The notes under the pieces are model-generated. The model was given only the letters and a program-made list of their open reading frames with translations, had not been told where the DNA came from and made no database searches. From contig NZ_SBJL01000002.1 in NCBI RefSeq assembly GCF_004634425.1, positions 496,001-560,000 of the forward strand: a stretch of DNA of 64,000 nucleotides, written 5' to 3'. Positions 1 through 64,000 of this stretch are shown in pieces. How positions within the stretch are numbered: the first letter of the stretch is position 1; every line of letters starts with the position of its first letter. Source of the stretch: Vitreimonas flagellata (GTDB taxonomy: Bacteria > Pseudomonadota > Alphaproteobacteria > Caulobacterales > Aquidulcibacteraceae). Position numbers and translations under genes: made by a program.

Positions 1-2
1 TC

Positions 3-65
3 TTGCGCGACCCGCAAGAGATGGGCTCGACGGCGACCGTGACGTCGGGCGTCGCGGCGGCGTAA
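3..65 (+). CDS. Possible 3' end of an unidentified gene
   Basis: Reading frame 3 is open from the window edge to a TAA at 63-65 and gives about 20 residues (LRDPQEMGSTATVTSGVAAA). The piece is too short to recognise a family. It may be the C-terminal tail of a gene that starts outside the window, or simply open intergenic sequence. The next gene starts about 80 bases later on the same strand. Confidence 0.3.
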   Translation: MRDPQEMGSTATVTSGVAAA

Positions 66-146
66 CCGCCCTCCTCGCTTACAATTGAATCGCCACAACG
101 GCTCATGCGGATGCGCGTGGGCCGTTGTTCGTTTAGGGTCGGCGCC

Positions 147-1628
147 ATGATGGATCGCCGCTCTCTTTTACTGGCTGGCGCCAGCGCGCTTTCGGCTTGC
201 GCGACAGCGCCGCCTGCTGGCGAACCGATGAGCGATGGCGATTTCCGCGTGCTGGTCGACGGATGGGCGCAAGCTGATCGGCGCGAGCGCGCGGTTGAGA
301 TCGCGGCGTTCGATCCACAACGGCTAAGCGCCGAGGGGCGCATTCTCTATGACGCGATTGCGCAAGGTTCGCAGGCCGATGGTTTGCTCGCGGCGTTTCC
401 GTGGGGGCGCAGCGGCACGCCATACGTCGTCAGCCACCGCTACGGTGCGTACCGCCGCGCGAATGCGAGTGCGGCGGCGATCGATGCGGAGACCACGCAA
501 CTCCGTGCTGACGCCGATGCAGGCATAATAGCGCCAGGCGCTGTGCTCGACGCCGCGATTGCGGCGGTCGACGCGGCGGCGGGGCGCGCAAGCGGCGCGG
601 CGGCCGATGCAATGCGTCGGCAAAGTGCTGCATTGGCCGCGCTGCGCCCGCGATCGCGGATCGAGGCCGGCGTGTGGGCGCTGCCGGGCGGCGCCGATTT
701 CTATGAATTGGCCCTGCAATTTCAGCTCGGCGAAGAGATTTCGCCGCGCACCACGCATCGGCAGGCGCAGGCTTATTGCCGCGAGCTGCAGCGCGAGGCC
801 GATACGCTGCTGCGCACGCAAGGGCTGACGCGCGGCTCCGTGGGCGAGCGTTTGCGCGCGTTCGGAGCGGATGAGCGGCAGCTTTATGCGGACAGCGCCG
901 ACGGTAAAGCGCATGCCGTGGCCGACATGAACGCGGCGCTCGCGCGTTTGCGACCCTTGCTGCGCGACGTGTTGGATGGCGCAGATGCGCCCGCCGAGGT
1001 GCGACTCGTGCCGCCGGAGGCGGAAGCGGACGGCATGGCCGGTCGGCGCGAGGGCGGCGTGTATCACGTCGACTTTGGCGCGATCCGATCGCGACCGCGC
1101 TGGACGCTGGCGACCGTCGCGTATCACGAGCTCGTACCCGGCCACATTCTGCAAGCGCCATTCGAGCACGCCGCACAAGCGCCTGCACTGCAGACACGCT
1201 ACGCGAGCGGCTACAGCGAAGGCTGGTCGATCTATGCGGAGCGTTTGGCGGATGAGGTCGGCGCCTACGCCGACGATCCCGCGAGCCGCATCGGCTATCT
1301 GCAATGGATGCTGTTTCGCTTCGGCCGCATCGTCGCGGACACCGGCATTCATGCGATGCGCTGGAGTCGCGAACGCGCGGTGCAGGAGCTGCGCGACCTG
1401 CAAGGCGACAGCATCGCATTCGTGAGCATCGAGGAAGACGTATTGCGCATGTGCGCCCAACCCGGCGCGGCGGCGGCGCAAGGGCTGGCGGCGATGCGGA
1501 TTGCAGAACTACGCACGCAAACGCGGCGCCGCTTAAGCGCACGCGATTTCCACGCGGCGATGCTGCGCCACGGCCCCCTCTCCCCACCGAGCTTGGCGCA
1601 AGCGGCACGTGCGGCAGGCGTTCACTAA
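147..1628 (+). CDS. DUF885 family secreted metallopeptidase-like protein
   Basis: A 493-residue protein with the general layout of the DUF885 family, which is widespread in Caulobacterales and thought to contain zinc-dependent peptidases. I start it at the ATG pair at 147/150. This gives a short N-terminus with twin arginines, a hydrophobic stretch and a lipobox-like SACA, so it is probably a lipoprotein facing the periplasm; the upstream extension to 105 would hide this signal. HELVPGH at about residues 327-333 is the family's HExxPGH zinc-site signature, followed by a conserved GYSEGWSIYAE segment. No operon partner is obvious, although a pectate lyase with a similar signal follows after about 40 bases. 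The substrate is unknown. Confidence 0.82.
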   Translation: MMDRRSLLLAGASALSACATAPPAGEPMSDGDFRVLVDGWAQADRRERAVEIAAFDPQRLSAEGRILYDAIAQGSQADGLLAAFPWGRSGTPYVVSHRYGAYRRANASAAAIDAETTQLRADADAGIIAPGAVLDAAIAAVDAAAGRASGAAADAMRRQSAALAALRPRSRIEAGVWALPGGADFYELALQFQLGEEISPRTTHRQAQAYCRELQREADTLLRTQGLTRGSVGERLRAFGADERQLYADSADGKAHAVADMNAALARLRPLLRDVLDGADAPAEVRLVPPEAEADGMAGRREGGVYHVDFGAIRSRPRWTLATVAYHELVPGHILQAPFEHAAQAPALQTRYASGYSEGWSIYAERLADEVGAYADDPASRIGYLQWMLFRFGRIVADTGIHAMRWSRERAVQELRDLQGDSIAFVSIEEDVLRMCAQPGAAAAQGLAAMRIAELRTQTRRRLSARDFHAAMLRHGPLSPPSLAQAARAAGVH

Positions 1629-1671
1629 AAACCCACTTGATTAGGCATTGCCACCGTTGTCATGTGCTCGC

Positions 1672-2973
1672 ATGCACAGCCCGATTTCTCGCCGCACCCT
1701 GCTCGCGCTCAGCGCCAGCGCCGCCGCCTTCCCAAGCGCCGCCTGCGCGACAATTCCCGCACCCGCGCCAACATCACACGGCTGGGTGCGTGGGCCATAT
1801 GGCGGCGCGGGTGGACGGATCGTGCGCGTCACCTCGCTCGCGACGGAAGGTCCAGGCTCGCTGGACGCGGCGCTACGCGAGGAAGGCCCGCGCATCATCG
1901 TGTTCGAAGTGGGCGGCGTGATCGATCTGAACGGCGAAGTGCTTGAGGTGCGCCAGCCCTTCGTCACCATCGCTGGTGAAACCGCGCCCGGCCCTGGCGT
2001 CACGCTCATTCGCGGCGGCATGCGCATTCGCACGCACAATGTTTTGCTGCGTCACCTCTTTGTCCGCCCTGGCGATGCCGGCCGGGCGCCGCAAAGCGGC
2101 TGGGAGATCGACGGGATCGTCACCGAAGCTGGGGCCTATGACGTGATCGTCGATCATTGCTCGATCACGTGGGCGACCGATGAGAATCTTTCCGCTTCAG
2201 GCCGCCGCTTTGATGGCGCCACGCCTGCCGAATGGCGCGAAAGCACATCGCATCGGATCAGCTTCACAAACAACATCGTCGCCGAAGGGCTTTCGAACGC
2301 GACGCATTCGAAGGGCGAGCATTCAAAGGGCAGCCTGATCCACGACAATGTTCAGGACGTGCTGATCGCGGGCAACCTCTACATGAACAACCGTGAGCGC
2401 AATCCGCTGTTCAAAGGCGGCGCCTCGGGGGCGGTGGTCAACAACCTGATCTACAATCCCGGCCGGCGCTTCCTGCACTACAATCTGCACGCCGCCGAAT
2501 GGGAAGGTCAGCCGCACCAGACCGGCAACATCGCCATCGTAGGCAATGAATTTCGCGCGGGTCCATCAACACCGGCGGAATCGATCGCGATCGCGCTCGG
2601 TGGGCAAGGCCCACTTGAGCTGCATGCGCGCGACAATCTCGTCAGTGCTGCGCCGGGCGCTGTAGCCCCTGCTCTGTTCGGGCGCTTTGGCGATGGCGCA
2701 GCGCAATTGATCGAAGTCGCCGCGCAAACACCGTGGCCGCAAGGTTTGCAGGCGCAGCCATCGAGCAGCGTCGCTGCCTCGGTGTTGCGCAATGCAGGCG
2801 CGCGACCTTGGGCGCGCGATCCGATCGATGCGCGCTTGATCGCGGATGTCGAGGCCGGGCGCGGCGATGTGATCGACAGCCAGAACGAAGTCGGCGGCTA
2901 TCCGACTTATGCAGAAGTAGGCGCGCCCTTCGATCCCGCGCGCTGGGATTTAGAACGTGGCGTGCCGCGCTAG
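1672..2973 (+). CDS. Pectate lyase-like protein (polysaccharide lyase family 1)
   Basis: A 433-residue secreted protein with a Tat-like and lipobox-like N-terminus (SRRTLLAL ... SAAC). After it comes a PL1-type right-handed beta-helix: an early GAGGRIVRVTSLATEGPGSL segment, IIVFEVGGVIDLNG, and the family-typical DHCSITWATDE strand. Such enzymes cleave polygalacturonate by beta-elimination. I chose the ATG at 1672 rather than 1648 because it begins the signal peptide directly. The stop codon overlaps the stop of the convergent GH43 gene. Together with the GH43 gene and the TonB receptor it suggests use of pectin or arabinan. Exact substrate is inferred from family only. Confidence 0.85.
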   Translation: MHSPISRRTLLALSASAAAFPSAACATIPAPAPTSHGWVRGPYGGAGGRIVRVTSLATEGPGSLDAALREEGPRIIVFEVGGVIDLNGEVLEVRQPFVTIAGETAPGPGVTLIRGGMRIRTHNVLLRHLFVRPGDAGRAPQSGWEIDGIVTEAGAYDVIVDHCSITWATDENLSASGRRFDGATPAEWRESTSHRISFTNNIVAEGLSNATHSKGEHSKGSLIHDNVQDVLIAGNLYMNNRERNPLFKGGASGAVVNNLIYNPGRRFLHYNLHAAEWEGQPHQTGNIAIVGNEFRAGPSTPAESIAIALGGQGPLELHARDNLVSAAPGAVAPALFGRFGDGAAQLIEVAAQTPWPQGLQAQPSSSVAASVLRNAGARPWARDPIDARLIADVEAGRGDVIDSQNEVGGYPTYAEVGAPFDPARWDLERGVPR

Positions 2974-4607
2974 AGGGCTCGGTACGTCACACGCTTGAAG
3001 CGCGCTTCGCCTGCGCCGGCGGTGTAGATCGCCGGGCGCAGACTCAGGAAATCGCCCATCGTGTTGTGGTGATAGCCCGAGACTTCCATCTGCACGCCGT
3101 AGCGCGTCCAATTCGCGCCGTCACGTGAATGGTGGATGGTGACGACGTTGCGGTCGTTGCGCAGGCGCAGAAACAATCGGCGGGCATTGTCACCTCCGGG
3201 TGCAGCGCCACGGCGCTGCAAGCCATAGCGATGCATGACGAGACCGCGCGCGTCAAAGCCAAGTCCCGCATAGAGGCGGCGATTGTAGAACAGAAGCACG
3301 CCCGCTTCGGCGCCGTCATCGACCTCGATCTCAGTCTCTATCTCATAACCGAGATCGCCGCAGATGAAAGCGAGCGGCGAGCAATCACCAGGGTTTGTCC
3401 CCTTTCCGCGCATACCGAGACCAAAATCGCCGCGCCGCAAACGCTGCGCTTCGTTCGCGCCCGGATCGTAGAAGGCCCACTGAACGCCCAGACGATCGGT
3501 GCTGAAGTCATCGCTGAGCGGCGCGCCGTGATCGGCGCTCAGATGCGGAAGCGGTTTGCGCAATGGGCGCGAAAGATCGCCGCCGCGCGGATTGAACCAG
3601 CCGTCGCTCGTCCATTCCGCGGGTTCGAGCAAGGTTTGGCGACCCAGCGTCCAGAACCCGTTTTCGTAGCCATGATAGACAAGATGCCAGCCGCCATCTG
3701 GGCCATCGATCAAAGTGGCGTGCCCGCGCGACCACCATTTCTCGCGCGCTGACCACGTGCGCAGGATCGGATTATGCGGGCAATCTTCCCACGGCCCATG
3801 CAGCGATCGCGCGCGCGCAGCGATGACCATGTGCCCCGTCGGCGGACCAGCCGTGCCGCCGACGGCGGTGATCATGTAAAAATAGTCGCCGTGGCGCGTG
3901 ATCTTCGGACCTTCCGGCGAGAAGCTCTCAACGGTCCAATCTTCCGGATAGCGCCACGGATCATAGACATGCTCAACCGCGCCGGCGAGCGAGAGACCAT
4001 CGGCGCTGAGTTCGACGCGATCGCCACCGCTCAAGAAGAGGAAACGCCGGCCATCTTCTGAAACGGCGTGGCACGGATCGATATGACGCGGCAGACCCAG
4101 ATCGATCGGCTCGCTCCACGGCCCTTCGATGCTCTCCGCGTGGATCACATAGATCGAGCGATGCTGCGGCGTGCGGGCGGGAATGTAGAGATAATAGCGG
4201 CCGTCGTGATTGCAGAGATCCGGCGCCCAGACAGAACCAATCGGCGTGCGCAGCGCCGCTTGTAGCGGCCGCCAATTCACCAGGTCATGCGACGCCCAGA
4301 TCAACAGACCTGGATACGCGTCAAACGACGAAAACGTCATGTAATAGATGTCGCCGTCGCGGATGATCGACGGGTCCGGACGGTCGCCGGAGAAAATCGG
4401 ATTGAGAAATGTGCCGTCGCTAAGATCGGCGCGGCGCTGGCCCTCGAAGCCGCGGCGCCATTCAAGATGCGCCCAATCGAGACCAGCGCTGGTGATCTCT
4501 CCTTCACGCCGTGGGGCAGTCGGCGCCGCAATTGTACTGGCGCAGCCTGACAATACGCTAAAAGAACTTGCCCCTGCCCCCGCGATAAACAAGCGACGCG
4601 TGGTCAT
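2970..4607 (-). CDS. Glycoside hydrolase family 43 protein with C-terminal beta-sandwich domain
   Basis: A 545-residue exported enzyme (RR signal with lipobox LSGC near residue 22). The five-bladed GH43 domain spans about residues 65-355. Expected catalytic residues are visible: Asp78 in RPDPSII (base), Asp130 in SVWAPDL (pKa modulator) and Glu232 in SPEGPKI (acid). The last roughly 190 residues form a beta-sandwich typical of GH43 xylosidase or arabinofuranosidase proteins. GH43 members release arabinose or xylose from arabinan and xylan; which one applies here cannot be read from sequence. The ATG at 4605-4607 has a GAGG about 8 bases upstream. A terminator separates it from the TonB receptor gene, so it may need its own promoter or read-through. 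Confidence 0.88.
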   Translation of the reverse strand: MTTRRLFIAGAGASSFSVLSGCASTIAAPTAPRREGEITSAGLDWAHLEWRRGFEGQRRADLSDGTFLNPIFSGDRPDPSIIRDGDIYYMTFSSFDAYPGLLIWASHDLVNWRPLQAALRTPIGSVWAPDLCNHDGRYYLYIPARTPQHRSIYVIHAESIEGPWSEPIDLGLPRHIDPCHAVSEDGRRFLFLSGGDRVELSADGLSLAGAVEHVYDPWRYPEDWTVESFSPEGPKITRHGDYFYMITAVGGTAGPPTGHMVIAARARSLHGPWEDCPHNPILRTWSAREKWWSRGHATLIDGPDGGWHLVYHGYENGFWTLGRQTLLEPAEWTSDGWFNPRGGDLSRPLRKPLPHLSADHGAPLSDDFSTDRLGVQWAFYDPGANEAQRLRRGDFGLGMRGKGTNPGDCSPLAFICGDLGYEIETEIEVDDGAEAGVLLFYNRRLYAGLGFDARGLVMHRYGLQRRGAAPGGDNARRLFLRLRNDRNVVTIHHSRDGANWTRYGVQMEVSGYHHNTMGDFLSLRPAIYTAGAGEARFKRVTYRAL

Positions 4608-4627
4608 GGCGGCAACCTCGAAACATG

Positions 4628-4660
4628 AAAAGGCCGCGTCACCTTTGCGATGACGCGGCC
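4628..4660 (-). terminator. Rho-independent terminator after the TonB receptor gene
   Basis: A perfect 10-bp stem (4632-4641 with 4651-4660, GGCCGCGTCA/TGACGCGGCC), a 9-base loop and, on the minus strand, a TTTT run (4628-4631). It begins 11 bases beyond the receptor stop codon and lies before the GH43 start. Confidence 0.82.
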
Positions 4661-4670
4661 CTCAATGTGC

Positions 4671-7520
4671 CTAGTAATTGTAGCGGAAGCCGACGACGAA
4701 TTCGCGGCCCGTATGCTCGTAGTTCAGGCTGTTCTTGCGCTGGGTGTTGATCCAACGCTCGTCGTACTGATCCGTGAGGTTCAGCGCTTCGAACGAGAAG
4801 GTCAGGCGCTCGTTGACATCATAGGACGCCGAGAAATCGACGTTCATCTGCTCGGCCTTGCCCTCCACATCGTTGCCGTTCTGCGCCGGCACCAGCGTCA
4901 GATATTCGTCACGATAGGTGCCCGAAACGCGTGCCTCGAAGGGACCATGCTCGTAATAGAGCGTGGCCGACCAGGATGTCGGCGACTGGCCGACAAGCGA
5001 TTCCGTAACCGTGTTGCCGGTGTTCGGATCGGTAATGTAGTCGAACTCCGACTCGATGCTGGTGTAGTTCAGCACCGTGCCAAAGTCGCTGAACGGCGCT
5101 GGCAAGAACGAGAACGGTGTCTGCAGAGTGATCTCGTAACCGGTCAGGTCGCCGCCGGGCGAATTGAGCCAGGACGTCACCTCAAAGATGTCCGCTCCCG
5201 TCACGCCAACCGGCAGCAGATCGAGCGGGAAGCCCGTGTCCGAGTACGGCACGTTACGACGCAGACGCTGGACGAAGCTGTCGATTTCCTTGCTGAAGAA
5301 GGCGACCGAGAAAAGCGCTTCGTCATACGGATAATACTCGATGCTCAAGTCGAGATTGGTCGATCGGATCGGGTCGAGAAACGGATTGCCCGTGTTCAGC
5401 GTCAATCCAGGAGGGCTGGCGTCCACCGAGCCGCCGGGCGTCAAAGAGTCGAGCGATGGGCGCGCCATCGTCTTCGCCGCCGCGAAGCGGATGAGCAGAT
5501 TGTCGACCGGCTCGACCACGAAATTCAACGACGGCAGCGTGTCGCTGTAGGAATTTTCAACGGTAATTTCGTTGCCGCTGAGAATGCCGGTGGAGGTCAA
5601 ATTGGTCTCGACATAACGCACACCGACATTGCCGCGTACGCCGATGCCGGCGAGTTCCGTATTCCAATCGAGCTGGACATAGGCGCCGTTCGAACGCTCG
5701 TATGCTGAGCGCGTCTCGGCCGGGTGCGGCGCCAGGCGGAAGTCACCGTAGGAATTGATGCAATTGCAGTCGAAGTCGATGATGTTGTTGAGCGCGTTGA
5801 GATCCGGCACGACCCACGTTGTCGGCGTGCCGGCCGGCAGATCCATGCCGCTGCCGAAGCCGGTCACTGTCGTCGAGTAGTCGGCGATGGTGTAGCCGTT
5901 GAGCCCCAATTGCGTCAGCACGCTCGCCGGCAAGGCTTCCGACGCACGACGCCATTCCTGGACGTCGAAGCCGAATTCCTTGGTAGATGCGCCGAAGCTC
6001 AAGCTCAACGCATCGCTGATCTCATACTCGAAATCGACGCGCGCAGTTTCGTAGGTGTTCAGCGTCTTGTTCGGACGCAGGCGGATAAGAGAAGCGTCAC
6101 CTGCGGCCGTTGAGGCGCTGTACACCCAATTGGCAGGATTGGTGACGTCGAACCCGTAGTCAAACTCGGGGAGGTTCGGGTCCGAATAATCGTAGGAATA
6201 GCCGTCAACGTCGTAGCGCTCGAAGGAGATCGTCGTTTGCTGCGGGTTGCGGCCCATGGCGCGCGACAGGCCGACCAGCGCGCTCATGCTGAAGCGATCG
6301 CTAAAGTCGTGCTCGATATTGAGCGAGCTCTGGATGAACTCCGTTTCAAGCAAGTCAATGCGCTGCTCTGAGCGGATATCCACGTCGTTGAACGTGCCGG
6401 ATACCAGGTTGCGATTGTCATCGAGCACGCCGCTCACAAGATCGACGGCGCGAAGCCCTTGCACGCCGGTTTCACGGGCAAAGCTGATGACTTCGAGGAA
6501 TTCTTCCGTGCGCTCTTGGCTGAACTGCGCATAGAGCGTGTCCAGCGAAACGCGCGTGGAATCCGCAGGGTCCCATTGCAGAGCAAGCGTCGCGCCAAGC
6601 CGCTCGCGATCATAGCCGATGCGGCCATAGCGCGGGATGCGCGGGTGCGAGCCGTTGGCGGCGGCGGTTCGCGCAGCGGCGCCGACGAGCACGTTGCCAT
6701 CGGCGTCGGTGATGGTGCCGACCGATTGGTAGCAACGCGTTATGTTAACGTAGTTCGGACCAGCGCAGCCGTCGTCGGCTGGCACGCGGAAACGACCCGA
6801 GCTTGAGCCCTCTTCAAACGTATTGCGGTTAGCGACCGCGATCGAGAACAGCGCGCCTAGATCACCATCCAGCCAGCGATTGCTGATCAGGAAGGTCGCG
6901 CGCGGATCGGTTTGTTCAGACAAATCGTTGTGCGAAGCTTGGCCGCCGAACGCCAACTCAAAGCCATCGAAATCGAACGGACGCGCGGTGCGCAGACCGA
7001 CCGTGGCGCCAAGCGAGCCTTCATCGGCCGCCGCCTCCTGGGACTTGGACACCGTGACGTTGTTGAAGAGTTCAGAAGCGAAAACGCTGAAATCGAATTG
7101 ACGGTTGCGGTTGGCGCGGCCGTCACGACCGCCGGTCGTGGCCAATGCTTCCATGCCGTTGAGCTGAACGCGGACGAAATCGGCGCTCAAACCGCGCACG
7201 TTGATGGAGCGGCCTTCGCCGCCGTCGCGGTCAATCTGAACGCCCGGCACGCGCTGGAGCGATTCAGCGAGGTTCAGGTCGGGGAAATCGCCGATGTCTT
7301 CGGCGCTGATGGAATCCACGATGGTCGTGGCGTCACGCTTGATGTCGATTGAGGCCGCGAGCGAGCCACGGAAACCCGTGACGACGATTTCTTCTTCTTC
7401 GGCTGCCTCGTCCTGAGCGAAAGCGACGCCGCCTACACCCATGCCGACGGCCATGCTGAGCGCGGCCAACGACGTGCCGCTCAAAGTCCAACGCTGTTTA
7501 TTCGACGACTTCACCGCCAT
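4671..7520 (-). CDS. TonB-dependent receptor, Caulobacter type
   Basis: A 949-residue outer-membrane receptor. I start it at 7520, where a GGGAGGGAG ribosome site lies about 6 bases upstream and a clean Sec signal begins (cleavage probably AFA-QD). An acidic stretch and a TonB-box-like EIVVTGFRGSL follow. Next comes the plug with IGDFPDLNLAESLQRVPGV and SINVRGL. The rest is the 22-strand barrel with many aromatic-ended strands, ending in FRYNY. The family imports large substrates with TonB energy; in Caulobacterales most copies of this type carry oligosaccharides. Its place beside pectate lyase and GH43 genes fits uptake of pectin- or arabinan-derived sugars. The substrate is inferred from context only. 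Confidence 0.93.
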   Translation of the reverse strand: MAVKSSNKQRWTLSGTSLAALSMAVGMGVGGVAFAQDEAAEEEEIVVTGFRGSLAASIDIKRDATTIVDSISAEDIGDFPDLNLAESLQRVPGVQIDRDGGEGRSINVRGLSADFVRVQLNGMEALATTGGRDGRANRNRQFDFSVFASELFNNVTVSKSQEAAADEGSLGATVGLRTARPFDFDGFELAFGGQASHNDLSEQTDPRATFLISNRWLDGDLGALFSIAVANRNTFEEGSSSGRFRVPADDGCAGPNYVNITRCYQSVGTITDADGNVLVGAAARTAAANGSHPRIPRYGRIGYDRERLGATLALQWDPADSTRVSLDTLYAQFSQERTEEFLEVISFARETGVQGLRAVDLVSGVLDDNRNLVSGTFNDVDIRSEQRIDLLETEFIQSSLNIEHDFSDRFSMSALVGLSRAMGRNPQQTTISFERYDVDGYSYDYSDPNLPEFDYGFDVTNPANWVYSASTAAGDASLIRLRPNKTLNTYETARVDFEYEISDALSLSFGASTKEFGFDVQEWRRASEALPASVLTQLGLNGYTIADYSTTVTGFGSGMDLPAGTPTTWVVPDLNALNNIIDFDCNCINSYGDFRLAPHPAETRSAYERSNGAYVQLDWNTELAGIGVRGNVGVRYVETNLTSTGILSGNEITVENSYSDTLPSLNFVVEPVDNLLIRFAAAKTMARPSLDSLTPGGSVDASPPGLTLNTGNPFLDPIRSTNLDLSIEYYPYDEALFSVAFFSKEIDSFVQRLRRNVPYSDTGFPLDLLPVGVTGADIFEVTSWLNSPGGDLTGYEITLQTPFSFLPAPFSDFGTVLNYTSIESEFDYITDPNTGNTVTESLVGQSPTSWSATLYYEHGPFEARVSGTYRDEYLTLVPAQNGNDVEGKAEQMNVDFSASYDVNERLTFSFEALNLTDQYDERWINTQRKNSLNYEHTGREFVVGFRYNY

Positions 7521-7588
7521 CACGCTCCCTCCCCGACAGGCTGGACGATCGGCGGTTTCCCACCCTCTCCGGCCGCGTTTCGATCCCA

Positions 7589-7650
7589 TGACACCGTTTT
7601 CTTGGTCTTTGCCACCGGTGTCTATTTCACGAATAGGACACGAAATGTCC
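7589..7650 (-). promoter_or_regulatory. Operator-like inverted repeats upstream of the TonB receptor
   Basis: The gap upstream of the receptor holds TGACACCG at 7589-7596 and CCGGTGTC at 7615-7622. The second lies within the 8-bp palindrome CACCGGTG at 7613-7620. GACACCGGTGTC-like sites are typical of LacI-family sugar regulators in Caulobacterales. A third repeat, GGACA-N5-TGTCC, is at 7636-7650. No LacI gene is in the window, so the regulator is unknown. Confidence 0.45.
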
Positions 7651-7732
7651 CCTTGGCAAGCTCAATCCTCCCTTTTGGCGAAACTCTGCCCCTTCTCTGT
7701 TGCGTTTGCGCCCCACTTGGGCTGGCGCCAGG

Positions 7733-9391
7733 TTACAGCGCCTCGTGCGCAACGCGTCCATCCGATACCGTCAACACGGCCCGCGCCGTTGAAATCATGG
7801 GCGCTTCGGCATTCATGAGGTCGATCGAGAAGGCGCTGACGTCCGCGCGTTTGCCCACCTCGATCGTGCCCCGCTCAGCCTCGGCAAAGCACGCAAAGGC
7901 CGGCGCCCAGGTAAGCATGCGTAACGCTTCCGCGCGACCGACAGCTTGGTCCAGCCGCCAATCGTCGCCGGCGAAACCGTTGAGGTCATGGCGGTACGCT
8001 GCCGCGTAAAACTCAATCAGCGGATCGCCCTTCTCCACGGGCGCGTCGCTGCCCGCCGCGATGATTGCGCCGCTATCAAGCAACGACCGCCACGCGTATG
8101 CGCCCGCGAGCCGATCGGGACCAAGACGTGACGGCGCAAAATGCAAATCGCTGATCGCGTGTGAGGGCTGCATGGACGCGATCACGCCTTGGGCTGCGAA
8201 ACGCGGAATGTCTTCGCGCGCGAGCACCTGCGCGTGCTCAATCCGCCAGCGCGCGGCGCGTGAAGCGGCTGCATCATTGGCGAACACGTCGCGGTAAGCG
8301 TCAAGCACCAAGCGATTGCCGCGATCGCCAATGGCGTGCGTGGCCACTTGCACATTGCTTGCACGCGCGCGCGTGAGGAACGCGCGGAGCTGATCTGGCG
8401 GCGTGACAAGCAAGCCATCGCTATGCGCGTCCGAGTACGGGGCGAGCAATGCAGCGCCGCGTGAGCCCAGCGCACCGTCCATGTAGAGCTTCACGCCGCG
8501 CACAGAGGCATTGCCGATAGCGAAAGCCCCGCGCTGAAAGACGATCTCGGAATCTTCGGGCGTCAGGTAAATATCGGTGTGGATTGGCGCTTCGCCTGCG
8601 GCCGCGAATTCCTGCAACAGCATGGCTTCCGCGAGGCTTGTGCTCATATTGGACGCGCCCGTCCAACCGCGCGACGCGTAGAGCCGCAACGCTTGCGCCA
8701 GCGCTTCACGCTGCATGGCGGGCGTGGGCGCCGGCAGACGGCTTTGCACCAGGCTCGTCGCGTTATCGATCAGCATGCCGGTGGCGCGACCTTGCCCATC
8801 GCGCTCAATGCTGCCGCCAGCAGGATTTGCGGTGCTCGCATCAATGCCCGCGAGCGCGAGTGCTGCGCCGTTGACGACACCAGCATGCCCGTCGACGCGC
8901 TCCAGAAACACGGGGCGATCGCCGACGATGTCGTCAAGATCAGCGCGATTGGGAAAGCGGCGCTCGGGCCAATGGGTTTCGATCCAGCCGCGGCCGTAGA
9001 TGGCGCCTTCGCGATGCGAGGCCGCATAGGTGCGCAAGCGCTCACGCAGTGCAGCGATTGACTCAACGCCAACCAGATCGAGCACCATCGCCGCCATGCC
9101 GACGCCGCCGAGATGGCAATGAGCATCCTTAAAGCCGGGATAGGCTGCCGCGCCCGCAAGATCGAGTACACGCGCGCCGCGCGCGTTGGCGCTGACATCC
9201 GCGAGAGAGCCGAGCGCAACGAAGCGGCCATCGCGAATGCGCAATGCTTCAACGCGCGGATTGGCGCTCACGCCTGTATAGATCGGGCCGCCATGAATGA
9301 TGAGATCGGGCGCTGCCTTAGCATGCGCACAGCCAGCGGCCAGCACGCCAAATGCGACGCCGCCAAAATCTCTACGGTTCCAATTGCGCAT
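7733..9391 (-). CDS. Secreted amidohydrolase (YtcJ-like, amidohydrolase_3 family)
   Basis: A 552-residue metal-dependent hydrolase with a Tat-like, lipobox-like N-terminus (NRRDFGG ... AAGC). The metal-binding HxH of the TIM-barrel amidohydrolase fold is at His91/His93 in DAHCHLGG. A late AGSDAPVEKGDPL carries the expected catalytic Asp. Members act on C-N bonds of varied small molecules and often have unknown substrates. It is codirectional with the receptor gene and separated from it by about 210 bases holding the operator-like repeats. On the other side lies the end of the che operon, 52 bases away. No partner gene reveals the substrate. Confidence 0.88.
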   Translation of the reverse strand: MRNWNRRDFGGVAFGVLAAGCAHAKAAPDLIIHGGPIYTGVSANPRVEALRIRDGRFVALGSLADVSANARGARVLDLAGAAAYPGFKDAHCHLGGVGMAAMVLDLVGVESIAALRERLRTYAASHREGAIYGRGWIETHWPERRFPNRADLDDIVGDRPVFLERVDGHAGVVNGAALALAGIDASTANPAGGSIERDGQGRATGMLIDNATSLVQSRLPAPTPAMQREALAQALRLYASRGWTGASNMSTSLAEAMLLQEFAAAGEAPIHTDIYLTPEDSEIVFQRGAFAIGNASVRGVKLYMDGALGSRGAALLAPYSDAHSDGLLVTPPDQLRAFLTRARASNVQVATHAIGDRGNRLVLDAYRDVFANDAAASRAARWRIEHAQVLAREDIPRFAAQGVIASMQPSHAISDLHFAPSRLGPDRLAGAYAWRSLLDSGAIIAAGSDAPVEKGDPLIEFYAAAYRHDLNGFAGDDWRLDQAVGRAEALRMLTWAPAFACFAEAERGTIEVGKRADVSAFSIDLMNAEAPMISTARAVLTVSDGRVAHEAL

Positions 9392-9443
9392 GCCGATCTC
9401 CCCTGTCGCACTAGGGGTAATCAGAGACGCGCGAAGCGCAAGC

Positions 9444-9926
9444 TTAAGTCGACGGCTCTTCGGTCAGCAGCGGCTCGATGTGGCGCGCGGTAAGATTGCG
9501 CAGGCCCTCGAGCACGGCGGCGCGCGCGGCCTGGTCTCCGGCCATATCGGGATGACGCAAAGCGCGCATGGAATCGATGTGCACGCGAATGGTCGCCGCG
9601 CGTGTGCCGCTGCGATCCTCGGAATCGAGCAAGGTGCAGAGCGAGTAGGCTGCGGCGCTGAGCTCACTCAGGCCAAAGCTGCCGCTTTCGTTGAATATCT
9701 CGTTCGCCAGCAGATACATCGCTTCGTCGCGGGCGGCGTTCGCTGGGCGTGCAGCCATGTTTGCAAGCACGACGAGCTTCTGATCGAGCGCCTGCATGCA
9801 GGATTCGCGAATGCTTTCGAGCGCTGCGCTCGCCTTGCTCAGTGCTTGGCCGACGCTGACGCCGCCAGGCGTTTCCAGCAATTTCGCGAGTCGGTTCTCG
9901 GGCCGAAAGCGGCGCACCACACTCAT
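9444..9926 (-). CDS. cheE: CheE-like protein, last gene of the chemotaxis operon
   Basis: A 160-residue, mostly helical soluble protein without signal or membrane segment. It is named by position: the Caulobacter che operon ends in cheY3-cheE, and this gene overlaps the preceding cheY3-like gene by 4 bases (ATGA), implying coupled translation. There is no catalytic motif I can identify. Hydrophobic heptad-like helices suggest a partner-binding role, perhaps with a Che protein. The function of CheE is poorly defined, so the name carries little mechanism. The operon appears to end here: 52 bases follow before the amidohydrolase gene, with a weak CCCCT/AGGGG repeat but no convincing terminator. 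Confidence 0.72.
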   Translation of the reverse strand: MSVVRRFRPENRLAKLLETPGGVSVGQALSKASAALESIRESCMQALDQKLVVLANMAARPANAARDEAMYLLANEIFNESGSFGLSELSAAAYSLCTLLDSEDRSGTRAATIRVHIDSMRALRHPDMAGDQAARAAVLEGLRNLTARHIEPLLTEEPST

Positions 9927-10525
9927 ATCATCACCCGCTGCGGCTTCATGAAATTATCGATGTCGTCTTGCGACATGTCCGGCCCGCTGGCGGCGCCGAG
10001 CGGATCCTTGATGTCGGTTGAGCGACGGCCGTCAGTGTCGGCCGGCAAGCCCTCGAACTTGAAGCGACGATCCGGGCCGATATACGCGCCAGCTTCCACG
10101 AACGGGCGCTTATCACGCGCGACCCAGAGGATACGTTGCAACAGCACGTTCGGTGCAATCGGCTTGCTGACGAAGAAATTGGCGCCTGTATCGCGCGCCT
10201 GTTTCACGCGTGATACACGCGGGTGGCCGGACATCAGGATCACAGGCGCAAAGCAATTTGGCTCCACCATCGAGGCGCGCAGATTGCGCACCATGGCGTA
10301 ACCAGCGCCCTCTTCAGCATCAGGGTCGATCAGGATCAGATCGAACGCTTTATGTTTCAACAACTCGCCCGCCTCGCGCACGCTATTGGTGCGATGCGTC
10401 TCGGCGACGCCGAAGCCTTTGAGAATCTGGCCGAGTATATCGGCGGCGTGTGTCGTGGTTTCCACCACAAGCACCACGGCCTTGGTGAGATTGATCGCGG
10501 CGTTGGGGTTGAGGTCGCCGCTCAT
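9923..10525 (-). CDS. cheY3: Receiver-domain protein CheY3-like, with altered acidic pocket
   Basis: A 200-residue protein: a receiver domain (about residues 16-140) followed by a tail containing the IGPDRR motif common in alphaproteobacterial single-domain regulators. Asp67 (LILID) fits the phosphorylation site, and Ser (LMSGH) and Lys (VSKP) are present. The usual DD pair that binds magnesium reads VVET, so one acidic residue is replaced by Thr23. I start at the ATG at 10523-10525, just 4 bases after the cheU stop, rather than the much longer upstream extension. Its place between cheU and cheE matches CheYIII of Caulobacter. Phosphotransfer may be weakened, or it may be a phosphate sink or a binding-only receiver. 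Confidence 0.8.
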   Translation of the reverse strand: MSGDLNPNAAINLTKAVVLVVETTTHAADILGQILKGFGVAETHRTNSVREAGELLKHKAFDLILIDPDAEEGAGYAMVRNLRASMVEPNCFAPVILMSGHPRVSRVKQARDTGANFFVSKPIAPNVLLQRILWVARDKRPFVEAGAYIGPDRRFKFEGLPADTDGRRSTDIKDPLGAASGPDMSQDDIDNFMKPQRVMI

Positions 10526-10529
10526 GCGG

Positions 10530-10913
10530 CTAACCCCAAAGGATATCGTCGTCGATATCCTTTGGCTCCGACACAGTGCCGGCGAGACGATCACGCACGT
10601 CGGCCAACTTCACACGGCCGAGCGCTTCGGTGACGGACACCGCGCCCAGATTGCCGCCCGCGCGCGCGAGTTCACCGAGAAAATCGCTCACAGCGTGGAC
10701 GTGTTGCAGCACAAGATCGAGATGTTGCAGCTCGTGCGTCGCCGGCCCGGCCGTCGCGCTATTCTTGACCATGTCGAGGATCGCGGTTTCGAGCAGCAAG
10801 CCGCGTTCGTACGCGTGCTGCAACTCGACCGCGGCCGCGGCGAGCACTTCGCCCAGCGGCTGCTGCGCTTCCGCTTCGGCGATCGGCGCTTGGCTTTCTG
10901 CAGTGGCGCGCAT
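10530..10913 (-). CDS. cheU: CheU-like protein
   Basis: A 127-residue soluble helical protein without a recognised domain. It has an acidic Ala/Glu-rich N-terminus, central helices (LQHLDLVLQHVHAVSDFL) and an acidic tail ending in DDDILWG. It is named only by synteny: it lies between cheD and the third cheY, as cheU does in Caulobacter. Start ATG at 10911-10913 has GAGGG 6 bases upstream. The gene begins 8 bases after the cheD stop. Its biochemical role is not known to me. Confidence 0.65.
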   Translation of the reverse strand: MRATAESQAPIAEAEAQQPLGEVLAAAAVELQHAYERGLLLETAILDMVKNSATAGPATHELQHLDLVLQHVHAVSDFLGELARAGGNLGAVSVTEALGRVKLADVRDRLAGTVSEPKDIDDDILWG

Positions 10914-10921
10914 GGGGTCCC

Positions 10922-11491
10922 TCAGAACAATTCAATCGCGCCGGCCTCGGCCGGTGCGGGGGTGACGACGGCGGCGCGCTTGCGCTCGGACTTGAAGACT
11001 TCGGTGTCGTTCGAGTCCAAGATGAGCTGCGCCATGCGGCCCGATTGCGGCCAGAAGCGAATGCGACGCGGCTTGTCGCCGCCGAGACTCTTGCCGAGGC
11101 ACGGAATGCCTTCCGCCGCGAGGAATTTCTCGGCGAACTCGGCGTTCTGACGGCCGATGTCGGAAAGCCCTTCAACGACGCGCGCGCCGCCAAACAGCTT
11201 GGCAACCAGACGGCCCTTCGAGGCGCCCTTTTGCAACAAACCGTTGATCAGCAATTCCATCGAATAGACGCCATACTTCATACTGTCGTTGCGGCCGTCG
11301 TTCGAGCCAGGCAACAGAAAGTGGTTCATACCGCCCACGCCCAACACGGGATCGCGTACACACGCAGCGACGCACGAGCCCAACACCGTGGTGAGCACCA
11401 CGTTGGGATCGTCGCTGATCTGGAACTGCCCTTGAATGACATGGACCAGACGCTCGCGCGGCGCGGCAGCGGGGGCGAGGCTTGTGTTCAA
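10922..11491 (-). CDS. cheD: Chemoreceptor glutamine deamidase CheD
   Basis: A 189-residue CheD. It deamidates glutamines on chemoreceptors and binds CheY-type phosphatases in other bacteria. The catalytic Cys40 in LGSCVAAC and His57 in GGMNHFLLP are present. No ATG fits: the reading frame opens with a TTG at 11489-11491 that overlaps the preceding cheY stop by 4 bases (TTGA). That is the likely start, although no strong ribosome site is visible. It follows cheY2 and precedes cheU, as in Caulobacter. A substrate pool is present in the same operon (two receptors). Confidence 0.92.
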   Translation of the reverse strand: MNTSLAPAAAPRERLVHVIQGQFQISDDPNVVLTTVLGSCVAACVRDPVLGVGGMNHFLLPGSNDGRNDSMKYGVYSMELLINGLLQKGASKGRLVAKLFGGARVVEGLSDIGRQNAEFAEKFLAAEGIPCLGKSLGGDKPRRIRFWPQSGRMAQLILDSNDTEVFKSERKRAAVVTPAPAEAGAIELF

Positions 11492-11877
11492 GAGAGCGCG
11501 CCGAACACCGCTTCGATTTTCTGCTTGAGCGAGGCCGTGGTGAATGGCTTCGTCAGATAATTGTTCACGCCGAATTGGATGGCGCGTTGCACAAGCTCTT
11601 TGTCCGAGCGGCCCGTGAGCATGATGAACGCGGTCTTCTTCGTCGGCTCGTGCGAGCGGATCGCGCGCAAGAAGTCGAGACCATCCATCTTCGGCATGTT
11701 GTAGTCAGAAATCACAAGATGCGCGCCCTTGGTGACGAGCGCCTTCAAGCCCTCTTCGCCATCCGGCGCTTCGTTGACGTCGGTGAAACCGATCTGCTGC
11801 AACGCGGACCGGACAAGGGCGCGCATCGTCAATTGATCGTCGACGACAAGCACGCGAATGCTGGACGCGGCGGGCAT
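11488..11877 (-). CDS. cheY: Chemotaxis response regulator CheY (second copy)
   Basis: A 129-residue single receiver domain with full catalytic residues: DD at 13-14, phospho-acceptor Asp58 in ISDYNMPKMDG, Thr in MLTGR and Lys in YLTKPF. I start at the ATG at 11875-11877, whose first base overlaps the last base of the cheB stop (TAATG), rather than 30 bases further upstream. Phosphorylated by CheA, it would bind the flagellar switch or compete for phosphate. It corresponds by position to CheYII of Caulobacter. Confidence 0.92.
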   Translation of the reverse strand: MPAASSIRVLVVDDQLTMRALVRSALQQIGFTDVNEAPDGEEGLKALVTKGAHLVISDYNMPKMDGLDFLRAIRSHEPTKKTAFIMLTGRSDKELVQRAIQFGVNNYLTKPFTTASLKQKIEAVFGALS

Positions 11878-12917
11878 TAGGCGGCTCCCTTCATGGCATC
11901 GGTGCAAAGCTCAAGCACGGCTGCCGATATGCGAGTTAGCGGTAATTGCTTTTCGACCGCGCCAAGTTCATGCGCGGCGCGCGGCATGCCATAGACGACG
12001 CAGCTGGCTTCATCTTGGCCGATTGTGCGCGCGCCAGCGTCGCGCATGCGCTTCAGGCCCGCCGCGCCATCGCGGCCCATCCCGGTGAGAATGACGCCCA
12101 CAGCGCGACCGCCCACAGCAGCAGCGACGCTATCGAACAACACGTCGACCGACGGGCGGTGGCCGTTGACGGCGCCAGACGCAAAGAGCTTGCAGCGCAA
12201 ATTGGAGCCCGAGCCCTCGACTTTCAGGTGCGCGTCCCCGCCCGGCGCCAGATACACGTGCCCCGGCTGAATCGCCATGCCGTCTTCGGCCTCACACACG
12301 GTCGGCGCACACGTCTTATCCAACCGCATCGCAAAATTGCGCGTGAACACAGGCGGCATGTGCTGCGTGATCACGGTCGGCGGGCAATTGGCGGGATACG
12401 TTTGCAACACGGTTTGCAGCGCCTCGACGCCGCCCGTGGACGAGCCGATCGCAACCAGATTGCGGTTCGGGCGGAAATTAGATGTCGGCGCCGGGGTCGG
12501 CGCGGCGGAATTGCGTGAGCGCACGCGCGAATGCGCAGCAGCGCGGATCATGTCCGGCAGTGGGCGGAAGGCAGCGCGTATGTCACCGTCGCGCGGCTTG
12601 CCGATGCAATCCACGGCGCCGAGCTCAAGCGCTTGTAGCGTGGCGTCGGCGCCTTCCTGCGTCAGCGTCGAGATCATGATCACCGGCATCGGCCGCAAGC
12701 GCATAAGGCGCTCGAGGAACTCGATGCCGTTCATATTCGGCATTTCGACGTCGAGCGTGACCACGTCAGGATTCAACGCCTTGATCGCTTCGCGCGCTTC
12801 GAGCGGGTCGCAGGCCGAGCCCACGACTTCGATATCCTGCTCACTCTTCAGCACGCTGGCGATCATCGCCCGCATCGTGGGCGAGTCATCGACGATCAAT
12901 ACGCGGATGCTCATCAC
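11877..12917 (-). CDS. cheB: Protein-glutamate methylesterase CheB
   Basis: A 346-residue two-domain enzyme. An N-terminal receiver has phospho-acceptor Asp56 in [12 protein letters not shown] linker follows at about 115-150, then the methylesterase domain. The catalytic triad of that domain is Ser160 (GSSTGG), His186 (TQHMPP) and an Asp in GMGRDGA. CheB removes methyl groups from receptor glutamates when phosphorylated by CheA, opposing CheR for adaptation. It overlaps cheR by 4 bases. Both receptors of this operon end in a WEEF peptide that could dock CheB and CheR. Confidence 0.96.
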
Positions 12918-13783
12918 GCTCCCCGTTTCAGTCTGTAGGTCGTGAGACCATCGGTCTCGAAATTCGGGTCGTTCACGCGTTCTGAATGGCCGATATAAAG
13001 CCGCGCATGCGGATGCATGTGCTGGCGATAGCGCCCCCAGATGCGCTCTTGTGTCGGCTCTTCAAAATAGATGACGACGTTGCGGCAGAAGATGGCGTCG
13101 AACTTGCCCTTAATCGGCCAATCGCCGATCAGGTTGAGCTCGTTGAAGGTGATGAGCGCGCGCAGCTCGGGCGACACCACCCAATCACCCGTTTCGCGAT
13201 CACGCTTCAAATGGCGATCGCGCATTTCCTTCGGCACGGGCGAGACGTTATCGTCGTTGTAGATCCCGCGACGGCCGGTTTGCACCACGTTCGGATCGAT
13301 ATCGGTGGCGAGGATTTTCACATCGAGGCGTGTGGCTTCCGGAATGACGGAAAGCACCGTCATCGCCATTGAATAGGGCTCCTGCCCCGTCGAGCAGCCG
13401 GCGGACCAAAGACGCAAACGTCCGCCCGCTTTCACGTTCGCGGCGAGCGGTTCAAGGATTTGAGTGCGCAGCAAATCGAAATGGTGTGGTTCGCGGAAGA
13501 AGCGCGTCACGTTGGTGGTGAGCGCGGCGAGCATATTGACGCGCTCGTCCTTGCCCTCGGGCGTGCCAACAAGAGCAACGTAGGCGGCGAAATCCGCGAG
13601 CCGTAGCGCGCGGATGCGTTTGGCCAGGCGCGAATACACAAGCGTCGCTTTCGCCGGCGGCAGGTGAATGCCGGCGTCCGCGTGCAGCATCGCGGCGACC
13701 GCTTTGAAGTCGGCCTCCGTGAAATGGTATTCGCCTTGTACGAGCGGCTCTTCTTCGCGCCCGCGCCTGGCTGGATTGCTCAT
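12914..13783 (-). CDS. cheR: Chemotaxis protein methyltransferase CheR
   Basis: A 289-residue enzyme that methylates receptor glutamates from S-adenosylmethionine. It has the small helical N-domain ([19 protein letters not shown]), the FFREPHHF loop and the SAM-binding [13 protein letters not shown] motif. A later YIGHSERV stretch is typical of the C-terminal domain. The beta-subdomain that binds receptor C-terminal pentapeptides is retained. ATG at 13781-13783 overlaps the cheW stop by 4 bases, so translation is probably coupled. Confidence 0.96.
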
Positions 13784-14250
13784 GCCGCTTCCTCGAGCGA
13801 TTGATCAGGCAGAATCTGGTCGAGCACGATCCAGGAGATCATGCGGCCTTCGACGGCGAGAATGCCTTTAACGAAACGCTTCACTGCATCGCAGGCGACG
13901 TCCGGTGTCGGCTGGATTGCGTCGGCGGTCGTGGTGAGAATTTCCGACACAGCGTCGACCAGGAGACCGACTACGCGGTTGCCGATGCGCACGACGATGA
14001 TGACGTGACGCGCGTTCGGTTCGGTGACGCCGAAGCCCAAGCGGTTGGCCAGATCGATGATCGGCAGCACCGCGCCGCGCAGATTGATCACACCGCGGAC
14101 ATAAGGCGGCGATTGCGGCAGTGGCGTCGCCGCAGCCCAGCCGCGAATTTCGCGGACGGCCATGATGTCCACGCAATATTCCTGTTCGCCGATCCGGAAG
14201 GAGATCAGCTCCAGGCGATTCTGGGCGAATTCGATATCGTCGTTGGTCAT
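13780..14250 (-). CDS. cheW: Chemotaxis coupling protein CheW
   Basis: A 156-residue SH3-like coupling protein linking receptors to CheA in the signalling array. Visible family segments are [65 protein letters not shown] start at the ATG at 14248-14250, one base after the cheA stop; the longer frame to 14307 would run through the cheA end. It stands between cheA and cheR as in Caulobacter. Confidence 0.95.
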
Positions 14251-14251
14251 A

Positions 14252-16453
14252 TCAGCCTGCCTTTGCCAATTGGGTTTCCGCGCGCGTTTCGCTGACGCGC
14301 TGTGCAATCAATCCATCCACGTCGAGAATGAGCGCCACGCGGCCGTCGCCGAGGATCGTCGCCGCCGCGACGCCTTCGACGCGCTGGTAATTCGCTTCCA
14401 GGCTCTTGATGACAACTTGGCGCTGGCCTTGGATGTCATCCACGAGCAGCGCCGCGCGGCCGCCGCCTTCGCTTTCGACCAGCAGCACGACGCCACTATC
14501 CGGCTGCGCCGAGTCTTTGCGGAAACCCAGCGCCACCCCGACATCCACCAACGGCACGAACGCGTCGCGCACTGCAATGACCATGCGGTTTGGGCCGAGC
14601 CTGCGGACTTCACCCGGCTTAGGCTGCAGCGTCTCGATAATGGTTGTGAGCGGCGCGATCAGCGTTTGCGCTGCCGCACTCACCACCATGCCGTCGAGCA
14701 CGGCGAGCGTGAGCGGCAACGAGAGCGTGAAGGTCGAACCCTTGCCGGGGTTCGAGGTGATTGAGATGCGGCCGCCGAGCGCTTGGATCGAGCGCTTCAC
14801 CACGTCCATGCCGACGCCACGGCCGGAAATGTCGGAAATCGCCGATGCGGTCGAGAAGCCCGGCAAGAAGATGATGTTGTCGATTTCTTCGTCGGTCATG
14901 TTGAGATCGGGCGCGATCAGGCCCTTCTCGATTGCCTTCGCCCTCACGCGCTCGCGATTGATGCCGCGGCCGTCGTCCGACACTTCGATGACGATGCGAC
15001 CCGAACGGTGCAGCGCCGCCAAGCGGATCGTGCCTTCCGCGGGCTTGCCTGCATCGATGCGCTCCTGTGTGCTTTCGAGACCGTGATCGACGGCGTTGCG
15101 CAGCATGTGCGTGATCGGATCGGACAAACGCTCGATGACCGTCTTGTCCACTTCGGTGCCTTCGCCATCCATGACGAGGCGCACTTGCTTGTTCGTCGCC
15201 GTCGCGATTTCACGCACCAGACGCGGCATGCGCTGAAACACCGATTTCACCGGCTGCGCGCGGATCGCCATAACGCTGTCTTGCAGTTCGCGCGTGAGCT
15301 GTTCGAGCTCATCAAGACCCATGGCGACGTTCGACGAGCGTGCGACGCCTGTTTCGGCGACACGCTGCGCCAACATGGCCTGATTGATGACAAGCTCGCC
15401 GACAAGATCGATCAGGCGATCGACACGCTCCAGATCGACACGGATCGTCGCGTTGGCGGCGGCCTTGGCTTCGCCATCACCGCCGGCAGCGGCGGGCGCG
15501 GCTTTCGAAGCAGGCGCGGCGCGCGGCGGCGCAGCGGCGGCTGGCGCTGGAGCGGGCGCCGGCGCAACCACCGCAACCGGCGGCGGCGCAACAGGTTCGA
15601 TCACCGGCATGGGCGCCGCGATCGGCGCCGGTGTGGAAACAGCGATGCGCTCCACGATCAAATCGCAATCGCCTTCGACGAATTCGAAGATCTCGCGGAT
15701 CGCGGCTTCGTCCTTGTCGCTGTTGAGGAAGCAGGTCCACGACAAATACGATGCGTTGACGTCCATCGCGTCGAGCGACGGCACAAGCGAATCGTCCACC
15801 GCGACGTCGCACTCGCCGAGCATGGCCAGTTCGCGCAGCAGAATGGTGGCGTCGCTGCCTTTGGCGTAGAGCGCTGGGCGCGGCGTGAAGGTGATCTTCC
15901 AGATTTCCTCGTCGCTCGCGGGCGCCGCCGGCTCGTCCAGCAGCGGCACCTCATCGATCGAGATGCGCAGCGGCACGAAGCCCCATTCGTCAGGCTCGGG
16001 GTCGGCGCCTGGCGAAACTGGCGCCGGAGCAGCCGCGGCAACTGGCGCGGCGGCCGGCGGCGCGCTGCCGCCGTGCGCAAGATGCTCAAGCTCTTCCATA
16101 AGTGCTGCGCAGCGGTCTTGATCGACGCTGCCGCCATCGCGCGCGGCGTGCACGAGATCGGCCAACACGTCGCTGGCGCGCAGCATCACGTGCAGCACGT
16201 CCGGCTCGATCGCGAGCTTATCGGAGCGCATCAAATCGAGAACGGTCTCGAACGTGTGCGAGAATTTGACGAGGTCTTCGAAACCGAAGGCGCCGGCGCC
16301 GCCCTTCACGGAATGCACAGCGCGGAAAACGGCGTTCACCGTCTCGCGATCGCCCGTGCCCTCTTCCAGCGCCATCAGGCCGGCTTCGAGCTCTCCGAGC
16401 TGTTCGTCACATTCCTGGAAGAACGTGACTTTGATTGCGTCCATCGGATCCAT
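14252..16453 (-). CDS. cheA: Chemotaxis histidine kinase CheA
   Basis: A 733-residue kinase. P1 (about 1-110) holds the phosphorylated His47 in [11 protein letters not shown] long Ala/Pro-rich region with a second folded segment (about 130-330) stands where the P2 and linkers lie. P3 dimerisation and P4 ATPase follow, with the N-box [10 protein letters not shown], then [11 protein letters not shown] and [11 protein letters not shown]5, CheW-like, ends the protein. ATG at 16451-16453 has an AGGAG 7 bases upstream, one of the best ribosome sites of the operon. CheA passes phosphate to the CheY proteins and CheB encoded next to it. Confidence 0.97.
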
Positions 16454-16465
16454 GGCGCGCGCTCC

Positions 16466-16831
16466 TTAAGCCGATACGCGGCGAATTGCTTCGACAAGAC
16501 GCGCCGCATCGAACGGCTTCACGATCCAGCCCGTCGCGCCCGCGTCGCGCGCGCGCGCCTTCTTGGCTGCATCACTTTCCGTCGAAAGAACCAGGATCGG
16601 TGTGGCGCGGTGTTCTTCGACGCCGCGCACACGCTCGATAAAGCCGAAGCCGTCGAGCTTGGGCATGTTGATGTCGGTGATAATCACATCAGCGCCGTGC
16701 TCAGCCAGCACTTCGAGGCCGTGCTCGCCGTCCTCGGCCTGCACAACGTCGAAGCCTGCGCCCTTCAGCGCCATCAGCAGCATTTCCCGCATCATGCGGG
16801 AATCATCAACGGTGAGAATACGCATGCTCAT
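16466..16831 (-). CDS. cheY: Chemotaxis response regulator CheY (first copy)
   Basis: A 121-residue single receiver with all key residues: DD at 9-10, phospho-acceptor Asp53 in IITDINMPKLDG, Ser in VLSTES and Lys in WIVKPFD. It lies between the STAS protein and cheA, the position of CheYI in Caulobacter. The start overlaps the stop of the STAS gene by 4 bases. Which of the three CheY-like proteins acts at the motor cannot be told from sequence. Confidence 0.93.
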   Translation of the reverse strand: MSMRILTVDDSRMMREMLLMALKGAGFDVVQAEDGEHGLEVLAEHGADVIITDINMPKLDGFGFIERVRGVEEHRATPILVLSTESDAAKKARARDAGATGWIVKPFDAARLVEAIRRVSA

Positions 16832-17109
16832 GACGCCGCCGGCTCCGCGAAATAGCTGTCCATGCCAATGTGGCCGAGTGCACGGAGCATCTCGTCCGAA
16901 GGATTCGCGAGCGCGAATTCAACACCGTCTTGCATCCATGTCCGCTGGGCTGCAGCGATCACTTGAATGCATTGGCCGCCAATGCGTTGCACGTCGGCGC
17001 CGTCGATCTCGATCGCCTTGCCGCGCTGGGCGAGGAATTGATCGCGCAATGGGCCAGCGGCTCGGAAATCGAGCGCCGGCGCCAATTTGATCTGTGTGGC
17101 TTGGCTCAT
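16828..17109 (-). CDS. cheX: STAS-domain protein at the cheX position
   Basis: A 93-residue STAS-like domain protein. IEIDGADVQRIGGQCIQVI lines up with the anti-sigma-antagonist signature. However, the phosphorylatable Ser of the usual DSSGL is a Gly here, so classic Ser phosphorylation is unlikely. I start at the ATG at 17107-17109, 2 bases after the receptor stop. It sits between the receptor and cheY1, which is where cheX lies in Caulobacter. This is not the CheX/CheC phosphatase family of other bacteria. It may be a scaffold or partner of a receptor or of CheA. The name rests on gene order. Confidence 0.75.
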   Translation of the reverse strand: MSQATQIKLAPALDFRAAGPLRDQFLAQRGKAIEIDGADVQRIGGQCIQVIAAAQRTWMQDGVEFALANPSDEMLRALGHIGMDSYFAEPAAS

Positions 17110-17111
17110 CC

Positions 17112-19136
17112 TTAGAACTCCTCCCACGACTCGACTTTGGTCGGCGTGGACGATGGCATGGCGACGCGACGCGCGGGCTTGGCGGCCGCGAACTCAGCCA
17201 GACGTTCTTGCTGTTGCAGCACCGGATTGGCGCGCTTCGGCGCAGGCGTTTCAGCGCTGACGGGTTTCGGCGTGGCGCGCGGCGCGGGTGCGGGGCGCGT
17301 GGTCACGGATGGCGTGGCACGCGTCGGCGCGCGCGGCGCAGCCACGGCGCGCGTAGCGCGCGACACTTCAAAGCGCGCGACGAGCTGCGCCAATTGCTCG
17401 GCCTCGTGGGCAAGCGCATGGCTGGCGGCGGTGGATTCCTCGACCATGGCAGCGTTTTGCTGCGTAGTTTGATCCATTTGGTTAACGGCGCTGTTGACTT
17501 GGGTCAGGGCGGTGGCCTGTTCCTGCGCCGAGGCGGTGATGTCGGCCATCAGCGCGTTAATCTCGGCGACACCGGCTGCAATCTCTGAGAGAGCTTGGCC
17601 GGCCTGACCAACCAGCTTCACGCCGGCGCCCACTTGTTGCGTGCTGGTCGAGATCAGCGCTTTGATTTCCTTGGCGGCCTCGGCGGAGCGTTGCGCCAGC
17701 GCACGGACTTCCGAGGCGACGACAGCGAAGCCGCGGCCCGCCTCGCCTGCGCGCGCAGCTTCAACGCCCGCGTTCAGGGCCAGCAGATTGGTTTGGAACG
17801 CGATCTCGTCGATGACGCCGATGATTTGACTGATCTGTTTGGACGAGCCTTCGATCGCTTCCATGGCGCTGACCGCATCGCGGACGATCTCGCCGCTCTT
17901 GTCGGCGTGCTCGCGCGCGTGTTGCACGGTGGCGTTGGCTTGGCGCGCGCCTTCGGCGGTTTTACCGACGGTCGCGGTGATTTCGTCGAGCGCTGCTGCG
18001 GTTTCTTCGAGCGTCGCCGCTTGTTGCTCGGTGCGGCGCGAGAGACCGTCCGACGCCGTGCTGATTTCGCCCGTGCCTGAACGAATGCCGTCCGCGTTCG
18101 AGGCGATGGTTTGCATCGCATCTTCGAGCTTCGCGAGTGCGTTGTTGAAGTCGTCTTGCAGCTTCAGATACGCCTCCGGCAGCTGACGATTGAGACGATA
18201 GGTCAGATCGCCATCGGCGAGTTTGGCCAAGCCTTCGCCGAATGAACCAACCACGAGTTCCTCGGCTTCGCGTTGCGCGCGCGCTTCGGCTTCCTTTTGC
18301 GCGGCGGCGGCGGCAATACGGGATTCTTCGTGGCGACGCTCCGCTTCGATGCGATCAAGTGCTGCTTGGCGGAACGTGAGCAAGGCCCGGCCCATCGCGC
18401 CGATTTCGTCGCCCCGTGCGGCTTCCGGCGGATTGATGGAATTGTCGCCCTTCGCCAGCTGATCCATCTGCGTGGTGAGATTGAGCAGCGGGCTGACCAG
18501 ATATCGGCGCGCGCCAATCGCCAGCGCAGCCACGGCGCCAGTCGCAAAAACAAGAGTCGCAATCAGCAACCAAAAGGCGATCGCGGAATCCCGCTCTGCT
18601 TGCGACTTTGCTTCTTCGGCGCTGGCGGAAATAACGTTGGTCACCTCCTCCATCGCACCTTCGAGGGCTCGGAATTGCTCGAAAAAGCCCGGCAATTGCG
18701 CGAGTGCGGCTTGCGGGTTGCTCTCCGCTTCGTTGATCACGCGCTCGGCAGCAGTGATGTAAGCATTTAATGGTTCGGCGACGCCCGCAACTGCGGCGCG
18801 CTCGCTATCAGTTTCCGCAAGCTCGCCTTCTTCCGCGATCATGGCGCGGAATTCGGCCATGTGCTCGGCGAAATCGGCGCGCACCTCAGCCATTGTGATG
18901 CCCGACGCCGGATCGCGCGCTGTAAGTGCTGCGAGCACATCGGAACGCATCGCGTCATGCATCATGTCAGCAGTTAGGTGACTCCGTAGCAATTCCGCCG
19001 TTCGCTCGGCGTTATGGAGTTCGTCCGTCAGCTTGTTTTGTTCGTAGAGGCCAACGCCGCCTGTAACGGCAACGAGCGCCAACATCGAGGCGCTCGCGGT
19101 CATGGCGACCTTGTTCAAAGAATTAAACATGGACAT
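17112..19136 (-). CDS. Membrane methyl-accepting chemotaxis protein
   Basis: A 674-residue receptor. Membrane segments are at about 10-32 and 187-209, enclosing a helical periplasmic sensor of about 155 residues. A HAMP domain follows, then a second HAMP-like stretch ([13 protein letters not shown]) and the signalling coiled coil with the hairpin tip region [20 protein letters not shown]. It ends in WEEF, like the pentapeptides that tether CheR and CheB. The ATG at 19134-19136 is preceded by GGGGAGG and overlaps the porin stop codon by one base, so the two genes are coupled. It matches the mcpA position of the Caulobacter operon. Ligand is unknown. Confidence 0.95.
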
Positions 19137-20314
19137 CAACTGCCCCCTCCCCAGGGCGGTGTGATTTCAATGCGTAGGCCCGCCACCCAAAGCTCATCGC
19201 GGTCCTGATCTCCGCCAGGATCGAGCACGAGCTGCAGGTCCGGCTGCACGCGCAGCCAAGGGGCGATCTGATCTGAGTATGTGATCTCGAAACCGGTCTC
19301 GGCGTCGGCGACGTTGACGCCCAAATCGCTTTCATTATCGCGATGCTTGTCGCTAAGGCGGCCCTGATAGGCGCCCAGCGAAATTTGACTGTCGGGGCGC
19401 GACGCGATCGGCGCTTCAATCAGCACGCCAGCCTGCCAACCGCTTGAATATGAAGTGGTGTCACCGTCAGAGAAGCCGACGCGCAGGAAGCCTGTCATGC
19501 TTTCCGTCAGCGGGCGCTCGTAGGTTGCGTAGGCGCCGAACGCGCGGCGCTGTTCTGGATCACCGAAACCATCGAGGTCGCGGATGTCGTCTTGATCGTC
19601 GCTATAGGTCCAAGCGCCGACGTTGAAATTGAAGCTGTCGCGCCAACCATATTCGCCGATCAGCAGCACGCCATGGTCGAAATCGGTGTCGACGCCGTCC
19701 GGATCGCCGAACACGCCAGCCGAGGCATTGAGCACGGCGAGCATCACCGACTGACGCTCGCTAAACTCCAAGCGCCCCCTCACCGCCAACGCCGTCGAGG
19801 GGAAGATCGACGGGCCGTTGGGGCCAGTGGCGGCAAGCTCGGAGCCAATCCCGAAGGCCGGCGCGATTAACAAACCGGCGGATTCGTTCGAATAGAATTC
19901 GCTGTTGAGATCATAGAGGCCAGCGCGGACGCTGCCGGCGCCGAGCGCCTGCTCGACCCAAAACTCGAACAAACGCAAATGCTGACTGGCGACTTCGATA
20001 TTATCGACACCCTGCAGGGTGCCCAGATCGTCGTTCGGGATCTCGCCGGAATTGTTGAGGACGTGCGCGTGCAATGTCGCGCCATCCCAACCAATGGTTC
20101 GGCCAAGATCGAGATCGCCCACGACATCCAGATTGTCCAGAAAGCGCCCGCGCGTGCTGACGTCGTCGCTCCAGCCGGCCACCACGTCCGCGGTGTAGGC
20201 GACGGACCATGTGAACGCGTCATCGGCATGCGCCGGGGCGGCGGCCAACATCGCCACAGAGGCTGGCGCGCACGCCAGCAGCCCCTTCATCGCCGGCTTC
20301 ACTTGCATCGGCAT
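19136..20314 (-). CDS. OprB-like carbohydrate porin
   Basis: A 392-residue outer-membrane protein with a Sec signal (cleavage probably AHA-DD) and alternating beta strands. Family-like motifs include [19 protein letters not shown] and [20 protein letters not shown], near the C-terminus as in OprB porins. These form 16-stranded channels for sugars. It is unusual to find it inside a chemotaxis operon: it lies 13 bases after the globin-receptor stop, and its stop overlaps the start of the membrane receptor. This suggests that uptake and taxis are co-expressed, perhaps for the same substrate. The last is inference. Confidence 0.85.
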
Positions 20315-20327
20315 TGAGCCCCCCGAC

Positions 20328-21926
20328 TCAGAATTCTTCCCAGTCTTGTTCCGCAGAAGGTTTCAGAGCCGTTGCGCCGCGCGTGGAGAATGCAGCTGGC
20401 GGCTTCGATTTGGCCGGGCTGGACGGCCTGGCCGGGCGGCTTGCGGTAGCCAATTGCGCAGGCGCCTTCGTGGCCTCGCCGATTTCGAACCTCGAGACCA
20501 GTTGCGTCAGCGTTTCGGCCTCGTGCGTGAGCGAATGGCTGGCCGCTGTACTCTCTTCGACCATCGCTGCGTTTTGCTGCGTGGTCTGGTCCATCTGGTT
20601 GATGGCGGTGTTGACCTCGGCGAGCGCGCTCGATTGTTCCTGAGCCGAAGCGGAAATGTCCGACACAAGCCCGCTGATTTCGGCGACCTTCGAAACGATC
20701 TGCGCCAGCGCATCGCCGGTGCGGCCGACGAGATCGACGCCGGCCTCCACTTGGCGCGAGCTTTCGTTGATGAGGCCCTTGATCTCTTTCGCGGCTTCCG
20801 AGGACCGCTGCGCCAACGCCCGCACTTCCGAGGCGACGACGGCAAAGCCCCTGCCCGCGTCGCCCGCGCGCGCGGCTTCAACGCCAGCGTTGAGCGCGAG
20901 CAGATTGGTCTGGAACGCGATCTCGTCGATGACGCCGATGATCTGGCTGATCTGTTTGGCGGAGCGTTCGATCTCCCCCATCGCCGCCACCGTCTCGGCG
21001 ACAACGCGGCCGGAATGTTCGGCGTCTTGACGCGCGGCGGCGACAGTGGAATTGGCCTGATTGGCGCCATCTGCGGTTTTCTTGACCGTGGCCGTGATTT
21101 GGTCGAGCGCGGCGGCCGTTTCTTCGAGCGAAGCTGCCTGCTGTTCAGTGCGGCGTGAAAGATCATCCGACGCGCTGGTGATTTCGTGCGCACCGCCGCG
21201 AATACCGTCGGCGTTGGCGGCAATCACTTTCATCGCTTCCTGCAACGTCACCATCACGCTGTTGAAATCAGCGCGAAGCTTTTCGTAATCGCCTGCGAAA
21301 GGCTCATGGATACGGAACGTGAGGTCGCCGTCGGCAAGCTTTGCAAGGCCCGTGGCCAAAGCCGTCACGACGAGACGCTGCGCTTCTTCCGCCGCTTTTG
21401 TCTCCGCCTCAAGCCGCAGACGCTCACGCTCCGAGGTATCGAGATAGACGGAGATCGCCAAATCCATGTCGATCAGCGCCGCCTTCATCAGCGCGCCGAG
21501 CGAATCCGCGAGATCGTCAGCATCAAACTTGCCGAACGGCCCGCGCGATTTGGTTTTCTCTGCAACGACGGCGCGCACGAGTTGATCGAGGATCAGGCCG
21601 TAGCCGCCAATGTACCATTGCGGCTTCAAGCCGATGCGCGCGTGCGTTTCGCCAATGCGCTGCACACTCGCCATGTAATCGTCGCTGAACTCGCCGCTCG
21701 CGATGCGCATCCAATGGCGCGCCTGCGCGGACTTGGCGCCGTCGATGTGCTGCTCGCCGGAGAAGAAGCGGCTAACAGAGGGTTCGCGGCGGATTTGCTC
21801 GTAGAATTGATCGAGACCGATGGAGAGCCCTTTCTCGATCGCGCCCTTGGCGCCGCCGAGCGCCTGCCGCGTCTCGGCGTTCACCCGCATAAATTCCAAA
21901 CGCTCGCGTAGTTTGTCGGAGCTCAT
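20328..21926 (-). CDS. Globin-coupled chemotaxis receptor (soluble, HemAT-like)
   Basis: A 532-residue receptor without membrane segments. The first roughly 185 residues form a protoglobin-type sensor: His95 in [17 protein letters not shown] is in the place of the heme-binding proximal His. A HAMP-like connector ([13 protein letters not shown]) and a full signalling coiled coil follow ([20 protein letters not shown] tip), ending in DWEEF. Globin-coupled receptors sense oxygen or other gases for aerotaxis. I start at the ATG at 21924-21926, with GGGAGG 8 bases upstream; the longer frame starts inside the regulatory gap. It is probably the first gene of the che operon. Confidence 0.92.
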
Positions 21927-22238
21927 GGCCCTGCCTCCCATGCGCGCAGAGGCGCAACCGAAGGGTGGCGCAAGCTCTTGCGATCGCACGGCGCGCAACA
22001 CTGCGCGTCGTAGGGTTAATTTCGGTTCCGTCGCTTAAATGGTGGTAAATATCGCAAAGTATTCGTGGAACTAGTGCGCCTAACCTAGATCAACAACACA
22101 TGCTGAAACGTAGGTTATATTACTTTTGCCATAGGCATAGTTGAGTAAATTTCGAACTGGGCCATAGACCTTCAGAAGCATGGACCAGTATCCGGAAACA
22201 TTATTCAAATACCGCCGTTCGATTCTGCCTGAGCAGGA
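21927..22238. promoter_or_regulatory. Divergent promoter region between the che operon and the Crp/Fnr gene
   Basis: A 312-base gap between divergent genes, clearly more AT-rich than its neighbours between about 22010 and 22220. It must carry the promoter for the long minus-strand che operon and that of the Crp/Fnr gene. A 7-bp inverted repeat, TAACCTA (22081-22087) and TAGGTTA (22111-22117), is separated by 23 bases. I see no perfect Fnr (TTGAT-N4-ATCAA) box; only single half-sites such as ATCAA at 22089-22093. No small ORF or RNA gene was recognised. Confidence 0.55.
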
Positions 22239-22994
22239 ATGAAAAAGGCGGCCGCAGCGATGCATCAACGCTTAATGGCCTTTGACGCACGACCTGCATG
22301 CGAGCTGTGCGAAGCTGGCGCGAACGCGGTTTATGCGGAGGCTCGCGAGACCAACGTCGAAAAGCTCTCTGCGTCCCGCGCACAGAGCAGCACGGCGCGC
22401 GCAAACGCCGCCCTGCTGCGCGCGGGAGAAAAACGAAACTACGTGCACGCTTTGCGACGCGGCTGGGCGATGCGCGTTGCACACCTGAGCGACGGACGCC
22501 GACAAATTCTGGGCTTCTACGTTCCCGGCGATCTTTTCGATATCGAAACACTTCTGGTCGGCGGCGATCGGCCGGCGAGCTTCACAGTACGCGCGCTCAC
22601 CGAAGTTGAGGTCTGCTCTTTTCCAATCGAGACGATGCGCGGGATCATTCAGGGCTCGCCGGAGCAGCGCGCGCGCTTTGATGAGTTCGCGCACCGCCAG
22701 TTAGCCTACGCGTATCGCCGCATGACCGATATCGGCCAGCGCACCGCGCAAGGCCGCATGGCGCAGCTTTTTCTCGAATTGTTCGAGCGGCTGACCGAGC
22801 GTGGACTAGTGCGCGATCAAGCCTTCGAGATGCCAGCGCGACAGGAACACTTGGCTGATGCGCTCGGCATGACGCCAGTGCACGTCAACCGCACGCTACG
22901 CGTTCTGAAAGCCGCCGGGCTCATCGAGCAGGACCGTCGGGAGACGCGCATTGTGAGCCTCGACGGCCTACGCGCCGTCGCCGACGAGCAATAG
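22239..22994 (+). CDS. Crp/Fnr family transcription regulator
   Basis: A 251-residue regulator: an N-terminal extension with two close cysteines (CELC), a cyclic-nucleotide-type beta-roll (HLSDGRRQILGFYVPGDLFDIE) and a C-terminal winged helix whose recognition segment reads RQEHLADALGMTPVHVNRTL. The helix is of the Fnr/FixK type. It lacks the four-cysteine Fe-S set of Fnr, so direct oxygen sensing by a cluster is unlikely. The ATG at 22239 has GAG five bases before; an alternative ATG at 22260 has AAGGCGG upstream. It is divergent from the che operon and convergent with fpr. Confidence 0.9.
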   Translation: MKKAAAAMHQRLMAFDARPACELCEAGANAVYAEARETNVEKLSASRAQSSTARANAALLRAGEKRNYVHALRRGWAMRVAHLSDGRRQILGFYVPGDLFDIETLLVGGDRPASFTVRALTEVEVCSFPIETMRGIIQGSPEQRARFDEFAHRQLAYAYRRMTDIGQRTAQGRMAQLFLELFERLTERGLVRDQAFEMPARQEHLADALGMTPVHVNRTLRVLKAAGLIEQDRRETRIVSLDGLRAVADEQ

Positions 22995-22995
22995 C

Positions 22996-23802
22996 CTAGC
23001 CCGCGAAGGCGCGCTCGATCACGAAGCTGCCCGGCTCGCTGTTCGAGCCTTCGACGAAGCCGTGCGCCTCGCACAATTCCTTCATCGCCTGCAGCACAGC
23101 GGCCGAACCGCAAATCATGACGCGATCATGCGCTGGGTCGAGCGGCGGCTCATCGAGATGTTTGAAGAGTTCGCCATTCTCTATAAGCGTGGTGATACGG
23201 CCCTGCAGCGGGTGCGGGTCGCGCGTGACGCTGGTGACGAGACGCAGCTTCTTAGCCGCCTCCTCCCCTACCAGCGGATCAGCTTTGGTCTGCTCGATCA
23301 GCTCGTAGCCGTACTCAAGCTCGGGCGTGGTGCGGCAGGTGTGCGTGACGATCACTTCGTCGTAGCGCTCATACGTCTCCGGCTCGCGAATGAGGCTCGC
23401 GAACGGCGCAATGCCCGTGCCGGTCGAGACGAGGAAGAGTCGCTTGCCGGGCGTGAGCGCATCGAGCACGAGCGTGCCCGTCGGCTTCTTGCCGAGCAGA
23501 ATCTCGTCGCCGACTTTGATGTTCTGCAAACGGCTGGTGAGCGGGCCGTCCGGCACTTTGATCGAATAGAATTCGAGCTGCTCGCCCCAGGCCGGGCTCG
23601 CGATCGAATACGCGCGCAAGAGCGGCTTCGGCCCATTCATCAGCCCGATCATGACGAACTCGCCGGAGCGGAAGCGGAATGCGCCGGGGCGCTCGCACGA
23701 AAACGAGAATAGGAACGGCGTGTAATGCTTCACCGCCGTCACGCGGACAGCATAGACGTTGGCGGGCGGTGCGACCGGAACTTCCAAGGTTTCGATACTC
23801 AT
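22996..23802 (-). CDS. fpr: Ferredoxin--NADP+ reductase
   Basis: A 268-residue plant-type flavoprotein reductase: FAD site RAYSIAS, NADP site STGTGIAPFASLIRE, and C-terminal aromatic region FVIERAFAG. It moves electrons between NADPH and ferredoxin. It is the last gene of the sulfate operon and overlaps the TauE-like gene by 4 bases. In that setting it probably feeds reduced ferredoxin to the sulfite reductase, which is of the ferredoxin type. This job is inferred from context. Its stop lies one base from the convergent Crp/Fnr gene. Confidence 0.93.
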   Translation of the reverse strand: MSIETLEVPVAPPANVYAVRVTAVKHYTPFLFSFSCERPGAFRFRSGEFVMIGLMNGPKPLLRAYSIASPAWGEQLEFYSIKVPDGPLTSRLQNIKVGDEILLGKKPTGTLVLDALTPGKRLFLVSTGTGIAPFASLIREPETYERYDEVIVTHTCRTTPELEYGYELIEQTKADPLVGEEAAKKLRLVTSVTRDPHPLQGRITTLIENGELFKHLDEPPLDPAHDRVMICGSAAVLQAMKELCEAHGFVEGSNSEPGSFVIERAFAG

Positions 23803-24602
23803 CTGCTGAACCCGCTCGGAGACGCCATCGCGGTGAGCGACGCCACAAATGTCATATTAGGATCGATGGCGACAGCAATCTGCCACAGCGCCAGCGACGA
23901 AACGAAGCAGCCGATCACCCCCATCAGGACGCGCGGACGCGCGATCGAAACAGCGAACGCCGCAATGGGCGCGGCCAACACGCCGCCAATGATGAGCCCA
24001 GCGATGTCCGTCCAGCGTACGCCGCCCAGCGTTAAGAAGAACGTCGCGGAGATCGCCGCCGTCACGAAGAATTCCGACACGTTAACGCTGCCAACAGCCT
24101 GGCGTGGCGCGTGTCCGCGACCGAGCAACGTCGTGGTGGAGATCGGACCCCATCCGCCGCCGCCGGCTGCGTCGAGAAAGCCGCCGACCAAACCAACAGC
24201 CGCGCCGCTATTCGGCGACACAGGCTTCTCTGGCGCCTTGCGAAAGGCGAGCGTGATCACGAACACGCCCATCAGCAACAGATAAGCAGACACGACCGGC
24301 TTGATGATGCCGATCGGCAAATACGAAACCGCCATCGCGCCGGCGATGCCGCCGATAATGCCGGCGGGCGCCAGCCGAAGCACTAGACTCCAATTCACGT
24401 TCTTGCGCCACGTGTGCGCCGCGCCCGAAACGCCAGTCGAGAAGATTTCAGCGGTGTGGACGGCGGCGCTCGCAGCAGCCGGCGGCACGCCCATCGCCAT
24501 GAGGAATGATGTCGAGACAAGGCCATACGCCATGCCCAGCGCGCCATCGACGAGCTGGGCGAGGAAGCCGACCAGAACAGATTGCCAGAAAAACGGATCC
24601 AT
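23799..24602 (-). CDS. TauE/SafE family (TSUP) membrane transporter
   Basis: A 267-residue integral membrane protein with about eight hydrophobic helices. Its two halves are similar, as in the TSUP family (GFLAQLVDGALGMAYG near the N-terminus and GGFLDAAGGGGWG in the middle). Members export sulfite, sulfoacetate or related anions, or may import sulfate. Its place within the cysteine operon, between cysG and fpr, suggests movement of sulfate or sulfite. The direction cannot be read from sequence. It begins 6 bases after cysG. Confidence 0.85.
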   Translation of the reverse strand: MDPFFWQSVLVGFLAQLVDGALGMAYGLVSTSFLMAMGVPPAAASAAVHTAEIFSTGVSGAAHTWRKNVNWSLVLRLAPAGIIGGIAGAMAVSYLPIGIIKPVVSAYLLLMGVFVITLAFRKAPEKPVSPNSGAAVGLVGGFLDAAGGGGWGPISTTTLLGRGHAPRQAVGSVNVSEFFVTAAISATFFLTLGGVRWTDIAGLIIGGVLAAPIAAFAVSIARPRVLMGVIGCFVSSLALWQIAVAIDPNMTFVASLTAMASPSGFSR

Positions 24603-24608
24603 GCGCGG

Positions 24609-25163
24609 TTAAGTCAGGCCATGCTCGGCAAGACGCGCGCGTGCGTCAGCCACCAAAGCATCGAAGCCTGCCCCCTTCTGCCGCAACGCCGCGCGCGATT
24701 GCGCAATTTCCTTGAGGGCCAGCGCCCACGATTCCGGGAACGCCGCCTCTAAACGCTCACGCGCCGCGCGCGCGACAGCGGGGCTTGCGCCGCCCGTGCC
24801 TGCCGCAAGTGTCAGCTGACCGCGACGCAAAACCGCCGGCGTATGAAAATCGCAGAGCGGCAACACGTCTTCGACATTGACCAATACGTTCGCACTGCGC
24901 GCCGCGTTGGCCACCATCTCGGCGCGCTCATACGGCAGGTCGGCGATCCACACGGCGTGATAATCCGCGAGTTCGTCTTCCTTCGGCAGACGGCGCTCGA
25001 AGCGGCCGTTCGCGGTGGTGAGCAGCTCGTGCGACGGCTCGTCGGACCAGACGTCGGGCGCCGCGCCGCCTTGGATGAGCCAATTCAGACGCCGCACCCC
25101 AAGTGCGCCGCGGCCGATGAGAGCGATGCGCGTTTGCGCGGGATCAAGATAGAGCGGAATCAT
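24609..25163 (-). CDS. cysG: Siroheme synthase N-terminal domain protein (precorrin-2 dehydrogenase/ferrochelatase)
   Basis: A 184-residue protein equal to the N-terminal half of CysG (Met8-like). It oxidises precorrin-2 and inserts iron to give siroheme, the cofactor of sulfite reductase. It has the NAD-binding segment ALIGRGALGVRRLNWL and a later VLPLCDFHTPAVLRRGQLTLAAGTGG region with family features. The methyltransferase half is a separate gene just upstream (cobA, 4-base overlap). Confidence 0.87.
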   Translation of the reverse strand: MIPLYLDPAQTRIALIGRGALGVRRLNWLIQGGAAPDVWSDEPSHELLTTANGRFERRLPKEDELADYHAVWIADLPYERAEMVANAARSANVLVNVEDVLPLCDFHTPAVLRRGQLTLAAGTGGASPAVARAARERLEAAFPESWALALKEIAQSRAALRQKGAGFDALVADARARLAEHGLT

Positions 25164-25903
25164 GCTGCATTCGCCGCTTCAAGAGCGCCGCGTGCTTCAC
25201 GCGCGACCTCGCCAACAACCATAATCGCCGGTCCTTCGCCCACCTGAGCCGCGAGCGCCGTCAATTCTGAGAGCGTGCCGCGCATGACGCGTTGTTCAGC
25301 CCACGATGCGCTTTCGATCAAAGCGACGGGGCGATCGGCGGGCACGCCAAGATCAGTAAGCGCATCGCGCACGCGCTCGGCATGCATAGCGCCCATATAG
25401 ATCACCGCCGTTTCGGCAGCAGCGGCGGCGCGCGCCCAATGCATGTTCTCCGCCCCACCCTTTGCTGTGCTGGGCGTGACGAACGTGACCGAGCGCGAGA
25501 GGCCGCGCGAGGTGAGCGATACACCAAGCGCGGATGCCGCGGCGAAGCCCGCGCTAACGCCAGGTACCGTGGTGACAATGATGCCCGCGGCGCGGCAGGC
25601 TTCGATCTCTTCGGTGGCGCGGCCAAACAGATGCGGATCGCCGCCCTTCAGGCGCACGACGTTTTGATAACGCAGCCCCATGCGCACCAGCAGTCGTGAA
25701 ATCAAGCGCTGATCCATTGACGGCCGATTGGCGCGCTTGCCCACATTGTAGAGCTTCGCCTTGGTCGCGAGCGCAAGCACATCGGCGCTGACCAGCGCGT
25801 CGTAAAGCACGACATCCGCTTCCGCGAGCAGACGCGCGGCGCGCAGCGTCAAGAGATCGGCCGCGCCCGGGCCGGCGCCGACGAGATAGACAGTCCCACT
25901 CAT
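25160..25903 (-). CDS. cobA: Uroporphyrinogen-III C-methyltransferase
   Basis: A 247-residue SAM-dependent methyltransferase that makes precorrin-2 from uroporphyrinogen III, the first committed step to siroheme. Typical motifs are VGAGPGAADLLTLRA at the N-terminus, RLKGGDPHLFGR and VTFVTPST. It overlaps cysN and cysG by 4 bases on either side, so the siroheme genes are produced with the sulfate genes that need them. Confidence 0.94.
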   Translation of the reverse strand: MSGTVYLVGAGPGAADLLTLRAARLLAEADVVLYDALVSADVLALATKAKLYNVGKRANRPSMDQRLISRLLVRMGLRYQNVVRLKGGDPHLFGRATEEIEACRAAGIIVTTVPGVSAGFAAASALGVSLTSRGLSRSVTFVTPSTAKGGAENMHWARAAAAAETAVIYMGAMHAERVRDALTDLGVPADRPVALIESASWAEQRVMRGTLSELTALAAQVGEGPAIMVVGEVAREARGALEAANAA

Positions 25904-27156
25904 TGCACGATCTCCCGGATCATACCGGCGGCGGCGGTTTGGTTGGTGTCAGGATCGAACAGCACGAACGCGCCGGTGCCCGGCAGTTCGGCGAAGAGAT
26001 CAGCCAGGATCGGATCGCGCGCGGCAAGTTGAACGCTGGCGATGTCATTGAGCTTCAGTTCGTTCGCCGGGACGTTGTCGAGATTGCTGACATCGCGCAC
26101 GAAGCGGACATTCTCGATCAAAGCCTGCGTTTCGAGCGCGCCTTGGCGCAAACGATAGCGACGTGCAGGCGTCCAAGCATTTTCGTCGAGCCAGCAGAGA
26201 TCGGCCACGACGCGGCGCGCATAACGCACATCGTTATCCGCGATGACGCCGCCTTGGGCGAGATCACGATCTTCGGCGAGTTCAACGGCGACGGAGGCGC
26301 CGGCTTCGGCATAGGCCACGCCTGCGCCGCCGATGCGCACTTGCGCGACCGTGGCGGCAAACGCGCCGGGGCCGACGCGCACTTTATCGCCCGGCTTTAC
26401 GGCGCCGGATTCGATGCGGCCGGCATAGAGCCGAATATCGCCGTCACGCAGCAACAATTGCACCGGCAGACGCAACGGCGCGTTCGCGAGCGAGGTCTTG
26501 CGCGGAGTGTCTTCAAGCAATTCGATCAGCGTCGGGCCGTTGTACCAATCGGGCCCGCCGCGATTGACGATGTTCTCGCCGCGCTTGGCCGAGACCGGCA
26601 CGAAGGCGATGTTCTTGATGTTGAGAATGCCCGCGACATCGTTGAACGCCGCACGCACTTCATCAAAGCGCGCCTGCGACCAGCCGACGAGATCCATCTT
26701 GTTAACGGCGACGATGATGTTGAGGCCCATCAGAGCCGCAACCGCAGCGTGACGGCGCGTCTGCGGCTTCAGCTGCCCCTGCTCCACGCGCGCCACGTCG
26801 ATCACGATCACGGCAACGTCCGAGACGCTGGCGGCGGTGACCATGTTACGCGTGTATTGTTCGTGGCCGGGCGAATCCGCGATGATGAAGCTGGTGCGCG
26901 GGGTCGCGAAATAGCGATAAGCGACGTCGATCGTGATGCCCTGCGCGCGTTCAGCCTCTAAGCCATCCGTGAGCGCGGCGAGGTCGATGTCCTCGCCATC
27001 GAGACCAGCGGCTTGGTCGAGCATCAGCACTTTGGAATCGAGCAACAGACGTCCGATCAGCGTCGACTTGCCGTCATCGACACTGCCGGCCGTCATGAAG
27101 CGGACTTGTTCGCCGCTCCAATTCTGCGCCGGCGGGAAATAGCTCGCGCTATCCAT
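25900..27156 (-). CDS. cysN: Sulfate adenylyltransferase GTPase subunit CysN
   Basis: A 418-residue GTPase that drives APS formation with CysD. The P-loop GSVDDGKST is at about residue 24, DSPGHEQY is the G3 region and NKMDL the G4. Two beta-barrel domains follow. The chain ends there: there is no fused CysC (APS kinase) domain, which fits reduction of APS directly by the CysH encoded upstream. I start at the ATG at 27154-27156, which overlaps the cysD stop (TAATG); the longer frame to 27303 lies within cysD. Confidence 0.95.
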   Translation of the reverse strand: MDSASYFPPAQNWSGEQVRFMTAGSVDDGKSTLIGRLLLDSKVLMLDQAAGLDGEDIDLAALTDGLEAERAQGITIDVAYRYFATPRTSFIIADSPGHEQYTRNMVTAASVSDVAVIVIDVARVEQGQLKPQTRRHAAVAALMGLNIIVAVNKMDLVGWSQARFDEVRAAFNDVAGILNIKNIAFVPVSAKRGENIVNRGGPDWYNGPTLIELLEDTPRKTSLANAPLRLPVQLLLRDGDIRLYAGRIESGAVKPGDKVRVGPGAFAATVAQVRIGGAGVAYAEAGASVAVELAEDRDLAQGGVIADNDVRYARRVVADLCWLDENAWTPARRYRLRQGALETQALIENVRFVRDVSNLDNVPANELKLNDIASVQLAARDPILADLFAELPGTGAFVLFDPDTNQTAAAGMIREIVQ

Positions 27157-28085
27157 TAGAAATAGCCTTCCAGCTTGCGGCGCTCCATCGCCGCCGCATT
27201 TGCGCGATCGTCCATGCGCGTCGCGCCGCGCTCGGAGACGGAGGCGGTCAGCGTCTCCAACAGCACGTCCTCGGCGTTGGCCGCGAAGCTCTCGACCGGG
27301 CACGTGCAGGTGATGTCGCCCACGGTGCGGAAACGCACGGGCACACGCTCAATACTCTCGCCCGCCTGCGGCGGCGTGATCGCGGTGACCGGGAAGAGCA
27401 AACCTTCACGGCGCACGACGTCGCGGTCGTGCGTGTAATAAAGCTCGGGTAACTCGATATTCTCGCGGGCGATGTAGGCCCAGACGTCGGCCTCGGTCCA
27501 ATTCGAGATCGGAAAGACGCGCATGTTCTCGCCGACGCCGATGTGGCGATTGTAGAGGCCCCACAGCTCCGGGCGTTGCGCGCGCGGGCGCCAGGCGCCG
27601 AACGCATCGCGGTGCGAGAACACACGTTCTTTCGCCCGCGCCTTCTCTTCGTCGCGACGGGCGCCGCCGATCAGAGCGTCAAATTCAAACTCTTGTTGCG
27701 CCTCCAGCAGCGTCACGGCTTGGGCGCCATTGCGGCTGGCGGTTTCGCTGGCGACACGCACGCTGCCGCGGCGGATCGAATCTTCCACGCTGCGCACGAT
27801 GAGCTTTAGCCCCGTCTCTTCCGCGCGCTTGTCGCGGAAGGCGATCACTTCCGGAAAATTGTGCCCAGTGTCGACATGCAGCAACGCGAACGGCGGCTTC
27901 GACGGCGCGAACGCCTTCATCGCCAGATGCAACAGAACGGCGCTATCTTTGCCGCCGGAGAACATCAAAGCCGGGCGCTTGTAGAAGGAAAGCTCGCGCA
28001 GAATGTAGACCGCCTCGGCTTCGAGACGATCGAGCCGCGCGGACGCGGTCAGCGGCGCTGGCGCTTGAAGAGCTTCGCCGCTCAT
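27156..28085 (-). CDS. cysD: Sulfate adenylyltransferase small subunit CysD
   Basis: A 309-residue PP-loop ATPase subunit that condenses ATP and sulfate to APS together with CysN. Motif SGGKDSAVLLHL binds ATP; LLHVDTGHNFPEVI and GARRDEEKARAKER are typical of the family. I start at the ATG at 28083-28085, overlapping the cysH stop, because the extension to 28292 is only the shadow of cysH. ERRKLEGYF at the end is the usual CysD C-terminus. Confidence 0.96.
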   Translation of the reverse strand: MSGEALQAPAPLTASARLDRLEAEAVYILRELSFYKRPALMFSGGKDSAVLLHLAMKAFAPSKPPFALLHVDTGHNFPEVIAFRDKRAEETGLKLIVRSVEDSIRRGSVRVASETASRNGAQAVTLLEAQQEFEFDALIGGARRDEEKARAKERVFSHRDAFGAWRPRAQRPELWGLYNRHIGVGENMRVFPISNWTEADVWAYIARENIELPELYYTHDRDVVRREGLLFPVTAITPPQAGESIERVPVRFRTVGDITCTCPVESFAANAEDVLLETLTASVSERGATRMDDRANAAAMERRKLEGYF

Positions 28086-29329
28086 CAGCGCGTCACGTTC
28101 TGCATCGTATGCAAGCCGCATTCTTTGCTGTCCTGATTTTCCCACCACCAACGGCCATTGCGCGGGTCTTCGCCCGGACGAATGGCCTTCGTGCAAGGTT
28201 CGCAACCAATGGAGACGTAGCCGCGCTGATAGAGCGCGTTCATCGGGATATCGAAGCGCGTCGCGTAGGCGAGCACATCGGCCCAATTCCAATCCGCGAG
28301 CGGATTGTATTTGTGCATATCGCGCTCGACGTCGCGCTCAGATTCCGGCAGCGCGCCGCGTGTAACCGCTTGTTCGCGGCGTTGGCCTGTGAGCCAGGCG
28401 TCGCGACCGTTCAAAGCTTCGTCGAGCGGTGCGACTTTGCGAATGTTGCAGCAGAGTTTGCGCGCGGCGACGCTATCATAAAAGCCGTCCTTGCCGTGCG
28501 CGGCGATATAAGCGGCGATTGCGTGCTCATCCGGGCGGCGCACGTCGATCTCGATGCCGTAGCGCTCCTTCACTTGCGGGATCAGTGCCAGCGTTTCCGG
28601 ATTGAGGCGGCCAGTTTCGAGCGTGAAAACATCGATCGGCAAGTTGAGGCGCGCGATGACGTCGGTGATCACCATGTCCTCGGCTGAGAGGCTCGAGGCC
28701 AGCGCCGGGCGCTCGTGGCGTTGCGCGATCTCGATGAGCGCGCGCTCCAGCAGGCGGACGCGGGCGGTGAAATTCGCATCCGCGCGATCCACCGCTGTGC
28801 CGGCGACGACGGCGCCTTGATACGGCACGCTGAACGTATCCAGCGCCGCGAGCGCAGTGTCAGCGTTTTGGTCAGCGCGCAGCGCGAAGGAATCAAACCC
28901 GACGCGCGCCATCGCGAAGACCTGGTCCGCCGTGATCGCGCCTTGCGCGCGTAGGCGGCCTTGGTAGTTCAAACGCTTGCGCAACAGGACAGCATGCGAA
29001 TAGCCGCGCCCGTCGCCGATGCGGTGAAAGTCGACGGAGATGAGCGCCGCGTTGCCAATGCGGCCGTCGAGCTTTTTCACATCGTCGGCCGGCTGCAACA
29101 GGATGGCGCCGCCCTCTTGCGAGCCGTCGAGCCATTCCTGCATCGACAGATACTGGCCGCCCTCCCATTCCTTGCTGGTAGGCTCGGTCGGCTGCTTTAC
29201 GTTCGGCACGATCTTCTTGCGCACGTCGCCGTGGCCTTCATTAGCCGGCTTTGGCGGCGTGAACTCGCGCACGGCAGCCTCACCGATTATCTTCGCGCCT
29301 TGCGCGTCGAGTTCGATCAAGAGGCTCAT
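28085..29329 (-). CDS. cysH: DUF934 - assimilatory APS reductase (CysH) fusion
   Basis: A 414-residue two-part protein. Residues about 50-165 are a DUF934 domain (SHAVLLRKRLNYQGRLRAQG, FAMARVGFDSF), usually a separate small gene beside cysH. Residues about 175-414 are an APS reductase that uses thioredoxin-type electrons to turn APS to sulfite. The 4Fe-4S ligands C293-C294 and C376-C379 and the active-site C404 in ECGLH mark an APS rather than PAPS enzyme. No APS kinase was seen, which fits. No frameshift or stop separates the parts, so it looks like a true fusion. It overlaps the sulfite reductase gene by 4 bases. Confidence 0.93.
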   Translation of the reverse strand: MSLLIELDAQGAKIIGEAAVREFTPPKPANEGHGDVRKKIVPNVKQPTEPTSKEWEGGQYLSMQEWLDGSQEGGAILLQPADDVKKLDGRIGNAALISVDFHRIGDGRGYSHAVLLRKRLNYQGRLRAQGAITADQVFAMARVGFDSFALRADQNADTALAALDTFSVPYQGAVVAGTAVDRADANFTARVRLLERALIEIAQRHERPALASSLSAEDMVITDVIARLNLPIDVFTLETGRLNPETLALIPQVKERYGIEIDVRRPDEHAIAAYIAAHGKDGFYDSVAARKLCCNIRKVAPLDEALNGRDAWLTGQRREQAVTRGALPESERDVERDMHKYNPLADWNWADVLAYATRFDIPMNALYQRGYVSIGCEPCTKAIRPGEDPRNGRWWWENQDSKECGLHTMQNVTR

Positions 29330-30972
29330 GCTGCAGTCTCCTCAGCGAGAGCGGCTTTGAACGCGTCCGTGCCGAGGCGTTCGACGGCGGCGATGAAGCT
29401 CTCGCCTTCGTTGCGGACATCGAGATAATGGCGTGCGAGGCGATCGATCACGCCGGGCACATCTTCCTGGCGTACGGATTTGCCCGTCAGCACGCCGAGA
29501 CGGCCCACGCCGTCAGGGCGGCCGCCCAGCAGGATCTGATACCAATCTTCGCCCGCCTTCTCGACGCCGAGCACGCCGATATGGCCGACGTGATGGTGCG
29601 CGCAGGCGTTGATGCAGCCCGAGACATTGATAGCGATAGCGCCAATTTCTTCTTCGATCGGCGCGAGCTTCTCCGCAATCGCGGCGGAGAGCGGGATCGA
29701 TTTGGCGTTGGCGAGCGAGCAGAAATCACCACCGGGGCAGCAGATGATGTCCGACGCCATGTCGATATTGGCGCGTGCAAGGCCCCGTGAATCCAATTCG
29801 CTGAACAGCGCGTGCAGCTTGGCGCGCGGCACATGCGGCAAGATCAGGTTCTGGTGATACGAGACGCGGACTTCGTTGAAGCTATAGCGATCCGCAAGAT
29901 CGGCGATGAAATCCATTTCGTCCGAGGTCGCATCGCCCGGCGCGATGCCTTCGCGCTTCAGGCTGATCGTGACCGCCGCATAGTCCGCGTGGCGATGCGC
30001 CGTGAGATTGCGCTTCTTCCAAGCGTGGAAGTTCGGATCGACAGCGAGCGTCTTCGACGCCGGCTCCGACCAGGTTTCGAGCGGCGGGTCGATGAAGAAT
30101 TGCGCGACGCGGTCGAGCGCGTCTTGCGTCAGCGTGTTCGGGCCATTGCGCAGGTGCGCCCAATCGGCTTCGACCTCAGCCGCGAAGGCTTCGGCCCCCA
30201 GCTCTTGAACTTGGATCTTGATGCGCGCCTTGAAGATGTTGTCGCGACGGCCGAGGCGATTGTACGCGCGCAGCACCGCCTCGGTGTAGGTGAGCATTTC
30301 GCTCCAGTGCAGATCGCGCCGGATGATCGAGGCGAGGCGTGGCGTCCGGCCCTGCCCGCCGCCGACCTTCACGATCAGGCGCACTTCGCCGGCCTCGTCG
30401 CGATAGAGATCAAACGAAAGATCATGCACCGGCGTCGCCGCGCGATCTTCCTTGGCGCCGTTGAACGCGACTTTGAACTTGCGCGGCAGATGCGCGAATT
30501 CCGGATGCAGCGTTGACCATTGGCGCATCAATTCGCAGTACGGACGCGGATCGACGATCTCGTCTTGGGCAACGCCAGCGAACGCATCCGTGGTGACGTT
30601 GCGCACGCAGGAGCCGCTGGTCTGGATCGCGTGCATGGAGACAGTCGCGAGCTCGGCCAGAATGTCCGGCACCTCTTCGACCTTGACCCAATTGTATTGG
30701 AGGTTCTGGCGCGTGGTGAAATGCGCGTAGCCGCGATCATAGCGGCGCGCGATGTCGGCCAGTTTGCGCAGCTGCGTGGACGAGAGCACGCCGTAGGGAA
30801 TGGCGATGCGCAGCATCGGCGCGTAACGCTGGATGTAGAGCCCGTTCTGGAGCCGCAGCGGCTTGAATGCGTCTTCGTCCAACTCGCCCGCGAGATAGCG
30901 GCGCGTCTGGTCGCGGAATTGCGCTACGCGTTCCTCAACGATGAGGCGGTCGACGGCGTCGTAGCGGTACAT
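29326..30972 (-). CDS. cysI: Ferredoxin-type sulfite reductase hemoprotein
   Basis: A 548-residue siroheme enzyme that reduces sulfite to sulfide. Two pseudo-repeats are seen, each with a substrate segment (HFTTRQNLQY). The siroheme and 4Fe-4S ligands lie in CCPGGDFCSLANA and SGCINACAHHHVGHIG. The protein is longer than nothing unusual for the NirA/SiR group. No flavoprotein CysJ is present; fpr at the end of the operon could supply ferredoxin. A nitrite reductase role is possible by family, but the neighbours point to sulfite. It is the first gene of the sulfate operon. Confidence 0.9.
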   Translation of the reverse strand: MYRYDAVDRLIVEERVAQFRDQTRRYLAGELDEDAFKPLRLQNGLYIQRYAPMLRIAIPYGVLSSTQLRKLADIARRYDRGYAHFTTRQNLQYNWVKVEEVPDILAELATVSMHAIQTSGSCVRNVTTDAFAGVAQDEIVDPRPYCELMRQWSTLHPEFAHLPRKFKVAFNGAKEDRAATPVHDLSFDLYRDEAGEVRLIVKVGGGQGRTPRLASIIRRDLHWSEMLTYTEAVLRAYNRLGRRDNIFKARIKIQVQELGAEAFAAEVEADWAHLRNGPNTLTQDALDRVAQFFIDPPLETWSEPASKTLAVDPNFHAWKKRNLTAHRHADYAAVTISLKREGIAPGDATSDEMDFIADLADRYSFNEVRVSYHQNLILPHVPRAKLHALFSELDSRGLARANIDMASDIICCPGGDFCSLANAKSIPLSAAIAEKLAPIEEEIGAIAINVSGCINACAHHHVGHIGVLGVEKAGEDWYQILLGGRPDGVGRLGVLTGKSVRQEDVPGVIDRLARHYLDVRNEGESFIAAVERLGTDAFKAALAEETAA

Positions 30973-31109
30973 TGCAAAGGCGGCCTAGGGAGACGGGCCG
31001 CGCGACGGCCCACCGAGCCCAGACAATGGGCGCCGCAGCGCAACCGAGGTAGGTCGCGCCGCTTAAGCGTGGCTTTAGGGAGCCTGATACCCCACCTAAA
31101 GCGTCGAGA
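30973..31109 (-). promoter_or_regulatory. Gap upstream of the sulfate operon with inverted repeats
   Basis: A 137-base gap between the LysR gene stop and the sulfite reductase start. It holds an 8-bp inverted repeat GCTTTAGG (31072-31079)/CCTAAAGC (31095-31102) with a 15-base spacer, and the 10-bp palindrome CGCTTAAGCG at 31060-31069. The first could be a hairpin ending the LysR message, but no T-run follows. They could equally be operator sites, possibly for the LysR protein. Confidence 0.4.
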
Positions 31110-32078
31110 TTAAGCTGTGTGGTCGGCCGCTGAATCGCCCTCGATTGCTTGGGCGCGGAGCCAATCGAGGAAAGCCATTTGCGCCGGTTCGAACCGGCGT
31201 CCGCGCGGCCAGACCAGCCAATAGGCGAAGTTCACCGGCGCCTCGGCTTCCGAGAGCGGCGCCACCAGGCGGCCGTCAGCAATGTCGCCCAAGGCGAGTT
31301 GACGCTTGGCCAAGGCCAAGCCCTTACCGCCGATCGCGGCCTCGATGGCGAGGCTCGATTGATTGAAGCGCAGCCCGCGCTCGGCGTCGGCGCGGCGCAA
31401 ACCGCGCGCGGCGAACCACATGCCCCAGGTTGGGCAGGACGGATCGCGCTCGGGCGCATCGTCGTGGATGAGCGGCAGATTGATCAGATCAGCCGCGGTT
31501 TTCGCGCCCGTTTGGCCTTCGAGCAGACGCGGACTGCACACAACGACAACGGATTCCGTCATCAGCCGCTCGCAATGCAGCCCTTCGTAGCCGCCCGGTC
31601 CGTAGCGGATGGCGAGGTCCATATCGCTGCCGGAGAAATCAGTGAGCGTCATGTCGGCGGACATGCGCACTTCCGTGTCGGGATAGAGCTCCTGAAACTG
31701 GCTCAATCTGGGAATGAGCCATTTCGAGGCGAAGGACGGCGCGGTCGAAATCGAGATGCGCCGTCCGCGCAGCGCCGAGCGCATTGCCCGGCCAGCTTGC
31801 AGCATTTCCGCGATCGCGGCGCTGGCGTGGGCGAAGGCCGATTTGCCAGCTTCAGTGAGTTCAACGCCGCGCCCCAAACGGCGAAACAGCGGCTGGCCGG
31901 CGAATTCCTCGATCGAGCGGATGTGCTGGCTCACGGCGCCGGCGCTAATGCCCAGCTCCTCCGCCGCCCGGGCAAAACTGCCCGACCGCGCCGCCGCCTC
32001 GAAAACCCTGAGGCTCACGAAAGGCGGCATAGGGTCTTTCAGATCTTCCAAGGGTCGCTCCGGCCGAGCCGCCAACAT
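31110..32078 (-). CDS. LysR family regulator (GcvA/AmpR-like)
   Basis: A 322-residue LysR regulator. N-terminal winged helix: LRVFEAAARSGSFARAAEELG ... AVSQHIRSIEE, followed by the effector-binding domain (ISTAPSFASKWLIPRL, DMDLAIRYGPG). The wording DLAIRYG is typical of the GcvA-like branch rather than of CysB. Start choice: ATG at 32076-32078 has AGGGA 7 bases upstream; an alternative ATG is at 32028-32030. It lies upstream of the sulfate operon on the same strand and may regulate it, although this branch does not usually govern cysteine genes. Confidence 0.85.
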   Translation of the reverse strand: MLAARPERPLEDLKDPMPPFVSLRVFEAAARSGSFARAAEELGISAGAVSQHIRSIEEFAGQPLFRRLGRGVELTEAGKSAFAHASAAIAEMLQAGRAMRSALRGRRISISTAPSFASKWLIPRLSQFQELYPDTEVRMSADMTLTDFSGSDMDLAIRYGPGGYEGLHCERLMTESVVVVCSPRLLEGQTGAKTAADLINLPLIHDDAPERDPSCPTWGMWFAARGLRRADAERGLRFNQSSLAIEAAIGGKGLALAKRQLALGDIADGRLVAPLSEAEAPVNFAYWLVWPRGRRFEPAQMAFLDWLRAQAIEGDSAADHTA

Positions 32079-32196
32079 AGGCGTCCCTGCTGCAATGCAC
32101 CAGGACTCGCCAACGTGACGCCGCGTGCGATGCAATTGGCGCAGTGGCGTTGGCGCTTTCCTTCACGCTTACCGGACGAAGCAGATGCGGCCCGCA

Positions 32197-33471
32197 TCAA
32201 ATGACCAGAGGCTCCCCGCCGCTCACCAGAATCTCTTTCGGCGCTGGGTGAGAGAGGAAGTTCACGGGGCTGGCTGTGAGACCGTAGGCGCCAGATTGCA
32301 GCACGGCGACCAGGTCGCCGGCGGCGAGCACAGGTAGTGCAGTCTGTCGCGCAAGCGTGTCGAGGGGCGTGCACAACGGCCCGACCAAAGCGGCGACATC
32401 CTGAGCCGCCGCACGCAGTTTGGTTGCGGCCACAATCGGATAATCGCGTTTCATCACCTGACCCAAATTTCCGGACGCGGCCAGATGATGATGCATGCCG
32501 CCGTCGGCCACGACAAAGCGTGTGCCGCGCGATTGCTTCACGGCGCGAACAGACATCACATAGATCCCCGCCTCACCCATGAGGAAGCGACCAGGCTCAA
32601 GCACAACGCGCGCGTCGCGCAAAAGCGCATCGCTCGCTTTGCGCGCTGCAAGCCTGGATGCGCCGGCGGCGATCTTACCAAGATCAAGCGCGCGGTCTGC
32701 GCCATGATACGGAATGCCTAGCCCGCCGCCGAGATCGATCGTCTCAATCGGCCTTTCAATCATTTGCGCAACGCGCGCAGCGACGTCCAGGCCGTGGCCC
32801 CATTGCACCAGCAGCGTATCGGCATCGAGAATCTGCGTGCCAGCAAACAAATGCACGCCGACCAAGTCGAGCATCGCTTGGCCAGCCAGCGCCTCGATCA
32901 CATCCGCGAGGCTCTCTTCGTCAAAGCCGAAGGCGGCTGGCTTGCCGCCCATACGCATAGCGCCGCCCTGGGCCGCCGCGATCGGGTTTACCCGTATGCC
33001 TATGCGGACGCGTTGACCCGCATCCTGCGCCAACCGCCCCAGTGTCTGAATCTCTTCGAAGCACTCCACGTGAACCTCGCCGATGCGCGCACGCACGGCG
33101 AATTCAAGCTCGGACTCTCCCTTGCCTGGACCGGCGAAGAGGATGCGCGACGCTGGCGCGCCGGCCTGCAGCGCAATCTGCAGTTCGCGCGCCGACGCCA
33201 CCTCAAGGCCGGCGCCCTCTTCGACAAAGAGGCGCGCAATCTCCGGATTGGGATTCGCCTTCACCGAGTAGAAGACACTGGCGAAGCCTGACACGGCCGC
33301 CGACAAATCCCGATAACGGCGTCGCGCAATGTCGGCGTCGTAAACAAAAAGCGGCGAGCCGTGCTCATGCACAAGACGCGAGATCGGCACGCCGCCGATC
33401 AGAAGCTCGTCCGTCCCACCGAAATTACGCGCGAGAAGTTCGGCCGCGAGCGAGGCTATGTGCGCGCTCAT
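32197..33471 (-). CDS. PLP-dependent decarboxylase, exosortase-A-associated type
   Basis: A 424-residue fold-type III decarboxylase related to diaminopimelate and ornithine decarboxylases. PLP Lys71 is in FYSVKANPNPE; a GGGLGIPY phosphate-binding loop and the VGPLCTPLDT and GAYGLT segments are present. It matches the decarboxylases found beside an AMP ligase and an ACP in exosortase-A clusters. It overlaps the ligase stop by 4 bases. In butirosin biosynthesis a comparable enzyme (BtrK) decarboxylates an amino acid held on a carrier protein. The true substrate here is unknown, and the usual free diaminopimelate role is less likely from context. Confidence 0.85.
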   Translation of the reverse strand: MSAHIASLAAELLARNFGGTDELLIGGVPISRLVHEHGSPLFVYDADIARRRYRDLSAAVSGFASVFYSVKANPNPEIARLFVEEGAGLEVASARELQIALQAGAPASRILFAGPGKGESELEFAVRARIGEVHVECFEEIQTLGRLAQDAGQRVRIGIRVNPIAAAQGGAMRMGGKPAAFGFDEESLADVIEALAGQAMLDLVGVHLFAGTQILDADTLLVQWGHGLDVAARVAQMIERPIETIDLGGGLGIPYHGADRALDLGKIAAGASRLAARKASDALLRDARVVLEPGRFLMGEAGIYVMSVRAVKQSRGTRFVVADGGMHHHLAASGNLGQVMKRDYPIVAATKLRAAAQDVAALVGPLCTPLDTLARQTALPVLAAGDLVAVLQSGAYGLTASPVNFLSHPAPKEILVSGGEPLVI

Positions 33472-34964
33472 TGCCCGCGCTCGCGCTTCAGCGTCTGATA
33501 ATCCACCTTGCCGTTCGGCGTTGTCGGCAGAGCGTCCACGAGTTCGATACGTGCGGGCATCATGTGAGTGGGGAGATGCTGCGCCGCCTGCGCCAGCACC
33601 GTTTTGGTGTCGAGGTCAGGCTCCAAAGCGACGGCGATGGCGTGAACTTTCTGACCGACCCACTCGTCCTTCACGCCGATCACCGCGACGTGCTTGAACG
33701 CGCCTGTCGCCATCAACACCTCCTCCACTTCAGTCGGGGAGATGCGGAAACCTGCGGATTTGATCATGCCGTCTTCGCGGGCGACAAAATAGAGATAGCC
33801 CTCTTCGTCTTCGGTCACCAAATCGCCAGACCAACACACGATATCGCCGCCCGTCACGGCGTCGTTGAACGGATTGCGCCGCAGGACTTGCGCCGTGTCC
33901 TCCGGCCGATTCCAGTAACCGAGTGAAACCGTCGGCCCGCGATGCACAAGGATGCCAGGCTCACCGGGCTTGGCGCGGCGACCATCCGCGGTGAGCGGAA
34001 ACACTTCGCATTCCGGAATGGCCTTGCCGATCGACGTTGGTCGAATCGACACTTGGTCCGGCGGAAGATAGGTCGAGCGAAACGCTTCGGTCAGCCCATA
34101 CATCAGGAAGATCGACGTCTTTGGCAGCAATTCCTGAAGCTTCGCGACAGTCGCGGACGGCACTGCGCCGCCCGAATTGGTGATGTAGCGCAGATGCGGC
34201 AAGGGCGTGCGCGGCAAGCTCGGCGCGGCGCGCGTCAGCACCGACCACATTGTCGGCACGCCCGCCAGGCCGGTGATCTCATGCTCGACAAGCTTGCGTA
34301 CGAGTTCGTCGCCGAAGCGGAAGCTCGCGAGCACCAGCAACGCGCCCTGCTCAACCGCCGTCAGCAATTGGTTGAGGCCATAATCGAAGCTGAATGGCAG
34401 AATAGAGAGGATGCGGTCGCTCGGATTGATGCCGAGATATGTCCGGACGATGCGCGCGCCAGCGAGCAGGTTCCGGTGATTGAGCATCACGCCCTTCGGA
34501 CGCCCGGTTGATCCGGACGTGTATAGGATCGCGGCAAGGTCTTCGCCGATGGCGCGAGACGCGGGCGCCATCGTATCTGGCCGTTCGTCGACCAATGCGA
34601 CCCCAAGCAAATCCGGGCAAGCCTCCTCCAAACCCGATAGAAATTCGGGCGCGCTGATCAGAACGCGCGCGCCGCAATCGTCGATAATGTGGCGCACCTG
34701 GGCGGGCTTGAGAGCGGCGTTGATTGGCACAAACACGCCGCCGGCACGGCTGATGGCGAAGATCGCCACACATTCTTCAAGGCTCTTGGGCAAAAAGATC
34801 GCCACGCGATCGCCGCGTGCGACACCTGCATTGACAAGCTTCGCCGCCATCTGTTCGACGGACGCGGCGAACTGGCCGAACGTTAAACGCCGCGCGCCAT
34901 CGACGAGCGCCAGCCGTTCGGGCTCGCCACTGCGCTGATCCAGTAAGTGATGCAGGAGATACAT
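33468..34964 (-). CDS. AMP-forming acyl/amino-acid ligase, exosortase-A-associated type
   Basis: A 498-residue adenylate-forming enzyme. A3 loop LYTSGSTGRPKGVML, A5 YGLTEAF, A7 SGDLVTEDEEGYLY, and A10 TTPNGKVDYQTL with the catalytic Lys. It activates a carboxylic acid with ATP and probably passes it to the ACP encoded 7 bases upstream. I start at the ATG at 34962-34964, right after the ACP gene, because the extension to 35162 is only the shadow of the ACP. Acid substrate (fatty or amino acid) cannot be told. It is translationally coupled to the decarboxylase. Confidence 0.88.
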   Translation of the reverse strand: MYLLHHLLDQRSGEPERLALVDGARRLTFGQFAASVEQMAAKLVNAGVARGDRVAIFLPKSLEECVAIFAISRAGGVFVPINAALKPAQVRHIIDDCGARVLISAPEFLSGLEEACPDLLGVALVDERPDTMAPASRAIGEDLAAILYTSGSTGRPKGVMLNHRNLLAGARIVRTYLGINPSDRILSILPFSFDYGLNQLLTAVEQGALLVLASFRFGDELVRKLVEHEITGLAGVPTMWSVLTRAAPSLPRTPLPHLRYITNSGGAVPSATVAKLQELLPKTSIFLMYGLTEAFRSTYLPPDQVSIRPTSIGKAIPECEVFPLTADGRRAKPGEPGILVHRGPTVSLGYWNRPEDTAQVLRRNPFNDAVTGGDIVCWSGDLVTEDEEGYLYFVAREDGMIKSAGFRISPTEVEEVLMATGAFKHVAVIGVKDEWVGQKVHAIAVALEPDLDTKTVLAQAAQHLPTHMMPARIELVDALPTTPNGKVDYQTLKRERGQ

Positions 34965-34971
34965 GGCGCCG

Positions 34972-35238
34972 TTAAGCCGCCACTGTGAGCCGACCGGCGA
35001 GGTAGCGGCTGAGCGTGCCGATCGTCTCGAAATTCTCCGGAATGAAGTCCTCGTCCGCGACTTGAAGCCCGAACACCTCCTCCAGGCGCGCGGTGAGCTG
35101 CAATATGCCCAAGGAATCAAGGGCGCCGCCTTCGAGGAGGGGCGTGTCGCGATCAAGTACAAGTCCGGGCGGCGCGGACGTCGCAGTACTCAAGAACTCG
35201 CAGATCACCGTGTAAATTTCCGTCTCTTTGGCGCTCAT
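34972..35238 (-). CDS. Acyl carrier protein
   Basis: An 88-residue acidic carrier protein with the phosphopantetheine site Ser42 in GALDSLGILQL. It is separate from the fatty-acid AcpP context: the next gene is the AMP ligase, 7 bases away. The ATG at 35236-35238 has GAGGGAAG upstream. It is the likely hub of the cassette, holding the substrate for the decarboxylase and perhaps for the acyltransferase-like protein further upstream. Confidence 0.88.
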   Translation of the reverse strand: MSAKETEIYTVICEFLSTATSAPPGLVLDRDTPLLEGGALDSLGILQLTARLEEVFGLQVADEDFIPENFETIGTLSRYLAGRLTVAA

Positions 35239-35321
35239 GATCTTCCCTCAACACAAATGGATGCCGCGCCGCGTGGGGCGCGCACTGGTGGTCTACACGC
35301 GGGCGAAGGCCGGCGTGTGTG

Positions 35322-35633
35322 TTAGAGGAAGAGTCGAGGCGGCTCTGTGGGCGGCGGACAATCGGCGGCCAAGAAAGGCGGGGCCCGCATGCCCCAAGCG
35401 CAGTTCAAGAAGTGTGCAGGAATTGGCGTGACATGATGCGTTGGGCGCACGAAAACGTCCGCCTTGGCGTCTACTTCACGCTCCGAGCCCGCCGCGGTGT
35501 CGCCATCCACGTCGAGAGACCCTGCCAGGCACGTTTCCATCGACACGCACGGATCGCCGACCGCGACGGCCGTCGCGATCGTGCCGTGAATCAAAAAGCA
35601 CAGCGCCAAGAGGAGTGTCACGAGGGTGCGCAC
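35322..35633 (-). CDS. Small secreted protein of unknown function
   Basis: About 103 residues with a strong signal peptide (TLVTLLLALCFLIHG), then a short mature part with four to five cysteines and a Pro-rich end (DCPPPTEPPR). No ATG is available; the best start is the GTG at 35631-35633, with a TTG at 35657 as the alternative, and no clear ribosome site for either. The mature segment resembles small exported proteins seen beside metal or drug efflux genes, but I do not recognise the family. The gene sits on the same strand, between the acyltransferase-like gene and the ACP, so it may belong to the cassette. Confidence 0.5.
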   Translation of the reverse strand: MRTLVTLLLALCFLIHGTIATAVAVGDPCVSMETCLAGSLDVDGDTAAGSEREVDAKADVFVRPTHHVTPIPAHFLNCAWGMRAPPFLAADCPPPTEPPRLFL

Positions 35634-35713
35634 AAGGCATGGGTAGCGGGCGCCCAAGGCGCGATCAAGCGCGACTTATGCTTAAGCGAAATTCAGCCGA
35701 CAGGTGTGTGAAT

Positions 35714-36538
35714 TTACCAATCGAACAGCGACAATTCCGAGCCCAGATAATCGGTGATATCAGGAGAGACCGCGCCTCGGGCGAAGCGAATTTCGCGTCC
35801 CGCCCGGAGCCAGCCACGCGGCGGCGTTCTTTCCACTGGGGCCTCCAACTTCACCAGCCCGATCGCTTGGCGCCGGAGGTGTTTCGACAGCGCCCCCATA
35901 TGATCGTGAAGCATCTGATTGGCGCCGCAATATAGAATGTGCGCCGTGCGCACCCCCCTGAATTTCACCACGCGATACAAAAGGGGAAGCTGCGCGCCAT
36001 CACGTGTGTGCAACATGACGGCTTTCGCGCCAAAGCGTTGGTGCGCATGCAGCAACTCGCCCAGCGGCGTGGCGGCAACGTTTAGATCGACGACTTCGCC
36101 ACCGCCTTTGTGGAACGCCGCTAGATCAAGCACAAAACCCTGCGTAATGGGCTTGAACCCAAATGTGGGCAAGAGCGCCTGTACGGCTTGGGAGGGCGTC
36201 AAATCGGTGAGCACGTCGCAGGGCGTGCGGTTCAAGGCGCGCAACATCAAGGGGGCGCGCCAACGCTGATCGGGCTCCACATACCAAGCCGCAAAATTGA
36301 GATTCACACGCACGCCCATGTCAGAGGGGCGGCGGCTAGCGATCGTCAGCGCAACACCTTGAGCGCGCCCGTCCGTGCGCATGATCTGCCCCACCGGCAG
36401 CCCGAGCGCACGATTTTCCCCAAGAGTGTCGATGCGTTGGAGTGCGTCTTCCCAATACGCACTGGAACGCAAGGGAAAGCCTTTGGCCAGCAGATCGCAG
36501 GCCTCACCAAGAGTGTTGTGTTCAATGGCTTCAATCAT
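35714..36538 (-). CDS. GNAT-like acyltransferase protein
   Basis: A 274-residue soluble protein with two apparent halves. The first has the look of a GNAT acyl-CoA transferase: LNFAAWYVEPDQRWRAPLML resembles the acetyl-CoA binding region, followed by the FGF turn. The second half (VMLHTRDGAQLPLLYRVVKFRG) resembles it too. Such proteins occur in exopolysaccharide and exosortase clusters. ATG at 36536-36538. It could move an acyl group onto the product of the ACP/ligase/decarboxylase genes that follow. A 256-base gap separates it from the TetR gene upstream, with nothing recognisable inside. Assignment is by pattern only. Confidence 0.6.
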   Translation of the reverse strand: MIEAIEHNTLGEACDLLAKGFPLRSSAYWEDALQRIDTLGENRALGLPVGQIMRTDGRAQGVALTIASRRPSDMGVRVNLNFAAWYVEPDQRWRAPLMLRALNRTPCDVLTDLTPSQAVQALLPTFGFKPITQGFVLDLAAFHKGGGEVVDLNVAATPLGELLHAHQRFGAKAVMLHTRDGAQLPLLYRVVKFRGVRTAHILYCGANQMLHDHMGALSKHLRRQAIGLVKLEAPVERTPPRGWLRAGREIRFARGAVSPDITDYLGSELSLFDW

Positions 36539-36794
36539 TCCTCGCCCTTTGCCGCAGAATGCGGCGCGATGAAACCCACTGATTTTGAATTATATCAAGC
36601 GTCGCTAAGAACCGCTGCTGGATGGCGCCGTGCGACAACGCGCGCCTCTACCTATCGGGCTTGATCGCTGGCGCGGAGTCGCGCAACGACCGAGCGCCAA
36701 AGGCTGAGAGCAGCGAATATCCCAGAAAACACCTGCCGCCGACCGCGGCTCATAACGGACCCACGAACGAGCGCTAGCACGTGACTTTCACGGC

Positions 36795-37349
36795 TTAGAT
36801 GCGCTCTGACAGCCACGCTTTCGCATCTCGAAGGATCTGATCCGAAAACGCCGCGTCGTCGGTCGTTCGCGCCAAAATCAGCGCTCCCACCATTGTCGCC
36901 CATACGCCAATTGCTGCGCGTTGTTGCGTTCGCTTCGATCCATCATCTGCAAGCGAAGCGGCAATCTGATCGACCTGAGCGCGCAGCCCCACTGTCATCG
37001 CGCGCCGCGTGTCGGCATCTTGGCGGCGAATGTCGCCAGCGAGCGCAGCCATCGGGCAGCCTTGCGCGACGCCGTCGCGATGGCGGCGTGACAGATAGGC
37101 GTTTACAAACGCCGATAAATTTTCAGCCGACAGCTTTGCGCCGTTCGCCATCATATGCGCGACTGTCTCGGCGATGAGGTCGTCCTTTGAGGCAAAGTGC
37201 CCGTAGAATCCGCCATGCGTCAGGCCCGCAGCATTCATCACCTCCGCGACGCTGACGCCTTCGAAGCCCTTCTCCCGAAAGAGACGCGCGGCTTCAGTGA
37301 GAATCCGCTCGCGATTGATCTGCATCTGCTCCCGACTGACTTTCATCAT
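36795..37349 (-). CDS. TetR family transcription regulator
   Basis: A 184-residue regulator with an N-terminal helix-turn-helix (RILTEAARLFREKGFEGVSV ... AGLTHGGFYGHFASKDDLI) and a helical ligand domain. This resembles the group that controls reactive-aldehyde or quinone-type genes. I start at the ATG pair 37344-37349, with GGAG five bases ahead. It is divergent from an SDR gene, and the shared region holds a perfect palindrome in the SDR promoter, which strongly suggests that it represses the SDR operon. Confidence 0.9.
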   Translation of the reverse strand: MMKVSREQMQINRERILTEAARLFREKGFEGVSVAEVMNAAGLTHGGFYGHFASKDDLIAETVAHMMANGAKLSAENLSAFVNAYLSRRHRDGVAQGCPMAALAGDIRRQDADTRRAMTVGLRAQVDQIAASLADDGSKRTQQRAAIGVWATMVGALILARTTDDAAFSDQILRDAKAWLSERI

Positions 37350-37368
37350 TCCTGCTCCAACGGCGCCC

Positions 37369-37396
37369 TTGACATATATGATGATCATCATATTTA
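37369..37396 (+). promoter_or_regulatory. Promoter of the SDR operon with TetR-type operator in the spacer
   Basis: TTGACA (37369-37374) and TATTTA (37391-37396) are separated by 16 bases, a good sigma-70 pattern pointing to the SDR gene. The spacer and the first bases of the -10 hold the perfect 18-bp palindrome ATATGATGATCATCATAT at 37376-37393. A bound repressor would block the promoter. The TetR gene starts 20 bases to the left on the other strand. Confidence 0.78.
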
Positions 37397-37404
37397 GCAA
37401 GTTA

Positions 37405-37422
37405 CATGATGATCCTCATGAT
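37405..37422. promoter_or_regulatory. Second, imperfect operator copy
   Basis: CATGATGATCCTCATGAT at 37405-37422 repeats the ATGATGATC half of the main palindrome and has an imperfect mirrored half. It lies about 12 bases downstream of the first site, probably within the SDR leader. It could be a second, weaker TetR-binding site. Confidence 0.5.
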
Positions 37423-37445
37423 TATCGGACCGGAGCACGCGCCTC

Positions 37446-38234
37446 ATGTCTCGCCTCCCCACCGTCCTGATCACCGGCGCTTCCAGCGGCATCGGCGCCG
37501 CCTATGCCGAACGGTTCGCGCGCCGCGGCCACGATTTGGTGATCGTCGCGCGCGACACGGGGCGACTTGAAGCGCTCGCCACGCGGCTTCGGTCTGAGGC
37601 TGGCGTCGCGATCGATGTGGTCAGTGCTGATCTCGCGATCTCGGACGACATCGCCCGTGTTGAAAAGCGGTTGCGCGAAGATTCCAGCATCGGGGTACTT
37701 GTGAACAACGCCGGAATCTCGGTTGCGGGCTCATTCGACAAACAATCCTCCGCCGATCACGATCGTCTGGTCGCCGTGAATGCTACGGCGGTGATGCGGC
37801 TGGCACATGCCGTGTCGGGCCGGTTCGCCGAAGCGGGCGACGGCGCGATCGTAAACATTGGCTCGGTGGTCGGGCTGGTCCCCGAGTTCGGCCAGACCAT
37901 TTATGGCGCGACGAAAGCTTTTGTTCTGTTTCTGTCGCAAGGTCTTGCTTTCGAATTGGGGCCGAAGGGCGTCTACGTCCAAGCAGTGCTTCCCGCCGCG
38001 ACCGCAACTGAGATTTGGTCGCGTGCTGGGGCAGATCCTGCGGCGTTGCCGCCGATGATGGAGGTGGGCGCCTTGGTCGATGCAGCACTCTCGGGCTTCG
38101 ACCGGCGAGAGCCCGTCACCATTCCGCCGCTACATGATGAGAGCAAGTGGACGGCTTTCCAGGCAACGCGCATGGCGATGCTGCCGGGTTTCGCCCAAAG
38201 CATCCCGGCGGCGCGTTACAAGGTCGACGCGTGA
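37446..38234 (+). CDS. Short-chain dehydrogenase/reductase
   Basis: A 262-residue SDR with the classic Rossmann TGASSGIG and the active-site YGATK (Tyr/Lys), with NNAG in between. It uses NAD(P)H for reduction or oxidation of an unknown substrate. The start is the ATG at 37446, about 50 bases after the -10. The stop overlaps the GTG start of the following dehydrogenase remnant by 3 bases, so the two were part of one operon. Under the apparent control of the neighbouring TetR protein. Confidence 0.92.
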   Translation: MSRLPTVLITGASSGIGAAYAERFARRGHDLVIVARDTGRLEALATRLRSEAGVAIDVVSADLAISDDIARVEKRLREDSSIGVLVNNAGISVAGSFDKQSSADHDRLVAVNATAVMRLAHAVSGRFAEAGDGAIVNIGSVVGLVPEFGQTIYGATKAFVLFLSQGLAFELGPKGVYVQAVLPAATATEIWSRAGADPAALPPMMEVGALVDAALSGFDRREPVTIPPLHDESKWTAFQATRMAMLPGFAQSIPAARYKVDA

Positions 38235-38620
38235 TCCGCGGATATGTTGTTGAGAGATGCGGCAAAGGCGCTTCACTGCAATTGAAGCAACTCCCCGATC
38301 CCGTGTGCGGGCCGGACGACATCCTCGTCGAGATTCATGCCGCAAGCCTCAATCCACTCGACGGCGAAATCCGCGACGGCGCATTCAAGCCGATCCTACC
38401 CTACAAGCCGCCCTTCATTCTCGGGCACGATCTGGCAGGTGCAATGGCCGGCATAGGCGCGCGCGTGACGCATTTCAAAATCGGCGACGAGGTCTTCGCC
38501 CGTCCGCGCGACGGCCGCATTGGCGCGTTCGCGTTCGAAGCGCTGAACGAGGCGCTCGCCTATGTTGATACCGGCCCCGCCAAGGGCAAGATCGTCGTGA
38601 CCATGAAAAGCGCGTCGTGA
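38231..38620 (+). pseudogene. Internally deleted quinone-oxidoreductase-like gene (MDR family)
   Basis: A 129-residue open frame starting at GTG 38231. The first about 90 residues are the N-terminal GroES-like domain of a zinc-type or quinone-oxidoreductase MDR protein (ILGHDLAGAMAGIG, IGDEVFARPRDGRIGAFA). The next residues, FEALNEALAYVDTGPAKGK, are the extreme C-terminus of that family. About 190 residues, the whole cofactor-binding Rossmann domain, are missing between them, while the frame stays open. This looks like an in-frame deletion remnant, unlikely to be an active enzyme. A partner-binding role cannot be excluded. Confidence 0.75.
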
Positions 38621-38668
38621 TTGTCACTTCGGCGCCACAGCGCTGATACAATTCTTAACGAGGCCTGC

Positions 38669-40060
38669 GTGACGAACACGACACACTCGGAACTGGGCGC
38701 GCCGACGCCGCAGGCGAGCCCACTCGTGCACGGCCCGATCTTCGGGACATTGATCGGGCTATCAGCGCCCAATCTTGTCGCGTTGTGTTCGTCGGCGATC
38801 ATCACGATCGCAGAGACTGCCTATGTAGGCCGTCTTGGCGTATCTGCGCTCGCTGGCGTCACGCTGGTCTTTCCGATCGTCATGTTGATGCAAATGATGT
38901 CGGCCGGCGCGATGGGCGGCACGATCTCGGGCGCGATCAGCCGCGCCTTGGGCGCCGGCGACAATGAGAGAGCGCAAGCGATTGCCTTCAACGCTGCTTT
39001 GATTGGCGTGGCGGCCGGCATCGTCTTTGCGGCGCTGCTTTGGGCTTTCGGCCCCATCATCTATCGCGCGCTCGGCGGACGCGGCGCGGCCCTCGATCAA
39101 GCCATACTTTATTCGAACATCACAGCGCTTGCGATCATCGGCATTTGGCTCGCCAACACTTTTGCTTCGATCGCACGCGGGACAGGCTTGATGGCGCCGC
39201 CGGCCTTCATTCTGCTCGCCGGCGGACTCGTACAGATCAGCGTGGGCGGCGCCTTGGCGTTCGGCCTTGGACCGCTCCCGGCTCTGGGTGTAGCTGGTGT
39301 CGCCCTCGGCCAAGTTGTTGCATTCAGTCTAACTGCCATCGCCATGTTGGGCCTCACCCGATCGCAACGCGCACGCGTGAAGCTCGCGCTCTCACCCACG
39401 ATGTTTCGCCCTGCGATCATTGCCGATGTGCTGCGACCGGGGCTCCTCGCCTGCCTCTCGCCCATTCAATCTGTCGCGACAGTGCTCGTCCTGACGGCCC
39501 TCGTCGCGCAATTCGGCGCCGACGCGCTCGCAGGCTATGGCGTGGGCGCGCGCCTGGAGTTTCTATTGATCCCGATCGCGTTCGCGATAGGCGTCGGCAG
39601 TGTGCCTATGGTTGGCGCAGCGATTGGCGCTGGCAACGTCAAGCGCGCGCGCCACGTTGCATGGACCGCTGGCGCGCTCGCGGCCGGCGCACTCGCGATT
39701 GTCGGCGCGATCGTCGCGATCGCGCCCGATCTGTGGGCGACAATCTTCGTCGATGAGCCTGGGGTGCTCTCGGTCACGCGTGACTATCTGCGCATCGCGA
39801 GCGTCGGCTATCCCTTCTTCGGATTAGCGCTTTGTTTGTATTTCGCAGCACAAGGCGCCGGAAAAGTCGGCGGCCCTATCCTCGCGCAGAGCTTGCGTTT
39901 GGCCCTCATCGTGATCGGCGGCTGGCTCATTATGGCGAATTCCATGCCGCTCTGGGGCGTGTTTGCGCTGTCAGCACTCGCCATGGTCGCGCAGGGGCTT
40001 TTCACACTCGTCGCAGTGCGCGCCACCCGCTGGGGTGCAAGCGAGCGGCGCGTTCTTTAG
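38669..40060 (+). CDS. MATE family efflux protein
   Basis: A 463-residue membrane protein with about twelve hydrophobic helices in two similar halves, as in MATE antiporters that export drugs or metabolites using ion gradients. I start at the GTG at 38669, preceded by AACGAGG 6 bases upstream; the frame opens earlier but with no good start. It follows the dehydrogenase remnant by about 48 bases on the same strand and may be in the TetR-controlled transcript. Confidence 0.9.
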
Positions 40061-40250
40061 TTCAACCGTTGGCCGCATTTCAGAAACGCGAACTTAGCCG
40101 CCCAAAAGCGGAGGGCGCGCAGCGATGGATGCCACAAGCACTCATACGTGAGCGCCGCGCGCGCTTGACGCAGAACACTTCCTATCGTCATCAATCGATG
40201 CCGCACACATCCGGTCTGGCGGTCGTCTCAATTTGGATCGGGCTGAGGCG

Positions 40251-40340
40251 TGGCGGACAGACAGGGATTCGAACCCTGGATAGGCTTTCACCTATACACG
40301 CGTTCCAGGCGTGCGCCTTCAACCACTCGGCCACCTGTCC
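40251..40340 (-). tRNA. tRNA-Ser (GGA)
   Basis: A 90-base class II tRNA including the encoded CCA at 40251-40253. Acceptor GGACAGG pairs with TCTGTCC (one G-T), discriminator G. The anticodon loop reads CTGGAAC around GGA, and a long variable arm is present, as expected of serine tRNAs. It stands alone between the MATE gene and msrA. Confidence 0.95.
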
Positions 40341-40516
40341 GGAGCGGCGGGTTATGGCCGGGGCCGCGTTCCGGCGCAAGGCGCGTAACTGATTGGCGGG
40401 GAGCGGCGTATTCACCTGCGTTCACCCGAGCGCGCCAGGTTCAAGGCCACCCCTCCGCGGGGGTGCGCGCGGCGCGCGGGCGACCTACATTCAATCCCAA
40501 TTCCAGCGAGGTTCTC

Positions 40517-41158
40517 ATGGCCCGATCCACCACCATGCCCAGCGCCGACCAAATCCTGCCCGGCCGGCCCAATCCGATCCCGACCTCGGCCACCCATTTC
40601 GTCAATGGCGCGCCGCTGAAGCCCCCCTTCCCAGCGGGGCTCGAAGAGGCCGTGTTTGGCCTGGGCTGCTTCTGGGGGGCGGAACGCAAGTTCTGGCAAC
40701 AAAAGGGCGTGTTCAGCACCTCGGCCGGCTATGCCGGCGGCACGACGCCGAACCCGACCTACGAAGAGGTCTGCTCGGGCCGCACCGGGCACACCGAGGT
40801 GGTGCGGGTGATCTTCGACCCGAAAATCATCTCCTACGGCAATCTACTGAAGCTCTTCTTCGAGAATCACGATCCGACCCAAGGCATGCGCCAAGGCGGC
40901 GATATCGGCACGCAATACCGGTCGGCGATCTACACCACGTCGCCATCGCAAAAGGCCGCCGCCGAACAGGCTAAGGCGGCGTACGAACAAAAACTGCGCG
41001 CGGCAGGCTATGGCGCAATCACGACCGAGATCCAGGACGCGCCCGAGTTCTTCTATGCTGAGGATTACCACCAGCAATATCTGGCGAAGAATCCCAACGG
41101 TTATTGTGGCATCGGCGGCACCGGCGTGAGCTGCCCGATCGGTGTCGGGGTCGACTAA
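40517..41158 (+). CDS. msrA: Peptide methionine sulfoxide reductase MsrA
   Basis: A 213-residue enzyme that repairs methionine-S-sulfoxide in proteins. The catalytic Cys51 is in GLGCFWGAE; the resolving cysteines are in the C-terminal [21 protein letters not shown] motif and the [10 protein letters not shown] substrate region are present. The N-terminus (about 35 residues) is longer than the minimal domain, without a clear signal. I start at the ATG at 40517, with a GAGG upstream. It is followed by a terminator-like hairpin. Confidence 0.96.
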
Positions 41159-41164
41159 ATCTTT

Positions 41165-41208
41165 AGGCGGCGGGGCGGCGAATCTTTGCCGCCGCCGCCT
41201 TTCGATTT
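41165..41208 (+). terminator. Terminator-like hairpin after msrA
   Basis: GC-rich inverted repeat AGGCGGCGG (41165-41173)/CCGCCGCCT (41192-41200), with further pairing inside. It is followed by TTTCGATTT, six bases after the msrA stop. Confidence 0.6.
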
Positions 41209-41354
41209 GCGCTCCCGCCCAGCGAGGCCGACGAAAGGGCTGCGGTTTCCCGGCGCACGGCGCCATCTCTCTGGTGAATATTACCGAAATCGCAACCGAG
41301 ACGCGCAAGCATTCCCGTGTTACGGTTTTGGCTCAGGGTGCTTCGAGGGGCGGC

Positions 41355-41741
41355 ATGCCGGTCATCTGCTTGATCGACGATGACATCATGGTGCGGGACG
41401 CGCTGGCGCTGGGGCTCAGCGACGCCGGCTTTGAGGTGTTGACAGCGCCAGGCGCCGCGGCGGGTTTCGACATCGCCAATCGCCGCCAAGTTGACGCCAT
41501 CGTCACTGACATGAACATGCCCGGCACGGATGGCGCCCAACTCATCGCTGAAGCGCGCCGTCAATGGCCCGATCTGCCGATCGTGGCGATCTCCGGCGCC
41601 ACCGTCATCGACGGCCGCGCCATCACTGACATCGCGCGCGAGCGCGGCGCCAATGCGGCGCTGTCGAAACCCTTCCGGGCGAGGCAACTTGCTGAGGTGC
41701 TTGAGCGTTTGATCGCCGAACGCAGAGGATCACCTTCATAG
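41355..41741 (+). CDS. Single-domain response regulator
   Basis: A 128-residue receiver with DDD at 8-10, the phospho-acceptor Asp52 in IVTDMNMPGTDG, Ser in AISGAT and Lys in ALSKPF. The frame starts with ATG at 41355, preceded by AGGGG; the longer frame to 41142 covers the msrA terminator and is rejected. It lies 4 bases before the hybrid kinase gene and is probably its partner. Confidence 0.9.
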   Translation: MPVICLIDDDIMVRDALALGLSDAGFEVLTAPGAAAGFDIANRRQVDAIVTDMNMPGTDGAQLIAEARRQWPDLPIVAISGATVIDGRAITDIARERGANAALSKPFRARQLAEVLERLIAERRGSPS

Positions 41742-41745
41742 AGCG

Positions 41746-43668
41746 ATGAACGCCGCCAACGAGCAGTCGCGCCTTCGAGCGGTTGTCGACACGGCGGTGG
41801 ATGGCGTCATCTTGATCGACGCGCGCGGGATTATTCTCGTGTTCAATCCCGCTTGCGAGCGTCTGTTTGGCTACGCCGCGTTCGAAGTCATCGGCCGCAA
41901 TGTGAAGATGCTGATGCCGGAGCCCTATCAAAGCGGGCATGACGGCTATCTGCGCAATTATCGTGAGACCGGCGAGCGCAAGATCATTGGCATTGGCCGC
42001 GAAGTGATGGGCCGCAAGCGCAATGGCGCGACGTTTCCTATGGATCTCTCCGTCGGCGAAGCCGAGGAAAACGGCGAACCGATCTATGTCGGCATGATCC
42101 GCGATCTCACCGAGCGCAAAGCCTCCGAGCAAGCGCTGCGCGAAGGCGCGGAGCGTTTGCGCGCGCTGGTCGAAACCGCCGTGGATGGCGTGATCCTAAT
42201 CGATTCAAGCGGCACGGTGTTGATGTTCAATCCGGCGTGCGAGCGCTTGTTTGGCTTTAGCGGGCGCGAAGTGATTGGTCAGAACGTGCGCATGCTGATG
42301 CCGAGCCCGTATCGCAGCGAACACGATTCTTACATCGGCAATTATCTTCGCACTGCCGCGCCGAAAGTGATCGGTATTGGCCGCGAAGTGGAAGGCCAAC
42401 GCAAGGACGGCACGACCTTCCCGATGGATTTGTCGGTCGGCGAGGCCAAGCAGGACGATGAATCTATTTTCGTCGGCATCATTCACGATCTCACCGCGCG
42501 CAAACGCACCGAAGAACAATTGGTGCAAGCGCAGAAAATGGAAACGGTTGGCCAACTCTCCGGCGGCATCGCGCACGATTTCAACAATCTGCTGACCGTG
42601 ATCCTGGGCAACGCCGAAGCGCTCTCAGCGCGCCTCAAAGCGCGCGCGGATTTGCGCACTGTCGCGGAGACCATCGTCACCGCCGCAGAGCGCGGCGCGG
42701 AGCTGACACAACGCTTGCTGGCGTTCAGCCGCCGGCAAATGCTTCAGCCGACGGCCATCAATTGCAACGCGCTCGTGGAGAGCATGCAGGTACTGCTAAA
42801 GCGCACGCTGCGCGAAGATATCGACCTGCGCATCGCTGTGACGCCGGGGCCTGTATTCGCAATGGCCGATCCGGCGCAATTGGAATCGGCATTGCTCAAT
42901 CTTTCGCTGAACGCGCAAGACGCGATGCCATCCGGCGGCGTGCTGACGCTTTCGACGGAAGAGATTGAACTCGATGGAACGACGCTCGGTCGGCATGCCG
43001 ATCTGCGTGCTGGACGCTATGTCTCTGTCTGCGTCACCGACGACGGCGTAGGCATGAGTAAAGAGACCCTCGAGCGCGCCTTCGAGCCCTTCTACACCAC
43101 CAAGGAAGTTGGCAAGGGCTCGGGCCTTGGGCTCTCGATGGTGTATGGCTTCGTGAAGCAATCAAACGGTCATGTCGCGATCTATAGCGAACAAGGTCTA
43201 GGGACGAGCGTGCGTCTCTATCTGCCCGCGGCCGAGCCGGACGACGATCAGCGCCTCGCTCCGCGGCACGATGACTTCGCTGCGAACGAAGGCGGCGACG
43301 AGACCATCCTCATCGTTGAAGATGATCCGTTCGTGCGCAGCCACGTGATCTCATCGCTGGAGACCTTGGGCTATCGCATTCTGGTTGCGGCCGACGGGCG
43401 CGAGGCGCTCAATTTGATTCAAGGCGGCGCGCGGCCGGACATGTTGTTCACCGACATCGTCATGCCAGGCGGCATCAGCGGCTGGGAGCTCGCCGCGCAA
43501 GCGCGCGTGCTGTCGCCGCGCCTGCGTGTGCTGTTCACATCGGGCTATCCGCAAGAGACGCTGACGCGGCGCGGCCAGGTCGATCAGCACGCGATGCTCT
43601 TGTCCAAGCCTTATCGTCTCGCGGAGCTGGCGCGCCGCGTGCGTGAAACGCTCGACTCGTTAGTCTGA
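41746..43668 (+). CDS. Hybrid histidine kinase with two tandem FixL-like PAS domains
   Basis: A 640-residue soluble kinase: PAS 1 (about 8-125), PAS 2 (about 135-255), HisKA with His277 in GGIAHDFNNLL, an ATPase domain with NLSLNAQDAM and GKGSGLGLSM, and a C-terminal receiver with Asp in LFTDIVMPGG. The PAS domains share FixL features (FNPACERLFG, VIGxNVxMLMPxP, IGIGREV), but the position of the heme-binding His (RTTSDPHIIGIG in FixL) is Lys79 in the first and Lys207 in the second. Thus no heme oxygen sensing is expected by the known ligand. The two PAS copies are so alike that they look like a recent internal duplication. It is coupled to the response regulator 4 bases upstream. Confidence 0.92.
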   Translation: MNAANEQSRLRAVVDTAVDGVILIDARGIILVFNPACERLFGYAAFEVIGRNVKMLMPEPYQSGHDGYLRNYRETGERKIIGIGREVMGRKRNGATFPMDLSVGEAEENGEPIYVGMIRDLTERKASEQALREGAERLRALVETAVDGVILIDSSGTVLMFNPACERLFGFSGREVIGQNVRMLMPSPYRSEHDSYIGNYLRTAAPKVIGIGREVEGQRKDGTTFPMDLSVGEAKQDDESIFVGIIHDLTARKRTEEQLVQAQKMETVGQLSGGIAHDFNNLLTVILGNAEALSARLKARADLRTVAETIVTAAERGAELTQRLLAFSRRQMLQPTAINCNALVESMQVLLKRTLREDIDLRIAVTPGPVFAMADPAQLESALLNLSLNAQDAMPSGGVLTLSTEEIELDGTTLGRHADLRAGRYVSVCVTDDGVGMSKETLERAFEPFYTTKEVGKGSGLGLSMVYGFVKQSNGHVAIYSEQGLGTSVRLYLPAAEPDDDQRLAPRHDDFAANEGGDETILIVEDDPFVRSHVISSLETLGYRILVAADGREALNLIQGGARPDMLFTDIVMPGGISGWELAAQARVLSPRLRVLFTSGYPQETLTRRGQVDQHAMLLSKPYRLAELARRVRETLDSLV

Positions 43669-44784
43669 TTAGCCCGGCCAGCGTAGGCCGACGCGGCGGC
43701 GTTGCTGCAGCGTCTGCTCGGCGCGTTGCAGCGCGCGCAGCGCCACTTCCGCTTGTTGTAGCGAATCCGTCGAACGCAGCGCATCCATCGCCAGACGTAA
43801 GCGCGCGGCGCCCTCTTCCAGCTTGTCGCGTGCGCCTTCGCGCTCACCGAGTGCAGTCAGCGCGCGGCCGATCTCTTGTTGGGCCGCACCCCACGCGCCC
43901 GGATCGGTCGAACGATCCACGGCGTCGAGATAACGCTGACGCGCATCGAGCGCCTTGGTTAGATACTTGATGTGGCCGCCACGCTCACCAAGGCTCAGCG
44001 CGCCGGACGCGAAGTCCGACAGAATGTCGAGCTGGAGATTGTCGCTGATCTCTTCAGCGCGCGCTTCGACCATCTTGTCGAGCGATTCAACGATCGGCTG
44101 CAGACGATCCGGCTTGTAATCTTGCGGGCGATGCAGAACGGGGCGCGCTTTACGCGCGAGCGCAAACGCCAGCGCGCGCTGCACGATTTCGTCTGGACGG
44201 CCCGTGCGCCAGCCGAGTTGGAAATCCTGCACATCGTGCGTGCGGCCATAACCCGGCAGCGTCATCAGACGCAGGTCGAGTTTGCCGAGCATGTTGCGCT
44301 TGCCCCAGATGATCACATCGGCGGCGGAGCGCTCGAGCGCTTCAGCAGCTTCGACAGCGACGCGACGACGCGCTTCCGGATGCGCTTTCGGCGACAGCGT
44401 TTTGAGTTTGATTGGGAAGAGGTCGACTTGCACGTCCTGCTCGAACGAGAACATGCCGAAATTGTCTTCGATCGCTTCCTTCATTTCCTGGCGCAACTCG
44501 CCGCCGCCGCCAGGAATTTCCGCGATCAACACCAGCGCACGGTGATCTTTGTTGCGCTTCAGCGCCTGCGCGCGCAGCGCGATGCGCGCCAAACTGGAGG
44601 CGCGGCCCATGCCGGTGAGCATCCAGAACGCGGCGATCAAAACCGCGGCCAGCGCCATCGACATGAAGAACATGAAAACATTCGGCGATTGGACGAACGC
44701 GTCTTGGAATTCGCGCGGCAACAGGCGCATCACCTGAGACGCAATCTCCGGCGCAAACGCACTAGCCTCTGCAAAATTAACCAT
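43669..44784 (-). CDS. Membrane-anchored protein with TPR-like tail, function unknown
   Basis: A 371-residue protein with a single membrane segment at about residues 36-58 and a large cytoplasmic or periplasmic part. The middle (about 80-190) has an alpha/beta look: ALVLIAEIPGGGGELRQEM, ADVIIWGKRN. The C-terminal half is strongly helical with TPR-like pairs (YLTKALDARQRYLDAVDR, IGRALTALGEREGARDKLEEG). I do not recognise the family. The ADVIIWGKRNM segment recalls nucleotide-independent scaffold proteins with a TPR part. It is convergent with the kinase gene with abutting stops (43668/43669) and has no partner on its strand. Confidence 0.7.
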   Translation of the reverse strand: MVNFAEASAFAPEIASQVMRLLPREFQDAFVQSPNVFMFFMSMALAAVLIAAFWMLTGMGRASSLARIALRAQALKRNKDHRALVLIAEIPGGGGELRQEMKEAIEDNFGMFSFEQDVQVDLFPIKLKTLSPKAHPEARRRVAVEAAEALERSAADVIIWGKRNMLGKLDLRLMTLPGYGRTHDVQDFQLGWRTGRPDEIVQRALAFALARKARPVLHRPQDYKPDRLQPIVESLDKMVEARAEEISDNLQLDILSDFASGALSLGERGGHIKYLTKALDARQRYLDAVDRSTDPGAWGAAQQEIGRALTALGEREGARDKLEEGAARLRLAMDALRSTDSLQQAEVALRALQRAEQTLQQRRRVGLRWPG

Positions 44785-44851
44785 TTAGACGTCCGCCGTC
44801 CCGAGCCGAGCCTTGACCTGTAGCCCGCCGTGCGGCGTCGCACAACGGGCT

Positions 44852-44881
44852 GCGGCGCCCTGAGTCTCCCCCGGGCGCCGC
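44852..44881. repeat. GC-rich inverted repeat after the lipoprotein gene
   Basis: GCGGCGCCC (44852-44860)/GGGCGCCGC (44873-44881), a perfect 9-bp stem with a 12-base loop, 27 bases beyond the stop of the minus-strand lipoprotein gene. No T-run follows on either strand; it could be a factor-dependent end or an RNA-stabilising hairpin. Confidence 0.5.
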
Positions 44882-44907
44882 CTCTCTTGCGAGGAGAATG
44901 CGTCGGC

Positions 44908-45555
44908 TTATTGGCCGGCTTGCGCCCGCGCGCGGGCCATCATGTCCTCCATGGCCGCGCCCATATTGTTCAGATCGATCACCTGGACGCCAGGCGGCAA
45001 GGTGAAGAGTTCGGCTGCTTGCGGCCCCCGCTGGACGCTCGTGGTTTCCCACACCGTCTGCCCGCCTTCCGTGGCGCGCAAGATGATGCCGTCGCTGGTG
45101 ACGCAGGCGGTCTGCGGCGCACCATTCTCTTCCCGCGTCCATTCGGCCCCGTTTTCCCCAGCCACCGAACAAGAGCCGGTGCGGGTGGCCGCGCCCATGT
45201 CACCTTGCCAATCTGCCGCCGGGTCTTCGTTATCCTGCTGCTGGAGCCGCATGGCGTGGGTTTGTCCCATCGCGGTGGCAATAATGAAGCTCTCGCCAGT
45301 TTCGGCGTTGGTAATCATCGTGCTCTGGCCCTGCGGCGCATTGATTTCCATGCGCAGCTTCTGGCCATCGCGGATCATCACGACTGGAATGGTCTGGCCC
45401 TCGCGGGTGATGGTCGCCTCGGCCCGATAGGAGGCGGAGGTCAGGTTGGGGAAAACGTCGCTGACGGACGGCGCTGCATTCTCACCACTCGGGGCGCTGG
45501 GATTGCACGCCGCCAAGGCGCAAACCGAAACCAGAGCCAAAATTGCTGCACGCAT
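44908..45555 (-). CDS. Putative lipoprotein of unknown function
   Basis: A 215-residue protein with a classical lipoprotein signal (LAAC at about residues 13-16) and a beta-rich mature part (YRAEATITREGQTIPVVMI, TMITNAETGESFII), with a disulfide-capable pair of cysteines. It resembles outer-membrane lipoprotein carrier-like beta proteins (DUF4412-type), but this is uncertain. Divergent from the M3 peptidase gene, with about 196 bases between. Confidence 0.7.
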   Translation of the reverse strand: MRAAILALVSVCALAACNPSAPSGENAAPSVSDVFPNLTSASYRAEATITREGQTIPVVMIRDGQKLRMEINAPQGQSTMITNAETGESFIIATAMGQTHAMRLQQQDNEDPAADWQGDMGAATRTGSCSVAGENGAEWTREENGAPQTACVTSDGIILRATEGGQTVWETTSVQRGPQAAELFTLPPGVQVIDLNNMGAAMEDMMARARAQAGQ

Positions 45556-45751
45556 GAGCGATCCTCCGAGACGTCCCTGGCCGCCTCACTAGCAGCCAGC
45601 CGCCCATCCCGAAACCCTGTGCGTTCGTCGCAAATTGACGAGACTTTGTTCGGCTGCGGCGCCCGTTCCGCTTGCCCCGGCGCCCCCCGCCCGGCCAAAG
45701 TCTGGCCCAACCAACCGCCGGCCCCGCCGGCGCGTTTCCTTTGGGGGTTTC

Positions 45752-47959
45752 ATGACTAAGTCTCATATCCTGGCGCTTTTGCTCGCCGTCAGTGCGCCGG
45801 CGCTCAGCGCTTGCGCCACCGCCGGTTCGCAGATCAGCGCCGAAGCCGCGGCCGCGCATCAGGCGGCGCAAACCGAGGTTGCCCGTTTGACCGCGCAAGC
45901 CAATCAAGACCCATTGTTGAAGCCGTGGACCGGCCCGCATGGCGGCGTGCCGCCGTGGGACCAAGCGCGGGTTGAATTGCTGGCGCCAGCGCTCGAACTC
46001 GGCCTCGCGCTGCAGGAAGCGGAAATTCAGGTCATCGCCACCAATCCGGCGGCGCCCACCTTCGACAACACGATCGTGCCGATGCAGGACGCTGGCCGCC
46101 ACATCGACCGCGCCACCACGATTTTCGGCGTGATGACAGACAACGTCTCCACCCCGGCGGTGCAAGAAGTAGAAGCCGAATGGTCGCCGCGCATCACGGC
46201 CGCCTACAACGCCATCACCTTCAACCGCGCGCTCTTCCAGCGCATCGACACACTCTACCAAACGCGCACGACGCTCGGCCTAACCGCCGAACAGCTGCGT
46301 CTGCTTGAGCGCACGCGCGACCAATTCGTGCGCGCCGGCGCGGCCGCCACGCCGGAACAACAAGCCCGCCTCGGCGCGATCAACGAAGAACTCTCTTCGA
46401 AGTTCGCCGATTTCGGCCGCCGCCTGCTCGCGGACGAAAACACCGCGATCTACATCACCAACCGCCGCGACCTCGCCGGCCTGCCGCCGAACATCGTTGC
46501 AGCGCTTGCCGCCGCCGCCGCGGAGCGCGGCCGACCCGGCGAATGGGCTGTCGTCAACACGCGCTCCAGCGTCGATCCGTTCCTGACCTTCTCGACCAAT
46601 CGCGCGCTGCGTCAGCGCGTGTGGACGGCGTTCAAAAACCGCGGCGACAATGGCGACGCGAACGACACCAATGGCATCATCGCCGAAATCCTGGCGCTCC
46701 GCGCCGAGCGCGCGCAGATCCTCGGTTTCCCGACGCACGCGCACCTGCGCATGGCCGACACGATGGCCGGCACCCCAGAACGCGCGCAGGATTTGATGAT
46801 GCGCGTTTGGCCGGCGGCCGTGGCGCGCGTGCATGAAGAAGTGCGCGACATGCAGGCGATCGCTGACCGCCAGCGCGCGAACATCACGATCGAGCCGTGG
46901 GACTACAATTTCTACGCCGAGCAAGTCCGCCGCGATCGCTACAATCTCGATCAGAACGAAGTGCGCGAGTATTTCGAGCTCAACAACATGGTCAACGGCG
47001 CCTTCTACATGGCCAACCAGCTCTATGGTCTCTCGTTCCGCGAGATCACGGGTACGGTGCCGGTGTTTGAAGAAAACGTCCGCGTGTTCGAGGTCACCGA
47101 CCGCGACGGCTCGTTCCAGGGCCTGTTCTATCTCGACAATTTCGCCCGCGCCGGTAAGCGCTCAGGCGCGTGGATGAATACGTATCGCAGCCATGAGAAT
47201 TTCATGGGCAGCGAGATCACGCCGATTGCGTCGAACAACAACAATTTCGTGCGCGGCGCGCCGGGTGAGCCGATCCTCATCTCGCTCGACGACGCACAAA
47301 CGCTGTTTCACGAATTCGGTCACGCCATCCACTATCTGGTGTCGACCGTGAACTATCCGGGCCTGGCGACGACCCCGCGCGATTACGTGGAGTATCCGAG
47401 CCAAGTGCACGAGCATTGGGTGCTGTCGCGCCCCATCCTCGATCAGTTCGCGCGTCACTATCGTACGAACGAGCCGATGCCGCAGGCGCTGGTGGACCGG
47501 ATCAACAACGCGTCGACCTTCAACCAAGGCTACGCGACGGTTGAGTACCTCTCCTCCGCGCTGGTGGATATGTCGCTGCACAACCGCCCGGAAGCGATCA
47601 CGGATGTGGACGCTTTCGAACGCGAAACGCTGGCTTCGCTCGGCATGCCGCGTGAAATGGCGATGCGTCACCGTCTCCCGCAGTTCGGCCACCTCTTCTC
47701 GAGCGACGCCTATTCGGCCGGCTATTATTCCTACCTCTGGTCGGAAGTGATGGACGCCGATACGTGGGAAATGTTCGAGCAAACCGGCAACGTGTTCGAT
47801 CCCACGGTCGCCGCCGGCATGCGCAACATCATCCTGGCGCCGGGCAACACGACCGATCGCGCGGAAGCCTATCGCCAATTCCGCGGCCGCGACCCGGACG
47901 TGAACGCACTGCTACGCACGCGCGGCTTCCCGACAGGTGAAAGCAGCGAACAGCGCTAA
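45752..47959 (+). CDS. dcp: M3 family peptidase (peptidyl-dipeptidase Dcp-like), lipoprotein
   Basis: A 735-residue zinc metallopeptidase with a lipobox (LSACA) after a hydrophobic signal, so probably bound to a membrane in the periplasm. Thimet-type zinc motif FHEFGHAIH has ligands His520 and His524 with Glu521 as catalyst. Dcp removes dipeptides from peptide C-termini. I start at the ATG at 45752 with GGGGG upstream; the longer frame to 45635 runs through the promoter region. The cytoplasmic Dcp of enterics lacks this anchor. Followed by a strong terminator. Confidence 0.92.
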   Translation: MTKSHILALLLAVSAPALSACATAGSQISAEAAAAHQAAQTEVARLTAQANQDPLLKPWTGPHGGVPPWDQARVELLAPALELGLALQEAEIQVIATNPAAPTFDNTIVPMQDAGRHIDRATTIFGVMTDNVSTPAVQEVEAEWSPRITAAYNAITFNRALFQRIDTLYQTRTTLGLTAEQLRLLERTRDQFVRAGAAATPEQQARLGAINEELSSKFADFGRRLLADENTAIYITNRRDLAGLPPNIVAALAAAAAERGRPGEWAVVNTRSSVDPFLTFSTNRALRQRVWTAFKNRGDNGDANDTNGIIAEILALRAERAQILGFPTHAHLRMADTMAGTPERAQDLMMRVWPAAVARVHEEVRDMQAIADRQRANITIEPWDYNFYAEQVRRDRYNLDQNEVREYFELNNMVNGAFYMANQLYGLSFREITGTVPVFEENVRVFEVTDRDGSFQGLFYLDNFARAGKRSGAWMNTYRSHENFMGSEITPIASNNNNFVRGAPGEPILISLDDAQTLFHEFGHAIHYLVSTVNYPGLATTPRDYVEYPSQVHEHWVLSRPILDQFARHYRTNEPMPQALVDRINNASTFNQGYATVEYLSSALVDMSLHNRPEAITDVDAFERETLASLGMPREMAMRHRLPQFGHLFSSDAYSAGYYSYLWSEVMDADTWEMFEQTGNVFDPTVAAGMRNIILAPGNTTDRAEAYRQFRGRDPDVNALLRTRGFPTGESSEQR

Positions 47960-47980
47960 GCCCAAAATACTCGCAGCCTT

Positions 47981-48014
47981 GGGCGCGCATCGAAAGGTGC
48001 GCGCCCTTTTCTTT
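47981..48014 (+). terminator. Rho-independent terminator after the M3 peptidase gene
   Basis: Perfect 9-bp stem GGGCGCGCA (47981-47989)/TGCGCGCCC (47998-48006), an 8-base loop, then TTTTCTTT. It begins 21 bases after the M3 stop and also lies just beyond the convergent DUF1428 gene. Confidence 0.88.
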
Positions 48015-48016
48015 GC

Positions 48017-48373
48017 CTAGCGGGCGAGGAAGCTTTCGAAGCCGCCGAAAATCATGCGCTTGCCGTCGAACGGCGTGTTGCTCTGGTCGTATTGATTCAT
48101 GCGCGGGTCGGCCATGACCTTGGCGTTGACCTCGTCGCGCTTGGCGCGGGATTCGTAGGTGATCCACGAAAACACGACGACCTCGTCGTCTTTGGCTTGG
48201 ACGGCGCGCGGGAAGGACGTGAGTTCGCCATAGGGCACGTCGTCGCCAATGCATTCGACGTAGCTCAGCGCGCCATGCTCCATCCACACCTCACCACCGA
48301 GACGCGCCATCTCTTTGTATTGTTCCATTTTATCTTTCGGCACCGCCAGCACGAAACCATCAACATAAGGCAT
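48017..48373 (-). CDS. DUF1428 family protein
   Basis: A 118-residue protein with the look of DUF1428 (dimeric alpha/beta barrel-like): MPYVDGFVLAVPKDK at the start, EVWMEHGALSYVECIGDDVP, and NPFDGKRMIFGGFE near the end (here NTPFDGKRMIFGGF). The function of the family is unknown. Start ATG at 48371-48373, not the upstream extension. Convergent with the M3 peptidase. Confidence 0.88.
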   Translation of the reverse strand: MPYVDGFVLAVPKDKMEQYKEMARLGGEVWMEHGALSYVECIGDDVPYGELTSFPRAVQAKDDEVVVFSWITYESRAKRDEVNAKVMADPRMNQYDQSNTPFDGKRMIFGGFESFLAR

Positions 48374-48504
48374 TTGTCTTCCTCCGTTCCTCCAACCTAG
48401 GACGAACAATCGTCGCGCCCACCGACAAATCCGCGCGGATGAATCGCGTTCAGCTTGGATTCAGGTAAGATTCAGCTGGCGCGGCGCACGGTTCTGGCGG
48501 GAGC

Positions 48505-48996
48505 ATGACAATGTTGCGCAAACTGACCGCCCTCGCGGCGACCCTCGCTTTTGCTTTGACGACACTGACCCCTGTCGCGGCCGACGCCCGCGACCGGCGT
48601 CACGACGGTTATTGGGGCGGGCGCCACGATGGCTATTACGATCACCGCCGTCGCCATCGTGATCGCGACGATGATGGCGACGCGGTCGCAGCGGGCGTCG
48701 TTGGCCTCACGCTCGGCGTCCTGCTTGGCGCAGCGCTCAGCCAAGACCAGCGCCAAGCGCCGCCGCGGGCGCAATGCTACGACAATTACCAGCGCTGCGC
48801 GCCGCCGCCACAATATTACAACCAAGGCTACGACCAGGGCGGCTATTACGAAGACGGGCGCTCAGCCTACGAGCAGGATTACGGCTACGCGCCGGAGCAA
48901 CGTTATTACGAAGATCAGCGCCCGCAGCGTATGTGCCGCGAACGGCAATGGGATCGCTACGCCAACCGCTATCTCATGGTCGACGTGCCCTGTTGA
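48505..48996 (+). CDS. Secreted Tyr/Asp/Arg-rich protein of unknown function
   Basis: A 163-residue exported protein: signal peptide (cleavage probably VAA-DA), a very charged segment HDGYWGGRHDGYYDHRRRHR, a glycine-rich hydrophobic stretch VAAGVVGLTLGVLLGAAL resembling a membrane or glycine-zipper segment, then a long Tyr/Gln/Glu-rich low-complexity region and an RQWDRYANRY tail with Cys. ATG at 48505 is preceded by GGCGGGAG. Similar layouts occur in cell-envelope proteins of Caulobacterales, but I recognise no family. Confidence 0.65.
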   Translation: MTMLRKLTALAATLAFALTTLTPVAADARDRRHDGYWGGRHDGYYDHRRRHRDRDDDGDAVAAGVVGLTLGVLLGAALSQDQRQAPPRAQCYDNYQRCAPPPQYYNQGYDQGGYYEDGRSAYEQDYGYAPEQRYYEDQRPQRMCRERQWDRYANRYLMVDVPC

Positions 48997-49076
48997 TGCG
49001 TGCTGCGCATATCACGTGCGCTTGAAAACTGCTGACGCGTATTAAAGACTACGGAACTTCGCGCTATCATGCGCGC

Positions 49077-49499
49077 ATGCGGTACGTGTGCGATGCGCCG
49101 GGCGGCGCGACTTGGTTCAGAATTGAAACCGAGGCGGAAGCGGAAGCAGAGGCGGCGCTGATGCGTCACGCCGTCGATAAATATTTCCGCCGTCACGAAG
49201 CCAGCGCGCGCGAAAGCTATCGCGCGCCGAAGGGCGCGCCATCGTTCGAGCAAGAGATTGGCTTGAAGGATCACATCGCCAAGGCGATGCCGATGTTCGT
49301 GACTTTGCGCGCAGACGATGGCGCGGGGCTTGCGACGGCGATGCTGCCGCCGGGCGGCCAAGAGCAAGCGGGTTTTCGCATCGTGATCGTCGGGCCGGAA
49401 AATGGCGACCCCTACATCGCGCACCAACGCGCGATCGAAGCGCTCGCGCGGCACGTTCATCTGAACCTGCCGCGCGAGGCTTGTTACCCGTATGCGTAA
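49077..49499 (+). CDS. Conserved-looking hypothetical protein
   Basis: A 140-residue soluble protein without signal: an N-terminal beta/alpha part with an EAEAEAEAALMRHAVDKYFRRH helix, then two beta segments (MFVTLRADDGAGLATAMLPP, AGFRIVIVGPENGDPYIAHQRAI). Codon use is typical of the window. Its stop abuts the convergent lipoprotein gene. I do not recognise the family. Confidence 0.65.
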   Translation: MRYVCDAPGGATWFRIETEAEAEAEAALMRHAVDKYFRRHEASARESYRAPKGAPSFEQEIGLKDHIAKAMPMFVTLRADDGAGLATAMLPPGGQEQAGFRIVIVGPENGDPYIAHQRAIEALARHVHLNLPREACYPYA

Positions 49500-50078
49500 T
49501 TACTTCGGCGCTGCGCCGCCGGCCGGCATCGCAAGCGCACGCGAGCCGACATAGCACGGCGCGACCGTGCAATTTTGCAGCAGCGTGCGCACCATGTATT
49601 GGCCGTCCGCCGGTGGCGTGAATTGCACGACCGGATAATCGTCCGGCAGCATGTCGCTGGCGACGACGCCGCCCGTGGTCATGCTGATGAGCTCGATATC
49701 CACATTGGTGCAATCGCCGTCGCACGCGCCGACGAACGTGTAGGCGGTGTTGGCGGCAAGATCGATCGTCCAGCGATGATCCGTGCTGGGCTCAAGCGCT
49801 ACGATTTGATCGGTCGTTCCTTCCACCACCGTCATGCCCGACGCGAAGTTTTGCGAAATCGCGCCGAGTTGTTCGCCGATATTGGCGATGAGCTGCGTGC
49901 GCGTCGCGTCATCGATCTGCGCGCGCTGCACTTGGCCAGTCGGACGCGCTTGCGTCGACGGCGCCTGCGCGCCTTCTTGCACCGTGGGGAGCGCCGGCCC
50001 ATTGCCGCCGCCCAACAATTGGCCGCACGCGCTCAACGCCATAGCCGCCGCGGCGGCCAACAAAATCTTTCGCATCAT
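49500..50078 (-). CDS. Putative lipoprotein of unknown function
   Basis: A 192-residue lipoprotein with signal MMRKILLAAAAAMALSAC (start at the ATG pair 50073-50078; the longer frame to 50153 hides the signal). The mature part has a Pro/Ala/Gln-rich linker and then a beta-sandwich-like domain: YTFVGACDGDCTNVDIELIS, DDYPVVQFTPPADGQYMVRT. That recalls pre-peptidase C-terminal-like domains, which occur alone as extracellular binding modules. Cysteine pairs are suited to disulfides. Confidence 0.72.
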   Translation of the reverse strand: MMRKILLAAAAAMALSACGQLLGGGNGPALPTVQEGAQAPSTQARPTGQVQRAQIDDATRTQLIANIGEQLGAISQNFASGMTVVEGTTDQIVALEPSTDHRWTIDLAANTAYTFVGACDGDCTNVDIELISMTTGGVVASDMLPDDYPVVQFTPPADGQYMVRTLLQNCTVAPCYVGSRALAMPAGGAAPK

Positions 50079-50207
50079 CTGAGCTGATCCCTCTCCTGAC
50101 TTGCCCCGCGCGACCCCTAATTGGGCCCACGCGGCTTGTCCACGGCGCTTCAATGAAGGCGGACGATTTATTGGGCTGTGACCGGCGGCACAGGCCGGGA
50201 ACTCGGC

Positions 50208-50636
50208 CTATTCGCTCAAAAACGCCACGCACGAATGCTCAACCACAAGCATCACCGATTGCTGTTCGTGCTGCGTGCGATAGGCGGCGGCGATCGCTTC
50301 GAGCGCGGCCTGATCGCGCGCCGCATCGGTGAGCACCAATGTCAGCCGCTTCGACGGCTCGCGCACGATGGCGCCGGTTTCAGTGTCGCGCCATTGACCG
50401 TCGACATCATCGATCGTCAGCCCATTGGGAAAACGCGGACTGATCTCGCCATCAACGAACGCGCGCCATTCCTCATCGGTGACGCCCAACGTCTCCCCGA
50501 TGTTGCGGCCGAAATACATCTCCGCCACCGCATGATCCTCCGCCGGCGCCGCACACGCTTCCGCCGAAGGGGCAGGCGCAGGCTGCGCGCAGGCGGCGAG
50601 CGCGAGCAAGGACAAAGCCGTGAACCAACGCACCAT
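50208..50636 (-). CDS. DUF3574 family lipoprotein
   Basis: A 142-residue protein. From the ATG at 50634-50636 a lipoprotein signal (LLALAAC) leads to the DUF3574 domain: AEMYFGRNIGETLGVTDEEW, ISPRFPNGLTIDDVDGQWRD, MLVVEHSCVAFL. The family is exported and of unknown function. The longer frame to 50792 would run through the neighbouring gene and is rejected. Confidence 0.88.
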   Translation of the reverse strand: MVRWFTALSLLALAACAQPAPAPSAEACAAPAEDHAVAEMYFGRNIGETLGVTDEEWRAFVDGEISPRFPNGLTIDDVDGQWRDTETGAIVREPSKRLTLVLTDAARDQAALEAIAAAYRTQHEQQSVMLVVEHSCVAFLSE

Positions 50637-50661
50637 GTAGGCCTCCCCGATTGCGCACTCT

Positions 50662-51192
50662 TTATGGGCTGCTCGCGCGCCACGCGCCAGCATCCTCGTT
50701 GAGCGTGCGTTCCAAACGCTGGCGCATGTCTTCCCATTGGCGTTGCAAATACGCACGCGCGCCCTCCGGCAAATTCTCTTCCCATTGCCCATTCAAGAAC
50801 CGATCCTTCGCCTCAGCCAACACGCGCGCTTTCGCTTCGGCGGTTTCCTCGCCCTCGCCCAGATTGATCTCGCGCCAGCGTTTGACCATCACCAGAAAGC
50901 CCACCGGCGCCGAGCACGGCTGAAACACCATCGCGCACGCAAGCCACGCCGCCATACTGAACATCGCTTGGATTTGCTCTTCGCGCGCTTCGGCAATTTT
51001 GCGCGCTTTGTCTTCATCGCCGCTCGCGACCTCCGACTCGACCTCGGCTAATTTGCGCATTTGCTCAGCCAACGCCGCCAAGACTTTCGCATCACCCGGC
51101 CTGCCGCGCGCCAGCGCATCGCTCACCTGCGCCAGCGCGCGCTTTTCGAGCGCCGCCGCCTTCCGCAAAAATCTCAGCTCGCGTGGTTGGTT
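50662..51192 (-). CDS. Hypothetical helical protein, possibly 5'-truncated
   Basis: A frame open from a stop at 51193-51195 to 50662. It has no ATG near its beginning; the best formal start is TTG at 51166-51168 (168 residues), with ATG at 51060 as alternative. The first residues read [19 protein letters not shown], continuing as GRPGDAKVLAALAEQMRKL. This looks like the middle of a longer regulator-like or terminase-like protein rather than a true N-terminus. A membrane-like stretch (MFSMAAWLACAMVFQP) follows, then a charged coiled segment. It may be a remnant of a longer gene, or a short gene with a rare start. Confidence 0.4.
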   Translation of the reverse strand, partial: NQPRELRFLRKAAALEKRALAQVSDALARGRPGDAKVLAALAEQMRKLAEVESEVASGDEDKARKIAEAREEQIQAMFSMAAWLACAMVFQPCSAPVGFLVMVKRWREINLGEGEETAEAKARVLAEAKDRFLNGQWEENLPEGARAYLQRQWEDMRQRLERTLNEDAGAWRASSP

Positions 51193-51452
51193 TCAGCAAT
51201 CTCGAACTGAACGCAGTCGAAGTTTTTTGGAACGGAGCATTGTGTTACAATGGATTTGCTCGCGTGCTAGGCGAAAGCGCTTACTTGGCCGCCAAGAATG
51301 GCGGGGCCTTCGATGGCGAAGACTCAATCGATCAAATGTTGAGTTCGGGTGGCGCGCACATGATTGCGTACGCAGTGGGAATTCCAGGGATCGTCTTTGC
51401 AGCCATCTACGCCGCCAGCTTACCAAATGCGCTAGCGGCCCTACTGAACTAA
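51183..51452 (+). CDS. Small membrane-like ORF of lower GC content
   Basis: An 89-residue frame from a GTG at 51183, overlapping the open frame on the other strand. It contains a hydrophobic C-terminal segment ([20 protein letters not shown]). Its bases are clearly poorer in GC than neighbouring genes, suggesting recent arrival or weak selection. The stop overlaps the lepA stop. No ribosome site was obvious. It is plausible but unproven. Confidence 0.4.
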
Positions 51453-53254
51453 TCCCCATCCATCTTCAACGCCGCAATAAACGCTTCCTGCGGGATGTCG
51501 ACCTTCCCGAATTGGCGCATCTTCCTTTTGCCGGCCTTTTGCTTGTCCAACAGTTTGCGCTTCCGGCTCGCGTCGCCGCCATAGCATTTGGCGGTCACGT
51601 CCTTGCGCAGCGCGCTGATGGTTTCGCGGGCGATGATGCGGCCGCCGATCGCGGCTTGGATCGGAATCTTGAACATATGCTGCGGGATCAGCTCTTTCAG
51701 CTTTTCCACCATCGCGCGGCCGCGTGATTCCGCGCGCGCCGCATGCACCAGCATCGAAAGCGCATCGACCGGCTCGTCATTCACCAGGATCGACATCTTC
51801 ACCAGATTGCCGACGCGATGATCGATGATCTGATAATCGAAGCTGGCATAGCCTTTTGAGATGCTCTTCAGGCGATCATAGAAATCGAACACGACCTCGT
51901 TGAGCGGCAGCTCATAAACCAGCATCGCGCGCGAGCCGACATAATTCAGCTCCTTCTGGATGCCGCGGCGATCCTGGCAAAGCTTGATGATGGCGCCGAG
52001 ATATTCGTCGGGCGTGAGCAGCGTGGCCTTGATCCACGGCTCTTCGATCTCTTTGATATAGACCACGTCCGGCAGATCGGCCGGATTGTGCAGCTCCTTT
52101 ATCTCGCCGTCGTTCATGTGCACGCGATAGACGACGCTGGGCGCCGTCGCGATCAGGTCGAGATTGAATTCGCGGCTCAAGCGCTCTTGGATGATTTCCA
52201 AATGCAGAAGCCCGAGGAAGCCGCAGCGGAAGCCGAAGCCGAGGGCGGCGCTCGTTTCCATCTCGTAGCTGAAGCTGGCGTCGTTCAGGCGCAGCTTCGA
52301 CATGGCGGCGCGGAGGTCTTCAAAGTTCGCGGCGTCGGTCGGGAAGAGACCGCAGAACACAACAGGCTGCGCCGGCTTGAAGCCCGGCAGCGCTTGGGCG
52401 GTTTCGCGGCGCATTTCGGTGATGGTGTCGCCGACGCGCGCGTCGCCGACTTCCTTGATCGAGCCGGTGAACACGCCAATCTCGCCGGGGCCGAGCTCGG
52501 CCACTTCTTCGCGCTTGGGGCGCAGCACGCCCAGCGTATCGACGTTGTAATCGGCGCCGGTTTGCATGAGCTTCACGCGCATGCCCTTCTTCACCACGCC
52601 ATCGATGACGCGGAAGAGCACGACGACGCCGAGATAGGCGTCATACCAGGCGTCGACCAGCATGGCTTTGAGGGGCGCGTCGCGGTCGCCGGTCTTGGGC
52701 GGCGGCAGGCGGGTGACGATGGCTTCGAGCAGGTCGTTGATGCCTTCGCCGGTTTTGCCGGAGGCGAGGATGGCGTCGCTGGCGTCGAGGCCGATCACGT
52801 CCTCGATCTGCTGTTTGACGCGATCGGGCTCAGCCGCCGGCAGATCGATCTTGTTCAGCACCGGCACGATCTCGAGATCGAGATCGAGCGCCTGATAGAC
52901 GTTGGCCAAAGTCTGCGCCTCGACGCCCTGGGAGGCGTCCACGATCAGCAACGCCCCCTCGCACGCCGCCAGCGAGCGCGACACCTCATAGGCAAAGTCC
53001 ACGTGCCCAGGCGTGTCCATGAGGTTCAGAACATAGTCCTGGCCGTCCTTGGCCCGGTAATCCAAGCGCACGGTCTGCGCCTTAATCGTAATCCCCCGCT
53101 CCTTCTCGATCTCCATGTTATCGAGCACCTGCTCGGTCATCTCGCGCGCGGAGAGGCCGCCGGTTTGCTGGATCAAACGGTCGGAAAGCGTCGATTTGCC
53201 GTGGTCGATGTGCGCCACGATCGAGAAATTGCGGATCTTGTCCCGGGGAGTCAT
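51449..53254 (-). CDS. lepA: Elongation factor 4 (LepA)
   Basis: A 601-residue translational GTPase that back-translocates stalled ribosomes. G1 [10 protein letters not shown]3 DTPGHVDF and G4 NKIDLP are seen, and the C-terminal LepA domain ends with the usual [19 protein letters not shown]. Full length compared with the family. ATG at 53252-53254. A tRNA-Leu gene lies about 80 bases upstream on the same strand. Confidence 0.97.
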
Positions 53255-53335
53255 GGGGCCGGTGCGTATATCAGCCCGCCCACAACGCCAAGCTTAGGCG
53301 CTGCCGCAGGGGTGTAGGATAGATTTTTCGAAAGA

Positions 53336-53420
<85 letters not shown>

Positions 53421-53546
53421 ATCGGGCGCACCTTGCGGCGCGATCCGAGGCGGGGGGTTTAGGCGAGCGGGCGGGCGGCGTCAATGCGGGCCGGCTCGTC
53501 GCTTCCGCCTGGGAGGCATAGGCCCGGCTTGGTAGCGGCGTGGGCT

Positions 53547-55328
53547 ATGAAAAAGCTCACCTTTGCGCTGACCCCCTTTGCGTTAGCTCTCAGCCTCGCC
53601 GCCTGCGCCACGGCGCCCTCCGGCCCCTCCACCGCCGGCATTGCGCCGAGCTTCGACGCCGCTCGTACCGAACAGATCCTGGCGCGGACGCAAAGGCTGC
53701 ATCTGGCGCCTGACCTTTCGGCGCTGACGCCGGGCGAGCACGCGGCCGTGACAGAGCTCTTGGCGGCGGGCGAGCGGATGCAGCGTCTCTATATGGATCA
53801 GCGCCACCCGCAGGCGCTGGCGGCGGCGGCGTATCTGGAGGCGCATCCGGAGCTCAGTGGAGAGCGTGATCTCTTCCGTATGAATAGCGGCCCGATCACC
53901 TCGACCTTGGACAATACCCGCGAAGCGTTCCTCTCAGTGCAGCCCGAGGCGCCGGCGCGGAATATGTATCCGTCGGGCACGACGCGCGCGACTTTGGATG
54001 CGTTCTTCGCAACGCATCCCGAGCGGCGTGATGAATTGTTGGATGATCGCGGTGTCGTGTGGGCGGCAACGCCGGAGAACCGCCGCCGCGCCTTGTCCGC
54101 GCTCGATCGCCATCCCGCGCTCGACACGCTGCATCCTGGCCTGCGCGCGCGTTTGCAAACGAGCGAGACGTATCTCGCTGTGCCCTATTCGGTCGCTTAC
54201 GCAGAAGATTTCTTCTTCATCTTCGACCGCCTGAATGCGGCGGCGGACCTCGTGGAGAGCGGCGATCCGGCTTTTGCACGCTATCTGCGGCTGCGGGCGC
54301 GTGATTTGCTCGCTGACAATTACGAAGGCGGCGACGCGGCCTGGGTGACGGGTGATTTCACGGGCAATCTCAATGCGCAGATTGGCTCGTACGAAACCTA
54401 TGACGATGCGCTTTACGGCGTGAAGACGTTCTTCTCGCTTTCGCTTCTGGTGCGCGATCGCCCGCGCAGCGAGGAATTGCAGGCGGCGCTGGCCGACATC
54501 CAAAACGTTGAGAATGCGCTGCCCTATGCGAACCACCGTGAAGTGCGGACCGACATTCCGGTCGGCGTTTACAACATCATCGCCGATTTTGGCCAAGCGC
54601 GCGGCGCCAATACGGCGACGATCCTACCGAATGAAGCTTACCTCGCGCGCCAGTACGGCCGCACGATCCTGATGCGCGGCAATATTTTGTTGAACGAAGA
54701 TATCTTCCAGGAGACGCACCGCGCGTTCAGCGCGGCGGTGGTCGAGAGCCAGGCGAATGATCTGACGCCGGAGGGCGGCTTCTATCGCACGCTCTGGCAC
54801 GAGATCGGCCATTATCTCGGCGTCGATCAAACGTCAGATGGCCGTGATCTCGATGCGGCGTTGGAGGATACGGCGGACTTGTTGGAGGAGATGAAGGCCG
54901 ATCTCGTGTCGCTCACCTCGGCGCGCATCTTGAATGAGCGCGGCCGCATCACGGACGATCAGCTGCGCGGCATCTATGCATCGGGTGTTCGCCGCGTGTT
55001 GCAGAAGAACCGGCCGCGTCGCGAGCAGCCGTACAACACGATGCAGCTCATCCAATGGAATTGGTTCATGGATCGCGGCGCATTGCGCTTCGAAGACGGC
55101 CGCCTGCGCATCGATTACCGCCGCTACCCGGAGGCGGTGACCAGTCTGTTGCGCGAAGTGCTCGCGATCCAGCGCGCCGGCGACCGCGATGCCGCCAACG
55201 CATTCGTCGATCGCTGGACGACATGGCGGCCGGAGTTGCACGAAGTGATCGCCACGCGCATGCGTGAGAGCGAGCGCACGCGGTTTACCCTGGTGACGTA
55301 CGAGGCGATCGACGGCGCGCAGCCCTGA
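53547..55328 (+). CDS. M49-like zinc metallopeptidase, lipoprotein
   Basis: A 593-residue protein with a lipoprotein signal (LAACA) and an alpha-helical body. The zinc site is a short HEIGH at about residues 418-422, with a later EEMKADL providing the third ligand-type Glu. This arrangement resembles dipeptidyl-peptidase III (family M49), whose motif is usually HExxGH, here with the five-residue HExxH form known in some bacterial members. It probably trims peptides in the periplasm. Start at ATG 53547; the frame to 53484 only adds a non-signal tail. The M49 assignment is by motif pattern and remains moderate. Confidence 0.7.
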   Translation: MKKLTFALTPFALALSLAACATAPSGPSTAGIAPSFDAARTEQILARTQRLHLAPDLSALTPGEHAAVTELLAAGERMQRLYMDQRHPQALAAAAYLEAHPELSGERDLFRMNSGPITSTLDNTREAFLSVQPEAPARNMYPSGTTRATLDAFFATHPERRDELLDDRGVVWAATPENRRRALSALDRHPALDTLHPGLRARLQTSETYLAVPYSVAYAEDFFFIFDRLNAAADLVESGDPAFARYLRLRARDLLADNYEGGDAAWVTGDFTGNLNAQIGSYETYDDALYGVKTFFSLSLLVRDRPRSEELQAALADIQNVENALPYANHREVRTDIPVGVYNIIADFGQARGANTATILPNEAYLARQYGRTILMRGNILLNEDIFQETHRAFSAAVVESQANDLTPEGGFYRTLWHEIGHYLGVDQTSDGRDLDAALEDTADLLEEMKADLVSLTSARILNERGRITDDQLRGIYASGVRRVLQKNRPRREQPYNTMQLIQWNWFMDRGALRFEDGRLRIDYRRYPEAVTSLLREVLAIQRAGDRDAANAFVDRWTTWRPELHEVIATRMRESERTRFTLVTYEAIDGAQP

Positions 55329-55348
55329 GCGAACGCGCCGTCTGCTGC

Positions 55349-56335
55349 TTAAGCTGAAAGGCCGCCCGCGAGCGCACCAATCGCTTCGCGCGCCACTTCG
55401 CTCACACCGGCGCGCCAGCGTGTCGGGTCGGCGGTCATGGTGTAACGCCGCGTCGAGTTCGTGCCGACGCCGCCCAGCACGCCAATGACGTTGGCCGCCG
55501 TCTCAGCGGCGCGCTGACCGCCGGTCGTGGAATCCGCGAACACGCCGAAATCGCCGCCGATGCCGATCGGGTCTTCCAGGGCGACCGTCCCCTGACGGCC
55601 ATTGCCGGCCGCGAACACGTTGAGCTGTGTCAATTCTGGCCAAGCGCCGAGACTCGAGTTCACCTCAACCGCCGACATATTGCGATGCCAGCCGCCGTAG
55701 CTTTCCGCATTGGCGAAATCGAGCATCAGCATGCACCCCAGCACAGCCTGATTGTTGGCGCGCGCAAAATTCTGCGCGCCCATGCTGGCCTGAACGGCGC
55801 TCGCATTGCCGCTCATGCCGCCGCCAGTGATCATACCGAGCCATTCGCGCATGACGATGGCGCCGCCGCCAAGTTGGCTTGGCCCAAAAATGCGCACCTT
55901 GCCGCGATCGTCACGCCCATAAACAAGATCGCGCTCTTCGGTTTCGACCGGACGAACGCGCGTCCCGAACGCATCAAGCAGCGGCTGGCGATCGCCAAGC
56001 GTCACGCCGCCTGCGCCCATCCGCTCAACAAAGATGTCATAGGCCGCATCGGTCGCGGCCTGAAAATCCGCATCGGTCAACCCCTCCAACGCGCTGCGCG
56101 CGGTGGAACGGCCACCGAACCCTGAGCCGAGCAAGCCGCCGCCCGCGCGCGCGCGGTCGGTGCGGTTGGTGACAAAGCCGATCGCGAAGGACGCCACCAC
56201 AGCTTGGCTTACGCCGCGCAATGCGGCCGCGTTCGACACTTCGACCGCTGGCGCGGCTGTTTGCGCCCACGCAGGCAAACCGGCGCTGGCGGCCGCAGCG
56301 GCGGTAAGCGTCAAGAGATGACGACGATCAATCAT
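55349..56335 (-). CDS. Exported protein of unknown function
   Basis: A 328-residue protein with a signal peptide (cleavage probably AWA-QT; ATG at 56333-56335). The mature part alternates Gly/Ala-rich segments (GGGLLGSGFGGRS, GGGAIVMREWLGMITGGG) with segments such as SMGAQNFARANNQAVLGCML. No catalytic motif is evident. I do not recognise the family. It is convergent with the M49-like gene (stops about 20 bases apart) and divergent from the acyl-CoA ligase gene. Confidence 0.7.
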   Translation of the reverse strand: MIDRRHLLTLTAAAAASAGLPAWAQTAAPAVEVSNAAALRGVSQAVVASFAIGFVTNRTDRARAGGGLLGSGFGGRSTARSALEGLTDADFQAATDAAYDIFVERMGAGGVTLGDRQPLLDAFGTRVRPVETEERDLVYGRDDRGKVRIFGPSQLGGGAIVMREWLGMITGGGMSGNASAVQASMGAQNFARANNQAVLGCMLMLDFANAESYGGWHRNMSAVEVNSSLGAWPELTQLNVFAAGNGRQGTVALEDPIGIGGDFGVFADSTTGGQRAAETAANVIGVLGGVGTNSTRRYTMTADPTRWRAGVSEVAREAIGALAGGLSA

Positions 56336-56457
56336 TAGGCTAGCTCCTTTGTCCCAAGGGAGACGCCTGCACGCGACCGCGCGCGCTGCGCACCCCCACT
56401 TGTGGGACCGAACCACGCGCCGACGCCGGTCCATTCGCGAAATGAAACGAGGCCCCT

Positions 56458-57987
56458 TTGTCCGAAGACTTCCGCACTCTTTCCGACATGATCGCCGCGC
56501 ACGCGGCGGAGCGCCCTGACGGGGCGGCGCTGATCCAAGACGAGCGGCAGGTCTCCTATCGCGAGCTGGACGCGCTGATGGATGGCGTCGCGGCGGCGCT
56601 GCAGCGTGATGGTGTGAAGCCAGGCGCCAGTATCGCCATCTGCGCGATGACGTCGATCGAGTATGCGGCGCTTTTTGTTGGCGCTTTGCGCGCGGGCGTG
56701 GCTGTGGCGCCGATCGCGCCGTCGTCCACGCCGGACAGCATCGTCGGCATGGTCGACGATTCCGGCGCGCCGCTCTTCTTCGTGGACGCGGAGGTGGCGG
56801 AGACGTTGGCGGGCGTGAAGGATCAGATCAAAGCGAAAATCGTCGCGCTGGATGGCGGCGCGCATGGTCAGGCTTTCGCCGATTGGTTGGCGCCCGCGGG
56901 CGTGAAGCCCGCGCCGGTCGCGATCGATCCGAAGATGCCGTTCAATATCATCTATTCGTCGGGCACGACGGGCGCGCCCAAGGGCATCGTGCAGAGCCAC
57001 GGCATGCGCTTCGGCCATATCGCCCGCGCGCAAGCGATGGGTTATGGACCGCAAGCGGTGTCGCTGCTGTCAACGCCGCTCTATTCGAACACCACGCTTG
57101 TCGCCTTCTTCCCGACGCTGGGCCTCGGCGGCACGGTTGTTCTGATGAAGAAATTCGACGCCGCGAAATATCTGGAGATCGCGCAGCGCCGCCGCGTGAC
57201 GCACACCATGCTGGTGCCGGTGCAATATTCGCGTCTGATGGCGCGGCCGGATTTTGACTCGTTCGATCTCTCCAGCTTCGTGATGAAATTCTGCACCTCG
57301 GCCCCCTTCTCAGCAGCTTTGAAAGCGGACGTGCTGAAGCGCTGGCCGGGTGGGCTCGTCGAATATTTCGGCATGACCGAGGGCGGCGGCACCTGCATGC
57401 TCGTCGCGCATGCCTATCCAGACAAGCTGCACACGGTCGGCCAGCCGGCGCCGGGCCACGATATTCGCATCATCGATGAGGATGGCCGGGAGCTGCCCCG
57501 CGGCGGGGTGGGCGAGATCGTCGGCCATTCGGAGCTGACGATGAACGGCTATCACAATCGCCCAGACCAGACGTCGGCGGCGATCTGGATATCGCCGGAC
57601 GGCAAACGCTTCGTGCGCACCGGCGATGTCGGCCGCTTTGATGCGGACGGCTTCCTCGAACTCATGGACCGCAAGAAGGACATGATCATTTCCGGCGGCT
57701 TCAACATCTATCCGAGCGACATCGAAGCCATCGTGCGCCAGCACCCGGATGTGGCGGATGTCGCCGTGGTCGGCGCACCGTCGGCGGAATGGGGCGAGAC
57801 GCCGGTGGCGTTCATCGTCTCGCGCGGCGCTGCGGCCGAGGACATTCGCGCTTTCGCCAATGCACGCTTGGGCAAGACGCAGCGCATCGCCGAGGCGATC
57901 CTGATCGATGAGCTGCCGCGCAGCCATATCGGCAAGATTCTCAAGCGCGAATTGCGAGATCAGTACGTCGCGGGGCGCCCCGGCTAG
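56458..57987 (+). CDS. AMP-forming acyl-CoA ligase family protein
   Basis: A 509-residue adenylate-forming enzyme: IYSSGTTGAPKGIV (P-loop), YFGMTEGGG, RTGDVGRFDADGFLEL, and SHIGKILKREL with the catalytic Lys. It is typical of fatty-acid or aromatic acyl-CoA synthetases; the acid is not predictable. The start is a TTG at 56458 with GAGG 8 bases upstream; no in-frame ATG is near. It stands apart from the ACP cassette and is followed after 34 bases by the RNase D-like gene. Confidence 0.9.
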   Translation: MSEDFRTLSDMIAAHAAERPDGAALIQDERQVSYRELDALMDGVAAALQRDGVKPGASIAICAMTSIEYAALFVGALRAGVAVAPIAPSSTPDSIVGMVDDSGAPLFFVDAEVAETLAGVKDQIKAKIVALDGGAHGQAFADWLAPAGVKPAPVAIDPKMPFNIIYSSGTTGAPKGIVQSHGMRFGHIARAQAMGYGPQAVSLLSTPLYSNTTLVAFFPTLGLGGTVVLMKKFDAAKYLEIAQRRRVTHTMLVPVQYSRLMARPDFDSFDLSSFVMKFCTSAPFSAALKADVLKRWPGGLVEYFGMTEGGGTCMLVAHAYPDKLHTVGQPAPGHDIRIIDEDGRELPRGGVGEIVGHSELTMNGYHNRPDQTSAAIWISPDGKRFVRTGDVGRFDADGFLELMDRKKDMIISGGFNIYPSDIEAIVRQHPDVADVAVVGAPSAEWGETPVAFIVSRGAAAEDIRAFANARLGKTQRIAEAILIDELPRSHIGKILKRELRDQYVAGRPG

Positions 57988-58021
57988 CGCCTGGGGACAA
58001 ATTGCACTAAGCCCCTGGCCG

Positions 58022-58675
58022 ATGACACGTAAGCTTTCCCTGACCGTCGATGGCAAGAATATCTCGGTCTATCTGCACAAGGGCGACCTGCCCGACACCG
58101 TTACGTTCAACGGCGCGGTCGCCGTTGACAGCGAGACCTTGGGCCTGTCGCTGATCCGCGACCCGCTTTGCCTCGTGCAAATCTCGGATGGCGGCGGCGA
58201 AGCGCACCTCGTGCAGCTCGACCGCACCAGCTACAACGCGCCAAATCTGAAGCGCGTGCTGACCGATCCGGCGCATCTGAAGCTCTTCCATTTCGCGCGC
58301 TTCGACATCGCCATGTTCATGCGCGATTTGAGCATCATCACCGCGCCGCTCTATTGCACCAAGATCGCTTCGAAGCTGGTGCGCACCTACACGGATCGTC
58401 ACGGCCTCAAGGATCTCACCAAGGAAATCCTCGGTCGCGACATTTCCAAGGATCAGCAATCGAGCGATTGGGGTGCGCCGGAATTGAGCGACGCTCAGCT
58501 TGCGTATGCAGCGTCTGACGTGTTGCACCTGCATGCGCTGAAGGAAAAGCTCGACGCGATGCTGGCGCGCGAAGGCCGCACCGAGATCGCGCAATCCTGC
58601 TTCGATTTCCTGCCGACGCGCGCAGCGCTTGATCTGGCGGGCTGGGAAGAAACGGACATCTTCGCGCACTCATGA
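58022..58675 (+). CDS. rnd: RNase D-like 3'-5' exonuclease
   Basis: A 217-residue DEDDy exonuclease. The acidic residues are visible in VAVDSETLGLS (Asp, Glu), FHFARFDIAMF (Asp) and YAASDVLHLHAL (Tyr, Asp). Enterobacterial RNase D is about 375 residues with HRDC domains; this protein consists of the nuclease domain only, which is common in alphaproteobacteria. Start ATG at 58022. It would trim tRNA or other RNA 3' ends. Confidence 0.9.
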   Translation: MTRKLSLTVDGKNISVYLHKGDLPDTVTFNGAVAVDSETLGLSLIRDPLCLVQISDGGGEAHLVQLDRTSYNAPNLKRVLTDPAHLKLFHFARFDIAMFMRDLSIITAPLYCTKIASKLVRTYTDRHGLKDLTKEILGRDISKDQQSSDWGAPELSDAQLAYAASDVLHLHALKEKLDAMLAREGRTEIAQSCFDFLPTRAALDLAGWEETDIFAHS

Positions 58676-58798
58676 GGCGTCGCGGCACCGCTGTGAGCAG
58701 TATTTGATCGCGTCCCAGTCGCGGGCCCATTTCTTTCGCCATGAGAACGGTCGGCCGCAGGTTGCGCAGGTCTTTTGCGGCAGATTAGCCTTGTCCAT
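58670..58798 (-). CDS. DUF2256 family small zinc-ribbon protein
   Basis: A 42-residue protein from the ATG at 58796-58798 (a longer version reaching 58873 is possible). Two cysteine pairs, KTCATCGRPF and IKYCSQRC, with the WRKKWARDWD between them, are the DUF2256 signature. The family is often encoded beside a photolyase/cryptochrome, as here: the photolyase gene starts about 80 bases away in the other direction. It may help the DNA-repair partner; this is inferred from the association. Confidence 0.85.
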   Translation of the reverse strand: MDKANLPQKTCATCGRPFSWRKKWARDWDAIKYCSQRCRDAS

Positions 58799-58878
58799 GC
58801 GCTTTCCGTTGGCGTTCTTGACCACTTGCTTCGCCTCGTCGCGCCGATCCGTAAAGGCGATACGCGCGTACATGCTCC

Positions 58879-60399
58879 GTGGTTCAGACGCTGCGGCTTC
58901 TCCTTGGCGATCAATTGTCTTCGCGCATGTCTTCGCTGCGCGACCTCGATCCTGCGCGCGATGTCGTCATGCTGGCCGAGGTGGCGGCGGAGGCAACCTA
59001 TGTGCGCCATCACAAGAAGAAAATCGCTTTTCTGTTCGCGGCCATGCGCGCGTTCGCGGCTGACCTCGACGCGCGTGGCGTGCGCGTGCGTTACGTTAAG
59101 CTGGACGATCCGGACAATGCCGGCAGCCTGGAGGCTGAACTCGCGCGCGCCGTGAAGACGCTTCGGCCGCGCGAGATCGTGCTGACGGAGCCGGGCGAGC
59201 ATCGCTTGGCGGGCGCGATGGCGGATTGGGAACTCGGCGTGCCTGTCGAGGTGCGTGAGGATACGCGCTTTCTTTGTCCGCACGCTGCGTTTCACACCTG
59301 GGCGCAAGGGCGGCGCCAATTGCGGATGGAATATTTCTATCGCGAGATGCGCGTCGCGCATGGTTTGCTTCTGGACGAGGGCAAACCTACGGGCGGGCGC
59401 TGGAATTTCGACGCGGAGAATCGCAAGCCTGCGCGCGCCGATTTCTTCATGCCGCAACCGCCGCGCTTTGAGCCTGACGCGCGCACGCGCGACGTGCTCA
59501 ATCTGGTCGCGCACCGCTTTCCGGATCATTTTGGCGATTTGGAGCCGTTTTGGTTTGGCGTGACGCATGAGCACGCCGAACAAGCGTTCGCGCATTTCCT
59601 GCGCGAGGCGTTGCCGCGCTTTGGCGATTATCAAGACGCGATGCTGGTGGGCGAGCCCTTCCTCTATCATGCCGTGATCTCGATGTATCTCAATGCGGGA
59701 CTGCTCGATCCGCTCGATGTCTGCCGTCGCGCTGAAGCCGAATATCGCGCTGGCCGCGCGCCGCTGAATTGCGTCGAAGGCTTCATTCGTCAGGTCTTGG
59801 GATGGCGCGAGTACGTGCGCGGCATCTATTGGCTGCATGGACCAAACTATGTTCACGAAAACGCGCTCGGTGCTGCGCGCGATCTGCCCTGGTTCTATTG
59901 GAGTGGCGATACCGAGATGGCGTGCCTCAGCGCCGCCATCGGGCAAACCAAGCGCGAAGCCTACGCGCATCACATTCAACGCTTGATGGTGACGGGCAAT
60001 TTCGCGCTGTTGGCGGGGATCGATCCACACCAGGTTCACGAATGGTATCTCGCGGTCTATGCCGACGCTTACGAATGGGTCGAGGCGCCCAACACGATCG
60101 GCATGAGCCAATTTGCGGACGGCGGCACGCTGGCGTCCAAGCCCTACGCCGCGAGCGGCGCCTACATCGATCGGATGTCCGATTATTGCGGACACTGCGT
60201 CTATGACGTGAAGCAGAAGAACGGGCCGCAGGCGTGCCCGTTCAATTACCTCTATTGGGATTTCTTGGCGCGCAACCGAACGACGCTCGCCAACAATCCG
60301 CGCGTGGCGCCGATGTATCGCACGCTGGATCGCTTGAGCGAAGAGCGCCGCGCAGAGATCGCGCGCGATGCGGCGGAGTTTCTCGCGCAGCTGAAATGA
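58879..60399 (+). CDS. phrB: Fe-S type photolyase/cryptochrome (prokaryotic 6-4 photolyase group)
   Basis: A 506-residue flavoprotein. The N-terminal antenna-like domain (LRLLLGDQLSSRM) is followed by the FAD helical domain. Four cysteines match the 4Fe-4S set of the FeS-BCP group: one in TEMACLSAAIG and three in YCGHCVYDVKQKNGPQACPFN. These repair UV-made (6-4) photoproducts with light, or act as photoreceptors. The start is a GTG at 58879; no ATG is suitable. It faces the DUF2256 gene. Confidence 0.93.
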   Translation: MVQTLRLLLGDQLSSRMSSLRDLDPARDVVMLAEVAAEATYVRHHKKKIAFLFAAMRAFAADLDARGVRVRYVKLDDPDNAGSLEAELARAVKTLRPREIVLTEPGEHRLAGAMADWELGVPVEVREDTRFLCPHAAFHTWAQGRRQLRMEYFYREMRVAHGLLLDEGKPTGGRWNFDAENRKPARADFFMPQPPRFEPDARTRDVLNLVAHRFPDHFGDLEPFWFGVTHEHAEQAFAHFLREALPRFGDYQDAMLVGEPFLYHAVISMYLNAGLLDPLDVCRRAEAEYRAGRAPLNCVEGFIRQVLGWREYVRGIYWLHGPNYVHENALGAARDLPWFYWSGDTEMACLSAAIGQTKREAYAHHIQRLMVTGNFALLAGIDPHQVHEWYLAVYADAYEWVEAPNTIGMSQFADGGTLASKPYAASGAYIDRMSDYCGHCVYDVKQKNGPQACPFNYLYWDFLARNRTTLANNPRVAPMYRTLDRLSEERRAEIARDAAEFLAQLK

Positions 60400-60409
60400 T
60401 GCGCCCGGC

Positions 60410-61417
60410 CTAAACCTTCACCACGTCCTGCTCGATGCGGCCGAAGATGGAATGGCCCTTGGCATCGCGCATTTCGATTTCGACGCGGTCGCCGTGCTTC
60501 AAGAAGCTGGTGCTTGGTTTGCCGGATTGGATCGTCTCGATCATGCGTTGCTCGGCGATGCAGGAATAGCCGCGTCCGCCTTCGCTGACCGGTTTACCTG
60601 GGCCGCCGTCTTCACCGCGATTTGAAACTGTGCCCGAACCGATGATCGTGCCGGCGGCGAGATCGCGGGTCTTTGCAGCGTGCGCGATGAGTTGGCCGAA
60701 ATCGAAAGTCATGTCTTCGCCGGCGTCGGCGGCGCCGAAGGCTTTGCCGTTCAGGCTGACATGCATCGGAAGATGCAATTTGCCGTCGCGCCAAGCATCG
60801 CCCAGCGCATCCGGCGTCACGGCGACGGGCGAGAACGCGGACGAAGGCTTCGATTGGAAGAAGCCGAAACCCTTCTCCAATTCGGCCGGGATAAGGTTGC
60901 GTAGGCTCACATCGTTGACGAGCATAACGAGGCGGATACGCTTGCGGGCTTCGTCAGCGCTGATGCCGGCTTCGCAATCGTCGACGACAACCGCCACCTC
61001 CGCTTCGAAATCGCAGCCCCAAGCTTCATCTTTCAGTGGAATGGAATCGCGCGGGCCGAGGAATGCGTCGCTGCCGCCTTGATACATCAGCGGATCGCTC
61101 CAGAACGCGTCCGGCATCTTGGCGCCGCGTGCTTGGCGCACGAGTGCGACGTGGTTCACATAGGCTGAGCCATCGGCCCATTGATACGCGCGCGGCAATG
61201 GCGACGCAGCTTCGCGTTCGTGGAAGCGTTCGCGCAGGATCGTACCCGCATTGACGCCTTCAGCGACCGCACGCAGACGCGGTTCGGCGTGCGTCCAATC
61301 ATCAAGTGCTGCCTGCAGCGTCGGCACTTCGGGGCCGGCGTGCGCGTACCAAGCCAGATCATCTGAGACGACAACCAGCTTGCCGTCGCGGCCGTGCCGG
61401 AGCGATGCAAGTTTCAT
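60410..61417 (-). CDS. fahA: Fumarylacetoacetase family hydrolase
   Basis: A 335-residue enzyme of the FAH family: metal-binding acidic residues in CDFEAEVAVVVDD, the ATG at 61415-61417, and typical segments (SGTVSNRGEDGGPGK). It cleaves fumarylacetoacetate to fumarate and acetoacetate, the last step of tyrosine breakdown. It overlaps maiA by 4 bases, and the hppD gene is nearby, which supports this role. Confidence 0.93.
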   Translation of the reverse strand: MKLASLRHGRDGKLVVVSDDLAWYAHAGPEVPTLQAALDDWTHAEPRLRAVAEGVNAGTILRERFHEREAASPLPRAYQWADGSAYVNHVALVRQARGAKMPDAFWSDPLMYQGGSDAFLGPRDSIPLKDEAWGCDFEAEVAVVVDDCEAGISADEARKRIRLVMLVNDVSLRNLIPAELEKGFGFFQSKPSSAFSPVAVTPDALGDAWRDGKLHLPMHVSLNGKAFGAADAGEDMTFDFGQLIAHAAKTRDLAAGTIIGSGTVSNRGEDGGPGKPVSEGGRGYSCIAEQRMIETIQSGKPSTSFLKHGDRVEIEMRDAKGHSIFGRIEQDVVKV

Positions 61418-62064
61418 GATTTCACCGCGTCCTTCTGATTTTCCGGCGCCGCCTTGATGAAAGCGGGATGCTTACGCGCATTTTCGTCCCACGCGACGAG
61501 ACACGGGAATGGCGACAGATCGGTCTTGAAGCGGCGCGCATTGGCCATTTGAGGCACGAGGAGAATGTCCGCGAGCGTGGGCGCATCGCCGAACACAAAA
61601 GCGGTTTGAGCGCGTTGTTCAGCCTGATGCTCAAGAGCTGCGAAGCCGAGCTTGATCCAGTGGCGATACCATTCGCCGACGTGCTCTTCGCTGGCGCTGA
61701 ATTCGAGTTTGATGCGTGTGAGCACGCTGGTGTTGTTGAGCGGATGGATATCCGCGGCGATGGTGAGCGCAAAGGCGCGCACTTGCGCAGCGAGCCACGG
61801 ATCGGCGGGCACGAAGCGCGGGTCGGGATGGGTTTGATCGAGCCATTCGAGAATGGCGACGGATTGCGTAAGCAAACCCTGCGGCGTGTCGAGCGCGGGC
61901 ACGCGCATCTGCGGGTTCTTGGAACGGTACGGCTCGCGCATCTGCTCGTCCGTGCCCGGCATGATGTTCACCGGGATGCTCTCGTAATCCAGGCCCTTCA
62001 GATTGAGCCCGATGCGGACCCGATACGCGGCGGATGATCGCCAATAATCGTAGAGCTTCAGCAT
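61414..62064 (-). CDS. maiA: Maleylacetoacetate isomerase (zeta-class GST)
   Basis: A 216-residue GST-fold enzyme with the zeta signature SSAAYRVRIGLNLKG near the N-terminus and a C-terminal helical domain. It isomerises maleylacetoacetate to fumarylacetoacetate for fahA. Start is the ATG at 62062-62064; the TTG two codons earlier is unlikely. Confidence 0.94.
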   Translation of the reverse strand: MLKLYDYWRSSAAYRVRIGLNLKGLDYESIPVNIMPGTDEQMREPYRSKNPQMRVPALDTPQGLLTQSVAILEWLDQTHPDPRFVPADPWLAAQVRAFALTIAADIHPLNNTSVLTRIKLEFSASEEHVGEWYRHWIKLGFAALEHQAEQRAQTAFVFGDAPTLADILLVPQMANARRFKTDLSPFPCLVAWDENARKHPAFIKAAPENQKDAVKS

Positions 62065-62102
62065 ACGCAAACCCTAGCGCGACGGCGGGCCGCCGTCATG
62101 CG

Positions 62103-62669
62103 CTATTCGCCGAGCCGCGCTTTCGCGGCGTGTTCGGCGCGGGCTTTTTCGTGGAGCCAAGCGGCATGCTGCGGCGCCTTCTTGGTACGGCTCCATTCTT
62201 CGAGCATGTCGGGCGCCACGCGCTTCAGCTCCGCCAATTCTTCCGGCGTGCCGGTGTCAGCGGTCAGTTCCAAGCGATGGCCGTTGGGATCGAAGAAATA
62301 GATTGATTTGAAAATGCCGTGATCCGTGGGCCCGAGCACGTCGAGCCCCTTGGCTTCCGCGCGCACCTTCGCCGCCAGCAATTCGTCCATGCTGTTCACG
62401 CGAAACGCGATGTGCTGCACCCACGCCGGCGTATTCACATCGCGGCCCATCTCTTTTTGCTGCGGCAGTTCGAAGAAGGCCAGCACGTTGCCGTTCCCGG
62501 CGTCGAGGAAGATGTGCATGTACGGATCATACTCGCCCGTGGACGGCACGTGATCTTCGGCGAACGCGGTCGTGTAATCCATGTCGAAGACGTCGCGATA
62601 GAATTCGACCGTCTGCTTAGCGTCTTTGCAGCGATAAGCCACGTGATGGATGCCGTTGGTTATCGCCAT
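62103..62669 (-). CDS. VOC family (glyoxalase/dioxygenase-like) protein
   Basis: A 188-residue protein: one full VOC module (HHVAYRCKDAKQTVEFYRDV, HIFLDAGNGNVLAFFEL, HIAFRVNSMDELLAAK, FFDPNGHRLELT) with an added helical tail of about 45 residues. VOC proteins are metal-dependent dioxygenases, isomerases or binding proteins. It lies between maiA and the asparaginase-like gene, so it may act in aromatic catabolism. Start ATG at 62667-62669. Confidence 0.85.
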   Translation of the reverse strand: MAITNGIHHVAYRCKDAKQTVEFYRDVFDMDYTTAFAEDHVPSTGEYDPYMHIFLDAGNGNVLAFFELPQQKEMGRDVNTPAWVQHIAFRVNSMDELLAAKVRAEAKGLDVLGPTDHGIFKSIYFFDPNGHRLELTADTGTPEELAELKRVAPDMLEEWSRTKKAPQHAAWLHEKARAEHAAKARLGE

Positions 62670-62673
62670 GAGC

Positions 62674-63726
62674 TTATTCCTCGTCTGCGAATATTTGGAC
62701 GACCGGCGTTCCACCCGCCTGAAGCGAAGCGCGGTACATGCCTGGCGTGTTCATCGCCCAGGCGGGGCGGCCTTCGCCATCAAGCACGATAACGCCGCCA
62801 TCGCCGGCCACGCCGCGCGCGTTGGTGAGTGCGCCGACTTCCGCGATGACGCGATCGGCGGCTTGCTGGGCGCTCTCACCGTTGAATTGCATGCGTGCGC
62901 AGATATCACGGGCGACGCCGATGCGAATGAAGAACTCGCCCGTGCCGGTGGCGCTGACGCCGCACACGTTATTCTGTGCGTATGTGCCGGCGCCAATGAT
63001 CGGCGCATCACCGACGCGGCCCCAGCGTTTGCCGGTGGTGCCGCCCGTCGAGGTGCCGGCTGCGATGTCGCCCCGCGTATCAAGCGCCACGACGCCGACC
63101 GTGCCGAATTGGTGATCGTCTGGCCACGTCGCGCGCGCCTCGCGCTGTGGCGCACCGGTTGGGCGTTGCGGGATTGGCAAATTGTTGAGCTGCAGATTTT
63201 GCTCAAGCTGCTGCCAGCGACGCTCGGTGAAGAAAAAGGACGGATCGACCTGTTCGAGATTTTGCGTGCGCGCGAACGCTTCGGCCCCCTCGCCGATCAA
63301 CATAACGTGCGGGCTATCCTCCATCACCGCACGCGCCGCACTGATCGGATGGCGCGTGCGCGTGAGACCCGCGACGGCGCCTGCGGCGCGCGTGCGGCCG
63401 TCCATGATCGAGGCGTCGAGTTCATTACGGCCTTCGGCGGTGAAGACCGCGCCGCGGCCGGCGTTGAACAATGGATCGTCTTCCATTTCCTGGATGACAG
63501 CTTCGACGGCATCGAGCGATGAGCCGCCACGTTCCAGAATAGCGCCGCCCGTATCCAGCGCACGCTGCATGGCGGCGCGGTATTGAGCTTCGACGTCCGG
63601 CATCAGATTGGCGCGCTCGATCACGCCCGCCCCGCCGTGCACAACGATGGACCAGCGTGGCGCAGGTTCTGCCCCGGTGGCGCAGGCGGCGAGCGCGAGC
63701 AATGCGAGCGCAAGAAGAGCGCGCAT
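62674..63726 (-). CDS. Isoaspartyl peptidase/asparaginase-like Ntn hydrolase, lipoprotein
   Basis: A 350-residue Ntn-hydrolase with a lipoprotein signal (LAACA). The catalytic Thr209 is in HQFGTVGVVALD, where the proenzyme cleaves itself. VVHGGAG near the start and GAGTYAQNNVCGVSATGTGE near the end are family motifs. It hydrolyses isoaspartyl dipeptides or asparagine. Its start overlaps the hppD stop by one base, so it is co-translated with tyrosine-catabolism genes despite the different substrate. Confidence 0.93.
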   Translation of the reverse strand: MRALLALALLALAACATGAEPAPRWSIVVHGGAGVIERANLMPDVEAQYRAAMQRALDTGGAILERGGSSLDAVEAVIQEMEDDPLFNAGRGAVFTAEGRNELDASIMDGRTRAAGAVAGLTRTRHPISAARAVMEDSPHVMLIGEGAEAFARTQNLEQVDPSFFFTERRWQQLEQNLQLNNLPIPQRPTGAPQREARATWPDDHQFGTVGVVALDTRGDIAAGTSTGGTTGKRWGRVGDAPIIGAGTYAQNNVCGVSATGTGEFFIRIGVARDICARMQFNGESAQQAADRVIAEVGALTNARGVAGDGGVIVLDGEGRPAWAMNTPGMYRASLQAGGTPVVQIFADEE

Positions 63727-64000
63727 CAGCTGGCCTTCAACACGCCACGGCGGATTTGGTCGAGTTCGATGGACTCGAACAGCGCTTTGAAATTGCCCTC
63801 GCCGAAGCCTTCATTGCCCTTGCGTTGGATGAACTCAAAGAAGATCGGGCCTATCGCGTCTTTGCCGAAAATCTGCAGCAACAAGCCTTGGCCTTCGCTG
63901 GGCGCACCGTCGATCAGGATGCGGCGCTTGCGCAATTCTTCAACTGGCTCGCCGTGGCCCGGCAGGCGTTTGTCGATGAGGTCGAAATAGGCCTCAATGG
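63726..64000 (-). CDS. hppD: 4-hydroxyphenylpyruvate dioxygenase (3' part, runs off the window)
   Basis: About 91 C-terminal residues of HPPD. The family end is clear: [20 protein letters not shown], then [20 protein letters not shown] and RRGVLKAS. The frame stays open to base 64000. HPPD turns 4-hydroxyphenylpyruvate to homogentisate. It heads the apparent operon with the asparaginase-like, VOC, maiA and fahA genes. Confidence 0.93.

Follow-up and report, generated by a model that had tools for sequence, protein, structure and literature searches.

A candidate carrier-protein cassette for the synthesis and transfer of omega-aminoacyl groups in Vitreimonas flagellata

The window analysed here, a 64,000-nucleotide stretch of the Vitreimonas flagellata genome, contains a compact set of genes on the reverse strand. 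The most upstream encodes a protein of 274 residues with a predicted tandem-GNAT fold (positions 35714–36538), followed by a small, possibly secreted ORF (35322–35657). Downstream lie genes for an acyl carrier protein (ACP; 34972–35238, 88 residues) with a phosphopantetheine site at Ser42, an AMP-forming ligase (33468–34964, 498 residues) and a fold-III PLP decarboxylase (32197–33471, 424 residues). The original prediction described the last three as a coupled trio with a GNAT-like gene upstream on the same strand, and all of its elements were found, including the 7 bases between the ACP stop and the ligase start and the 4-base overlap of ligase and decarboxylase. The ligase start at ATG 34964 agrees with the starts of its relatives; the ORF list has an earlier TTG at 35162. 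The ACP matches the Pfam PP-binding model (PF00550) with 37.0 bits against a cut-off of 20.8, and the residues of its DS motif, Asp41 and Ser42, are invariant in 14 of 14 aligned sequences. Of the 15 loci, with the window counted, that carry a ligase of this clade, 14 have the three genes side by side in the order ACP–ligase–decarboxylase. A GNAT-like gene adjoins the trio in nine of these 14 as well as in two Blastopirellula loci. The arrangement is therefore not due to chance.

The genes fall within a block (32181–36613) that is shared with a close relative (genome G052) at 85.6% nucleotide identity and that we regard as the cassette. When the window was compared by blastn (1e-5) with 19 kb around the G052 cassette, this block alone matched. 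The unit sits at different loci in the two genomes. The sulphate-assimilation flank of the window recurs in G052 at a distance of about 2.1 Mb from the cassette, with 89% identity up to window position 32105 and no cassette there. On the right, the flanking genes (TetR, SDR) are not conserved within the genus, and for this reason no clean insertion boundary can be drawn; a repeat search in and around the cassette gave only imperfect or short repeats, none assignable to element ends. The cassette is rare in the genus, with two carriers, and in one of them, G052, the GNAT gene is split by a frameshift. The small ORF behaves differently from its neighbours. An ORF with a hydrophobic N-terminus is present, as had been predicted, and its membership in the system did not hold up: a counterpart was seen in G052 only, at about 50% identity, where ACP, ligase and decarboxylase are 94–97% identical. 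Two indels within the ORF are of three bases each. Judged by this comparison, the small ORF is no conserved part of the cassette.

A likeness of the ligase and decarboxylase to the exosortase-A-associated pair had been proposed, and the corresponding models are indeed their best NCBIfam matches, both below cut-off (TIGR03098, exosortase-A ligase, 573.6 bits versus 592.35; TIGR03099, exosortase-A decarboxylase, 416.5 versus 478.45). The lack of an exosortase gene, noted for the window, extends to the genome (99.97% complete), in which the exosortase model PF09721 has no match; a location elsewhere in this genome is thereby ruled out. For PEP-CTERM proteins, also noted as lacking in the window, the genome-wide search gave a single PF07589 hit, which at 13.7 bits does not reach the cut-off (20.7); this model has only 24 positions and could miss a divergent sorting signal. 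The further claim that the window has no glycosyltransferase gene stands for the part covered: neither a glycosyltransferase nor an exosortase was among the best 25 of 35 Pfam families matched at 1e-8 by 36 of the 62 called ORFs, scanned as a set. Exosortase was found in none of the 15 clade genomes versus 18 of 25 other genomes tested, the latter being hand-picked from the rest and several in both sets being MAGs with no stated completeness. A single alphaproteobacterial clade (SH-aLRT 100) holds the exosortase-free ligases in a quick-method tree of 80 rows, from which 15 of 92 rows were left out and to which three ligases of the window's genome were added as outgroup. This clade spans six named alphaproteobacterial families besides that of the window, with the pocket residues conserved, which suggests that the chemistry is independent of exosortase. 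At one locus (L025) a ligase (67%) is present with no ACP or decarboxylase within 10 kb.

In whole-ligase searches of the PDB the matches listed were taken up by a two-domain NRPS, and the alignment was therefore taken from a pocket fragment (residues 186–310). This fragment found 3wv4/3wvn first (E 6e-12), followed by 5jjp, which we take to be VinN and CmiS6, and nothing further at 1e-6. The recognition triad of VinN, Asp230/Ser299/Arg331 (chain positions 246/315/347, a constant offset of 16), is present in the cassette ligase as Asp194/Ser264/Arg296. All 15 clade ligases have it as Asp-Ser-Arg. The wider form Asp-[Ser/Thr]-Arg is kept by every one of the 92 ligases examined, and hence by all 77 from outside the clade, exosortase-linked ones among them, a count that is biased for loci found by the six peptide patterns of the ligase search, two of which lie in the pocket region (FSFDYGLN, MYGLTEAF). 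The 11 loci reached through the decarboxylase alone (L013–L023) are free of this bias, and all keep the triad. The full triad is seen in none of the 20 other AMP-binding matches of the genome, distant rows whose alignment is rough; 14 of these have a residue at position 296, which is Arg in a single row that carries Gly at 264 and is gapped at 194. Arg296 is likewise found in none of seven ligases that lie near GNAT relatives with no decarboxylase nearby. We infer from the pocket residues that the ligase activates the side-chain carboxyl of Asp or Glu. A VinN-like pocket makes sense of the chemistry, because a PLP decarboxylase needs a free alpha-carboxyl. The pocket differs from that of VinN at several positions, such as Tyr195 for Phe and Asn198 for Tyr, so that either Asp or Glu could be the substrate.

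The decarboxylase had been likened to BtrK of butirosin biosynthesis, an aminoacyl-ACP decarboxylase, and BtrK is its top PDB match (288 bits versus 179 for the best diaminopimelate (DAP) decarboxylase). It scores 285.7 bits on the lysA model TIGR01048, under the cut-off of 297.9, which a separate LysA of the same genome passes with 472.5 bits. At the position of the LysA Arg (IRPA) the cassette enzyme has Ala331, and Ala, Ser or Thr stand there in 82 of 84 aligned decarboxylases, with gaps in the other two. On the likeness to BtrK, the missing Arg and the separate lysA taken together, we reject a DAP or ornithine decarboxylase. The cassette departs from butirosin biosynthesis in its loading enzyme, an AMP-forming ligase, whereas BtrJ is an ATP-grasp ligase.

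The GNAT-like protein belongs to a family that escapes profile models: none in Pfam or NCBIfam matches it over cut-off, and seven relatives also lack an NCBIfam match. The fold nevertheless bears out the GNAT-like reading. An AlphaFold2 model from an 11-row alignment (pLDDT 80.0, pTM 0.71), which supersedes one from 8 rows (pLDDT 71.4, pTM 0.48, GNAT matches at TM ~0.35), matched 2ozg in Foldseek at E 6e-11 and gave Z 14.7 over 248 residues (rmsd 4.3) with VIA. According to this model, the protein has a tandem-GNAT fold. The closest solved GNATs among the matches listed are acetyltransferases by title, several with bound acetyl-CoA or CoA, and no ACP-dependent enzyme was among the structural matches listed; the best 50 VIA-align matches listed contain no GNAT of the FemX or FeeM type, which excludes nothing. 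The acetyl-CoA loop of GNATs usually reads RxxGxG/A. At this place RxxA[P/T] is found in 8 of 8 closer rows and RxxS in three more distant ones.

Counts of trio-linked GNAT genes are biased where loci were found via the ligase, and a search for GNAT relatives across 385 genomes of the class, the window's genome included, is free of this bias. All six matches of at least 100 bits lie beside ACP and ligase genes (two of the ACP calls are weak). Eight matches fell below 100 bits, and the six surroundings examined (two on contigs shorter than 5 kb) held one ligase piece and no ACP. Close relatives of the GNAT protein adjoin ACP and ligase genes even where the decarboxylase is lacking. At L133, the relative lies 41 bases downstream of an amino acid--[acyl-carrier-protein] ligase (484.9 bits, cut-off 357), and in G199 about 2.6 kb from one. 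Such ligases occur in 15 of the 385 genomes (E ≤ 1e-20; 9 over cut-off) and the GNAT in 13, the window's genome among them; both are found together in five (hypergeometric p 5e-5), some of one genus and hence not independent. A GNAT match was absent from six of the nine genomes with an over-cut-off ligase of this type (G245, G342, G190, G339, G417 and G375). Through the GNAT family, carrier-protein loading systems of several kinds, among them the amino acid--[ACP] ligase, are connected with a likely next step. The GNAT step is not universal, because five of the 14 clade trio loci lack an adjacent relative and four of these five genomes (G342, G291, G453 and G454) lack any at E ≤ 1e-4.

On balance, we favour the view that the genes form a self-contained cassette that makes an omega-aminoacyl group and passes it on. 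The ligase would adenylate an acidic alpha-amino acid, Asp or Glu (3-methyl-Asp is possible), at its side-chain carboxyl and load it onto the Ser42 phosphopantetheine, as suggested by the pocket, and the decarboxylase, as suggested by its likeness to BtrK, would then strip the free alpha-carboxyl to give beta-alanyl- or 4-aminobutyryl-ACP. These two steps we consider probable from the sequence comparisons. The tandem-GNAT protein, judging from its neighbourhoods and fold, would take this acyl group, which carries a positive charge, off the ACP and attach it to an amine (or a hydroxyl) of an acceptor, a step for which the chances appear about even. The acceptor is not encoded among these genes; our guess is an amino sugar in a polysaccharide of the cell surface, although a polysaccharide acceptor seems less likely than not. 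VinN, VinL and VinO perform loading and decarboxylation for 3-methylaspartate, as described in the accessible part of PMC11284099.

Rather than transferring the group, the GNAT protein might cap it, N-acylating the amine of the omega-aminoacyl-ACP with acyl-CoA or acyl-ACP to yield N-acyl-beta-alanine or N-acyl-GABA. This is rather unlikely in our judgement, even with acetyltransferases as its best structural matches among those listed and with partial parallels in the accessible text of two reports, a proposed N-acylation of beta-alanyl-ACP in bolagladin biosynthesis (PMC7756342) and the aminoacylation of 3AIB-VinL by VinM (PMC11284099). The usual acetyl-CoA loop is altered, and relatives stand beside ligase-plus-reductase and amino acid--[ACP] ligase systems, where the acyl groups should differ and a donor site that reads the ACP fits better. 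It seems improbable that the cassette, in the manner of vicenistatin or bolagladin biosynthesis, supplies the starter unit of a nonribosomal peptide or polyketide whose genes lie elsewhere in the genome. The three enzyme kinds are those of VinN/VinL/VinO and BolO/C/N, and an open frame of 1946 codons in the genome (G000:C2:197238–201449) gives two AMP-binding matches, but this NRPS-like frame lies about 330 kb away, no PKS/NRPS gene was among the 30 neighbours scanned in eight clade loci, and the cassette has no VinK-kind acyltransferase.

An adjacency of purely regulatory meaning, with decarboxylase and ligase using unrelated free substrates (e.g. DAP, ornithine or lysine for the one and a fatty acid for the other), could appeal to the family name of TIGR03098, acyl-CoA ligase, and to the decarboxylase's score near the lysA cut-off. 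It is of similarly low probability given the genome's own LysA, the BtrK-like decarboxylase lacking the Arg, the amino-acid pocket of the ligase (Asp194, Arg296) and the ACP gene next to them in 14 of the 15 clade loci. Least credible is a functionless remnant of an exosortase-A locus after exosortase loss. The relationship to TIGR03098/TIGR03099, the rarity in the genus and the split GNAT gene would fit such decay, but the window genes are all open, the exosortase-free ligases form their well-supported clade across further families with pocket residues conserved, and the different location in two relatives is as expected of a selected cassette.

For the favoured reading, transfer of an omega-aminoacyl group, several known systems offer comparisons. 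The exosortase-A pair comprises the closest curated families, shares the Asp-[Ser/Thr]-Arg triad and is usually encoded by adjacent genes. Unlike it, the cassette belongs to a separate clade of exosortase-free genomes with scores under both cut-offs, has its ACP directly upstream on the same strand (apart and on the other strand in L016–L018-like loci) and has a GNAT partner of its own family. VinN/VinL/VinO (vicenistatin), FlvN (fluvirucin) and BolO/BolC/BolN (bolagladin) likewise combine a free-standing adenylating enzyme, an ACP and a PLP decarboxylase, and VinN has the three recognition residues in common with the cassette ligase while differing at pocket positions 195 and 198; the cassette has a GNAT protein instead of VinM or VinK, with no PKS/NRPS genes seen adjoining. 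Amino acid--[ACP] ligase systems (NF005479, SerRS-like) have GNAT-family relatives nearby (L133, G199), but an unrelated loading enzyme and no such decarboxylase nearby.

The ligase and decarboxylase of exosortase-A loci have so far been named by association only, and the literature searched, which lacked most subscription journals, yielded no treatment of their function or of that of the GNAT family. From the triad in all 92 ligases a specific substrate, the Asp/Glu side-chain carboxyl, can be predicted for the family as a whole, and chemistry of this kind may account for two genes of the exosortase protein-sorting system that have lacked an explanation. One speculative extension is that a portable, tRNA-independent pathway tags a cell-surface molecule with beta-alanine or GABA, that the tandem-GNAT family reads acyl-ACPs from several unrelated loading systems, and that the exosortase-A pair carries out the same chemistry in an exopolysaccharide locus. 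The best 25 of 122 NCBIfam families matched at 1e-40 in three exosortase-A loci (L047, L058 and L094; 29 crudely called ORFs) include an XrtA glycosyltransferase, a PEP-CTERM response regulator and hydrolase 1, but neither FemAB nor a deacetylase. HfsK of the Caulobacter holdfast, likened here by description and not by sequence, is a GNAT protein proposed to acylate an exopolysaccharide; it is Fem-like, and the accessible part of PMC5362036 mentions no ACP or ligase partner. Genes related to polysaccharides were not seen near the cassette in the window, nor in four of the eight further clade loci scanned, and the scanned neighbours in L024, L026, L028, L029, L030 and L032 include no polysaccharide deacetylase. 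Deacetylase genes of this type do adjoin the cassette in L015, where there are two, and in L027, and they also occur next to the GNAT cluster of L132.

The cassette lies at 32197-36538 on the minus strand of the window and encodes, in order of transcription, a 274-aa GNAT-like protein, a small ORF, an 88-aa ACP, a 498-aa AMP ligase and a 424-aa PLP decarboxylase. The ligase starts 7 bases past the ACP stop and overlaps the decarboxylase by 4 bases, spacings named in the original prediction and borne out by the gene coordinates. The likeness to the exosortase-A-associated enzymes noted there also stands, each best NCBIfam match being below its cut-off: TIGR03098 for the ligase (573.6 bits; cut-off 592.35) and TIGR03099 for the decarboxylase (416.5 bits; cut-off 478.45). 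The 274-aa protein has nothing over cut-off in Pfam or NCBIfam. The small ORF (35322-35657, minus strand), between the GNAT and ACP genes, has a hydrophobic N-terminus and is known from this genome and the congener G052 only, with ~50% identity and two indels of three bases; it is possibly a fast-evolving secreted protein.

The cassette is not a member of the exosortase system, since the defining features of that system were looked for and not found. The whole-genome search proposed earlier returned no match to the exosortase family PF09721 and no PEP-CTERM match over cut-off in this genome, which is 99.97% complete. Among 40 genomes with relatives of the ACP-ligase-decarboxylase trio, an exosortase is present in 0 of the 15 in the ligase's clade vs 18 of the 25 others. 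Besides the window's own family, this clade of 15 ligases (SH-aLRT 100, quick tree) spans Rhizobiaceae, Phyllobacteriaceae, Xanthobacteraceae, Methylobacteriaceae, Phreatobacteraceae and Beijerinckiaceae; gammaproteobacterial and betaproteobacterial ligases fall outside it. The enzyme types and their chemistry are already known individually. As far as literature searches show, with most subscription journals outside their coverage, three things are new: the clade that lacks an exosortase, the GNAT family that partners it, and the substrate predicted for exosortase-A ligases as a family.

The decarboxylase resembles BtrK of butirosin biosynthesis, as predicted. BtrK, the L-glutamyl-[BtrI ACP] decarboxylase, is its top match in the PDB (288 bits, E ~1e-84), compared with 179 bits for the best DAP decarboxylase, and a separate LysA is found in the genome (472.5 bits). 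The LysA motif MNDLIRPA aligns with MHHHLAAS in the cassette enzyme. The Arg of IRPA, which we take to be the binder of the far carboxyl of DAP, has Ala, Ser or Thr at its position in 82 of 84 aligned decarboxylases and gaps in two.

The substrate-pocket fragment of the ligase matches 3wv4 and 3wvn, presumably VinN of vicenistatin biosynthesis, and then 5jjp, which we take to be CmiS6; residue numbers in 3wv4 and 3wvn are consistent with those of VinN. The recognition residues of VinN align with Asp194, Ser264 and Arg296 of the ligase. Asp-Ser-Arg is found in 15/15 clade ligases, and 77 ligases outside the clade have Asp-Ser-Arg (57) or Asp-Thr-Arg (20), a count biased in that most loci were found via ligase peptide patterns, two of which cover pocket sequence. 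All 11 loci that were located by their decarboxylase (L013-L023), and so escape this bias, have the triad. Among 20 other AMP-binding matches of the same genome, used as a control in a rough alignment, 14 have a residue at 296; one of these has Arg there, but Gly at 264 and a gap at 194. In seven ligases that lie close to GNAT relatives but have no decarboxylase of this kind nearby, position 296 is Pro, Phe, Val or Ala, and four of them retain the Asp. The pattern is chemically sensible, because the alpha-carboxyl on which a PLP decarboxylase acts stays free only if the thioester is formed at the side chain. PMC11284099 describes the same chemistry on 3-methylaspartate by VinN, VinL and VinO, thioester formation being required ahead of decarboxylation. 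Either Asp or Glu may be the substrate, the choice between them not being readable from the pocket residues.

In the mechanism that we propose, an acidic amino acid, ATP and the ACP would give a side-chain aminoacyl-ACP, which would lose CO2 to become an omega-aminoacyl-ACP. Both steps are likely, judging from residues and homology. A third step, about as likely as not given the neighbourhood and fold, would pass the group on to give an aminoacylated acceptor.

The main ground for taking the GNAT protein as the transferase is that its close relatives accompany carrier-protein loading systems. An AlphaFold2 model (11-row alignment, pLDDT 80.0, pTM 0.71) matches tandem GNATs (2ozg, E 6e-11), with a structural alignment of Z 14.7 over 248 residues at rmsd 4.3, and Z 13.8 for Eis. 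The gene adjoins the trio in 9 of 14 trio-bearing clade loci, among them L027, where it follows the decarboxylase, and that of G052, where it is split. It also adjoins the trio in two Blastopirellula loci, both from exosortase-bearing genomes. One of the clade genomes lacking this adjacency, that of Methylobacterium oxalidis, carries a GNAT relative at another site, next to genes for Wzz, a heparinase-like protein and UDP-GlcNAc epimerase; four more yield no match at E <= 1e-4. Across 385 genomes of the class, six GNAT matches reach at least 100 bits, the window's own included, and all six adjoin ACP and ligase genes, in the window the trio. Eight matches were weaker; in the six surroundings inspected, a ligase piece lies near one and an ACP near none. 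The close GNAT subfamily thus accompanies several kinds of carrier-protein loading system. Loci L132, L134, L135 and L136 combine a GNAT relative with an ACP, a ligase and a 239-244-aa protein, a reductase in the two loci scanned (L132, Pfam; L134, NCBIfam). The ACP calls are weak in L134 (E 6e-3; 1.6e-4 in a second scan) and L136 (1e-3; 8.4e-4), and a PF00282 decarboxylase gene lies ~4 kb away in L134. In the cluster at L133 (5114-8916) the gene for a GNAT relative follows that of a SerRS-like amino acid--[ACP] ligase at a distance of 41 bases; the cluster also holds ACP and acyl-CoA dehydrogenase-like genes, and may hint at what such ligases do. At L135 (8421-14400, genome G199) the GNAT-ACP-ligase cluster adjoins an amino acid--[ACP] ligase and a second ACP gene. 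In a Nitrospira locus (L036, 7417-12870), an Acetyltransf_6 (PF13480) gene lies between the ACP and ligase genes, with another GNAT-like gene upstream; could a different GNAT family have the same role here?

Polysaccharide deacetylase genes are found next to the cassette at two loci, L015 and L027, and next to the L132 GNAT cluster, so one candidate acceptor is a surface-sugar amino group that could be freed and then re-acylated. In a scan of 30 neighbours at eight other clade loci, genes counted as polysaccharide-related turned up at four: two deacetylases and a glycosyltransferase of family 2 in L015, Polysacc_synt_3 and Wzz adjoining a radical SAM gene in L026, a deacetylase plus an acyltransferase 3 in L027, and a GINT1-like protein in L028. 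A polysaccharide acceptor remains a guess, because no polysaccharide gene was seen in the window or among the scanned neighbours in L024, L029, L030 and L032 (4/8 loci), which include chemotaxis, BrkB, DctP, RraA, GidA, chorismate-binding, transglutaminase and Nramp genes. Families whose occurrence correlates with the PEP-CTERM/EpsH system include polysaccharide deacetylases (PMC1569441), and HfsK, a Caulobacter GNAT protein, is a proposed acylator of holdfast polysaccharide (PMC5362036).

The cassette genes behave as a place-changing unit, because the window's left flank is located ~2.1 Mb from the cassette in G052, with no cassette at that flank, while a block at 32181-36613 is common to both (85.6% identity; the sole blastn match in 19 kb). 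This flank, of sulphate-assimilation genes and a LysR gene (25160-32051, minus strand), is conserved in cassette-free congeners; TetR, SDR and MatE genes lie on the other side. By decarboxylase matches at E <= 1e-60, the cassette is carried by this genome and 1 of 29 congeners, and by 0 of 30 genomes from 13 other genera of the family. At 1e-80, 11 of the 385 class genomes have a match, the window's own included, and only two others exceed 50% identity (G342, 60%; G291, 54%). In G052 the GNAT gene (L013, 11668-12488, minus strand) is split by a frameshift into two overlapping frames, a sequencing error or a pseudogene. A clade ligase at L025 (9989-11506; 67% identity) has TetR, amidohydrolase and enoyl-CoA hydratase genes as its neighbours and no ACP or decarboxylase within 10 kb. 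Elsewhere in the window's own genome, G000:C2:197238-201449 holds a 1946-codon NRPS-like open frame with two AMP-binding matches.
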